In this document: in pieces, positions 1-42,185 of the stretch | How positions within the stretch are numbered: position 1 is the first letter of the stretch | How the letters are laid out: each line of letters starts with the position of its first letter | Assembly (NCBI GenBank): GCA_036504895.1 | Contig: DASXUJ010000080.1 | Span: 1-42,185 of the forward strand | From: Syntrophorhabdaceae bacterium | GTDB lineage: Bacteria > Desulfobacterota > Syntrophorhabdia > Syntrophorhabdales > Syntrophorhabdaceae | DNA length: 42,185 nucleotides | Reading direction: 5' to 3' | Notes under the pieces: generated by a model | Seen by the model: only the letters and a program-made list of their open reading frames with translations | Told to the model about the DNA's origin: nothing | The model's database searches: none | Position numbers and translations under genes: made by a program

Positions 1-139
1 CTCCGAGCAGAACGTGAAGTCGGCCCTTAGGATGATCGACAGGGCCTATGTCATCGACGAGGGGATCATCCGCTTCGAAGGGACCGTGGCGGAGCTCGAG
101 GCGGATGAAGAGGTGAAGAAGAAGTACCTTATGGTGTAA
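1..139 (+). CDS. livF: Branched-chain amino acid ABC transporter ATP-binding protein, 3' end only
   Basis: Partial gene: the reading frame runs in from the left edge and stops at TAA 137-139, giving the last 45 residues. The tail begins SEQNVKSALRMIDRAYVIDE and ends in KKKYLMV, the typical end of LivF-type ATPases (D-loop/H-loop distal part, then the ADPEVRRAYLG-like terminus). It would energise import of branched-chain amino acids or similar compounds at the inner membrane. The Walker A and signature motifs lie outside the window. Family assignment rests on this short tail alone, so a paralogous ATPase of the same family is possible. Confidence 0.72.
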   Translation, partial: SEQNVKSALRMIDRAYVIDEGIIRFEGTVAELEADEEVKKKYLMV

Positions 140-227
140 AAGGTTCAAAAACCACTTGCGTCGCGGTCTCGCACTGTATAAAGTATGGTAGGTAGGTGAT
201 CATATCTTTCTCCAACGAGGTGTGAGA

Positions 228-1211
228 ATGCAATTCGAACAGAGTTTCACCCATTTCCTGCTCCAGCACCAGGAGCAGCACAACCGAAGCTATCATTTTC
301 TTGTTTTGATGGACGCACTCATCAGTGCGGCAAAACACATAGAGCACTATTATCTGACCGGCGCGCTGAAAGGTCATCTCGGCCATACGGACACGATCAA
401 CGTTCAGGGCGAAAGGGTAATGAGAATGGACGAGATCGCCCACGAGATCGTTATTCATTACCTGCGGACCACCGGGAGGGTTATCCACGCGGTGAGCGAA
501 GAATCGGACGAGATCGTGGTGCTCAATGAGAGCGGCGGCCGCTACTTCGTCTATTTCGATCCTCTGGATGGTTCTTCCAACGTAGCCCATGGACTACCGG
601 TGGGCTTCCTGTTCGGTGTCTCCAAAAGGAATCTGGAGGGAGTTGAAGATTACCACCTGAGACCGGGCAGGGAGTTTATTGCCGCGGGTATGTTCGTGAT
701 CCCCACGGGAATGTTCACCATTGCCTTCCGGGACGCAGGCACGTGGCGGTTCCATATGGATGAGACCATGAATTATGTGAAGCCGGTGCGGATAATGCTT
801 CCCGAAAATGAAAAGGGCTGGGAGCTGTCCTTCAACTCCGCGAATAGAAACGCCTATTCCCCCAAAATCCGCGATTGGATAAGCGGTAATGAGAACCGTT
901 ACGCCTTCAGGTATCTGGGCGCCCTTGCAGGTGATTTCCACAGGCTCCTTTCGAATGGCGGCATGTTCATGTACCCGGCTATCGTCAACCATCCGGACCC
1001 GAAGAAAAACCGGCCCGAAGGCAAACTCCGCCTCCTCTATGAAGCCTCGGTAGTCGCTTTCATGTGTCATGAGGCGGGCGGGAGCGCCATAGACGAGACA
1101 GGGGCACCCATCCTTGAAGTGGCGCCGAAGAAGCACCATCAGCGGACCGCCCTTTATGTCGGGACGAAGCCCCTGGTCGAGAAGATCGGGTCCGCACTGA
1201 AATCCGCGTGA
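228..1211 (+). CDS. fbp: Class I fructose-1,6-bisphosphatase
   Basis: Hydrolyses fructose 1,6-bisphosphate to fructose 6-phosphate in gluconeogenesis, in the cytoplasm. The 327-residue product has the metal/substrate motif FDPLDGSSN near residues 110-118, an upstream acidic SEESDE segment that matches the metal-binding glutamates, and an RYLGALAGDFHRLL segment before the C-terminal substrate-binding region. Length is normal for the family. I chose ATG 228 rather than GTG 222 because the ribosome-binding sequence cgagg (216-220) is 7 nt from ATG 228 and abuts GTG 222. It follows livF by about 90 bases, which hold at best a weak promoter. Gluconeogenesis fits an organism growing on acids or aromatics. 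Confidence 0.93.
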   Translation: MQFEQSFTHFLLQHQEQHNRSYHFLVLMDALISAAKHIEHYYLTGALKGHLGHTDTINVQGERVMRMDEIAHEIVIHYLRTTGRVIHAVSEESDEIVVLNESGGRYFVYFDPLDGSSNVAHGLPVGFLFGVSKRNLEGVEDYHLRPGREFIAAGMFVIPTGMFTIAFRDAGTWRFHMDETMNYVKPVRIMLPENEKGWELSFNSANRNAYSPKIRDWISGNENRYAFRYLGALAGDFHRLLSNGGMFMYPAIVNHPDPKKNRPEGKLRLLYEASVVAFMCHEAGGSAIDETGAPILEVAPKKHHQRTALYVGTKPLVEKIGSALKSA

Positions 1212-1285
1212 ATTGAATTAAAGCTCGGTTTACTCGAATAAACCCGGCGGATAGTGCCGGATCAAATCGGCGCCAACTGTTTTCC

Positions 1286-1315
1286 TTGACATGGGCCGCC
1301 ATATACCTTTAAAGT
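1286..1315 (+). promoter_or_regulatory. Predicted sigma-70 promoter of the solute-binding protein gene
   Basis: TTGACA at 1286-1291 and TAAAGT at 1310-1315 with an 18-base spacer. The start codon follows at 1356 with an agaggaga ribosome-binding sequence. Two short hairpins (stems around 1226-1243 and 1243-1259) lie between fbp and this promoter, but neither has a T-run. Confidence 0.5.
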
Positions 1316-1355
1316 TATCCCCAAAGCGTCATCCAATATCTCAGAGGAGAGTCTA

Positions 1356-2150
1356 ATGAAGAGAGTCCTTACTGTTGTGACGGTTATTCTTGCATTGGTG
1401 TGTGCTACGGCCGCATTCGCCGGACCCGCGCTCGACAAGATAGTACAGAAAGGTGAGCTTGTAGTCGGCACGTCCGGCGATTATCCCCCCTTTAATGCCA
1501 AAGCAAAAGACGGAAGACTGATGGGATTCGATGTGGACCTCGCGGCCGCCATCGCAGAAGGCATGGGCATCAAACTAAAAATGGTGCAGATACCTTTCAG
1601 TGACCTCCTTGCGAGCTTGAGCGCAGGGAAGGTGGACCTGGTGATCTCGGCCATGACGATTACTCCGAAGCGTAATCTGCAGGTTGCCTTCGTAGGACCA
1701 TATTTCCTCTCCGGACAGGCCCTGCTCACCACGAGGGAGACGGCAATCAAGGCGAGCAGCATGAAGGACGTGAATAAGGCCGATTTCGCCCTGGCAGTCC
1801 CTGCCGGCACCACGAGTGAGATGGTAGCGAAGAAATACCTGAAGAGCTCAAAATTGACGGTAAGCCCCGATATGAATTCCGCCCTCCAGCTTCTTCTTAC
1901 GGGTAAGATCAAGGCGGTGCTCACGGATAACGCCACTGCCGCAGTGGCAAGCTTCAGGTATGGCGATAAGGGCATAGTCTCCACAGGGGCCCTCACCTTC
2001 GAGCCCATAGGCATCGCGGTGAAGGGGGAAGACCCTCTTCTTTTGAACTGGCTTGAAAACGTTCTGGGTACACTCAAGGCCGGGGGCGAGATAGATGCCC
2101 TCACCGACAAATGGTTCAAAGATCCTTCATGGGTCAAGGACCTTCCCTAG
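1356..2150 (+). CDS. Extracellular solute-binding protein, family 3 (amino-acid type)
   Basis: Periplasmic receptor of a polar amino-acid ABC importer. Residues 1-22 form a Sec signal peptide ending in AFA, with cleavage expected before GPALDK. The mature part has the SBP_bac_3 pattern: GELVVGTSGDYPPFNAK, then GFDVDLAAAIAEGMG and LVISAMTITPKR. The C-terminal lobe has GTLKAGGEIDALTDKWF. Length (264) is usual. No permease or ATPase gene of the same system is adjacent; the livF fragment upstream belongs to a different transporter class, so this is an orphan receptor in the window. A promoter precedes it and a strong terminator follows. Ligand cannot be read from sequence. Confidence 0.88.
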   Translation: MKRVLTVVTVILALVCATAAFAGPALDKIVQKGELVVGTSGDYPPFNAKAKDGRLMGFDVDLAAAIAEGMGIKLKMVQIPFSDLLASLSAGKVDLVISAMTITPKRNLQVAFVGPYFLSGQALLTTRETAIKASSMKDVNKADFALAVPAGTTSEMVAKKYLKSSKLTVSPDMNSALQLLLTGKIKAVLTDNATAAVASFRYGDKGIVSTGALTFEPIGIAVKGEDPLLLNWLENVLGTLKAGGEIDALTDKWFKDPSWVKDLP

Positions 2151-2157
2151 CATCATT

Positions 2158-2198
2158 AAGGCCGCCCGCCCGCACCTGCGAGAGGGCGGCCTTTTTTT
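2158..2198 (+). terminator. Rho-independent terminator after the solute-binding protein gene
   Basis: Inverted repeat aaggccgccc (2158-2167) / gggcggcctt (2184-2193), GC-rich stem, followed by a T-run to 2198. It lies 7 bases after the stop codon. Confidence 0.9.
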
Positions 2199-2265
2199 GC
2201 CCGACCTCCCTCGGATCGTTTCGGTCGGTCTATGGGGTTTGGGCAATAAGAGCGAACAGACGACC

Positions 2266-3108
2266 ATGAAGAGCATTCATTCCAAACTTGAAGTCACCCT
2301 CCCGCCCGAACTTGGGGAGAAACTCGATTCCGCAGCCGCAAGAACGGGATGCAGCCGGGAGGATCTGGTGGAACAGGCGCTCCGTCAGTTCCTCTATTCC
2401 GAAGGGGTCAAAAACTCCGTCTATTTATCGGCCCCCATTAACGCCCTTGTAGAAGGATTTTATGTGGAAAACACTACAATCGCAGAGATCAAAGGGCAGG
2501 GGGATTTCGGTCTGGGGACCTTCAATTACCTGGACGGAGAGATGGTGCTCCTCGATGGTGAAGTGTACCAGATCAGGTCCGACGGAATGGTCTATACGGT
2601 TGGGGAGGAAGAGAAGTCACCCTTCGCATGCGTGACTTTTTTCACCCCCGATACATTCGACGACCTGGACGGCCATTTTAATTTTCCCGATATCAATGCA
2701 TTTTTGGACCGTCTTATTCCCTCGGTCAATATGCTCTATGCAATCAGGATCGACGGAGAATTCCGTCACGTAAAGACCAGGGCTGCTCCCAAATCAAAAA
2801 ACTATCTCCCCCTGGTCGAAGCTACCAAAAATCAGGCGATATTCGAATTCGAACACGTAAAAGGCTCCCTGGCGGGTTTCTACACCCCTCCCTATATGGA
2901 ACATCTCAACGCGCCCGGATATCACCTCCATTTTCTCACGGAGGACCGGCGCCATGGAGGCCATCTTATCGGATGCGATTTGGAGAAGGCCCATATAGGG
3001 ATTCAGCACGTGCCCGAGTTGCGCCTCTCCCTGCCGGTAACCCTCGATTTCCTGACCGCTGATCTGTCGAGGGATACGAGGGCAGATCTGGATAAGGCCG
3101 AGAAGTGA
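2266..3108 (+). CDS. Acetolactate decarboxylase with N-terminal ribbon-helix-helix domain
   Basis: The 280-residue protein has two parts. Residues about 6-45 read as a CopG/MetJ-type ribbon-helix-helix segment: a LEVTLPPEL strand, then two helices with SREDLVEQALRQFLY. Residues about 50-275 are acetolactate decarboxylase, which turns 2-acetolactate into acetoin. They contain GDFGLGTFNYLDGEMVLLDG, QIRSDG and the zinc-ligand segment YHLHFLTEDRRHGGHLIG. I chose ATG 2266: upstream extension would run through the preceding gene's terminator, and the strand motif begins directly after it. Ribosome binding is weak (aataagag). The nearest neighbours do not form an acetoin operon. The RHH part could bind DNA or only promote oligomerisation. 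Confidence 0.87.
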   Translation: MKSIHSKLEVTLPPELGEKLDSAAARTGCSREDLVEQALRQFLYSEGVKNSVYLSAPINALVEGFYVENTTIAEIKGQGDFGLGTFNYLDGEMVLLDGEVYQIRSDGMVYTVGEEEKSPFACVTFFTPDTFDDLDGHFNFPDINAFLDRLIPSVNMLYAIRIDGEFRHVKTRAAPKSKNYLPLVEATKNQAIFEFEHVKGSLAGFYTPPYMEHLNAPGYHLHFLTEDRRHGGHLIGCDLEKAHIGIQHVPELRLSLPVTLDFLTADLSRDTRADLDKAEK

Positions 3109-3149
3109 TTCCTCGGTTTCGATTCTATCCGTCTTGTTGAAACCTCGCA

Positions 3150-3545
3150 ATGAAAGATGAATTCGTGCCCTTTGTTTCCGCGGTAATCAGGGATAAGGAA
3201 AGGGTCCTGATCCTCAGAAGAAAGAGGGCTTTCATGGGATATCTCTGGGAATTTCCTGGCGGCAGGCCCGAAGATAATGAAACTCTTCAGAAAGGCCTGG
3301 AGAGAATAATAAAAGAGGAATTGGGAATCGGGGTGGAGGCGGGAAACTACCTCTGTGCCACCGGTCACGCCATCCATTGCGAGCTTTCGATCAAATCCTA
3401 TGTGTACGAATCCGTCATTGAATCCGGCACCATTACCCTGAAAAACCATGAAGAGATGAAGTGGGTATTACCGGGAGAGCTTGAGAGCTATGATTTTGCC
3501 GAGCATCACCGCCATGTGGCGCTGGTGCTTATGGGCAAGCGATAA
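3150..3545 (+). CDS. NUDIX hydrolase, MutT-like
   Basis: A 131-residue single-domain NUDIX protein. NUDIX enzymes hydrolyse nucleoside diphosphates linked to another group; MutT-like members clean up oxidised dNTPs. The NUDIX box runs GGRPEDNETLQKGLERIIKE and then ELGI (residues about 37-60). It fits GX5EX7REUXEEXGU except that the first Glu of REUXEE is Ile (RIIKEE). The two later glutamates are kept, as is the preceding LWEFPGG. The gene has no clear ribosome-binding site and starts 41 bases after the decarboxylase stop, so it may be cotranscribed with it. Substrate is unknown, and loss of one Glu makes activity uncertain. Confidence 0.85.
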   Translation: MKDEFVPFVSAVIRDKERVLILRRKRAFMGYLWEFPGGRPEDNETLQKGLERIIKEELGIGVEAGNYLCATGHAIHCELSIKSYVYESVIESGTITLKNHEEMKWVLPGELESYDFAEHHRHVALVLMGKR

Positions 3546-3595
3546 AGTGAAACATTTCGTGTGAGAGCCGCCCGGGGAGTACACGCTCTTCCGGC

Positions 3596-4216
3596 TCACT
3601 CATAGAACGTATAATTCAGAAGCTTTACCACCGCATTCTTGTCTTCGTAAATATCGATAATGCTTACCCCTCCATAGTCCTGGGCGAGCCGGAAGAGGAA
3701 GGAAAGCTTCAGGTCCAGAAGGGAGCAGAGAATAATTCTCAATGCCCCGCCGTGGGCGACGAGGGCAAGGTTCCGGCCTTTATGTCTCTCTACAATAGTA
3801 TCGAATGCGGGGATGATGCGTTGCTGGGCCTGTCTCAGGGTCTCCCCGGCAGGGGGTGCATGGAGTTCGGGATCTGAAAGCCATCGACTGAATTCCTCCG
3901 GATAATGGGCATCGATCTCGTCAAAGCTGAGGCCTTCCCAGGACCCGAAGCAAAGCTCGTTCAATCCCCCTGATGTCTCTATCGGGAGCCCGTGAGGTCT
4001 CGCGATGATGGTACCGCTTTCGATGCACCGTGAAAGGGCCGAAGTATATATGTAGTCAATATTGAACCGGGAGAGAAAGGCTCCGGCCTTTTCGATTCTC
4101 CCTCTCCCCCTTTCCGACAAAGGAATATCGAGACTCCCTTTGAAGACCTTCTTGGTCTCTTCATCTACGGTGTCTCCGTGCCTAACGAGAAAAAGGCGGG
4201 TAGGGTTGCTCTGCAT
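3596..4216 (-). CDS. cobC: Histidine phosphatase, probable alpha-ribazole phosphatase
   Basis: Phosphoglycerate-mutase-like phosphatase of 206 residues. It has the catalytic LFLVRHGDT at the N-terminus (phospho-histidine in RHG), the ELCFGSWEGLSFDEI segment, the second histidine in LVAHGGALRI, and PPAGETL. In the cobalamin pathway CobC removes phosphate from alpha-ribazole phosphate or adenosylcobalamin phosphate. The role is inferred from position: it is the last gene of a minus-strand run cobU-cobS-cobC, 36 bases after cobS. A ggagg sequence sits 9 bases before ATG. On its own the protein could be another phosphatase of this large family. Confidence 0.82.
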   Translation of the reverse strand: MQSNPTRLFLVRHGDTVDEETKKVFKGSLDIPLSERGRGRIEKAGAFLSRFNIDYIYTSALSRCIESGTIIARPHGLPIETSGGLNELCFGSWEGLSFDEIDAHYPEEFSRWLSDPELHAPPAGETLRQAQQRIIPAFDTIVERHKGRNLALVAHGGALRIILCSLLDLKLSFLFRLAQDYGGVSIIDIYEDKNAVVKLLNYTFYE

Positions 4217-4252
4217 AAATGAAAGCCTCCGGATTTTATCTCTTTGCGTACA

Positions 4253-5050
4253 TCAAATGCATAAAAAGGCGATTCCGAAGAGGAGTATCTCCCCGATCTC
4301 GCTCACTGCGCCTATGGTATCGCCGGTGAGTCCCCCGAATTTGTGCTGGCAGAAGGCCACCCAGAGAAGAGCAAGACCATAAGAGGAAAGAAAAAGAAGA
4401 AGAAAGACTTTTCCAGTCCCCCGCCATGACGGCTCGGGCAGCGCAAAAGAGGCACAGGCAAAGATTGCCGCGAGAATCACGGAGGAGAGGAGGAGAACGC
4501 CCGTTCCTCCGTGGGCAATGAATATCTTGCCGAGACCGTCATTTCTCGCCGCTTTGCCGTGACAGATGACGGGGACCATAATCCATTTAGAAAAGACAGG
4601 AACGAAGAATATCATGAATAATACATCCCACGTGAGGCCTTTCTCTATAAGGCCGCTCGCAAAGAGGTATTTGATCAGCACGAGCACGGCAATGGCCGCC
4701 GCGCCCATGGCCCCTATCGAGCTGTCCTTCATTACCGTAAGTCTTCTTTCTCTGTCCCGCGAAGGCTCGCCCGTGCCTTTTACCGACATCCCGTCTACCG
4801 TGTCTGCGAGACCGTCAATATGAAATCCGCCGTTGATGAGCAGGGGAACCACTACCACGAATCCGGCGGCTATCTCGGGATTGAATAGGAGGTCCATGAA
4901 AACGGCCGTGCAGGCGGCGGCAGCCCCCTGCACCACACCGACAAAAGGAAAAAAAATCGCCGATCGTCCTATCTGCCTTTCGGAAAGACTGCCGGTGATC
5001 CGCACGGGGATCCGGGTGAGAAACTGAAGTGAGATGAGAAGCTCCTTCAC
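4253..5050 (-). CDS. cobS: Adenosylcobinamide-GDP ribazoletransferase (cobalamin synthase)
   Basis: Joins adenosylcobinamide-GDP with alpha-ribazole (phosphate) in the inner membrane, the last assembly step of cobalamin. The 265-residue protein is strongly hydrophobic with several membrane segments. It carries the family motifs GGFHIDGLADTVDG (residues about 74-87), RLTVMKDSSIGAMG and, near the C-terminus, GGLTGDTIGAVSE. It begins with MKELLISLQFLTRIP, a characteristic N-terminus. Start ATG overlaps the cobU stop as ATGA, which implies translational coupling. No other corrin-ring genes are nearby, so the locus supports salvage or loop assembly only. Confidence 0.94.
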   Translation of the reverse strand: MKELLISLQFLTRIPVRITGSLSERQIGRSAIFFPFVGVVQGAAAACTAVFMDLLFNPEIAAGFVVVVPLLINGGFHIDGLADTVDGMSVKGTGEPSRDRERRLTVMKDSSIGAMGAAAIAVLVLIKYLFASGLIEKGLTWDVLFMIFFVPVFSKWIMVPVICHGKAARNDGLGKIFIAHGGTGVLLLSSVILAAIFACASFALPEPSWRGTGKVFLLLFLSSYGLALLWVAFCQHKFGGLTGDTIGAVSEIGEILLFGIAFLCI

Positions 5051-5562
5051 GGCCTTTTCTTTATCTCCACCGGTATACCCGCGACCATGTAAACCACACG
5101 CGATGCGATACCGGCGACGAGTTTATTCAGATTTCCGAGAAGGTCCCTGTAAACGCGGCTCAGGGGATATTCGGGCACGATGCCCATGCCGACCTCGTTC
5201 GAGACAATATAAACCGACGAATCACCGCACGAGAGAAGGGCGGTCTCGAGGGAACGAAATTTCTCCTCAACGGCCTCTTCTCCCAGGAGGAGATTCGATA
5301 CCCAGAGGGTAAGGCAATCGATCACGATTGCCTTGTAACCGCCTGCAGCCGATATGAGGAATGCTTCGTCGAGCCTTACCGGCTCCTCGAAGGTGTCCCA
5401 TTCGGGCCCCCGTTCCTCCTTGTGGCGTGCGATCCTTGCTTTCATCTCGTGGTCCAGGGCCTGGGCGGTCGCAATAAAGGCCTTTTTTCCAGGATGCAGA
5501 TTCCCTTCACTCAGGGCAAAGGCGCTTTTCCCGCTCCGGGCCCCGCCGATAATAAGGGTCAC
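5047..5562 (-). CDS. cobU: Adenosylcobinamide kinase / adenosylcobinamide-phosphate guanylyltransferase
   Basis: Bifunctional CobU: phosphorylates adenosylcobinamide and then transfers GMP to it. The P-loop IIGGARSGKS lies at the N-terminus; ATAQALDHEMKARIARHKEER and IVIDCLTLWVSNLL, then SNEVGMGIVPEYPLSR, are family signatures. The start is uncertain. The open frame extends up to 5727, but known CobU proteins begin just before the P-loop, so I chose GTG 5562, giving 171 residues. GTG 5586 is an alternative eight residues upstream. Neither has a good ribosome-binding site. No cobalamin riboswitch is visible upstream. Confidence 0.88.
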   Translation of the reverse strand: MTLIIGGARSGKSAFALSEGNLHPGKKAFIATAQALDHEMKARIARHKEERGPEWDTFEEPVRLDEAFLISAAGGYKAIVIDCLTLWVSNLLLGEEAVEEKFRSLETALLSCGDSSVYIVSNEVGMGIVPEYPLSRVYRDLLGNLNKLVAGIASRVVYMVAGIPVEIKKRP

Positions 5563-5693
5563 ATTATTCGCTATCCGGTCACTCACGGAAGAATAGGTAA
5601 CACGAACTTGGTGAAAATGCAACACAGACAGCGGGCCGTCCGATATCGGCGACGACCTTTGAGATGCGGCCGGGCGAACAGGAAACCGGATAG

Positions 5694-5723
5694 TTGCGCA
5701 CCGGTAGTTCCCGGGGTTACAAT
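5694..5723 (+). promoter_or_regulatory. Predicted promoter of the exported methyltransferase-like gene
   Basis: TTGCGC at 5694-5699 and TACAAT at 5718-5723 with an 18-base spacer, in the divergent region between cobU and the gene starting at 5754. An aaggggg ribosome-binding sequence lies between promoter and ATG. Confidence 0.4.
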
Positions 5724-5753
5724 TCATTATCGGGACGAAAAAAGGGGGTATCT

Positions 5754-6416
5754 ATGAACCTGTCAAAAATATCTGTTTTGACCTTCACCTTTATAAGCAT
5801 TTTTTGTGCGGGCCTTCTGGCTGTTTCTTATGGAGAGGAGAGGACGGCGCCGGATGATCTTGATATAAAGGTATCCCGCTTTCTTCGCGATGCCCGCGAC
5901 AGTTGGGCGGATCTTAACGTCCCTTACGTAGACGGTAAGATCCTGCACGATCTCGTGCTGAAGGGCAAATTCCGGAATATCCTCGAGATAGGGACCTCTA
6001 CCGGCCATTCGACGATCTGGCTCGCATGGGCGGCTGCAAAGAACGGTGGAACGGTGACGACCATCGAGATCGATCGCGGGCGACATGAAGAAGCGCTCAG
6101 AAACTTCAGGAAAGCGGGGGTCGCGACCTTTATCGATGCACGCCTCGCCGATGCCCATGAACTCGTGCCCCTCCTCAAAGGCCCTTACGATTTTGTCTTC
6201 TGCGATGCGGACAAGGAGTGGTATCTCCAATATTTTCTGGATCTTGAATCGAAGCTGAGCCCCAATGGATGCTATACCGCCCACAATGTCATCACTTACG
6301 GTGGAGCCGGAGCGGCGAAGTTCCTGGAATACGTGGGGAAGAACCGCGGATTCCGGACAATAATCGAGCGGGGAAGCGGAGAGGGCATATCCGTGACGTG
6401 CAGAATACCCCGATGA
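5754..6416 (+). CDS. O-methyltransferase-like protein with N-terminal signal sequence
   Basis: A 220-residue class I SAM-dependent methyltransferase fold related to the catechol/caffeoyl-CoA O-methyltransferase group. It has the SAM-binding ILEIGTSTGHSTIWLA (motif I), VTTIEIDRGRHEEA (acidic loop), and DFVFCDADKEWYLQYF (motif with metal-type aspartates). Residues 1-27 are a basic-hydrophobic stretch (KISVLTFTFISIFCAGLLAV) that reads as a signal peptide or anchor, unusual for enzymes needing cytoplasmic SAM. ATG 5754 was chosen because aaagggggt lies just upstream; a longer in-frame start at 5694 would bury the hydrophobic stretch. Substrate unknown. It could be membrane-anchored facing the cytoplasm. 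Confidence 0.8.
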   Translation: MNLSKISVLTFTFISIFCAGLLAVSYGEERTAPDDLDIKVSRFLRDARDSWADLNVPYVDGKILHDLVLKGKFRNILEIGTSTGHSTIWLAWAAAKNGGTVTTIEIDRGRHEEALRNFRKAGVATFIDARLADAHELVPLLKGPYDFVFCDADKEWYLQYFLDLESKLSPNGCYTAHNVITYGGAGAAKFLEYVGKNRGFRTIIERGSGEGISVTCRIPR

Positions 6417-6497
6417 GCGGGGCGGCGCAGGAGGGCGGGGCGTTGCATCTCTTGAAAAACGTTGACTCCGGCCGCAAAAAGTGCGCAAATATGTGCC

Positions 6498-7274
6498 ATG
6501 AATAACCTACAGGCCGTTGTTTTCGGGCTCGTGGAGGGAATTACCGAATTCCTGCCCATCTCATCCACCGGACACCTCATGCTTACGGGCCACGTAATGG
6601 GCCTTACCCAGACCCCTTTTCTCAAATGCTTCGAGATCGTGATACAGTTCGGCGCCATTCTGTCCGTGGTCTTTCTTTACCGGCGGTCTCTCCTGGTGAA
6701 TGTGGAAGTGCTGAAAAGGGTCGTGGTAGCCTTCATTCCTACCGGTATTCTCGGCCTTACCCTTTACAAGATCATCAAGAAATACCTTCTTTCAAGCAGT
6801 ACCGTGGTACTCTGGTCTTTGCTGCTGGGCGGTATATTTCTTATCATTTTTGAGCTGCTTCATAAGGAAAAGGAGGATGACGTGGAGGATATTTCCACGA
6901 TTTCTTATAAATCCTCCGTGATTATCGGTCTATTTCAGGCCATCGCCATGGTCCCGGGCGTGTCGCGGTCCGCATCGACCATTGTGGGTGGTCTGGCCCT
7001 CGGTCTCAAAAGGAAGACGATCGTGGAGTTTTCCTTCCTCCTCGCTGTCCCCACCATGCTTGCCGCCACAGGCCTCGATCTCGTCAAGAACGCGAATCTG
7101 TTTTCATTGGAGCAGATACATTTTCTTGCCATCGGATTCGTGATCTCTTTCTTTGCCGCACTGGGGGCGGTGAAATACCTGTTGAACTTCATCAAGAACC
7201 ATACCTTCATCCCTTTCGGGATTTATCGAATCGCCCTTGTAGCGGTCTTCTGGTACGTAATGTATATGATGTAG
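6498..7274 (+). CDS. uppP: Undecaprenyl-diphosphatase (BacA/UppP)
   Basis: Dephosphorylates undecaprenyl pyrophosphate to recycle the lipid carrier of cell-wall synthesis; integral inner-membrane protein. The 258-residue sequence has the two family signatures, EGITEFLPISSTGHL near the N-terminus and PGVSRSASTIVGGLALG in the second half, and about seven or eight hydrophobic segments. ATG 6498 gives the standard N-terminus MNNLQAVVFGLVEG. No clear ribosome-binding site is present. A TTGACT at 6462-6467 lies where a -35 element would sit if the mRNA were leaderless, but the -10 match (AAATAT region) is poor. Confidence 0.95.
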   Translation: MNNLQAVVFGLVEGITEFLPISSTGHLMLTGHVMGLTQTPFLKCFEIVIQFGAILSVVFLYRRSLLVNVEVLKRVVVAFIPTGILGLTLYKIIKKYLLSSSTVVLWSLLLGGIFLIIFELLHKEKEDDVEDISTISYKSSVIIGLFQAIAMVPGVSRSASTIVGGLALGLKRKTIVEFSFLLAVPTMLAATGLDLVKNANLFSLEQIHFLAIGFVISFFAALGAVKYLLNFIKNHTFIPFGIYRIALVAVFWYVMYMM

Positions 7275-7363
7275 GATTGTCCCGACCCTCCTACCTGTAG
7301 TATGATAACAACGCGAGGGAGGGCGTAGTCACGCCTTGATCTTTCGGGGCCGGGGAGGTTGCC

Positions 7364-7789
7364 ATGCGCGAAGACGACATAAAGAAGATGTTCAATGAAT
7401 GCAATGTGGGGAGGCTCCTCGGAATAGAGGTAACGGAGCTCAAAAAAGGATCTGCAAAGGGAAAGTTCCCCGTGCGCAAAGAGCACCTCAATATATTCGG
7501 AGATGCTCACGGGGGAATGATATTTGCCTTCGCAGATCACATCGGTGGTGCGTGCGCCAATACCCTCGGCGGCCGTAGTGTATTGGTCGAATCGTCGATA
7601 CAGTGCCTGAAAGGCGCCTCCGGCGAGCAGACGATTTTTGCCGAGGCATCCATGAGCCACAGGGGCAAGAGAATCGGCAGGGTCGACGTGAAAGTGTTCG
7701 AAGAAGGCGGAGCGATCATCGCATTAACCCACCAGATATTCTACATAAAGGACGATGGCCGGAGACAAAAGGCTGCAGAAGATATTTGA
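7364..7789 (+). CDS. PaaI-family hotdog-fold thioesterase
   Basis: A 141-residue hotdog-fold protein that probably hydrolyses an acyl-CoA thioester. The key segment is LNIFGDAHGGMIFAFADHIGGACA (residues about 43-66), where the HGG turn and the following acidic residue match the PaaI/YbgC-type active site. Residues 85-130 form the closing strands with ASMSHRGKRIGRVDV. A gggagg sequence sits 5 bases before ATG. Its 3' end overlaps the next gene by 35 bases, so the two are likely co-translated. PaaI-type enzymes often act with phenylacetyl-CoA or other aromatic acyl-CoAs; the true substrate cannot be read here. Confidence 0.85.
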   Translation: MREDDIKKMFNECNVGRLLGIEVTELKKGSAKGKFPVRKEHLNIFGDAHGGMIFAFADHIGGACANTLGGRSVLVESSIQCLKGASGEQTIFAEASMSHRGKRIGRVDVKVFEEGGAIIALTHQIFYIKDDGRRQKAAEDI

Positions 7790-8456
7790 TTCCCTTCTTG
7801 CCGCCTACGGGACCAGACACTGGTGGCCGGGAGAAACTCCCCTTGAGGTGATGGTGGGTGCCGTGCTCACCCAGAACACATCCTGGAAAAACGTGGAGAA
7901 AGCCATCTCTTCCATGAAAAGGCAGGGGGCCATGAGTCTGCCCGCCCTTGCCGCCATGGAGGAGAAAGGTCTCGCTGAAATCATCCGGTCTGCCGGATTT
8001 TACAATGTAAAGGCCCGAAGACTGAAAAATCTCATCCACTTTATAGGGGAGAAGTTCGACGGGAAGATAGAGAGTATGGCGGAGGAGGGATTGCCGGGCC
8101 TGCGGGACCTTCTCCTCGGGATCAACGGGTTAGGGCCTGAAACCGCGGACAGCATCCTCCTTTACGCGCTCCAAAAACCGGTATTTGTGGTCGATGCCTA
8201 TACGAAACGGTTCCTGACCAATCACGGACTCTATTGCAAAAGCACCGATTACCATGAGATTCAACGATATTTTCAGGAAAGGCTCGCCCCCGACACCTAC
8301 CTTTATAACGAATTTCACGCATTGATCGTAGTCCTGTGCCAGACCTACTGCAGAAAACAGCCGCTCTGCGACCAATGTCCCCTTGGATCCGATTTGGACG
8401 GAAAAGAGGCGCGGAATCGAAGGCCGTCGCAAGGAAGACCGCCACGTAATAAGTGA
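7755..8456 (+). CDS. HhH-GPD DNA glycosylase, endonuclease III-related (COG2231-like)
   Basis: Base-excision repair glycosylase of 233 residues. The N-terminal segment (HWWPGETPLEVMVGAVLTQN, then TSWKNVEKAI) is typical of the endonuclease III-related subgroup. The helix-hairpin-helix is INGLGPETADSILLYAL (residues 123-139), followed by VFVVDAYTKR with catalytic Asp147. The lyase lysine of classical Nth is replaced by Glu129, so a monofunctional glycosylase is expected. Four cysteines (195, 199, 205, 208) could hold an iron-sulfur cluster, but the spacing C-x3-C-x5-C-x2-C differs from Nth. The last 25 residues are basic and probably disordered. Start ATG follows aaagga. Confidence 0.86.
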   Translation: MAGDKRLQKIFDSLLAAYGTRHWWPGETPLEVMVGAVLTQNTSWKNVEKAISSMKRQGAMSLPALAAMEEKGLAEIIRSAGFYNVKARRLKNLIHFIGEKFDGKIESMAEEGLPGLRDLLLGINGLGPETADSILLYALQKPVFVVDAYTKRFLTNHGLYCKSTDYHEIQRYFQERLAPDTYLYNEFHALIVVLCQTYCRKQPLCDQCPLGSDLDGKEARNRRPSQGRPPRNK

Positions 8457-8495
8457 TATTTTTATCCCTGGTGACTAAAAGAGGTAGATGAGGCG

Positions 8496-9542
8496 CTAAA
8501 GGACGGGCGAGGGGTTTACGCTGACCCTGGGACCCCCGGCGAACCTTTCGATCCTGCCGATAAGGGAAGCTTTCTCGCCGGATTGAGAGAAGAGGTCTAT
8601 CACAGCGCCCTCATCTTTATTATCCACTACTAATATAAAGCCAATGCCCATATTAAAAGTGGAGCACATCTCGTCGAAAGATACTTCGCCGATTCGCATG
8701 ATGTGACCGAAAATAGGAGGTACCTCAGACATGAGGCCGATGCGGGCGGAAAGTCCCTCCGGAATTATCCTCTCGATGTTTCCCGGAAGACCTCCTCCGG
8801 TGATATGGGCCATGCCTCGCACGGTGAAGCGATCGAGAACAGTCGAAACAGGCTTCACATAGATCCGTGTGGGTTTCAACAGCTCCTCGTAAAGGGGACC
8901 TTCCAGCTTTTGGAGGCGGTCGGTAATCTTCAATTTGCCCATGTCGAACAAAACTTTTCTTGCCATGGAATACCCGTTGCTGTGAAGGCCGCTCGAAGCA
9001 AGACCTATGATGCTGTCGCCATCCCTGATGGTCCTGCCGTTGATAATCCCTTCCTTTTCCACAAAACCCATGGCGAACCCGGCAAGATCGTATTCGCCGT
9101 CTTTGTAGAAGGACGGCATTTCTGCAGTCTCCCCGCCGATGAGGGCGCAGCCGGCCATAAGGCAGCCGTCGCATATCCCTGCGATCACATCTTTATACAC
9201 CCCGTCTTCAAGGCGTCCGCTCGCGAAATAATCGAGAAAGAAATAAGGCTTCGCCCCCATGGTGAGGACGTCATTTGCACTCATGGCCACAAGATCGATG
9301 CCCACGGTAGTATGCTTATTGGCATCGAATGCGATCTTCAGCTTGGTTCCGACCCCATCCGTCGAGCTGACGAGCACAGGGTTCTTATAGCCCGAGGGAA
9401 TCTCCGTCAGCGCGGCAAAACCGCCTATGGAATTCATCACAAAGGGATTGAAGGTACCCTGTATCCGGTCTCTGATGTGGGAGAGGAGGGTGTCCGCTCT
9501 CTTGATATCCACGCCCGAATCTTTGTAGGTCATGCCTGCCAT
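8496..9542 (-). CDS. purM: Phosphoribosylformylglycinamidine cyclo-ligase (AIR synthetase)
   Basis: Fifth step of purine synthesis: ATP-dependent ring closure of FGAM to AIR. The 348-residue protein shows TYKDSGVDIKRAD at the N-terminus, LVSSTDGVGTKLKIA, VGIDLVAMSANDVLTMGAKP, and GGETAEMPSFY, all PurM landmarks, and IGLASSGLHSNGYS in the C-terminal half. Two starts are possible, ATG 9542 and ATG 9533. I prefer 9542 because a -35/-10 pair predicts transcription starting almost exactly there. No ribosome-binding site precedes 9542. The gene stands alone without other pur genes in the window. Confidence 0.95.
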   Translation of the reverse strand: MAGMTYKDSGVDIKRADTLLSHIRDRIQGTFNPFVMNSIGGFAALTEIPSGYKNPVLVSSTDGVGTKLKIAFDANKHTTVGIDLVAMSANDVLTMGAKPYFFLDYFASGRLEDGVYKDVIAGICDGCLMAGCALIGGETAEMPSFYKDGEYDLAGFAMGFVEKEGIINGRTIRDGDSIIGLASSGLHSNGYSMARKVLFDMGKLKITDRLQKLEGPLYEELLKPTRIYVKPVSTVLDRFTVRGMAHITGGGLPGNIERIIPEGLSARIGLMSEVPPIFGHIMRIGEVSFDEMCSTFNMGIGFILVVDNKDEGAVIDLFSQSGEKASLIGRIERFAGGPRVSVNPSPVL

Positions 9543-9549
9543 GGGTCTA

Positions 9550-9578
9550 ATCTAAAATGGATAAAGGGTCCGTGTCAA
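9550..9578 (-). promoter_or_regulatory. Predicted leaderless promoter of purM
   Basis: On the minus strand, TTGACA (9573-9578), a 17-base spacer and TTAGAT (9550-9555). Only 7 bases separate the -10 from ATG 9542, so the transcript should start at or next to the start codon. The -10 match is moderate (3 of 6). Confidence 0.5.
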
Positions 9579-9616
9579 TGATTTTGTCGCGATTCTACAC
9601 TGGGGAGAAGAACGAT

Positions 9617-9641
9617 GAAAGGGGGAGCGGGTCCCCCTTTC
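9617..9641 (-). terminator. Hairpin after the GYD-domain gene
   Basis: Perfect 10-base inverted repeat gaaaggggga (9617-9626) / tcccccttTC (9632-9641) with a 5-base loop, 8 bases after the stop codon of the GYD gene on the minus strand. The downstream T-run is poor, so termination efficiency is uncertain. Confidence 0.6.
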
Positions 9642-9648
9642 ATTTGAA

Positions 9649-9933
9649 TTACGTCATTTTGCCAATGAAGTCGTCGATGGGGATTGCGGGAAGTGTGACG
9701 ATCTCCACAGTGCCCCTGGAGCCGAACTCGATCGATACCTTTGCGATGGCTTCATTATTGGGCGCCTCAAGGATGTTGAGGAAATCATAAGGTCCGAGGA
9801 GCGCATATTGGGCAAGCACTTTTGCTCCCATCTTCTCCATTTCCACGTCCACTTCTTCAATGCGCTCCGGATGCTTTTTGATTGTCTTGCGTCCTTCGTG
9901 CGTCAGCTTACTGAGCATAATATATATCGGCAT
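9649..9933 (-). CDS. GYD-domain protein
   Basis: A 94-residue single-domain protein of the GYD family, named for the conserved Gly-Tyr-Asp seen here as LLGPYDFLNILEAPNNE (residues about 46-62, GPYD). The rest follows the family closely: PIYIMLSKLTHEGRKTIKKH at the start and GSRGTVEIVTLPAIPIDDF at the end. These are small ferredoxin-like-fold proteins of unknown biochemical role, common in anaerobes and archaea. ATG is preceded by gggggtgatgag. It has its own promoter and a hairpin terminator, so it is probably a monocistronic gene divergent from the por operon. Confidence 0.87.
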   Translation of the reverse strand: MPIYIMLSKLTHEGRKTIKKHPERIEEVDVEMEKMGAKVLAQYALLGPYDFLNILEAPNNEAIAKVSIEFGSRGTVEIVTLPAIPIDDFIGKMT

Positions 9934-10316
9934 CTCATCACCCCCTGTTGAATAATACGTTCTATATAACTAATTGTAGTATAGTTGGGGCAGTTGTCAA
10001 TACATAATTTATGCCTTTGCCGTGTGCCGGGAAGGAAAGGCAATGAGATTCGCTATATGAGGAAAGGAAAATTATCGGCCTCTCTCCCGCTGATTGGGTG
10101 ACGCCATTCCCTCTTGTGGATTCGTTCACATGCCAGACGCGGGTTAGGTCTTTATTTTAGTTGTAAATTTGTTTATAATAAGAAACAGTAGCTTCCCTTT
10201 TTTCGGGAGAGAAAGGTTCTGCTAGTTCAATATTTCACATGGTGCGGATTTTGTGGCATATGATGAAATAAATAGATATACTGTAGGCTACGAAATTTTA
10301 TTCAGGGGGCTAGCAC
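9934..10316 (+). other. Divergent intergenic region between the GYD gene and porD
   Basis: AT-rich region of 383 bases without a credible gene. Besides the GYD promoter it holds a plus-strand candidate promoter, TTTATT at 10151-10156 and TATAAT at 10174-10179 with 17 bases between. A second AT-rich stretch (10260-10300) with TATACT lies nearer to porD. porD ATG 10317 is preceded by caggggg. No gamma-subunit remnant is visible here. Confidence 0.6.
9973..10000 (-). promoter_or_regulatory. Promoter of the GYD-domain gene
   Basis: Minus-strand TTGACA (9995-10000), 16-base spacer, TACAAT (9973-9978). The leader would be about 33 nt and contains the gggggtgatgag ribosome-binding region. Confidence 0.7.
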
Positions 10317-10610
10317 ATGGCGAAACCGATGGACCAATACAAGTGGCATGAGCTCAATGTAGGCTGTGTCATCGAAGAAGTGGGGAACGCGTCAGAATAT
10401 AAAACTGGCGACTGGAGGTCCCAAAAACCGCTGTGGAATGATGCAAAATGCATCAAGTGCGGCGTTTGCTGGCTTTTTTGCCCTGATGCAGCGATTTATA
10501 AGACCGAAGAGGGGCTTTACCGGGCAAATCTGGATTACTGCAAGGGCTGCGGCATCTGTTCAAGAGAATGCAAGCCCGCGGCAATCACAATGGTGGAGGA
10601 CGAGCGATGA
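10317..10610 (+). CDS. porD: 2-oxoacid:ferredoxin oxidoreductase delta subunit (pyruvate-type)
   Basis: The electron-output ferredoxin subunit of a 2-oxoacid:ferredoxin oxidoreductase, 97 residues. Its N-terminal part (WHELNVGCVIEEVGNASEYK, then TGDWRSQKP) is the usual delta-subunit leader. Two 4Fe-4S motifs follow: Cys45, 48, 51, 55 and Cys75, 78, 81, 85. It is the first gene of the operon and its TGA overlaps porA ATG. In most anaerobes a gamma subunit precedes or is fused to delta; here there is none. Pyruvate is the default substrate guess, but branched-chain or aryl 2-oxoacids are equally possible. Confidence 0.9.
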   Translation: MAKPMDQYKWHELNVGCVIEEVGNASEYKTGDWRSQKPLWNDAKCIKCGVCWLFCPDAAIYKTEEGLYRANLDYCKGCGICSRECKPAAITMVEDER

Positions 10611-11788
10611 AGGTACTGAAGGGTATCGAAGTATCGATAGCAGCGGCCGATGCGGCGAAGCTCGCGCGGGTCGAAGTCATAGCGGCTTATCCCATTACAC
10701 CCCAGACGCATATCGTTGAACACCTGGCAGAGCTTGTCGCGAACGGCGAGCTGGACGCCAGTTATATAAATGTCGAATCAGAGCATTCTGCCATGTCCGC
10801 CTGCTGCGGCTCTTCTGCGGCGGGGGCCAGGACTTTTACCTCAACCAGCTCCCAGGGTATGGAGCTGATGCATGAGATCCTGTTCATTGCATCCGCGATG
10901 AGACTGCCTATCGTCATGGCGGCTGTCAACAGGGCCCTTTCCGCGCCCCTGTCAATTTGGGGAGATCATGGTGATGTCATGGCCTCGAGAGACACGGGCT
11001 GGATCATGCTTTTTTGTGAAAACGGACAGGAAGTGGTGGACAGCACGATCCTGGCATTCAGGATCGCAGAGGACCGCAGGGTACTCCTTCCGGTGATGGT
11101 CAATCTGGACGGCTTCTCCCTGAGCCACGTAATAGAACCGATTGATTTCCCAACTCAGAAAGAGGTGGACGAGTTCCTCCCCGCCTACGATCCGCTGTAT
11201 ACGCTCCACCCGGACAAGCCGGTGACCATGGGGGCCTATGGCATGCCCGAGATTTACACCGAGGCGAAGTACGCTCAGGAGACCGCTCTGGTGAATTCGA
11301 AGGTCGTAATCAAGGAAGTCCTTGCCGAATATGGAAAGAAATTCGGAAGGAACTATAATATTGTGGAATCCTATAACACTGAGAATGCCGATGTAGTTTT
11401 CGTCGCCCTGGGCGCCATAGGAGAGAACATCAAGACCGCGATAGATACCTTAAAAGAGCAGGGCAAGGAAGCAGGCCTCGTATCCTTGAGGCTTTTCAGG
11501 CCCTTCCCCGTTGATGAGGTAGCGTCCGCACTAGGGAACAAGAAGCGTGTGGTGGTGATCGAGAGAGTGATGCCGGCCGGGGCTCCGAACGGGCCGCTCT
11601 TTCAGGAGCTCTCCGCCGTCGCCCTTGCCCGGGGTTTTAAAGGGGAGCTTACCAATTACATAGTGGGTCTTGGAGGAAGAGATGTGTTGCCCCAGGACTT
11701 TGAAGCCGTATTTGAAGAGATTTCGTCGGGTAATCCCGCCATACCTCATGATGGAAAGAATTTCAGGGTCATAGGAGTGAGAGCATGA
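10607..11788 (+). CDS. porA: 2-oxoacid:ferredoxin oxidoreductase alpha subunit
   Basis: The 393-residue alpha subunit carries the pyrimidine-type TPP-binding fold that completes the active site with PorB and converts a 2-oxoacid plus CoA to acyl-CoA, CO2 and reduced ferredoxin. Landmarks are AAYPITPQTHIVEHLAELV near the start, YINVESEHSAMSACCGSSAA with the catalytic-type Glu, TSSQGMELMHEILFIASAMR, and the C-terminal domain segment VSLRLFRPFP. ATG 10607 gives the usual N-terminus (MKVLKGIEVSIAAADAAKLA) and ATGA overlap with porD. It also overlaps porB1 by ATGA. Length fits a four-subunit enzyme, not the large fused form. Confidence 0.93.
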   Translation: MKVLKGIEVSIAAADAAKLARVEVIAAYPITPQTHIVEHLAELVANGELDASYINVESEHSAMSACCGSSAAGARTFTSTSSQGMELMHEILFIASAMRLPIVMAAVNRALSAPLSIWGDHGDVMASRDTGWIMLFCENGQEVVDSTILAFRIAEDRRVLLPVMVNLDGFSLSHVIEPIDFPTQKEVDEFLPAYDPLYTLHPDKPVTMGAYGMPEIYTEAKYAQETALVNSKVVIKEVLAEYGKKFGRNYNIVESYNTENADVVFVALGAIGENIKTAIDTLKEQGKEAGLVSLRLFRPFPVDEVASALGNKKRVVVIERVMPAGAPNGPLFQELSAVALARGFKGELTNYIVGLGGRDVLPQDFEAVFEEISSGNPAIPHDGKNFRVIGVRA

Positions 11789-12711
11789 GATTAAAGAGCC
11801 TTCAACTGTATACTGAGGATCCCGCAGAAGAATTTGCCGTCTCCGGCCACCGCGCATGTCAGGGCTGCGCCGAAATACTTGCCCTCCGGCTCGCCCTTAA
11901 AGTTTTCGGCAAAGATACGATCCTCTGCATGGCAACGGGGTGCATGGAGATTATCTCCACCCCTCTTCCTACTACGGCATGGACACTTCCCTGGATACAT
12001 GTGGCGTTTGAAAATGCGGCATCCGTTGCCTCCGGAGTCGAGGCAGGCATAAAGATCCTCATGGATAAAGGGAAGATCGCGAAGAAAGACATCCATGTAG
12101 TCGCCATCGCGGGCGATGGAGGGACGAGCGACATCGGCCTCCAGGCCCTTTCCGGGGCCCTGGAGAGGGGACACAAATTTACCTATATCTGCGTCGATAA
12201 TGAAGCCTATATGAATACGGGAATCCAGCGCTCCTCTTCTACTCCCTACGGCGCCATGACCACTACGAGTCCTCCCGGTAAAAAGAGCATCGGCCAGGCT
12301 ACATGGAAAAAGAACATGCCCGAGATCGTAGCCGCCCATAATGTCCCCTATGTAGCGACCGCCTGCCCGTCCTACCCCTTCGATCTTTTTGCGAAGGTGA
12401 AGAAGGCGAAGATGGTCCAGGGCCCGTCTTATCTGCACGTGCTCTCGGTCTGTCCCACAGGGTGGAGAATACCGTCCAACCAGGCCATCGAATATGGAAA
12501 GCTCGCGGTGAGAACCGGTATGTTCCCCTTATATGAGATCGAAGACGGAATATGCAGGGTAACTTACAGTCCCGAGCCTCTAAGGCCGGTGACTGAATAT
12601 CTCAAGGGTCAGGGCCGCTACAGGCATCTGACGGAGGAGTCCACATCGCTGATCCAGGAAAGGATTACGAGCGAGTGGGAGCAGTTGAAATACAGGTGTA
12701 CGGTAAAATAG
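11785..12711 (+). CDS. porB: 2-oxoacid:ferredoxin oxidoreductase beta subunit, copy 1
   Basis: TPP- and 4Fe-4S-binding beta subunit of 308 residues. Cluster cysteines Cys25, Cys28 (ACQGCAEI), Cys53 (ATGCMEII) and Cys223 (SVCPTGWR) are all present. The TPP-Mg motif runs from GDGGTSDIG (110-118) to DNEAYMNTG (138-146). ATGA overlap couples it to porA. A hairpin follows 38 bases after the stop. It closely resembles the second beta subunit downstream: most differences are in the first 15 residues, around 90-105 and after residue 260. The active-site regions are nearly identical. Confidence 0.93.
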   Translation: MRLKSLQLYTEDPAEEFAVSGHRACQGCAEILALRLALKVFGKDTILCMATGCMEIISTPLPTTAWTLPWIHVAFENAASVASGVEAGIKILMDKGKIAKKDIHVVAIAGDGGTSDIGLQALSGALERGHKFTYICVDNEAYMNTGIQRSSSTPYGAMTTTSPPGKKSIGQATWKKNMPEIVAAHNVPYVATACPSYPFDLFAKVKKAKMVQGPSYLHVLSVCPTGWRIPSNQAIEYGKLAVRTGMFPLYEIEDGICRVTYSPEPLRPVTEYLKGQGRYRHLTEESTSLIQERITSEWEQLKYRCTVK

Positions 12712-12749
12712 CGACAGATATATAGGACACCCTTCGGACAAGATCAATC

Positions 12750-12796
12750 GATGAGTCACTCCTCCCGGAAGATAGGGAAGGAGTGACTCATCTTCC
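12750..12796 (+). terminator. Hairpin terminator after porDAB
   Basis: Perfect 14-base inverted repeat gatgagtcactcct (12750-12763) / aggagtgactcatc (12779-12792), followed by a T-rich ttcctcttt tract. It separates the first por operon from the second porB. Confidence 0.75.
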
Positions 12797-12888
12797 TCTT
12801 TCAAGCCCACACCAATACAGATGCCGAGACCCGGAAATATGCCGCATCGAAGGGGCTGAGAAATCCTGTCGACTTAATGCCGCCGGTG

Positions 12889-12917
12889 TTGACAAGTATC
12901 CGTAATAGGTTCATAAT
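12889..12917 (+). promoter_or_regulatory. Promoter of the second porB / diaphorase operon
   Basis: TTGACA (12889-12894), 17-base spacer, CATAAT (12912-12917). Transcription would start near 12924, giving a leader of about 388 nt before ATG 13312. Confidence 0.7.
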
Positions 12918-13311
12918 TATTGATAAACAGACAATTATTAGATGGGGCAAAGCCGTCTTTTGCAGTTAAATAATCATCCCGCGAAGGACTGTCCGGCGGG
13001 TAACAAGGGGAAATCCTTTTTCTTTAAGAGGACCAGTCGATGGAATAGGCTTCTTCAAGCAAATTACCTGCATACAGGTATGGCAGAGGAGAAATATTTG
13101 GATGTATACAATATCTTTCTTGGTTTTTGTCGAGGGATGAGGTAATCTTTTTAGGTGATGCACCCATTCGGATTTGGCGGGATGGGCAGAAGTCCCATCG
13201 GTCAAACAATAAATGAGAAATTGTTTCCTGTGAAGAGGCGTGAGGAACGGCCGATGCTTCGAGATGGTCTAAGAAAATAATGAGAGCACATGGAGGGAGG
13301 GATTAAAGAGT
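12918..13311 (+). other. Long structured leader of the second porB operon
   Basis: About 390 bases with no convincing gene but several local inverted repeats: cccgc/gcggg (12978-12982 / 12996-13000), TACCTG-cata-CAGGTA (13065-13080), GATGGG/CCCATC (13181-13186 / 13194-13199) and AAACAAT/ATTGTTT (13204-13210 / 13220-13226). None has a terminator T-run. I could not match it to a riboswitch class I know. The 67-residue open frame inside (12942-13145) has no ribosome-binding site and odd composition. The start of porB2 has a ggagggaggg ribosome-binding site 10 bases upstream. Confidence 0.5.
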
Positions 13312-14244
13312 ATGACGATTCCCGAGATTGATGTATATGCGGCAAATACGGTTCCAAGAGAGGAATATGCCGTACCGGGCCACAGGGCATGCCAGGGATG
13401 TGCAGAGATACTTGCCCTGAGGATGGCCCTCAAAATTTTTGGCAAGAATACGATCATATGCATGGCGACAGGATGCATGGAGATCATTTCGACTCCCCTG
13501 CCTTTGACCGATTGGAAGCTTCCCTGGATCCACGTGGCTTTTGAAAATGCCGCGGCAGTTGCTTCCGGAGTCGAAGGAGCGCTCAAAATACTGAGGGACA
13601 AAGGAAAGATTTCTGATAAACAGATTAATATAGTCGCCATCGGCGGCGACGGAGGGACAAGCGATATCGGACTCCAGGCTCTCTCCGGCGCGTTTGAGAG
13701 GGGGACCAATTTTACCTACATATGTGTTGATAACGAGGCATATATGAACACGGGGATCCAGCGGTCTTCGTCCACACCATATGGTGCGGCAACGACCACG
13801 AGCCCGCCCGGAAAGAGAAGCATCGGCCAGGCTACATGGAAGAAAAACATGCCGGCCCTGGCCGCCGCTCACAATATCCCTTACGTGGCCACTGCCTGTC
13901 CGTCTTATCCGTTCGATCTTTTCGAAAAGGTCAAGAAGGCGAAAATGGTGGACGGCCCCGCTTACCTTCATGTCCTCTCGGTGTGTCCTACGGGATGGAG
14001 AATACCGTCGGATCTTGCCATACGATATGGCCGCCTTGCGGTAGAATCAGGAATGTTTCCCCTCTATGAGATTGAAAAAGGGCGGTATAAGCTTTCTTTT
14101 AATCCGGACCCGCTCAAGCACGTCGTCGACTATATGAGCGGCCAGGGCAGATATAAACATCTCACTGTTCGCAATATTTCAGGGATTCAACAGAAAATCA
14201 CCAGGGATTGGGAGAGACTGAAACTCCGTTGCGGTGTTAAATAA
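13312..14244 (+). CDS. porB: 2-oxoacid:ferredoxin oxidoreductase beta subunit, copy 2
   Basis: A second complete beta subunit of 310 residues, clearly a paralogue of the copy ending at 12711. It keeps all four cluster cysteines (ACQGCAEI, ATGCMEII, SVCPTGWR), the TPP-Mg stretch GDGGTSDIGLQALSGAFERG and DNEAYMNTGIQRSS. It differs mainly at the N-terminus (MTIPEIDVYAANTVPREE), in the 95-110 segment and in the C-terminal 50 residues. No second alpha subunit accompanies it. Instead the next three genes code for NADH-diaphorase subunits, so it may pair with PorA in an alternative complex that includes them. Start ATG follows ggagggaggg. Confidence 0.92.
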   Translation: MTIPEIDVYAANTVPREEYAVPGHRACQGCAEILALRMALKIFGKNTIICMATGCMEIISTPLPLTDWKLPWIHVAFENAAAVASGVEGALKILRDKGKISDKQINIVAIGGDGGTSDIGLQALSGAFERGTNFTYICVDNEAYMNTGIQRSSSTPYGAATTTSPPGKRSIGQATWKKNMPALAAAHNIPYVATACPSYPFDLFEKVKKAKMVDGPAYLHVLSVCPTGWRIPSDLAIRYGRLAVESGMFPLYEIEKGRYKLSFNPDPLKHVVDYMSGQGRYKHLTVRNISGIQQKITRDWERLKLRCGVK

Positions 14245-14268
14245 TTATTTTGAGAGGTGGGGGTTTTT

Positions 14269-14742
14269 ATGGAAGTTAACAGTGAAAGACTTCACGAGAT
14301 AATAAACAAGTATCACGGCAGTGCCTCTCATCTGCTTGCCATGTTTCAGGACATTCAGAGAGAATATAGATATGTACCCAAGGAAGCGATAAAATTCGTG
14401 GCCGGGGAGCTCAATATGCCCCTTGCGAAAGCGTACGAGGTGGTGACCTTCTATAAGGCCCTTTCCCTCACACCCAGAGGCAGGCATACTGTCCATGTAT
14501 GTATGGGAACCGCATGCCACCTCCGGGGAGGAACCAATATACTTGACGCTTTTGAACGTGAGCTCAGTGTTGGAGTGGGCGAAACAACGGAAAACGGGCT
14601 ATTTACCCTGGAGACCGTGAACTGTCTGGGCGCCTGCGCCTTGGCGCCGCTCGTAAGGGTGGAGGAAAAAGATTTCGGTAAGACGACCCCCGGTGGGGTG
14701 AAAAAGATAATAAATGAATTCAGCGGCGGAGAACCCTCATGA
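14269..14742 (+). CDS. NuoE/HoxE-like 2Fe-2S subunit
   Basis: A 157-residue thioredoxin-like 2Fe-2S protein, homologous to the NuoE subunit of complex I and to HoxE/HydC-type subunits of NAD-linked hydrogenases. A helical N-terminal part (LLAMFQDIQREYRYVPKEAI) is followed by the cluster domain with Cys78, Cys83 (CMGTAC) and Cys119, Cys123 (CLGAC). It passes electrons to or from the NuoF-like partner encoded next, with which it shares an ATGA overlap. I chose ATG 14269 because the gagaggtgggg sequence lies upstream at proper distance; a GTG at 14257 would have no spacing. No membrane complex I genes are present. Confidence 0.92.
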   Translation: MEVNSERLHEIINKYHGSASHLLAMFQDIQREYRYVPKEAIKFVAGELNMPLAKAYEVVTFYKALSLTPRGRHTVHVCMGTACHLRGGTNILDAFERELSVGVGETTENGLFTLETVNCLGACALAPLVRVEEKDFGKTTPGGVKKIINEFSGGEPS

Positions 14743-16592
14743 TTACCTCTCAGGAACAACTCCAATCTGTGGCGTCCGAATATAAGAAAAAGACCGCTGC
14801 TTTTGACGCAGTGATAAAAATATGCTGCGGCACGGGCTGCGTCTCTTCGGGTGCGCTCTCCGTGTATGAAGGATTGACGGCCGGCCTCCGGGGGGAAGGG
14901 CTGGCGGACAAGGTGCTTGTTAAGAAGACCGGGTGCCATGGACTTTGCGAACGGGGGCCGATCGTGGTCTTCGGCCAGGATGAGATTCTTTACCAAAGCG
15001 TGGGGAAAAGGAATATCGATGCCGATGTGGCCAGCCTCATCGCAACGGTGAAAGAAAAGAAGGTGGCGGAGCAGCTCCTCTACAAGGGAGAAGAGAAGGG
15101 GAAGCGATATGTCTCCCCTTATGAGATCCCCTTCTATTCGGGTCAGACAAGAGTGGTCCTGAGCCTCAACGGTGCGCTGGACCCTGAAAATATCGAAGAA
15201 TATATTGCCGAGGGAGGCTACGGATCACTCCATAAAGCGTTGCACATGAGTCCTACCGAGATTATCGATTCGATCGAAAAATCGGGCCTCAGGGGAAGAG
15301 GCGGCGGCGGTTTCCTCACCGGCTACAAATGGCGCTCCTGCCGTCAGGCCCAGGGTAATCCCAAGTATGTACTCGCCAACGGCGACGAGGGCGATCCCGG
15401 AGCCTTTATGGACCGATCGCTCATGGAAGGAAATCCTCATGCCATTCTCGAAGGCATGGCCATCGGAGCTTTTGCGATAGGATCCGGGCAGGGATATATC
15501 TATGTCCGCGATGAATATCCTCTGGCAGTCCATCGCCTTTCGCTCGCAATTGAGAAGGCGAGGGAGTACGGGTTTCTGGGAAAGAACATCATGGGCACAG
15601 GCTTCGATTACGATATAGATATTTTCCGGGGCGGTGGAGCTTTTGTGTGCGGTGAGTCTACAGCGCTCATATCCTCCATAGAAGGAAAGGCGGGAGAGCC
15701 GCGGTCCAAGTATACCCACACCGTCGATAAAGGCCTGTGGGATAAACCCACCAATTTAAATAATGTGGAGACATGGGCAAACGTTCCCCATATCATTGAC
15801 AAGGGTTGGGAATGGTTTCAATCGACCGGCTCGCCGCGAAGCAAGGGGACGAAAGTCTTTTCTCTCGTGGGGAAGGTGAAGAACACGGGACTTATAGAAG
15901 TGCCCATGGGAATAACCCTCAAAGAGATCATATACGACCTTGGGGGCGGCATACAGGGCGATAAGAAATTTAAAGCGGTTCAGACCGGCGGGCCTTCGGG
16001 GGGCTGTATACCGGAGGTTTACCTCGACATGCCCGTGGATTTCGATTCTCTCACGAAGCTTGGCTCCATGATGGGATCAGGGGGCATGATCGTGATGGAC
16101 GAGAGGAGCTGCATGGTTGATGTGGCGCGGTACTTCCTCAACTTCCTGGTGCAGGAGTCGTGCGGTAAGTGCACCCCATGCAGGGAGGGGGTCAGGAGGA
16201 TGCACGAGATAGTCGACCGCATCTGTCGTGGCGATGGCTGCCGTGGAGACGTGGAGCACCTCGAGGAGCTCGGAAAGGCAATTCAGCTCAGCTCCCTGTG
16301 CGGCCTCGGACAAAGCGCTCCGAATCCGGTCCTCTCGACGATCAGATTTTTTAAAGAAGAGTATATCGCTCACATAGAGGAGAAGAGGTGCCCTGCGGGA
16401 ATATGCAAGGACCTCATCAAAATGCAGATACTGCCCGACCTGTGTACCGGCTGCATGCGTTGTGCCGGCGAGTGCCCCGTCGGATGTATAGAAGGTGAAA
16501 AGAAGGGCGTTCACGTTATCGATCAGTCGCGATGCACGAAATGCGGGGCCTGTTATGATGCCTGCCGGTTCGGCGCAGTTAAAATCGAATAG
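14739..16592 (+). CDS. NuoF/HoxF-like NAD(H)-binding flavoprotein with N-terminal 2Fe-2S and C-terminal 2x4Fe-4S domains
   Basis: A 617-residue diaphorase subunit. Residues 20-110 are a thioredoxin-like 2Fe-2S domain (Cys30/34 and Cys66/70). Residues 130-545 are the NuoF core, with glycine-rich GLRGRGGGGFLTGYKW (183-198) for NADH, NGDEGDPGAFMDR for FMN, and the 4Fe-4S ligands Cys475, 478, 481 (SCGKCTPCREG) and Cys521. Residues 560-617 are a bacterial ferredoxin with eight cysteines (569-579 and 599-609). This layout is typical of soluble NAD-linked, often electron-bifurcating, hydrogenase or formate dehydrogenase modules. Here it sits with a Por beta subunit, suggesting an NAD-linked 2-oxoacid oxidoreductase. 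Whether it bifurcates is not visible in sequence. Confidence 0.93.
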   Translation: MITSQEQLQSVASEYKKKTAAFDAVIKICCGTGCVSSGALSVYEGLTAGLRGEGLADKVLVKKTGCHGLCERGPIVVFGQDEILYQSVGKRNIDADVASLIATVKEKKVAEQLLYKGEEKGKRYVSPYEIPFYSGQTRVVLSLNGALDPENIEEYIAEGGYGSLHKALHMSPTEIIDSIEKSGLRGRGGGGFLTGYKWRSCRQAQGNPKYVLANGDEGDPGAFMDRSLMEGNPHAILEGMAIGAFAIGSGQGYIYVRDEYPLAVHRLSLAIEKAREYGFLGKNIMGTGFDYDIDIFRGGGAFVCGESTALISSIEGKAGEPRSKYTHTVDKGLWDKPTNLNNVETWANVPHIIDKGWEWFQSTGSPRSKGTKVFSLVGKVKNTGLIEVPMGITLKEIIYDLGGGIQGDKKFKAVQTGGPSGGCIPEVYLDMPVDFDSLTKLGSMMGSGGMIVMDERSCMVDVARYFLNFLVQESCGKCTPCREGVRRMHEIVDRICRGDGCRGDVEHLEELGKAIQLSSLCGLGQSAPNPVLSTIRFFKEEYIAHIEEKRCPAGICKDLIKMQILPDLCTGCMRCAGECPVGCIEGEKKGVHVIDQSRCTKCGACYDACRFGAVKIE

Positions 16593-16602
16593 GAGAGCAA
16601 AA

Positions 16603-17313
16603 GTGATTGAATTTAAATTGAACGGCCGGGATGCGCAAGGTAATCAGGGCGAAACGATACTCGATGCGGCGAGAAGAGAGGGGATCGACATTCCCACTCT
16701 CTGCCATAATGAGATCCTCGGCTCCGACGGAAGGTGCAGGCTCTGTATGGTCGAGGTTCAAAAGGGCAACAGACGAAGAACGGTGGCATCCTGTCTTTAT
16801 CAGATAGAGAAGGGCATGGAAGTCTTTACCGAGACGCCTGACATCCATGCCATACGACGGGCCCTTCTCGAGCTGTTTCTCGCACGAAATCCGGCCTCCG
16901 ACGTAGTTCGCCACCTTGCCGAAAGATATGGAGTTAAAGAATCAAGGTACGGCAAGGACAACGATAAAGGTAAATGTGTATTATGCAGCCAGTGCGTGAG
17001 GACGTGTGAAACCATCGTGGGAGTGACTGCCCTGGGTTTGAGCGGCAAGGGACCGGCCAAAAAGGTAGCTACGCCTTTTGATGAGCCGTCGGAAGCATGC
17101 ATCGGTTGTGGGGCATGCGCCGCTATCTGCCCCACCGGTCACATCTATATGGAAGACAAAAAGGGCATAAGGACGATCTGGAAAAAACAATTCGACCTTG
17201 CAAAGTGTCCGGTGTGCGGCAGGTACCATGCACCCGTCATGCAGCTTGAATTCATTTCGGAAAAATCGGGAACCCCTCTCGATGAACTCCTGACTTGTCA
17301 GGACTGCAGGTAA
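16603..17313 (+). CDS. HoxU/NuoG-N-terminal-like iron-sulfur protein
   Basis: A 236-residue electron-transfer subunit. It has a plant-type 2Fe-2S domain (Cys34, 45, 48, 64), then two 4Fe-4S motifs (Cys125, 128, 131, 135 and Cys166, 169, 172, 176). The His/Cys3 cluster normally found between these in NuoG and HydA is missing: residues 92-110 contain no cysteine. The tail has two extra CxxC pairs (202/205 and 232/235) that look like a zinc ribbon or rubredoxin-type knuckle. No hydrogenase or formate dehydrogenase domain follows. I chose GTG 16603 because aggagag lies 5-6 bases upstream and the frame before it overlaps the NuoF-like gene with non-homologous sequence. Confidence 0.87.
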   Translation: MIEFKLNGRDAQGNQGETILDAARREGIDIPTLCHNEILGSDGRCRLCMVEVQKGNRRRTVASCLYQIEKGMEVFTETPDIHAIRRALLELFLARNPASDVVRHLAERYGVKESRYGKDNDKGKCVLCSQCVRTCETIVGVTALGLSGKGPAKKVATPFDEPSEACIGCGACAAICPTGHIYMEDKKGIRTIWKKQFDLAKCPVCGRYHAPVMQLEFISEKSGTPLDELLTCQDCR

Positions 17314-17367
17314 GTCGCATATTTTATATTGAAAAAGGTATTTAATAGCGTATAAACTAAACAATAA

Positions 17368-17383
17368 TGTGACGAGAGTCACA
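17368..17383. promoter_or_regulatory. CRP/FNR-family-like operator
   Basis: The palindrome TGTGACGAGAGTCACA matches the CRP half-site consensus TGTGA-N6-TCACA exactly. It lies 55 bases after the diaphorase operon and about 150 bases before rodZ, with a tataaac sequence just upstream. A CRP, FNR or HcpR-type regulator could bind. The regulated gene is unknown. Confidence 0.5.
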
Positions 17384-17531
17384 GAAATCAGGTGAGTTTT
17401 ATGTTTCTATTAAGATATTCGATGATCTTTCCGATATACATACAAGTACCATGTCAGGAGAACAGCTCGCGGCTGCGGGAGACACACGGACATGCTCGGT
17501 TACGGCGTGACATCATGCGGAGGAGTAAGGT

Positions 17532-18293
17532 ATGAATATTGATCTTGCCGGAATTGGTCAAATACTCAAAAAGAAAAGAGAAGAGAAGGAGTTGAGCGTC
17601 GCCCAGGTAGCGGAGAGGCTGTGCCTCAGAAAATCGCTTATCGAGGCTATCGAGGCAGGAAATTGGGCCCCCTTGCCTCACGAGGTGTATGTAAAGGGTT
17701 TTGTGAAGGAATATGCGACTCTTCTTCACGCATATGCGGAAGTGACTCCGTACTTCATCGACCCGGAAGCTGCGCCGCCGCCTCCGGTTGTGGAAACCGT
17801 TATCCTTCCCCAGGTACCGAAAGCCGAACCCACGGGCAGGCGCTTTTTCAGGGCACGGTATGCCGTCTTCATAATTCTTGCGATCATTATGGGTATTTTT
17901 GCATATGACCGAATGGAGCGTCAAAAGACGATCGTCTCCAAAACGGAGACTGCGACAAGGATAGCTGAGAAAACCCCTGATGAGGCCCCGGCGAACAATA
18001 ATGTCCGGCCCGTATCCGAGGTGAAAAGTGAGGGCGATACAGGAACTCTTTCAGCCGCTGAACCGAAGCGCCTTATGATTACCTGTCAAGAGCGAACCTG
18101 GATCAGCGTGGTGATTGACGAAAGCGAGAAGAAAGAGTTCATGCTGAGTCCTCACGAGATCATCGTCGTAAATGCGAAAGAAAAATTCGACCTTCTTATC
18201 GGTAATGCGGGAGGCGTGAAGATTCTCCTCAATGGTAAAGATACGGAATTCACCGGTAAGAGCGGTGAAGTGAAAAGGATTCAATTCTCCTAA
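17532..18293 (+). CDS. rodZ: RodZ-like cytoskeletal membrane protein
   Basis: A 253-residue bitopic protein. Residues 5-65 are an Xre-type helix-turn-helix (IGQILKKKREEKELSVAQVA, then ERLCLRKSLIEAIE), as used by RodZ to bind MreB. A proline-rich linker follows, one membrane helix (about 108-125, YAVFIILAIIMGIFAY), a low-complexity periplasmic linker, and a C-terminal beta domain (about 178-253) of the DUF4115 type ending in VKILLNGKDTEF. It probably helps shape the rod and position wall synthesis. ATG follows gcggaggagtaaggt, a strong ribosome-binding region. A bidirectional terminator follows. Confidence 0.87.
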   Translation: MNIDLAGIGQILKKKREEKELSVAQVAERLCLRKSLIEAIEAGNWAPLPHEVYVKGFVKEYATLLHAYAEVTPYFIDPEAAPPPPVVETVILPQVPKAEPTGRRFFRARYAVFIILAIIMGIFAYDRMERQKTIVSKTETATRIAEKTPDEAPANNNVRPVSEVKSEGDTGTLSAAEPKRLMITCQERTWISVVIDESEKKEFMLSPHEIIVVNAKEKFDLLIGNAGGVKILLNGKDTEFTGKSGEVKRIQFS

Positions 18294-18295
18294 AA

Positions 18296-18334
18296 GAAAA
18301 AAGAAAACCGGCCGAGGCCGGTTTTCTTTTTTCT
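18296..18334. terminator. Bidirectional terminator between rodZ and the transaldolase gene
   Basis: Perfect 13-base inverted repeat aagaaaaccggcc (18301-18313) / ggccggttttctt (18316-18328). It has a T-run on the plus side and an A-run before it that serves the minus strand. Confidence 0.9.
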
Positions 18335-18347
18335 CCCCATAGTCTGC

Positions 18348-18992
18348 TCATTTCTTTGTGCTTTCCCAGTCCTTCAGAAATTTGTCGAGCCCGATATCCG
18401 TCAACGGATGGCTCATGAGCTGGCTCAATACGTTAAAGGGTATGGTTGCTATGTCCGCTCCGATTGTCGCCGCCTGAAGCACGTGGAGAGGACTCCTGAT
18501 GCTTGCGACGATGATCTCCGTCTCAAGTGCATAATTCGAAAAAATGGTAAGGGTATCCTCGATGATGTCCATGCCCCTGCTGGAAATATCGTCGAGCCTT
18601 CCGATAAAGGGGCTCACGTAAGCAGCGCCCGCCTTTGCGGCAATAAGAGCCTGGACAGGCTGAAATATGAGAGTCACATTCGTTTTGATGTCTTCACGGG
18701 AAAGGCTGCGGACGGCCTTAATGCCTTCTTCGGTCATGGGTATCTTCACCACCACATTCGACCCCAGGCCGGCGAGGCGCCTGGCTTCTTCGCACATGGG
18801 GCCGGAGGTTTTGGAGATCACTTCAAGGCTCACGGGGCCCTCGACCAGCGCCAGTATCTCCTTGATTGTTTTGTCCGGATCTTTTTTTACCTTGGACAGG
18901 AGGGACGGGTTGGTAGTCACTCCGTCTACGAGCCCCATTTCAAGTCCCTTCTTAATTTCGTCTACATTAGCCGTATCTATGAAAAATTTCAT
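18348..18992 (-). CDS. Transaldolase, small (TalC/fructose-6-phosphate aldolase-like) type
   Basis: A 214-residue TIM-barrel aldolase of the short transaldolase group. It starts [20 protein letters not shown] and has GVTTNPSLL and the Schiff-base lysine Lys83 in [30 protein letters not shown] and [11 protein letters not shown] are further family motifs. It transfers dihydroxyacetone units in the pentose phosphate pathway or splits fructose 6-phosphate; sequence alone does not separate the two. ATG is preceded by gcaggaggagaga. About 168 bases separate it from folK upstream on the same strand, so it likely has its own promoter. Confidence 0.92.
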
Positions 18993-19160
18993 TCTCTCCT
19001 CCTGCTATTTTGTCTGTTTCTGAAAATATCCTCTTTTGTCCCATCCCTTTTTTCCCTACTGATTGAGCCCTCTCCGGGACAGGCCGGGCGAGAGCCGGCA
19101 CATTCTTCTATCATAAAAATGACGCCTTGTGAAATGTTTTTCCTGTAAGAAAAGTTACTT

Positions 19161-19706
19161 TCAATGGGAAGATTTTGCAAAGGGGATGGTGGAAATCAGG
19201 CCCATCACTTCGGTCGCGCCCATAAGAATCGAGATAGTCTGCGAAGAATCGATCCCGGCAAGAAAGGATGTGAGGGGCTGTTTCAATGCCGGGTGAAGGA
19301 GGGAAGGGTCGATTTCTATGCAAGGTACGAGCACGAACCTCCTCCTGTGAAGCTCCGGATGGGGTATTATGAGAGAAGGCGTGGATATGACAATAGCCCC
19401 GAAGAGCAGGATGTCGAGGTCTATTACCCTGGGTCCCGAGGGGATGGTTCTCTTACGACCCATATCCGACTCTATGCCATTCAGGAGCAGAAGGAGGTCC
19501 GGGGGCGAACCATCCCAGAGGATCGAAAAGACACAATTAACGAAGTCATCCTGGAGTATGGGCGATACAGGGGATGTGGCATAGAATGAGGATATTCCGA
19601 GCAACCGCGTCCGGCCGTCCCGGAGCGTTCTTCCCACGGCCTCCGCGCAATGCCGGACCCCGTCGCCCATATTGGAGCCTACGCCTATGAATACCCTCTC
19701 ATCCAC
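19161..19706 (-). CDS. folK: 2-amino-4-hydroxy-6-hydroxymethyldihydropteridine pyrophosphokinase
   Basis: Transfers pyrophosphate from ATP to hydroxymethyl-dihydropterin in folate synthesis. The 181-residue protein begins ERVFIGVGSNMGDGVRHCAE, has YATSPVSPILQDDFVNCV, and the signature GPRVIDLDILLFG with metal-binding aspartates, then IPHPELHRRRFVLVPCIEI. The start is GTG 19706, only 5 bases after the tatA stop and without a good ribosome-binding site, so translation probably depends on tatA. The last 35 residues are less conserved. Confidence 0.93.
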   Translation of the reverse strand: MDERVFIGVGSNMGDGVRHCAEAVGRTLRDGRTRLLGISSFYATSPVSPILQDDFVNCVFSILWDGSPPDLLLLLNGIESDMGRKRTIPSGPRVIDLDILLFGAIVISTPSLIIPHPELHRRRFVLVPCIEIDPSLLHPALKQPLTSFLAGIDSSQTISILMGATEVMGLISTIPFAKSSH

Positions 19707-19711
19707 GATGG

Positions 19712-19909
19712 TCAGGCAATCTTATCTTTTTCTTTGGGGTTGTCGCTGGAGGGAAGGGTTTCTTTGCTTTCAGGCTCGCTGACGGCCTTTTTGAATCCTT
19801 TTATGCTCTTACCGATAGCTCCGCCGATCTCCGGAAGTTTGCCTGCGCCGAAGATAAGAACGACTATCACCATTATTATGATAAGCTCAGGAAAACCCAG
19901 ACCGAACAT
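19712..19909 (-). CDS. tatA: Twin-arginine translocase subunit TatA/E
   Basis: Pore-forming subunit of the Tat pathway that exports folded, cofactor-bearing proteins. At 65 residues it has the expected layout: [20 protein letters not shown] as membrane helix, the [10 protein letters not shown] hinge, an amphipathic helix ([13 protein letters not shown]) and a short charged tail. It lies directly upstream of folK in a two-gene run. tatC is not in the window. No ribosome-binding site is visible, and a promoter is placed so that the mRNA would start at the ATG. Confidence 0.92.
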
Positions 19910-19915
19910 GAGAAT

Positions 19916-19944
19916 AGCTTACCATGTACCGTTATCGCCGTCAA
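19916..19944 (-). promoter_or_regulatory. Predicted leaderless promoter of tatA-folK
   Basis: Minus-strand TTGACG (19939-19944), 17-base spacer, TAAGCT (19916-19921), then 6 bases to ATG 19909. The -10 keeps the three most conserved positions (TA...T). Confidence 0.45.
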
Positions 19945-19993
19945 TCCCCTGGAACGCATTCTTTCCCGGGGCCTCTTTCAACCGCAGACAAGG

Positions 19994-20022
19994 TTGACTG
20001 AGAAAGGAAATTCCTCTAATAT
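19994..20022 (+). promoter_or_regulatory. Predicted leaderless promoter of def-fmt
   Basis: TTGACT (19994-19999), 17-base spacer, TAATAT (20017-20022), then 7 bases to ATG 20030. The predicted first transcribed base is at or next to the A of the start codon. There is no ribosome-binding site. Confidence 0.65.
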
Positions 20023-20029
20023 ATAGGCT

Positions 20030-20527
20030 ATGGCATTAAAGGAGATAAGGATTTATCCGGACCCGGTGCTACGCAAAACAGCGGTGAGAATCGACTGCGT
20101 AAGCGACGAGATCGTGCGACTTTCTCAAGATATGATAGAGACCATGTGTCTGGCAAGTGGCGCCGGCCTCGCGGCAACCCAGGTCGGTATAGGGTTGAGG
20201 CTCATAGTGATAGACGAGCACATGACGGGGGATAAAAAGCCGATCGTGTTGATTAATCCCGAGGTCCTCCTTTCAGAAGCAGAGGAAACCGTCGAAGAGG
20301 GCTGCCTGAGCGTGCCGAAGTTCTTTGAATTCGTGAAAAGACCGAAAAGGGTAAGGGTAAGGGCGGTTGACCTGAGGGACGAGGTCATCGAGATCGACTG
20401 CGAAGACCAGTTGGCAAGGGCCCTGCAGCATGAGATAGACCACCTCAACGGTATCCTCTTTATAGATCATCTGAGTCCCTTAAAAAGGGAGTTCTTCAAA
20501 AAGAAATTCATGAGGCCCAAAAGGTGA
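20030..20527 (+). CDS. def: Peptide deformylase
   Basis: Removes the formyl group from new N-termini; a metalloenzyme of 165 residues. Three motifs are complete: GAGLAATQVG (45-54), EEGCLSVP with metal ligand Cys92, and QHEIDHLNG with His134, Glu135 and His138. Coupled to fmt by a GTGA overlap, so formylation and deformylation are made together, a common arrangement. The start codon is 7 bases after a -10 element, so the message is predicted to be leaderless. Confidence 0.97.
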   Translation: MALKEIRIYPDPVLRKTAVRIDCVSDEIVRLSQDMIETMCLASGAGLAATQVGIGLRLIVIDEHMTGDKKPIVLINPEVLLSEAEETVEEGCLSVPKFFEFVKRPKRVRVRAVDLRDEVIEIDCEDQLARALQHEIDHLNGILFIDHLSPLKREFFKKKFMRPKR

Positions 20528-21453
20528 GGGTCGCCTATTTGGGGTCATCGAGTTTCTCAGTACCTCCTCTAAGGTCCATTCTTTCCGATGTCGCATTGGT
20601 GATCACTAAGAAAGCCAAACCTAAAGGGCGCGGATATCTCCTTGAGAATAATGAAGTGAAGCAGATCGCATTAGAATCGGGAATTCCCTTTGTCGAGATA
20701 GATTCCTTCAGGGACGATGCCGCACAACAACTCAGGGAGTACGCTCCCGACCTTCTGGTGGTCGCGTCATTCGGCCTTATGGTCCCCCGGTGGGCCCTCC
20801 TCCTCCCTTCCATGGGCCCCCTGAATATTCATCCCTCTCTTCTGCCGAAATACAGAGGTCCTTCGCCCATTCAGTGGGCGATCTGGAACGGTGAGAGCGA
20901 AACCGGGATCACCTTCATACGAATGAATGAAAAGATGGACGAAGGCGACATTCTCTATCAGACCCATGTGGGGATTGAGCCGGGCGAAAATGCAGTGAGC
21001 CTGTCGGAGCGGCTCTCTCGTAAGGCCGCCGAGATACTCCCCGGGTTCATCGACAATCCGGAGAACCGGGAAATGGGTGCCGGCATTGTTCAGAATTCCG
21101 AAGAGGCCACCTATACTCCCATTATTACCAAGGAGATGGGGAAGATCGACTGGAGTCTCGGCGCCCTCGAGATTACCAGACAGATCAGGGCACTAGCGGG
21201 CTGGCCCACTGCGTTTACCTTTCTTGACGGACTCCTCCTCAAGATTTTTGACGCAGATATCTATGATCCGGCTGCCGCGGGCGAACCGGGTCTCATAACG
21301 GGATTGAGAAAAGAGGGATTTCTTGTCTCCACGCCGAATGGTACGGTTGTTGTATACGAAGTTCAACTGGAGAACAAGAGGAGGATGAATGCCTATCAGT
21401 TTGCCCAGGGCTATAGGACCCTTATTAATAAACAACTGGGAGAGCGGGGTTAA
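20524..21453 (+). CDS. fmt: Methionyl-tRNA formyltransferase
   Basis: Formylates initiator Met-tRNA with 10-formyl-tetrahydrofolate. The 309-residue protein has the N-terminal start MRVAYLGSSSFSVPPL and the catalytic NIHPSLLPKYRGPSPIQWAI (Asn101, His103). The family aspartate is in KMDEGDILY, and the C-terminal OB-like domain (about 205-305) has ALAGWPTAFTFL. The start is GTG 20524, overlapping the def stop (GTGA). Length is normal. folK and def nearby give a loose translation/folate theme. Confidence 0.96.
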   Translation: MRVAYLGSSSFSVPPLRSILSDVALVITKKAKPKGRGYLLENNEVKQIALESGIPFVEIDSFRDDAAQQLREYAPDLLVVASFGLMVPRWALLLPSMGPLNIHPSLLPKYRGPSPIQWAIWNGESETGITFIRMNEKMDEGDILYQTHVGIEPGENAVSLSERLSRKAAEILPGFIDNPENREMGAGIVQNSEEATYTPIITKEMGKIDWSLGALEITRQIRALAGWPTAFTFLDGLLLKIFDADIYDPAAAGEPGLITGLRKEGFLVSTPNGTVVVYEVQLENKRRMNAYQFAQGYRTLINKQLGERG

Positions 21454-21480
21454 TGTCATTTATCTCGTGTCATTTTTCTG

Positions 21481-21509
21481 TTGACATGAGATTCTTTTCC
21501 CTCTATTAT
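21481..21509 (+). promoter_or_regulatory. Promoter of mltD
   Basis: TTGACA (21481-21486), 17-base spacer, TATTAT (21504-21509), followed by a leader of about 35 nt with agagggg before ATG 21551. Confidence 0.8.
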
Positions 21510-21550
21510 CAAGTCTGAATGGTACAGTTCTTGCTACGTAAGAGGGGACA

Positions 21551-23248
21551 ATGAAGAGGCTTTGTATTGCGTTCGTTATCCTCGTTTTTTTGGCAGGCTG
21601 TGCCGGCACCGGAAAGGTAGCCACTACCGACCATGTCTCACGACAGCAGGATTCCGACCTTCCCGCCACGGACCTTATAAAACCTTCCAAACTCGAAGGG
21701 GCGATAGCAGGGGATCGAAAGAAGCCAAAGTCAAAATCCAAGGTAAGGTTCGGGGTTCCCGATGATGACGAGGATATCACCTCTCTTCTGGAACACGATG
21801 ATTTCAAGGATTTTGATCTTCCGATTGTATTCAATGATGCGGTGAAGTATTACGTCCTCTACTTCACCAATGGGAAAAAGAAGGTCTTCGCCAATTGGCT
21901 CAAGAAGTCCCGCCGCTACGTCCCTATGATAAAAGTGATTCTCAAAGAGCACGGCCTCCCCGAGGACCTGGTGTATCTCGCCATGATAGAAAGCGGTTTC
22001 AATCCGAAGGCGTACTCTCCTGCGAAAGCGTGCGGTCCCTGGCAGTTCATCTACGAAACAGGCGGCAGATATGGACTCAGGGTTAACTTCTGGATAGATG
22101 AAAGAAGAGACCCTGAGAAATCGACTGTGGCGGCTGCCAAATATTTGACGGACCTTTTTAACCAGTTCGGCCACTGGTATCTTGCGGCAGCGGGATACAA
22201 CGCCGGAGAAAGGCGCGTGGAGAAAGCTATCGAGAAGCACAATACCAATGATTTTTGGGAATTATCCAAATATAACGCCCTACCGAGGGAGACCAGAGAG
22301 TATATCCCCCGGCTTATCGCCGCCTCTATCATTGCAAAAGACCCGGAAAGGTTCGGTTTCGGAAATATCCAGTATGATGAGCCCCTTACCTTCGTGGAAG
22401 TAAAAGTGCCGGGGGCTACCCTTCTCACCGCAATAGCGAGGGCAAATTCAATGGACGTCGGGGCTTTAAAATCCCTGAACCCGGAGCTATTGCGGGGCCT
22501 TACCCCTCCTTATTCCGACGAATATAAAATCAAGCTTCCTGCCAGAACAAACGTGGAGCGGTTTTTGGCGAAGCTCGAGACGTCGTCGGTAGACGAGAGA
22601 AAGATAAGAGACGTAATCGTCTACAAGGTCAAGAAAAAGGATACGGTCGCAAAGGTATTGAAGAAATATGGAGTTACCATGGAAGAGCTCTATATGGTGA
22701 ACGAATGCGACGACCGTTTGAAGATAAAACCGGGTATGGTGCTGAATATCCCGACATTTTCATCGCCATCCCCTGACAGCACGATCAAAGCCGCCTCGGT
22801 CGTCTCTCCGGTTCGGGAAGTCGGCGCACTCCCGGAATCCCCTCGCGTGAAACAGACGAAGGCCGAAATACTTACAGAGCCGGTAATACAGAAGCAGGCG
22901 GAGAAGCCGGGCATGACGAGAGGTTATCACGTGGTAAAAAAAGGCGAGACCCTTTCAGGGATATCGAACATGCACGGCGTCGATACGGCGAGTCTCATAT
23001 CCTTCAACGACTTGAAGGGCGGGAAAGTTTACCCGAACATGAAGCTCAGACTTGCAAGCAGCGATAGCAGGAAAAAGAAGGAGGCCTCTCCCAGGGTCAA
23101 ACTTCACACGGTGAAGAAGGGAGAGACCCTCGCGCAGATATCCGGTAAATATGGCGTGAGCGTCGCAAGTATCAAATCGGTGAATAACTTAAAAGATGGT
23201 AGAATCCATGCGAGCATGACGCTCAAGATAGTGTCCGACCGCGGATGA
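21551..23248 (+). CDS. mltD: Membrane-bound lytic murein transglycosylase D with three LysM domains
   Basis: Cleaves peptidoglycan glycan strands to 1,6-anhydro ends. The 565-residue protein has a lipoprotein signal (lipobox LAGC, Cys17) and a charged linker. The SLT domain (about 125-270) has AMIESGFNP with catalytic Glu147, SPAKACGPWQF and LAAAGYNAGERRV. Three LysM repeats at about 357-401, 458-501 and 517-561 bind glycan; the first is the most divergent. The ribosome-binding site is agaggggac. It has its own promoter and is probably monocistronic; only a short GGGG-atca-CCCC hairpin (23329-23340) without a good T-run follows. Confidence 0.94.
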   Translation: MKRLCIAFVILVFLAGCAGTGKVATTDHVSRQQDSDLPATDLIKPSKLEGAIAGDRKKPKSKSKVRFGVPDDDEDITSLLEHDDFKDFDLPIVFNDAVKYYVLYFTNGKKKVFANWLKKSRRYVPMIKVILKEHGLPEDLVYLAMIESGFNPKAYSPAKACGPWQFIYETGGRYGLRVNFWIDERRDPEKSTVAAAKYLTDLFNQFGHWYLAAAGYNAGERRVEKAIEKHNTNDFWELSKYNALPRETREYIPRLIAASIIAKDPERFGFGNIQYDEPLTFVEVKVPGATLLTAIARANSMDVGALKSLNPELLRGLTPPYSDEYKIKLPARTNVERFLAKLETSSVDERKIRDVIVYKVKKKDTVAKVLKKYGVTMEELYMVNECDDRLKIKPGMVLNIPTFSSPSPDSTIKAASVVSPVREVGALPESPRVKQTKAEILTEPVIQKQAEKPGMTRGYHVVKKGETLSGISNMHGVDTASLISFNDLKGGKVYPNMKLRLASSDSRKKKEASPRVKLHTVKKGETLAQISGKYGVSVASIKSVNNLKDGRIHASMTLKIVSDRG

Positions 23249-23406
23249 TTGGGGCGCGGGCAAGGTCCATGGCGACCGCATCGGTAGACATCGGGCTGAA
23301 GCTACCCGGACCGGCTTTTACTGCATCGGGGGATCACCCCTTATCATGATTTTCGAACAGGCTACACGCACTCATCGTCGTGTGTTAGACAAATATTGGG
23401 ACTAGA

Positions 23407-23859
23407 TTATACCTTCAGGACGAGATTTATCATGTCTCCCCGCGAGAATCCCATGGCGTGAAAAAACTGGAGCAAATCCCAATCATTCCAGTTCACGAGG
23501 GTATAGATCGTATCGACGCCATATTTTTTGATATTTGAGATAAGCGCATTCGCGAGGACCTTGGCGATACCCCTGTTTTGGTAGTCCGGATCTATGCCGA
23601 TCGTGTCGATCCAACCGATATTATTCGGGACCTTAAACTCCCAGCCGCTCACCTCGCCCAGAATGAAGCCTGCCACTTTTCCGTCTATCTCAGAGACAAG
23701 GGATGCATCATGGGGTCTTGACTCAGCCTGTTTGATTATTTTTGTGTTCCAATAATCTCTCCTCGACTCCCCCAAAACTTTTATGTCAATTTCTACTATG
23801 GAATCCAAATCATCCTTGGTCATGTACCGCACGCTCAATTTGTCGAAAAAGTTGCTCAT
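23407..23859 (-). CDS. GNAT-family N-acetyltransferase
   Basis: A 150-residue acetyltransferase of the GNAT fold. The acetyl-CoA site is in motif A: IGWIDTIGIDPDYQNRGIAK (residues about 81-100; the usual Q/RxxGxG/A signature as QNRGIA). The preceding strand (VAGFILGEVSGW) and following DTIYTLVNWNDWDLLQFFHA with GFSRGD complete the fold. It resembles RimI-like or small-molecule acetylases, but the substrate is not deducible. ATG follows gcgagggagggat. It has its own promoter downstream of the pyrC terminator. Confidence 0.87.
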   Translation of the reverse strand: MSNFFDKLSVRYMTKDDLDSIVEIDIKVLGESRRDYWNTKIIKQAESRPHDASLVSEIDGKVAGFILGEVSGWEFKVPNNIGWIDTIGIDPDYQNRGIAKVLANALISNIKKYGVDTIYTLVNWNDWDLLQFFHAMGFSRGDMINLVLKV

Positions 23860-23885
23860 ATCCCTCCCTCGCTTGTTCTTTTTTT

Positions 23886-23914
23886 AACATACTATGGAAT
23901 TCCAGTGATGTCAA
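23886..23914 (-). promoter_or_regulatory. Promoter of the GNAT gene
   Basis: Minus-strand TTGACA (23909-23914), 17-base spacer, TATGTT (23886-23891), with a leader of about 20 nt that contains the gagggaggg ribosome-binding site. Confidence 0.7.
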
Positions 23915-23927
23915 GGATTTGAAAAGG

Positions 23928-23962
23928 AAAAAAGGGCCGTCGGGTTCGGCATTACGCCCTGG
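23928..23962 (-). terminator. Rho-independent terminator of the pyr operon
   Basis: Read on the minus strand: agggc and gccg arms pair with cggc and ccct, followed by six T (forward A-run 23928-23933). It lies about 50 bases after the pyrC stop. Confidence 0.65.
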
Positions 23963-24010
23963 GCAGGAAAATATCTTTAGGAGAGAAGCCGTGGAAATGT
24001 TTATTTTATT

Positions 24011-25300
24011 CTATGCCGAAAACCCTTTGTCCCTGTATACAATCGAGCCATTGACAATGGTGAGCAGGTTCTTTCCTTTGAGCTTCCACCCGCCGAAAGG
24101 CGTATTTCTGCCTTTTGACAGAAAAGCGGCGGGATCCACCGTCCAGGGCTTGAGGGGATCAAAGACAATGATATCGGCCGCAGTCTCGGCCGCAAGCGTG
24201 CCATAGGGAAGATTCAGGAATCCGGCGGGATTCACCGTGAATTTAGCAAGCAGCTCTTTTAGTGGAAGCACTCCTTCATGCACGAGCCGCAAAGACAGAG
24301 CGAAGGCGGTTTCCAGCCCCGATATCCCGGGCGCGGCTAGGTCGAACTCTACGTCTTTCGAGGTGAGGTCGTGGGGCGCGTGGTCCGTGGCGATGATGTC
24401 GATTATATTGCTTCTCAACCCCTCTTTGATCGCCTCCATATCGGATAGCCCCCTGAGGGGAGGGTTTACCCGAGTATTTGTATCATAGGAGAGGGTGGCC
24501 TCATCGGTAAGAGAGAAATAATGGGGACACGTATCACACGTAATTTTGCGGTAGCGCTTTTTTGATTCTCCGATCGCATCGACACTTCCGGCAGTCGATA
24601 TGTGGGTGAGATGGACAGGAGAGCCTACATAGGCGGCGATTGCCATGTCACGCTTCACAATGATCTCCTCTGCAATGGAGGGGACGGCAAGGAGTCCCGA
24701 AAGCAATGAGGCGGCGCCTTCATGGACATAGCCGTGTGAAAGGTCCTCATCCTCGCAATGGGAGATGACGGGGATATTGAAAAGCTTGACGTATTCGAAG
24801 GCCTTTCTGAGAAGCTCCGCATTTTTCACCGATCTTCCGTCATCCGATATGGCGACGATGCCGGCATTGAACATATCGCCTATCTCCGAAAGCTCTTCAC
24901 CCTTAAGTCCCTTGGTGATGGCCCCGCAAGGATAGACCCGGCAGGCCCCTTCAGCTTTTGCCTTCTCCACTATGGCTTCAGTAACGCTCCTGTTGTCGTT
25001 GACGGGGGAGGTATTGGCCATGCATACAAGTGTGGTGAATCCGCCCCTCACGGCAGCCCTCGTGCCCGTGGCGATTGTCTCTTTGAACTCGAAACCCGGC
25101 TCCCTGAGATGGGTATGCACGTCTATGAGGCCCGGAGCGACCACATACCCGGAGACGTCGATAACACGGACGTCTCCCTTCGACACCGTGATATTCCGGT
25201 CTATCTTCTCGATCTCACCGCCGTGTATCATGACATCCATAACCGCATCGAGATCGGTGGCGGGGTCAATAACCCTGCCGCCTTTCAAAAGGATTCTCAT
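24011..25300 (-). CDS. pyrC: Dihydroorotase
   Basis: Third step of pyrimidine synthesis, cyclising carbamoyl-aspartate to dihydroorotate. The 429-residue amidohydrolase has the metal-binding [10 protein letters not shown] and a [13 protein letters not shown] segment. HTHL histidines, [21 protein letters not shown] and the catalytic ATDHAPH are all kept, so this is an active type I enzyme and not the inactive PyrC-like partner seen with some PyrB proteins. ATG overlaps the pyrB stop (ATGA) and is preceded by gggaggtgagac. Confidence 0.96.
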
Positions 25301-26220
25301 GTCTCACCTCCCGTGAGGAGATAGAGAACCGCCATCCTCACGGCAACACCATTTTCCACCTGTTCCAGAATTACCGAATAGGGACCGTCGGCCACTTCGT
25401 CGGCGATCTCGATACCGCGGTTCATGGGACCAGGGTGCATAATAATCACGTCTTTGGCCGCTTCTTTGAGATGTTTCTTCTTCAGGCCGAAAAGGGTGGA
25501 GTATTCTTTTATGGAAGGTATGGCAGTCACCCCGCCCCGTTCTTTCTGTATGCGCAGCATCATAATGACATCGGCGCCCCTTACTGCCCTGGTGAGATCA
25601 TATTCGACCTTCACGCCCAATTGTTCGATACCCTGCGGTATCATCGTGGGCGGGGCCGAGCAGGTGATCTCCGCGTTGAAATGGGCGAGGGCGAAAATAT
25701 TCGATCGGGCGACCCTGCTGTGGGCAATATCGCCCACGATGGCGACCTTAAGCCCGTCGAGAGAGCCCTTCTTCTCTCGCATGGTAAAAAGGTCGAGCAG
25801 CGCCTGGGTAGGGTGCTCATGGGAGCCGTCCCCTCCATTAATTACCGCTGAATCAAGGATACGGGAGAGCATATGAGGAGCGCCCGGCATGCTGTGCCGG
25901 ATGATGATCACATCAGGCTTCATGGACTCGAGGTTCCTTCCCGTGTCCTTCAGGGTCTCGCCTTTGACGTAGCTGCTCGTGCTGGCAGTCATATTTATTG
26001 TATCGGCGCTAAGGCGTTTGGCGGCGATTTCAAATGAAATCCGCGTGCGGGTGCTCGGCTCATAGAAAAGGGTGATAACGGTCTTGCCCCGCAGGGTAGG
26101 GACCTTCTTTATTTCTCTCCGGGATACATCCTTGAAGGATTCAGCGGTATCGAGAATGGAGAGGATCTCCTCTTTGGCGAGCCCTTTTATGCCGAGAAGG
26201 TCTTTCCTGGTCCACTCCAT
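25297..26220 (-). CDS. pyrB: Aspartate carbamoyltransferase catalytic chain
   Basis: Condenses aspartate and carbamoyl phosphate, the committed pyrimidine step. The 307-residue chain has the carbamoyl-phosphate motif [30 protein letters not shown], and [11 protein letters not shown] near the end. A longer frame reaches 26304, but the first 28 codons overlap pyrR and lack homology; ATG 26220 follows gaggt and overlaps the pyrR stop by one base (TGATG). No pyrI regulatory chain is present, which suits PyrR-type regulation. Confidence 0.96.
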
Positions 26221-26750
26221 CACGACCTCACGAGCACTACTTCGTCTTTCTTGTCCACTTCGCGCAGACGCACCAGGACCTCCTCGCCGGGGTCGACCGC
26301 ACATACCACCCCCGCATAATCGGGATGGATGGGAAGCTCTCTTTGACCCCTGTCCACGAGCACCGCGAGTTGAATCTTATTCGGTCTGCCCAGGTCCATA
26401 ATCGAATCAATGGCGGCCCTGGCGGTCCGGCCGGTATGCATTACGTCATCGACCAGGACAATCGTCTTACCGGTGAGGTCGAAGCGGATTTCCGTCTTCT
26501 TGAGCACCGGTGTTTTCAATTTAAAAATATCGTCCCGATACATGGTGATGTCGAGCACCCCCACGGGGAGTGATATTCCTTCGACCTCCAATATTTTATC
26601 CCTGATCCGGTTGGCCACGTGGACCCCCCTGGTGCGGATGCCTATAAGGCTCAATGATGCGCATCCTTCGTTTTTCTCGATAATCTCATGGGTGATCCGG
26701 TTGATCGTTCTTTCTATCGCCTTCTTATCGAGGAGCGTCTTCTTCTTCAT
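26220..26750 (-). CDS. pyrR: PyrR: pyrimidine regulatory protein / uracil phosphoribosyltransferase
   Basis: PyrR binds pyr mRNA in a UMP-dependent way in Bacillus and also has uracil phosphoribosyltransferase activity. The 176-residue protein has the PRPP motif [20 protein letters not shown] (about 95-114), [21 protein letters not shown] and [18 protein letters not shown]. It is translated directly after a small ferredoxin gene (TGATG). The predicted promoter leaves only about 4 nt before the first gene, and I saw no PyrR-binding loop upstream. So it may act here as an enzyme or bind elsewhere. Confidence 0.93.
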
Positions 26751-26929
26751 CAGTCATCCATCCGGATTGCTTTATGAGGACACATTTCCACGCATGACGT
26801 GCATTCGATGCAGTCCTCGGGGTGAGAAACGATTACCTTTCCGCCTGTAAACATAAAGACTTCATAGGGACAGGTTTCAACACATTCACGACACTCGGTG
26901 CATGATTCACTGGAGATGTAAGGTCTCAC
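26750..26929 (-). CDS. Small 2x4Fe-4S ferredoxin, first gene of the pyr operon
   Basis: A 59-residue gene, found by translating the minus strand. It starts at GTG 26929 (the preceding in-frame codon is TAA) and ends at TGA 26750-26752, which overlaps the pyrR ATG. The protein begins VRPYISSESCTECRECVETC and carries a second motif DCIECTSCVEMCPHKAIRMD. That is two complete CxxCxxCxxxC(P) 4Fe-4S motifs, so the frame is clearly selected. Being first in the operon, it may supply electrons to a dihydroorotate dehydrogenase encoded elsewhere, but this is a guess. No ribosome-binding site; the mRNA is predicted to be nearly leaderless. Confidence 0.88.
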   Translation of the reverse strand: MRPYISSESCTECRECVETCPYEVFMFTGGKVIVSHPEDCIECTSCVEMCPHKAIRMDD

Positions 26930-26939
26930 TTACCATAGT

Positions 26940-26968
26940 ACTATAGTTGGTCCGTATGAAAAAATCAA
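26940..26968 (-). promoter_or_regulatory. Predicted promoter of the ferredoxin-pyrRBC operon
   Basis: Minus-strand TTGATT (26963-26968), 17-base spacer, TATAGT (26940-26945). The start codon GTG 26929 lies 10 bases after the -10, leaving a leader of about 4 nt. Confidence 0.6.
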
Positions 26969-27024
26969 TCGGGAATCTGCGGGGAAAGAGAAAAAGAGTG
27001 CGTAAATGAGGGGGGCCTTTCTAG

Positions 27025-27054
27025 TTTACAAGGCGCGTCGATTCCTGATATGAT
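27025..27054 (+). promoter_or_regulatory. Possible promoter of ruvCAB
   Basis: TTTACA (27025-27030), 18-base spacer, TATGAT (27049-27054). The leader would be about 37 nt. There is no ribosome-binding site directly before ATG 27098. Confidence 0.4.
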
Positions 27055-27097
27055 GATAAAGGAAAGATGAGAGCCCCCCGACTTACGGCTATCCGTT

Positions 27098-27583
27098 ATG
27101 ATTATATTAGGCTTTGATCCAGGTCTGGCGAGCACGGGTTTCGGCGCCATTTCATGTGAAGGTCCCAGCCCCTCGCTCGTGAAATGCGGCCATATTAAGA
27201 CATCGAAGGACGACGATATGTCCCGAAGGCTCTCTCAGATCTATGCCGACGTGAACGTGTTGCTTAGCGCAGTGAAGCCGGAGCTCGTGGCGGTAGAGAA
27301 CATCTTTTCCCTCGTAAGATATCCCAGGGCAGGCATTCTTTTGGGGGGCGTGATCGGGGTCATTTACCTCGCCGTCTTTCAAAGCAATATGGCTATGAAG
27401 GAGATCACGACGAAAGAGGTCAAAAACGCCCTTGTAGGATATGGAAGTGCGGATAAAGATCAGGTGAGAAGGACCGTGCAGGCGATGCTGCAAATGGACG
27501 GGCTTCCCTCTTTTCACGCGGCGGATGCGCTGGCAGTGGCCCTCACCGCCTTTTACAGAAACGGTCCCGGAAGAAGATTATGA
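27098..27583 (+). CDS. ruvC: Holliday junction resolvase RuvC
   Basis: Cuts Holliday junctions symmetrically during recombination repair. The 161-residue nuclease starts MIILGFDPGLASTGFGAI with catalytic Asp7, has the second acid in LVAVENIF, and ends in FHAADALAVALTAF. The His-x2-Asp pair replaces the Asp-x2-Asp of E. coli, as in other RuvC proteins. It overlaps ruvA by ATGA. No standard ribosome-binding site is seen. Confidence 0.95.
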   Translation: MIILGFDPGLASTGFGAISCEGPSPSLVKCGHIKTSKDDDMSRRLSQIYADVNVLLSAVKPELVAVENIFSLVRYPRAGILLGGVIGVIYLAVFQSNMAMKEITTKEVKNALVGYGSADKDQVRRTVQAMLQMDGLPSFHAADALAVALTAFYRNGPGRRL

Positions 27584-28194
27584 TCTCCTATCTCGAAGGA
27601 AAATTGAAGGGCATCTACGATGAGCGGCTGACGCTGCTTGTAAACGGGATCGGCTATGATGTCCTGATCCCCGCCTATGTGCTGCACGAGATAAGGCGGC
27701 TTCATAAACCCGACGGGCCGCTGAGCCTTTATATCTCTTTCAATCAGACCGAGCGGCAGCCCAAGCCGATCCTCGTCGGGTTCACGAATGTGCTTGACAG
27801 GGAATTCTTCGAGCTTTTTATATCCGTCGAAGACATAGGGCCTTCCGCTGCAATCAAGGCGCTCGTGAGGTCCGCGCGGGAGATTGCCCATTGGATAGAA
27901 GAAAAGGATGTCAAGGCCCTGAGGCAGTTAAAGGGCATAGGGGAAAGAAAGGCGGAAAAGATAGTCGCCACGCTCCGGGGGAAAGTAGCGAAATATGCGC
28001 TCCTTCCCGAGGTACTCCTTCCTGCGGGCGAGGCCGAGGATTTCCGCAAGGAAGTGGAATACGTAATGGTGAGTCAGCTCGGCCATAAAACGATCGAGGC
28101 GAGAAAGATGGTCGAAGAGGCCATGAAGAGGAATCCCACCATCTCATCGTCGGAACAATTGTTCGAAGAGGTTTACCGGGGTCAGAAAAAATGA
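27580..28194 (+). CDS. ruvA: Holliday junction branch migration protein RuvA
   Basis: Tetrameric junction-binding subunit that loads RuvB. The 204-residue protein begins [20 protein letters not shown] (OB-fold domain I), has the tandem helix-hairpin-helix domain with [19 protein letters not shown] and [19 protein letters not shown], and a C-terminal RuvB-contact domain (about 155-204). ATGA overlaps on both sides link it to ruvC and ruvB. Confidence 0.96.
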
Positions 28195-29234
28195 TCAACG
28201 AAGAGATTACGACCGTAACGGAACAAATTGCCGAGGACAGGGCGACGGACAACGAGATTCATGTAACCCTGAGACCCACCATGCTCGCCGAATACGTGGG
28301 ACAGGATAATGTGGTTGAAACCCTCAAGATCGCCATCGAGGCCGCCATATTGAGAAAAGAGCCCCTGGAGCATATCCTCTTTAACGGTCCCCCCGGCCTG
28401 GGCAAAACCACATTGGCTCATATTATTGCCAATGAGATGGGCACCCGCATCATCACCACATCGGGCCCCGCCCTGGAAAAAGGGGGAGACCTCATGGGGC
28501 TTTTGACCCATATGGAGAAAGGGGATGTCTTTTTTATCGACGAGATCCACAGAATACCCAAGGTGGTGGAGGAATTCCTCTATCCGGCCATGGAGGATTT
28601 CGCGGTGGATTTTATATTCGACAAAGGGGTCCACGCAAGGACCCATCGCTATCGTCTCGAGCAATTCACCCTCATAGGGGCGACTACAAGATCGGGACTC
28701 CTCTCCTCTCCGTTGAGAGAGAGGTTCGGCATTACCCGCGACCTTGATTTTTATACCGAAGCCGACCTGGTACGGATTATCAAACGATCGGCAATCATCC
28801 TCAATGTGTCTATCGACGAAAAAGGGGCTTATGAGACCGCGAGGCGGGCGAGGGGCACGCCGAGAGTCGCAAACAGACTGCTCAAGCGGGTGCGCGATTA
28901 TGCACAGGTGAGGGCCGACGGAAGGATCACGGGCGCTATTGCCGTGGACGCCCTGGCGCTGGAAGGTATCGACGAGTGTGGTCTCGGGGAGATAGACAGG
29001 AAGCTCTTACGTACAATTATTCTTAATTACAGGGGAGGCCCCGTGGGCATCGAGGCGCTCGCCGCAACCCTTCAACTCGAGTCGGACGTACTCCTGGAGG
29101 TGGTGGAGCCTTATCTTTTAAAAACAGGGTTTATCATCAGGACTTCCCAGGGCAGGAGGGTATCGGAAAAGGCTTTCACTCACCTCAGGATACCTTTTAA
29201 AGGTACATCTGAAGGGCCGGGTTTGTTCGGATAA
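28191..29234 (+). CDS. ruvB: Holliday junction helicase RuvB
   Basis: AAA+ motor that drives branch migration with RuvA. The 347-residue protein has [20 protein letters not shown], Walker A GPPGLGKT (66-73), Walker [10 protein letters not shown] (113-121), the [19 protein letters not shown] sensor/arginine-finger region, and the C-terminal winged helix with [12 protein letters not shown]. It is the last gene of a standard ruvCAB operon and is followed by a hairpin shared with the convergent S1 gene. Confidence 0.97.
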
Positions 29235-29252
29235 TCTATCAGAATGAAGATA

Positions 29253-29278
29253 CGACGGAGGGTCAGATACCTCCGTCG
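29253..29278. terminator. Hairpin between convergent ruvB and the S1 gene
   Basis: Perfect 9-base inverted repeat cgacggagg (29253-29261) / cctccgtcg (29270-29278) between two convergent genes. T-runs are short on both sides. Confidence 0.6.
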
Positions 29279-29288
29279 CCGGATGTCT

Positions 29289-30773
29289 CTATTTCTTTTC
29301 TCCCAATTTGGCCATGAGGAGCTCACCGAAACTTCCGAGTCCCCCCGGTGAGGTTTCCTGTTTCTTCACCGTATCCCTATACTGGCGATACTCGTCCTGG
29401 GCGACTTTTTCCTCTACTCCGCTTCGGCTGAAGGTTACCTTGCCCCGCTCCTGGTCCACTGCGGTCACCACAACTTCCATATTGGTTCCCTCAGGGAAAA
29501 GGCGACTGTGATTCGTCCCCCTGGGAGTTCCCATTTCAGAATTGGGAATAAAACCCTTTACTCCTCCCTCGGTGTGAAGAAAAAGCCCGTAAGGCATGAT
29601 TTTCTCAATTCTTCCCTGGAGGATCTCTCCTATTCCCGGAAGGATCGGTCTTTCTTTCTCTACCTTCTGTTCCATGGAGAGAGAAATCTTTTTCTTCTGG
29701 GCGTCAACCTCCAGAATATAGACCTCTACTTCCTGGCCCACTTCCACCACTTCTTTCGGGTGTTTGATTCTTTTGCCCGGCGCAAGCTTTGAGACGTGGA
29801 TGAGACCGTCGATACCCGGCTCCAGAGAGACAAAGGCGCCGAAAGGAGCAAGACGCACGATCTTCCCTTTTACCGCCATATCGGAAGAATATTTCTCCGC
29901 CACATCCGTCCAGGGGTCTGCCTGCATTGCCTTCAGGCTTAAGGTGAGGCGATCTTTTTCCCAATCCAGGGCAATCACCTTTGCCGTCACTTCCTGTCCG
30001 AGGTTGAGAATGTTTTCCGCCTTTTCAGAACGGTCCCACGCAAGCTCGCTCATCGGGATAAGACCATCTATACCGCCCAAATCGACGAAAACGCCAAAAT
30101 TTTGAATGGACCGCACTTTAGCAGGGACTTCCATGCCTACCTGAAGGTTCTTCTTTAATGCTTCGACCTGAACCTGCCGTTCTTCTTCGAGGAGGGCTCG
30201 CCTGGAGACAATGATATTTCTGCCTCCTTCTTCGAATTCCAATATACGGAAGGGAAAGATCTCTCCCACATAGACGCCGGCATCCCTGCTGGCCCTGAGA
30301 TCCATTTGAGAGAAAGGACAAAAACATCGGACCTTTCCTACCCGGACTTCAAATCCACCTTTGAGCTCTCCCGCCACTTTACCGTTTACCGGCAAGCCTG
30401 CCTCAAAAGCCTCGCGGATACCTGATAAATCAACGGTCGATACACCGCGTACGAGGGTGGTGAGTTTCTTTACTCCATTCTGGACGGTGACGAAGTGAAC
30501 CTCCAGCTCGTCTCCCACCTTCACGGTGTAGTTGTTGTTCTCATCCATGAATTCGCTCAGGTCTACCACACCTTCGCTCTTGCCGCCGAGGTCAATGTAG
30601 ACGAAATCCCCTGAAATGCTCACCACAAAGGATTTAATTTTCTGCCCTGGCTCCAGCCTTTTGGACATATTGCCGCTTTTTTCAAACAGCTCCGCAAACT
30701 GCTCTTCTTTGCCGGTTTCTTCGATTCTTACGTCAGCGGCCCCTTCGCCGCTCTCAAGATTTACTTCGGACAT
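29289..30773 (-). CDS. rpsA: S1 RNA-binding protein, ribosomal protein S1-like, five S1 domains
   Basis: A 494-residue protein made of five S1 domains at about 43-108, 126-193, 211-282, 298-368 and 383-450, preceded by an acidic N-terminus. Domain 3 is the most typical (GVFVDLGGIDGLIPMSEL), and domain 4 has GAFVSLEPGIDGLIHVSKL. Domain 2 is divergent and carries a CFC dipeptide pair. Six domains are usual in proteobacterial S1, so this is one short. It probably helps the ribosome bind mRNA, but a paralogue with another RNA role is possible. ATG follows aagaggtgaagagtt. Confidence 0.87.
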   Translation of the reverse strand: MSEVNLESGEGAADVRIEETGKEEQFAELFEKSGNMSKRLEPGQKIKSFVVSISGDFVYIDLGGKSEGVVDLSEFMDENNNYTVKVGDELEVHFVTVQNGVKKLTTLVRGVSTVDLSGIREAFEAGLPVNGKVAGELKGGFEVRVGKVRCFCPFSQMDLRASRDAGVYVGEIFPFRILEFEEGGRNIIVSRRALLEEERQVQVEALKKNLQVGMEVPAKVRSIQNFGVFVDLGGIDGLIPMSELAWDRSEKAENILNLGQEVTAKVIALDWEKDRLTLSLKAMQADPWTDVAEKYSSDMAVKGKIVRLAPFGAFVSLEPGIDGLIHVSKLAPGKRIKHPKEVVEVGQEVEVYILEVDAQKKKISLSMEQKVEKERPILPGIGEILQGRIEKIMPYGLFLHTEGGVKGFIPNSEMGTPRGTNHSRLFPEGTNMEVVVTAVDQERGKVTFSRSGVEEKVAQDEYRQYRDTVKKQETSPGGLGSFGELLMAKLGEKK

Positions 30774-31100
30774 AACTCTTCACCTCTTACGTAACCCTGC
30801 TATCAGTCATTTTATATGGTTGGAGACCAACGAACTGTATGGCATGGTCGATATGTTTTCTCTAGCCTATATAATGTACATCTTCTTTGGCTCCTTGTCC
30901 AGCAAACTCTGCCGTTCCACCTTCTTTTTCCCGCTCCCCCCATGTTGCCGATCAGGCCGGTGGGGCCAGTTTACCAGTTTGACAATCGTAATTTGAGGGC
31001 TTATATTATGGTCCGTACAGGATTTTCATTACGCGACCTATAGATCAAATCAAGGCACCGTCTCATTTGAGGGGGTGACGTTATCCTGAAAGGAGCATTC
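30774..31100. other. Divergent intergenic region between the S1 gene and the FKBP gene
   Basis: 327 bases. It contains a GTTGG-aga-CCAAC inverted repeat (about 30820-30832) near the S1 side, the FKBP promoter at 30979-31007, and no credible coding sequence. Open frames here have no ribosome-binding site and no family resemblance. I could not define an S1 promoter with confidence. Confidence 0.5.
30979..31007 (+). promoter_or_regulatory. Promoter of the FKBP isomerase gene
   Basis: TTGACA (30979-30984), 17-base spacer, TATATT (31002-31007). Leader of about 87 nt, ending in aaaggag before ATG 31101. Confidence 0.75.
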
Positions 31101-31790
31101 ATGAAATTAAAGATGATAGTGGTTTTGGCAGTATTGTTCCTCGCGACCCAGGTGGGCGCCCAGACCCCCACGGCTTTAAAAACCCCCAAAGAGAAGCTCA
31201 GCTATTCCATCGGTGTAGATATCGGGAATACCATTAAACGGCAGCAGATAGAGACGGATCCCTCCGTCCTTGCGCAGGGTCTTAAAGATGCCGTGTCCGG
31301 AAGCAAGCTCCTCCTTACCGATCAGGAGATGCGGGAAATCATGGTGGCTTTTCAGAAAGATATGGTGGCCAAGCAGACCGAGATGCTGAAAAAGGTCGGC
31401 GAAACGAACAAAAAAGAAGGGGATGCCTTTCTTGCGGAAAATAAAAAGAAGCCGGGAGTCGTCACATTACCGGACGGTCTGCAGTATAAGGTGATTAAGG
31501 AAGGAACGGGCAAAATGCCTAAAGCAACCGATACGGTCACCGTCCAATACAGGGGCACTCTTGTCAATGGATCGGAATTCGACAGCTCTTTTAAGCGGGG
31601 AGAGCCGGCAACCTTTCAGGTTTCGGGAGTGATCCCCGGCTGGACCGAAGCCCTTCAGAAAATGAAGACCGGATCGAAGTGGCAGTTATTTGTCCCGCCG
31701 AACCTTGCCTATGGCGAACGAGGGGCGGGCAATATTATCGGTCCGAACTCCACGCTGATTTTTGAGGTTGAACTGGTATCGATCAAATAA
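31101..31790 (+). CDS. Periplasmic FKBP-type peptidyl-prolyl isomerase (FkpA/Mip-like)
   Basis: Speeds proline isomerisation in folding envelope proteins. The 229-residue protein has a signal peptide (cleavage about residue 20, VGA), a helical dimerisation domain (about 25-120) with YSIGVDIGNTIKRQQIE, and a C-terminal FKBP domain (about 130-229) with TVQYRGTLVNGSEFDSSF, VIPGWTEAL and PPNLAYGERGAGN. The layout matches Mip and FkpA. Ribosome-binding site aaaggag lies 6-7 bases before ATG. A terminator follows directly. Confidence 0.93.
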   Translation: MKLKMIVVLAVLFLATQVGAQTPTALKTPKEKLSYSIGVDIGNTIKRQQIETDPSVLAQGLKDAVSGSKLLLTDQEMREIMVAFQKDMVAKQTEMLKKVGETNKKEGDAFLAENKKKPGVVTLPDGLQYKVIKEGTGKMPKATDTVTVQYRGTLVNGSEFDSSFKRGEPATFQVSGVIPGWTEALQKMKTGSKWQLFVPPNLAYGERGAGNIIGPNSTLIFEVELVSIK

Positions 31791-31802
31791 AGTAATCCCC
31801 CC

Positions 31803-31846
31803 ATCCGGGCCTGTGACGGCAGCAGCCGCGCAGGCCCGGATCTTTA
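31803..31846 (+). terminator. Terminator after the FKBP gene
   Basis: Perfect 11-base inverted repeat atccgggcctg (31803-31813) / caggcccggat (31831-31841), followed by a short T-run (cttt). Confidence 0.75.
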
Positions 31847-31899
31847 ACCCGCCTCCCTGTCTAAAAGCTGAAGCAGGATTATTTGCTCGAGCCTTTGCC

Positions 31900-31928
31900 T
31901 TGACACGACAGGGCAGGGTAACTAATGT
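31900..31928 (+). promoter_or_regulatory. Predicted promoter of the ferredoxin gene
   Basis: TTGACA (31900-31905), 17-base spacer, TAATGT (31923-31928). The leader to ATG 32046 would be about 110 nt. Confidence 0.5.
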
Positions 31929-32045
31929 TCTTATAATCGAAGAGACCGCGCTCTTGAGCGGATACGGCTGGAATCAACGGTCGCGGCCGATATCCGTATC
32001 GAGGCCGTGGAACATAGATAATACTCGGCGTGGAGGAGGGCAGCG

Positions 32046-32234
32046 ATGAAAGTCAGAGTAGATGGAGATGCATGCGTGGGGGACGGCTCCTGTGCGGAGA
32101 CCTGTCCCGAAATATTCGTGATGGAAGGGGACCTTGCCGTAGTGAAGACGGAGAAGGTGCCCGAAGACCTTGAAGATGCCGTACGGGAGGCCTCAGACGC
32201 ATGTCCCGTTGAAGCCATTCTGATCGACGAGTGA
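32046..32234 (+). CDS. Single-cluster 4Fe-4S ferredoxin
   Basis: A 62-residue ferredoxin of the Thermotoga/Desulfovibrio monocluster type. The N-terminal KVRVDGDACVGDGSCAETCP gives three ligands with C-x5-C-x3-C-P spacing, and the fourth is in the C-terminal ACPVEAI. The middle is acidic, as expected for a soluble electron carrier. Ribosome-binding site ggagggcagcg. The flavin-binding protein gene follows 76 bases later and could be cotranscribed. Confidence 0.93.
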   Translation: MKVRVDGDACVGDGSCAETCPEIFVMEGDLAVVKTEKVPEDLEDAVREASDACPVEAILIDE

Positions 32235-32310
32235 GACCCGACCTTTCCCGGAACGGTTTCGTGTCAACGGCAGTCCACGGCCCGTACATCCCGGGAGATA
32301 GAGAAGAAGG

Positions 32311-32715
32311 ATGAATACCGCGGATATAGAGAAATCGGTTCTCCTCGCGCGCAGGATAGGGCACCTGTTTGTGGCTACCGCAAATGACAAGGGGGAGCCA
32401 CACGTGGCGGTGGCGGGCCTCCTCGACTACCGGGGCGGCTCCCGTATCGGGGTGAGCGCCTGGTTTTGCCCCGATACCCTCGCCAACCTCCAAATGAACG
32501 GTCGCATATCGGTGGTGGTGTGGGATAAGGAAGGCGATACAGGGTACCAGCTCATCGGAAAATCCGAAAAGATCGAAAGCATTGCGATGATGGACGGCTA
32601 TTCCCCGTCTGCCCGTGAAGCGGAAGCCCTGCCTCAGGTGGAGCGGCTCGTGACAGTGAAGGTTAATAAGGTGATCGATTTCCTGAGGACCCTGCACAGC
32701 GACCGCGAAAAGTAA
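32311..32715 (+). CDS. Pyridoxamine 5'-phosphate oxidase-like flavin-binding protein
   Basis: A 134-residue split-barrel protein. Residues about 14-60 (LARRIGHLFVATANDKGEPH, then VAVAG) form the typical FMN-binding first strands, and the ISVVVWDKEGDTGYQLIGK segment is the central barrel. Members bind FMN, F420 or heme and act as small reductases; the true pyridoxamine oxidase is longer. The conserved C-terminus of PdxH is missing. ATG follows agagaagaagg. The adjacent ferredoxin makes a flavin/electron-transfer role plausible but not shown. Confidence 0.8.
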   Translation: MNTADIEKSVLLARRIGHLFVATANDKGEPHVAVAGLLDYRGGSRIGVSAWFCPDTLANLQMNGRISVVVWDKEGDTGYQLIGKSEKIESIAMMDGYSPSAREAEALPQVERLVTVKVNKVIDFLRTLHSDREK

Positions 32716-32797
32716 CTTTCAAGCCGGCCCCCTCATCCCCGAATTGGCACCGGCAAGTGACATAGGCGGCAATACCCGTCTTTGTGAGAAAATTCCC

Positions 32798-32826
32798 TTG
32801 ACAAAAGAGCAGGATAAATATAATTT
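32798..32826 (+). promoter_or_regulatory. Promoter of secDF
   Basis: TTGACA (32798-32803), 17-base spacer, TAATTT (32821-32826). TATAAT shifted two bases upstream is an alternative -10. Leader about 34 nt with gaggt before GTG 32867. Confidence 0.7.
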
Positions 32827-32866
32827 TGATATACTTTTTTCTAAGAATTCCACTATGAGGTCATAA

Positions 32867-34459
32867 GTGCTAAAGTCATTAAAACTGAGAGCCATTCTTA
32901 TCCTAGTGTTTCTGGTAATCTCCATTGTTTACTGCCTGCCCAATGTGGTTGAGCTTAAAGGCGCCTGGAAGCAGTACCTTCCTTCGGAAAAAATTCATCT
33001 CGGTCTCGACCTCAAAGGGGGCATACACCTTCTCCTCGAGCTCGATACCGCCAAGATGATGGAAAATCTGGGGGAGAGAAAATTTAACGGCCTTAAAGAT
33101 GCGCTCATCCGTGACGGCATCCGCTTCCTGTCCCTGGACAGGAGGGACGGCGCCGTATCGGTCACCGTGAGAGCGGATCAGAAGGAAAAGCTCTATAATG
33201 TGGTGGGAAAAGAGTTTCCCGATCTGAAAGCGGACACGACCCGCGTGGAAGGCGATAACTTCAGCGTCCGGTTTATCTGGCTTGAAAAAGAGATTGCCGC
33301 CCTGAAAGAACATGCGGTGGAGCAGGCCCTGGAAACCATCAGGAACAGGATTGACCAGTTCGGCGTAAGCGAGCCGGTGATCGCCCGCCAGGGAGAGAAC
33401 CAGATCCTGGTGCAGCTTCCCGGAGTGAAGGACCCGGAGAGGGCAATCGAGCTGATAGGGAAGACCGCGCAATTGGAATTCAAGCTGGTAGATGAGGAAA
33501 ATGCCGCCAAGGCAACCTCGGGCGTGGCCCCGGAGGGCGATGAGCTTCTGATGGAGAAGAGGAGAAACCGGGAGACGGGCATTGTCACCAGCTCACCTAT
33601 TTTGCTCAAGAAGCAGGCCCTCCTTACGGGAGACTTGCTTACGAGCGCAAAAGTGGGCGTGGGAAGCGGACTCGGTTCGGAGATTAGGGTCGACATAGAA
33701 TTCAACAGCGAAGGGGCGAGGATCTTCGACAGAATCACGGGGGAAAATGTAGGAAAACGTATTGCCATAGTGCTTGATAATACGGTCTACTCGGCGCCCG
33801 TGGTAAAGGATAGAATTTCAGGCGGCAAGGCCCAGATAAGCGGCGGCTTTACCATGGATGAAGCGAGCGACCTCGCCATCGTGCTCAGGGCAGGGGCCCT
33901 TCCTGCGCCGGTAAAGATCGTCCAGAATATCACGATAGGACCCACCCTGGGTCAGGATTCAATCAATAAAGGCATTCAGGCGGCGCTCCTCGGAGCGGTG
34001 CTCGTAATCATATTCATGGTCTTTTATTATCGGTATTCCGGCGTGGTGGCCGATATCGCCCTTTTTCTCAACCTGATTTACCTTCTCGGGGCATTCAGCG
34101 CAATGAAGGCAACCATGACCCTTCCCGGTATCGCGGGTATTATCCTGACCATGGGAATAGGCGTGGACACGAACGTTATCATTTTTGAAAGAATACGTGA
34201 AGAATTGAGGCTGGGCAAGACGGTGAGGGCCGCCATAGACGGAGGATATTCGAAGGCGTGGGTCACGATCTTTGACGCCCATATTACCACCCTCATTACC
34301 ACTTTCGTCCTCTTTATCTTCGGCACAGGACCGATAAAGGGTTTTGCGGTGACCTTAAGCGTGGGTATCATCATCAACCTTTTTACTGCGGTCTTCGGAT
34401 CCAAGGTTATCTTCGATTGGATCGTGACAAAATATAAACCAAGGAGTCTGAGCATCTGA
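32867..34459 (+). CDS. secD: Protein translocase subunit SecD
   Basis: Works with SecF and SecYEG to pull preproteins across the inner membrane using the ion gradient. The 530-residue protein has an N-terminal membrane helix (LRAILILVFLVISIVYCLP), HLGLDLKGGIHLLLELD, the periplasmic domain with ALETIRNRIDQFGVSEP, and five C-terminal membrane helices with GIAGIILTMGIGVDTNVIIFERI. The start is GTG 32867 with gagg 6-7 bases upstream. secF follows with a one-base overlap (TGATG). yajC is not seen upstream. Confidence 0.96.
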   Translation: MLKSLKLRAILILVFLVISIVYCLPNVVELKGAWKQYLPSEKIHLGLDLKGGIHLLLELDTAKMMENLGERKFNGLKDALIRDGIRFLSLDRRDGAVSVTVRADQKEKLYNVVGKEFPDLKADTTRVEGDNFSVRFIWLEKEIAALKEHAVEQALETIRNRIDQFGVSEPVIARQGENQILVQLPGVKDPERAIELIGKTAQLEFKLVDEENAAKATSGVAPEGDELLMEKRRNRETGIVTSSPILLKKQALLTGDLLTSAKVGVGSGLGSEIRVDIEFNSEGARIFDRITGENVGKRIAIVLDNTVYSAPVVKDRISGGKAQISGGFTMDEASDLAIVLRAGALPAPVKIVQNITIGPTLGQDSINKGIQAALLGAVLVIIFMVFYYRYSGVVADIALFLNLIYLLGAFSAMKATMTLPGIAGIILTMGIGVDTNVIIFERIREELRLGKTVRAAIDGGYSKAWVTIFDAHITTLITTFVLFIFGTGPIKGFAVTLSVGIIINLFTAVFGSKVIFDWIVTKYKPRSLSI

Positions 34460-35367
34460 TGAAATTCAGAGAAATTATACAGAAACCCAATTTGGATTTT
34501 ATAAGCCTGAGGAACAAGATGTTTCTCCTCTCCCTTATCCTCACCATTCTCGGGCTCGTTGCCTTTGTAATGACATCCTTCGGCAAGGCGAACATGAGCG
34601 TCGACTTCACGGGGGGAACGAATCTGCAGATCAGGTTCGCAGAGCCCGTAGGCATCGGGGAACTTCGCGACGCCCTGCTGACCGGGGGACTTCATGACGT
34701 GCAGATTCAGGAAGTCAGCGGCTCGAAAGAATTCCTTGTAAAGACGAAGATCGTTGACACTGAAAAGGAAAAGATCCAGGACATTCTGGGCAAGATAGTC
34801 TCCACCAAGCTCCAGGGGAAAAAATATGAGATCCTCGGGAGCAACATGGTCGGCTCCTCGGTGGGACAGACGCTCAAGAAGAACGCCATTATCGCCATAA
34901 TCATCTCCCTGGTGTGTATAATCATCTATATCGCCTGGAGGTTTACCTTCGTCTTCGGCATCGCGGCCGCCATCGCGACCTTTCATGATGTAATCGCAAT
35001 GCTCGGCATATTCTGGATCCTGAATGAGGAGATGAATATACTCTTCATCACCGCCCTTCTTACGATTGCAGGTTATTCCCTCACGGATACTGTAGTAGTG
35101 TTCGACCGTATCCGCGAAAATATGGCTAAAATGAAGTCGAAGTCGGACCTGGGCAATGTGATCAACCTCAGCATCAATGAGGTGCTGAGCCGGACCCTCA
35201 TTACGTCCCTCACCGTGCTGCTCGTTCTCGCAGCCCTCCTATTTATGGGAGGAAAGGTGTTGTTCGAGTTTTCCCTGGCCCTTTTCATAGGCGTAATTAT
35301 CGGTACCTATTCATCGATATTTGTGGCAAGCCCCCTTATCTTCCTGTGGAGAAAGAGAGTACGATAA
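34459..35367 (+). CDS. secF: Protein translocase subunit SecF
   Basis: Partner of SecD. The 302-residue protein has an N-terminal membrane helix, the MSVDFTGGTNLQIRF signature after it, and the RND-like membrane block with TVVVFDRIREN and NEVLSRTLITSLTVLLVLAAL. Both length and six-helix pattern are standard. A 78-base gap separates it from the HD/NTPase gene on the same strand, without an obvious terminator, so read-through is possible. Confidence 0.96.
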   Translation: MKFREIIQKPNLDFISLRNKMFLLSLILTILGLVAFVMTSFGKANMSVDFTGGTNLQIRFAEPVGIGELRDALLTGGLHDVQIQEVSGSKEFLVKTKIVDTEKEKIQDILGKIVSTKLQGKKYEILGSNMVGSSVGQTLKKNAIIAIIISLVCIIIYIAWRFTFVFGIAAAIATFHDVIAMLGIFWILNEEMNILFITALLTIAGYSLTDTVVVFDRIRENMAKMKSKSDLGNVINLSINEVLSRTLITSLTVLLVLAALLFMGGKVLFEFSLALFIGVIIGTYSSIFVASPLIFLWRKRVR

Positions 35368-35445
35368 GACTCCGTGAGGTAGCGTGATCACCCTGCCGGG
35401 GCTGATTGCGTTCTTTCTGGTTCATCTCGAAGTCCTGAATGGTGT

Positions 35446-37758
35446 GTGGTGCAAGGTAAGCTTGAAGAAGTACTGGAGCTCAAGGAACGTGAGCTCAAGC
35501 TATACCGGAAGTTTCTGGCTCTCAAGGCTTTGTGTGAAGAAACCCTATTCCCCGCCCTTGATTTCCCTCTTGCAGATCATGTCGCACGCCTGAAAGAACT
35601 CATTGAGAAATTGATCCCCGATTCCAGGGACCGAAAGGAGGAAATGTTCTCGGGAGAGATATTTGCCCTTCTCGGCAGCCTCTATCTCCATGATGTCGGC
35701 CTAGTGCGAAGTCCTGCAGGAAAGGGGACGGACGAGCTTTTCAACGCCCTCGACAGGACTCATAAGACGGTCATTGCGAGCAATGAATTGGGGGCTCGCA
35801 TCGGTCTTCCGGCGCAGGCGATGGAAATCATCAATACCCTGAGCCTCTCCCACATCATCAGAAAAGTTCCCATGAAATGGGAGATCGAAGAGGGAGGCAG
35901 AAAGGCCATTTTAAGAAATACGAAGGTCCTTCAATATCTCTTCAACTTCTCCCACCTCCTCCTCGACGTATTCTATCCGGATCTGCATTATCCCGGTCTC
36001 AGAAGATACGGTAGTCTCGGCCTCGGTCTCAGCAATAAGAAAGCGGGGGTTGAAATCGACAGCAGGGAAGGGGTTATAGAGGTCACTTATCGTGACGCGT
36101 CGCCTTATGAGTTACATCATCTGAAGGCAGTGCAAAATTTTGTGAACGGGGCGTTTCACGTCTTCAGAAACAATGTAAACGGCAGGCTCGGTTTTCAGTA
36201 CCGCAAGATTAAATGGGATATAACGGGCGGCTTAAACAAGGGTTCGGCCGCTCCTCCGGATGCGGGCGTTTCTCTATTTAAGGAACGAGACAAGCCGGGT
36301 TTTCCGAGGTGGGAAGAAGGCTCATCTATCCTGGATTGCCTCTTTGAAAACGGTAACGTGGTGATGGTAGGCGAAGAGTCCGTGGGCAAGACTACGCTGC
36401 TTACGTCCTTTGTGCTCCCCCAGCTATTGAGCCTCGCCTCCAATACGTTCTATTGCGAGTTATGGAAGAGTCCCGTGAATGAGATCAGGGACTCCATATG
36501 CACAAGATATGAGAATCTGGGATACAGCGGTCTCGACATCGTCTCTATCTGCAGCAGGCTTTTGGAGAAGGGGCCTTGTATTTTTCTCCTTGATTCATGT
36601 GAAAGAATGGTGGGTCTCGACCAGGGTGAGACGGAGAAATTCGAGAGATTTCTCGAATTCTGTTTTGAAAAGGACAACATGTTTCTTGTGGTTTCAGGCG
36701 AGAAAGAGACTTTTTTCGACTGGTTCGGTCTCTTCGGAAAGATGAAGCTTTCCTCTATCAGGGAAGTGAAAGCGGTGGAGGGTGAAAAAGCCGGAATCCA
36801 TTATGGTGAGCGTTCGGGAGGATGGATAGAAGGACACTATTATAGACCGATAGAATGTGAGTTTGCCGACAAAGGGATCCGCCTTGAAGAGATAATTGAA
36901 GGCGTGGCCCGGGAAGCGGAGGATAGGACCGCGCTCAGAAGTATGCTGGCGGGGATGACGGAGATAAGCGGACGTCACCTGAAGCGGTATACTATGGAAG
37001 AGATTCGCTTTGAGACTGCCCTCCCGATAGGGAGAATTGTCGAGAATCTCTATGTTCTGCAGAAAGCAGGCCTGGTAAAGGAAACCCGCCTTGCCGATTC
37101 CAGATTTTTCTCCTTATCCGGCAGGTTCGTGAGGGAGCCCCTTCACCGCATCCTGAGGCTTTATGAGTTCGACGAAAGGGGGCTTCTCAGACGGCACATG
37201 GGTCGAGCCCTCGTCAGCGACTCCGAGGTGGACCGGAAGGTCCTGCATCTCGCAAGGAAATGGAAAGACCGCACCTGTTTTTCTTCGGAAGAGATGGGCC
37301 TTATTCTCGCCGGCCTCATCTCCGCAGGGGATGATTATTCATCTTTTGTGGAGAAGGCCGCCCGGGACGGGAGCGGCATTGACGTTCAGCCTATTCTGCG
37401 ATTCCTCTATTCTCAGGACGTAGAGAAGAGGAAGAAGGCAATCGAACTCGTCATTCAGGTTGAAGATAAGAAAACGATTAACCCCCTGCTCCGCCATTTG
37501 AAGAAAGAAAACGTGCAGGAGATCAGGAATATCCTGATCAAAGGGATGGCACGAAACGGGAACAGAGGCACCATGATCGCGATCCTCCAGGCATTGCGGG
37601 AAATCGGTGAAAGCAGCCTCCGGCTCAAGGCTATTCAGTTCTTCTCATCTCTTCTCGAGGACAGCTCAAAAGGCCTACTCCTGGACATCAAAGCAACTGA
37701 AGAGGACCCCACGGTGCTTGCCGAGGTGAACAGGCTTCTTTCTAAGACGGGAACCTGA
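35446..37758 (+). CDS. Large HD-domain / P-loop NTPase / winged-helix / HEAT-repeat protein, unknown function
   Basis: I do not recognise this 770-residue protein as a named one. Residues about 40-180 look like an HD hydrolase: DHV (His45), [15 protein letters not shown] (His82-Asp83), HKT (His106), SHII (His136), then [15 protein letters not shown] where other HD proteins read LLRLADALD. Residues 180-262 are a mixed beta region. A STAND-like NTPase core follows: Walker A GEESVGKT (309-316), Walker B IFLLDSCE (379-386), sensor strand FLVVSGEKE. Residues about 515-565 read as a winged helix ([18 protein letters not shown]), and 645-765 as HEAT-like helical repeats. GTG 35446 is the first start after an in-frame stop, with no ribosome-binding site. 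The 3' end overlaps serS by 17 bases. No membrane segment. Confidence 0.75.
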
Positions 37759-39013
37759 CCATCCCGTGCATATAGGGTCTCAGCACATCGGGGACCCTTA
37801 TAGAGCCGTCCGGCTCCTGGTAGTTTTCCATGACCGCCATTACGGTGCGTCCGATTGCGAGACCCGAACCATTCAGGGTATGAAGGAGGTCTACTTTGCC
37901 CGAATCCTTTCGATATCGTATTTTCGCCCTTCTCGCCTGAAAGGTGTCAAAGTTGCTGCACGACGATATCTCGCGGTAGATATTCTGGCCGGGCAGCCAC
38001 ACCTCTATGTCGTAGGTCTTCGCTGAAGAGAATCCGAGATCGCCGGTGGAGAGTGCGGATACCCTGTAATGGATCTTTAGACCTTTCAGTACATCCTCTG
38101 CGTCGAGAAGGAGGCCTTCGAGCTCTTCATAAGATTTGTCGGGGAGGGCAAATTTCACCAGCTCGACCTTGTTGAACTGGTGGAGCCGCGTCAACCCCCT
38201 TGTGTCCTTCCCGTGCGCTCCTGCCTCTTTTCTGAAGCAGGGGGTATAGGCGACATACTTCACCGGCAGGTCTTCCTCCCGGAGGATTTCATTATTATGA
38301 ATGTTGGTGACGGGCACCTCTGCAGTGGGGATGAGGAAATAATCAAAACCATCTACCTTGAACAGTTCTTCCTCGAACTTCGGAAGCTGGCCGGTCCCGG
38401 TCATGGAATCCCGGTTCACCATGAAAGGAGGGAGGACCTCCACGTATCCGTGCTCCCGGGTATGGAGATCGAGCATGTAATTTATGAGTGCCCTCTCGAG
38501 GAGGGCGCCGTAAGATTTATAGAGAATGAACCGGGAGCCCGTGATCTTCGCTGCCCTCTTAAAATCGAGAATATCCAGTTTTTCACCGAGATCCCAGTGC
38601 GGGAGGGGCTCAAATGCGAAAGACGGTTTCTCCCCCCACACCTTGACCACCTGGTTGTCTTCTTCTCCGGAGCCGACAGGCACACTGGTATGAGGTATAT
38701 TTGGAATGAGTAATATCATGTCATCCCACTGCTTCTCGACTTCTTTCAACTCCCGCTCCGCCTCCTCAATGCGACGACCAAGGTCTCTCAGGTCTTCGAT
38801 CTGCTCCTGGGCAGCCTGGCCGGACTTCCTGAGTTTTGCAATCTCGTTCGAGAGATCGTTCTTTTGACTCTTCATCCCCTCGCTTTCCTGAATCAGGCCC
38901 CTCCGTCTCTCATCGATCTTTCGAAGCCCCTCTATATCAAACGTAGCTCCCCGTTTACTCAGGCTGTCAATCAGGAACTCAGGTTTTTCACGTATGATCT
39001 TCGGATCAATCAT
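37742..39013 (-). CDS. serS: Seryl-tRNA synthetase
   Basis: Charges tRNA-Ser (and tRNA-Sec). The 423-residue class II synthetase has the N-terminal long coiled-coil arm (about 30-105), motif 2 [20 protein letters not shown], and motif 3 [20 protein letters not shown]. The motif 1 region ([15 protein letters not shown]) precedes a loop with [23 protein letters not shown] follows the GerMN-protein stop directly (TAAATG) with ggagg upstream, so it is the last gene of the tatD run. It converges with, and overlaps by 17 bases, the HD/NTPase gene. Confidence 0.97.
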
Positions 39014-39544
39014 TTACTCCTCCACTAGTTGATTATTTATTTCGAGAGGGGCAAAGGTGTAGACCACACCGGCGAGGGTGTGGGGCGCCTGTCCCTCCAC
39101 GAGTATCTGAGCTTTCCCGGCTTCCCGGAAATTGATCAGAAAAGAGTTGATAACGGAATAGACGGTAGTGATCTCCTCTGCCGCGTCTATTTTCTCACGC
39201 TTCATGTCCTGGGAGAAGTTGAGATAGAGAACACCCTCTCCGTCTATTGAAAACTCATGGAGTGTGACCGTGTCGGGTATTGCATTCCCCATCCTCAGTT
39301 CCCTCATGATTATATCCATTTTTTCCTGTTGAGAAATGCCGTCTTTCGTCTCCACCCTCTTGCGAAAAAGTGTTCCCTCATCGGTCGGAAGAAAGACAGT
39401 GAGAGCCTCCTTTTTTGGTGCAGCCGCAGGCGCGGGGGTTTCCCTGCCCCTTAAGGCCATCATAACTGCCAGACTGCCGGCGACTACGATAAGCGCAAGG
39501 CCTCCCAGTAGAAGAAGTTTTTTATAAGAGAACGGTTCTTTCAT
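39014..39544 (-). CDS. GerMN-domain membrane-anchored protein
   Basis: A 176-residue protein with one N-terminal membrane helix (about 9-30, LLLLGGLALIVVAGSLAVMM), a proline/alanine linker, and a GerMN domain (about 45-170). GerMN landmarks are ALTVFLPTDEGTLFRK, a short helix-rich insert, GEGVLYLNFSQDM and TVYSVINSFLINF with a final QILVEGQAP strand. The domain is found in spore-germination GerM and in many Gram-negative envelope proteins, where its role is unknown. Nothing here suggests sporulation. Start ATG 39544 has no ribosome-binding site; it follows the isochorismatase-like gene by 52 bases. Confidence 0.82.
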   Translation of the reverse strand: MKEPFSYKKLLLLGGLALIVVAGSLAVMMALRGRETPAPAAAPKKEALTVFLPTDEGTLFRKRVETKDGISQQEKMDIIMRELRMGNAIPDTVTLHEFSIDGEGVLYLNFSQDMKREKIDAAEEITTVYSVINSFLINFREAGKAQILVEGQAPHTLAGVVYTFAPLEINNQLVEE

Positions 39545-39596
39545 TATAGTGCCCCGATGCCATCCCGGATGTATGAAGTTCCCTGCGGAAAACGGA

Positions 39597-40160
39597 CTAC
39601 CGGCCGTTCCCGGCCTCCTTAATAAACTCTCCTGAATCCATCACCCTCAGGAGCGGATAAATAGCGGAGTTCCTGTACGCATCCATGAAGCCCGTATGAA
39701 TTTCTCTTTTGTAGGCTGTGCTCAGATCATCAAGAAGAACGGTATAAAAATCGTGACAAAGGGCATCGAAGGCTGTCGCGAGGACACAAAAATGAGTGTT
39801 TATGCCGGCCACTGCCACGGTATCCACTCCCATCGTACGCAAAGTCTGATCGAGGTCCGTTTTGAAAAAGGCGCTGAACCTTCTTTTCTCAAGTATTATA
39901 TCCTTGTCCTGGGGCTCGAGGTCGGAGAGGGGCTTTGTACCCTCTGTTCCACGCAAGGCATGAGGTTTCATTCTTCCACGGAAGATGAAATCCTGTTCAA
40001 GAAAACTATCGCATGCAAATATAACCGGGACGGAAAAAGCCCTGCAGTCCCTGAGAAAATCCCTCACCGGAATGACTATTTTCTCTTCCTCTCTTGTGCC
40101 GGTTCTCTCTTTGCGGTAATTTCCTTCGAGCATATCAACGATAATGACGGCGGCATTCAT
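39597..40160 (-). CDS. Isochorismatase-family cysteine hydrolase
   Basis: A 187-residue hydrolase of the isochorismatase/nicotinamidase superfamily. The catalytic triad can be placed: Asp9 in VIIVDM, Lys92 in ILEKRRFSAFF, and Cys125 in AGINTHFCV. Members include nicotinamidase, isochorismatase and N-carbamoyl amidases; the sequence does not say which. The start ATG overlaps tatD by ATGA and follows ggaaggag. It lies in a tatD-hydrolase-GerMN-serS run. Confidence 0.87.
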   Translation of the reverse strand: MNAAVIIVDMLEGNYRKERTGTREEEKIVIPVRDFLRDCRAFSVPVIFACDSFLEQDFIFRGRMKPHALRGTEGTKPLSDLEPQDKDIILEKRRFSAFFKTDLDQTLRTMGVDTVAVAGINTHFCVLATAFDALCHDFYTVLLDDLSTAYKREIHTGFMDAYRNSAIYPLLRVMDSGEFIKEAGNGR

Positions 40161-40945
40161 TGCGGGGCTCCTTCCCGGCCCTCCAGAAAAAGGGCGACAA
40201 AATTTTTACGAATTTGCGATGCGAGGATTTCTTTCTCCACATCTCTGATCTCGGCGACCTTCGCCACTGTGGCCTTGACATAGAAGGGCAGGTTTCTCTT
40301 CCCCCTGTATGGATGGGGGGCGAGGAAGGGGGCGTCCGTCTCGGAGAGTATCCGGTCCGAAGGGACATATCTCGCCACTTCCGCGAGAGATATATTCTTT
40401 GTGTAAGTTATGGTGCCCGGAATGGATATAAAGAAACCGAGGTCCAGGAATTTCTTCGCATAATCGAGATCATAGGAAAAGCAGTGAATAACGCCTCCAC
40501 GGCCAAGGCTTTCCTTTGACGCCAGGAGGATATCATAGGTTTCACGGGGGGCACTTCTTGAATGGACGATGACGGGAAGACCCATTCGGCTTGCAAGCTG
40601 AATCTGCTCCTCAAAGGCCTTTATCTGAACGGACCCCGGGGAGCGGTTCTTGAAGAAGTCCAGTCCGATTTCGCCCAAGGCGACTATCTTGGGACCTCTC
40701 AGGGCATCTTGCAGTCTCTTTGCGGCGCCTCCGTCAAAGCCCGCGGCATTGTGGGGGTGTATCCCGATGGCCCCGTAAATTTGAGGATACTTTTCAGTTA
40801 TTTTTTCCACGAGACCGAAATAGGACTCTTCGGTACCCACGGTGAGCATGTAATCGAGTCCTTCTGCAAGACTTTCTTCAATGATATTCCACCTGTCATC
40901 ATCGAAATCTTCTATCTCCAGGTGGCAGTGGGAATCTACATACAT
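40157..40945 (-). CDS. tatD: TatD-family metal-dependent DNase
   Basis: A 262-residue TIM-barrel metallohydrolase. Metal-binding residues are in DSHCHLEI (His6, His8), ALGEIGLDFF (Glu), LPVIVHSR (His), GGVIHCFS (His) and LSETDAPFL (Asp). TatD proteins are 3'-5' exonucleases and their name does not imply Tat transport. First gene of a minus-strand run ending in serS. The start codon lies 6 bases after a -10 element, so the mRNA is predicted to be leaderless. Confidence 0.93.
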   Translation of the reverse strand: MYVDSHCHLEIEDFDDDRWNIIEESLAEGLDYMLTVGTEESYFGLVEKITEKYPQIYGAIGIHPHNAAGFDGGAAKRLQDALRGPKIVALGEIGLDFFKNRSPGSVQIKAFEEQIQLASRMGLPVIVHSRSAPRETYDILLASKESLGRGGVIHCFSYDLDYAKKFLDLGFFISIPGTITYTKNISLAEVARYVPSDRILSETDAPFLAPHPYRGKRNLPFYVKATVAKVAEIRDVEKEILASQIRKNFVALFLEGREGAPQ

Positions 40946-40951
40946 GGCTGA

Positions 40952-40980
40952 TTTATAACATATTAAGCCGTTCTATTCAA
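40952..40980 (-). promoter_or_regulatory. Predicted leaderless promoter of the tatD-serS run
   Basis: Minus-strand TTGAAT (40975-40980), 17-base spacer, TATAAA (40952-40957), then 6 bases to ATG 40945. The -10 matches at 5 of 6 positions. Confidence 0.6.
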
Positions 40981-41300
40981 TGCGATCCGCGTCTGATCGG
41001 CCCCTTTTATGCGACATATTCCCCCATCACGCCTGGATGAAATATACCCTTGCCGTAAGAAACCGAGGAGGTGATGATGCCTGTTTAAAGCGCGAAAACG
41101 GGGTAGGGCAGGCGATCGGGAGATTCACAGGGCGAAAGGAAGGAGGCAGGCAGATCTCCACTTCGATCTGCCTGCCTCGAATATGTACCGCATCATTCCG
41201 GCCGCGCCCGGGGCACCTCGTCCTTGTTCGGCGGCTCATCTCAAGAGCAGCCGCGGACCGATAAGAATATGTTGCTTTCTTCTGCGCCGGGACCGGGGAT
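40981..41300. other. Intergenic region between tatD and the bactofilin genes
   Basis: About 320 bases with no credible gene. It holds a perfect 14-base inverted repeat, gaggcaggcagatc (41143-41156) / gatctgcctgcctc (41165-41178), with an 8-base loop, 122 bases after the bactofilin stop. It also holds a plus-strand gaggaggtg (41065-41073) that runs into ATG-ATG-CCT-GTT-TAA, too short to be a normal gene. Confidence 0.55.
41143..41178. repeat. Perfect 14-bp inverted repeat
   Basis: Arms at 41143-41156 and 41165-41178, loop of 8 bases. No T-run follows on either strand. It may stabilise or end the bactofilin transcript, or be a protein-binding site. Confidence 0.6.
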
Positions 41301-41681
41301 CTATACCTCGGGCTGGGGCGTGCCGGTCCTCTGCATGATACAAGAGCCGTTAAAGAGCGAACCGCTTTCAAGCACGATATTGGGCGTGGTGATATTGCCG
41401 GTATGAACCGCCGTCTCTTTAAGTATTACCTGCTCAGAGGCAGTGACGTCGCCCTTTATGTCTCCATGGGAAATCAGATTCTTCGTAGTGATGGTGGCGG
41501 TGACTCTCGCGGTGGGTCCGACAATCAAAAGTCCTTCCGAGATGATTTCCCCCTCGAATATGCCCTTAATCATGAGGGAGCTTTTGAACTTCATGGTACC
41601 TTTAATTTCCAGATCATCGGCTAATACCGTGGTGACGTTCTCTTCTCCGAGGCCCGTGGGGGTGGATGCAATATTTACCAT
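41301..41681 (-). CDS. Bactofilin, copy 2
   Basis: A 126-residue bactofilin, a cytoskeletal protein that forms right-handed beta-helix filaments used in cell shape or polar organisation. The core (about 18-115) is a regular run of beta turns: DLEIKGTMKFKSSLMIKGIF, EGEIISEGLLIVGPTARVTA, GDIKGDVTASEQVILKETAV and so on. Short disordered N- and C-tails flank it, as is normal. ATG follows aaaggag. It lies 43 bases after a close paralogue and both should be expressed together. Confidence 0.92.
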   Translation of the reverse strand: MVNIASTPTGLGEENVTTVLADDLEIKGTMKFKSSLMIKGIFEGEIISEGLLIVGPTARVTATITTKNLISHGDIKGDVTASEQVILKETAVHTGNITTPNIVLESGSLFNGSCIMQRTGTPQPEV

Positions 41682-41724
41682 TTTATGCTCCTTTCTTTTT
41701 ATTTATAAGATAGTCTCAAGCCGC

Positions 41725-42099
41725 TCATGTCAGGGTGATGTCTTTGGCTTTCATCATACAGGAACCGTTGAAAACCGATCCATGCTCCAGGACGATATTA
41801 CGCGTAGTAATATTGCCTGTATGCATTGCGCTGTCCTTCAGTACAACCTGCTCCGATGCGGTGACGTCGCCTTCAATCTCTCCATAAGAGATCAGGTTTT
41901 TTGTGGTAATGGTGGCGGCGACTTTCGCGGTGGGCCCAACGATCAACTGCCCTTCCGATATAATCTCTCCCTCAAAGACCCCTTTGATCATCAGAGAGCT
42001 TTCGAACTTCATGACGCCCTTAATCTCCAGATCATCGGCAAGCACGGTGGTGACTGTTTCTCCACTTCCTCCGGGAGCAGTGGGGGTGATATTTGCCAT
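41725..42099 (-). CDS. Bactofilin, copy 1
   Basis: A 124-residue bactofilin paralogous to the following gene, with DLEIKGVMKFESSLMIKGVF, EGEIISEGQLIVGPTAKVAA and GEIEGDVTASEQVVLKDSAM. The two differ chiefly in the tails and in scattered turn residues. The frame is open further upstream, but I chose ATG 42099 because a near-perfect aaaggaggt lies 4-5 bases before it. A TATAAC at 42124-42129 may be the -10 of its promoter, but the -35 match is weak. Confidence 0.92.
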   Translation of the reverse strand: MANITPTAPGGSGETVTTVLADDLEIKGVMKFESSLMIKGVFEGEIISEGQLIVGPTAKVAATITTKNLISYGEIEGDVTASEQVVLKDSAMHTGNITTRNIVLEHGSVFNGSCMMKAKDITLT

Positions 42100-42162
42100 C
42101 TTGACCTCCTTTGTGATGAATTGGTTATACTTCAACAGCAATCAGTAAAAACGTTATTCGGC

Positions 42163-42180
42163 CCTGCCGAAAAAGGCAGG
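42163..42180. terminator. Short hairpin at the right edge
   Basis: cctgcc-gaaaaa-ggcagg (42163-42180) near the window end. It may end a transcript that enters from outside; there is no T-run inside the window. Confidence 0.35.
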
Positions 42181-42185
42181 TCCGG

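Follow-up and report, generated by a model that had tools for sequence, protein, structure and literature searches.

The stretch of DNA analysed here, hereafter the window, spans contig C80 from end to end (42,185 bases). The draft genome it belongs to has 138 contigs and totals 4,346,290 bases. The tatD operon lies on the minus strand and has the following features.

40975-40980, minus strand: -35 element of the tatD promoter, TTGAAT (direct reading)
40952-40962, minus strand: extended -10 element of tatD, TATGTTATAAA, with 6 bases from its end to the ATG; hexamer TATAAA at 40952-40957 (direct reading)
40157-40945, minus strand: tatD, encoding a TatD-family DNase (PF01026, E 5.8e-75), predicted leaderless; ATG at 40943-40945
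39597-40160, minus strand: isochorismatase-family gene, operon position 2, overlapping the tatD stop (profile match)
39014-39544, minus strand: Germane-domain gene, operon position 3 (profile match)
37742-39013, minus strand: serS, operon position 4, led by a Shine-Dalgarno (SD) site, GGAGG

Upstream of tatD, the minus strand reads TTGAAT, 17 bases, TATAAA, 6 bases and ATG. This bears out what the initial annotation had described. The context of the -10 hexamer is TGTTATAAA. Since TG sits one base 5' of the hexamer, the element is of the extended type. No SD motif is present between the -10 and the ATG in the window sequence. The start codon is pinned by an HxH motif at residues 6-8 of the protein. 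Transcription from sigma-70 promoters normally begins ~7 bases after the -10. Hence, the predicted tatD transcription start falls on the A of the ATG. On the upstream side of tatD there is a bactofilin gene (41301-41681; PF04519), and the gene adjoining it (41725-42135) looks similar. A 770-residue protein with a sub-threshold HD-CE match only is encoded at 35446-37758, flanked by secF on one side and by the serS end of the operon on the other.

The initial annotation counted five leaderless starts in the 42 kb. Besides tatD, these were def, purM, tatA and a ferredoxin-pyr operon.

19994-20029, plus strand: def promoter; TTGACT (19994-19999), 17 bases, TAATAT (20017-20022), 7 bases to the ATG at 20030
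20030-20527, plus strand: def, encoding peptide deformylase (PF01327), predicted leaderless
20524-21453, plus strand: fmt (PF00551), overlapping the 3' end of def
9543-9578, minus strand: purM promoter; TTGACA (9573-9578), 18 bases, TAGATT (9549-9554), 6 bases to the ATG at 9540-9542
8496-9542, minus strand: purM (TIGR00878, 413.5 bits against a cut-off of 236), predicted leaderless
19910-19944, minus strand: tatA promoter; TTGACG (19939-19944), 17 bases, TAAGCT (19916-19921), 6 bases to the ATG at 19907-19909
19712-19909, minus strand: tatA-type gene, 65 residues (PF02416, TatA_B_E)
26930-26968, minus strand: ferredoxin-pyrR promoter; TTGATT (26963-26968), 17 bases, TATAGT (26940-26945), 10 bases to the GTG at 26927-26929
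26750-26929, minus strand: ferredoxin-type gene (Fer4 matches), predicted few-base leader, no SD
Downstream of the ferredoxin-type gene: pyrR (NF003549)

The def and purM promoters are near-consensus, while the -10 of tatA is weak. A single promoter pattern matched only def and purM in the window; the mean for shuffled sequence was 0.04 matches, and none of 100 shuffles gave two. When -35 and -10 scores were combined, four of the 30 first genes in the window scored at least 8. These were tatD, def, purM and tatA, and in each the -10 ends ~5-8 bases before the start. The ferredoxin-pyrR promoter falls outside this range. Since 10 bases separate its -10 from the GTG, its transcript is predicted to carry a short leader of a few bases. 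As genes with ordinary leaders and SD sites, the initial annotation had named mltD, secD, GYD and GNAT. SD-like sequence does precede mltD and the GNAT gene; the start of secD is ambiguous.

We then compared each start with those of relatives. Briefly, genes were aligned to their homologues and the bases upstream of the homologous start were read, with the window's own locus counted. Each set comprised the best matching loci for that gene, up to 30, and some genera are absent for some genes. For tatD, the 30 loci are members of the order plus one outgroup. Their proteins are 46-62% identical to the TatD of the window. The sequence TGnTATA occurs in 27/30 loci, ending 5 bases (15 loci) or 6 bases (12 loci) before the start. 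Across 70 positions in the 30 loci, it was found at no other distance. By kinship, it is present in 24/24 loci of the family, in three of five from other families of the order and in the one locus beyond the order not at all. The layout is therefore missing in three loci. The -35 is poorly kept, and the combined score reaches 8 in only 6/30 loci. A kept TG with a weak -35 is the pattern of an extended -10 sigma-70 promoter. SD-like motifs were seen in 2/30 loci. Among named distant organisms, no extended -10 was found in the 12 usable tatD loci; a further three of the 15 were left out, as their alignments did not reach the N-terminus. Four of these 12 score for a bipartite promoter at 4-7 bases; in three of the four, the start used lies 39-42 bases further upstream than the aligned one. 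Little can be read from this comparison.

Two other candidates were rejected. The tatD site could be read as a mini reading frame, ATG-NTA-TAA. In that case the varying base would be the first of a codon, and the frame is out of register with tatD in some loci. An extended -10 fits better. A second site common to relatives, TATGATATAATYTTTATG, was considered as a conserved leaderless promoter. Two loci were examined. In L167 the site is coding, in the frame NYDIIFMDPPY, which we take to be an RsmD-type motif, and L106 reads MDPPY after an ATG.

The same comparison was made for other genes, here scoring -35/-10 promoters ending 4-7 bases before the start. For def, the layout is present in 26/30 loci and in all ten genera covered, a set that lacks genera g3, g4 and g7. 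For purM, it is present in 22/30 loci and 9/13 genera. The gene dusB, named by TIGR00737, lies outside the window and was the top-scoring candidate of the genome scan. Two of its 30 loci had no usable start, leaving 28 rows. The layout occurs in 24 of these, equivalent to 23/27 distinct loci once a duplicate (L354 = L356) is counted once, and in 6/8 genera. As a gene picked from the genome scan and not from the window, dusB bears out the prediction independently. The layout is missing from four def, eight purM and four dusB loci. For dusB and purM, the best promoter is mostly 5-6 bases before the start, and nine loci of each gene combine the layout with a GTG start. Shuffles gave means of 0.2-0.45 rows for def, purM and dusB. 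SD-like motifs are scarce, with 0/30 for def, 2/30 for purM and 1/28 rows for dusB. Matches to tatA mix paralogues and the outcome is mixed; 12/30 loci are leaderless-like and the other 18 have an SD. Two control genes gave the opposite result. For the operon-internal serS, the layout occurs in 0/30 loci and an SD in 30/30. For an S1-family gene, the figures are 0/23 and 23/23, seven of 30 loci having been dropped for want of a usable start.

These data bear on three other explanations. First, the true promoters could lie further upstream and give real leaders. The conserved AT-rich stretch would then be kept unstructured, aiding SD-less initiation assisted by S1. The sites are indeed AT-rich and lack an SD, and leadered genes without an SD occur in bacteria. 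However, base composition would not by itself hold TGnTATA 5-6 bases from the start of tatD. Nor would it give def, purM and dusB a correctly spaced -35, as the same-base shuffles indicate. We consider this explanation quite unlikely. Second, the transcripts could carry ultra-short leaders of 1-5 bases instead of none, as the ferredoxin-pyrR promoter seems to give. One of the 30 pyrR loci had no ferredoxin match. In 27 of the remaining 29, the best-scoring -10, mostly TATAGT, is 7-13 bases from the start; none of the 29 has an SD. Similarly, two congeneric relatives have their def -10 at 9 and 13 bases, and short leaders are predicted for these. Predicted start points are also uncertain by 1-2 bases. 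Against this, the tatD element is found only at 5 or 6 bases, and those of dusB and purM mostly at 5-6. This is the distance expected for transcription starting on the first codon, and ultra-short leaders are as improbable an account as upstream promoters. Last, the tatD element could bind a regulator or another sigma factor. Its conservation is tight, and the window's genome has a single occurrence of the exact motif with an ATG 4-8 bases downstream. On the other hand, the one base that differs among loci is also the variable position of extended -10 elements, and different but -10-like sequences take the same place in def, purM and dusB. We rate this the least probable of the three.

A histogram of promoter distances was also made across the genome. 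Our sample was 100 stretches outside the window, totalling 1,694,662 bases or ~40% of the genome. Genes were called with a simple codon-usage caller of our own. A first gene was one with a same-strand gap of at least 40 bases, one with a divergent neighbour, or one with nothing called upstream of it in its stretch. The summed -35 and -10 score was computed upstream of the 869 first genes, with a threshold of at least 10 for the histogram; for window genes and tatD relatives it was at least 8. A -10 ending 5-7 bases before the start was found for 22/869 first genes, whereas 20 shuffles averaged 2.0 and never exceeded 4. Counted by position, 23 sites fall at 5-7 bases; positions 15-64 would predict 8.4 and the flanking positions 5.2. 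The initial annotation had asked about an excess at 6-10 bases; in this version of its test, a local excess appears at 5-7 bases. The layout is rarer among operon-internal genes (3/440; Fisher P 0.019). It occurs in 20/422 first genes without an SD motif and in 2/447 with one, a contrast partly forced by the geometry at such starts. The peak is visible with the combined score on 1.0 and 1.7 Mb. A first, smaller histogram, covering 0.40 Mb and using the -10 score only, had no clear peak.

By itself, the histogram is modest evidence and its peak is small, since the 282 first genes without another in-frame start codon within 45 bases gave only 6 sites where 2.7 were expected (P 0.06). The same pipeline applied to 200 kb of E. 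coli K-12 found 0/106. As a control this is weak (at the rate of the genome studied here, P 0.07) and has little power, as only three promoters scored at least 10 within 65 bases of starts. In 200 kb of the Deinococcus deserti plasmid NC_012529, 3/96 first genes were detected, and TANNNT peaks 5-8 bases before the start, resembling the genome studied here. The two differ in that all four plasmid sites scoring at least 10 lie within 14 bases of the start, whereas those of the window's genome are mostly further away. By strict detection, the leaderless share is 2.5% of first genes. As a very rough estimate, it is one in seven of the promoters that can be detected up to 65 bases from a start. The window is richer in such starts than an average stretch of the genome. 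Stronger support comes from the comparison across relatives, and it is this that carries the case.

The best-supported interpretation is that tatD, def(-fmt), purM and dusB are initiated leaderless from sigma-70-type promoters, with downstream operon genes led by SD sites. We give this a probability of roughly 85%. It rests on the promoter elements, on the constant spacing between them and the start codon, on the absence of an SD and on the conservation of all of these. From this we infer the transcription starts and the mode of initiation. The tatD operon would be transcribed from an extended -10 promoter of sigma-70 type, starting on the A of the ATG or within ~1 base of it. The mRNA would have neither leader nor SD site. 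Its 5'-terminal AUG, or GUG for other genes, would be recognised directly by the ribosome, most likely an assembled 70S particle with initiator tRNA. Downstream genes, serS for example, would be initiated at ordinary SD sites. In much of the family, the genes def(-fmt), purM and dusB would behave as tatD does; their first codon is ATG, and GTG is used as well by purM and dusB. Most genes would be SD-led or have other leaders. On the DNA alone, leaderless initiation is therefore predicted to be a real and conserved minority route, of a kind already known. It looks like a long-standing one in this group. The suggestion that it might be a regular route in the lineage is supported by tatD, def, purM and dusB, which keep the layout over many genera. 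At 2.5% of first genes, "regular" calls for qualification.

Leaderless genes have been surveyed before. The sections on TA-led genes in Zheng et al. (2011, PMC3160421) describe a Pribnow-like signal ~10 bases upstream of the start that replaces the SD, in 207/953 bacterial genomes. Such genes are there a minority outside Actinobacteria and Deinococcus-Thermus, and TG precedes the Pribnow box in some low-GC genomes. In contrast to what those sections report, single genes are here tracked over many genera, and the position at tatD is kept within one base. In mycobacteria, the relevant parts of Shell et al. (2015, PMC4633059) report that a leaderless start is conserved between orthologues of two species for 71/97 genes. 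ATG and GTG both work, and a -10 or an SD lies upstream of the start, the two being mutually exclusive. About a quarter of mycobacterial transcripts were leaderless by RNA-seq and ribosome profiling, whereas here a small minority is predicted from DNA. The same source states that a GUG at the 5' end is accepted by mycobacteria and hardly by E. coli. Leaderless mRNA is described as being initiated chiefly by 70S ribosomes, with IF2 promoting and IF3 impeding the process, in the portions of PMC4633059 and PMC7949028 that treat it. An earlier description of this gene set was not found in the literature searched, which reached few subscription papers. The kind is thus known already. What is added is a lineage with trackable genes and, at tatD, an extended -10 held in strict position over many genera.

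What results is a small group of genes in which the leaderless layout has outlasted protein divergence to ~46-72% identity. This group lets one ask why certain genes, the formylation pair def-fmt included, keep a leaderless route while serS uses an SD. A further question is whether a 5'-terminal GUG is accepted by the ribosomes of this lineage. One could imagine that def-fmt, purM, dusB and tatD form a set read leaderless on purpose. If the leaderless 70S route depends, as thought, on formylated initiator tRNA, the formylation enzymes would, via leaderless def-fmt, sense both their own product and the supply of one-carbon units and feed back on them. This would be the reason why the layout has persisted since the family's or the order's ancestor. 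Any such regulatory use would be conjectural, and we regard this scenario as unlikely.

Some arrangements are recorded as observations in their own right. The ferredoxin-pyrR promoter is strikingly conserved (26930-26970; relatives L365-L394), with a T run after the -35, mostly TATAGTAGTA or TATAGTACTA, and the start is GTG in 24/29 loci. The tatA and def genes are divergent (19907-20032), and both predicted leaderless promoters lie within the 120 bases between their start codons. In the genome scan, a divergent pair (L043:340-1521, minus strand, and L043:1604-2083, plus strand), 82 bases apart, had both members scored as leaderless-like.
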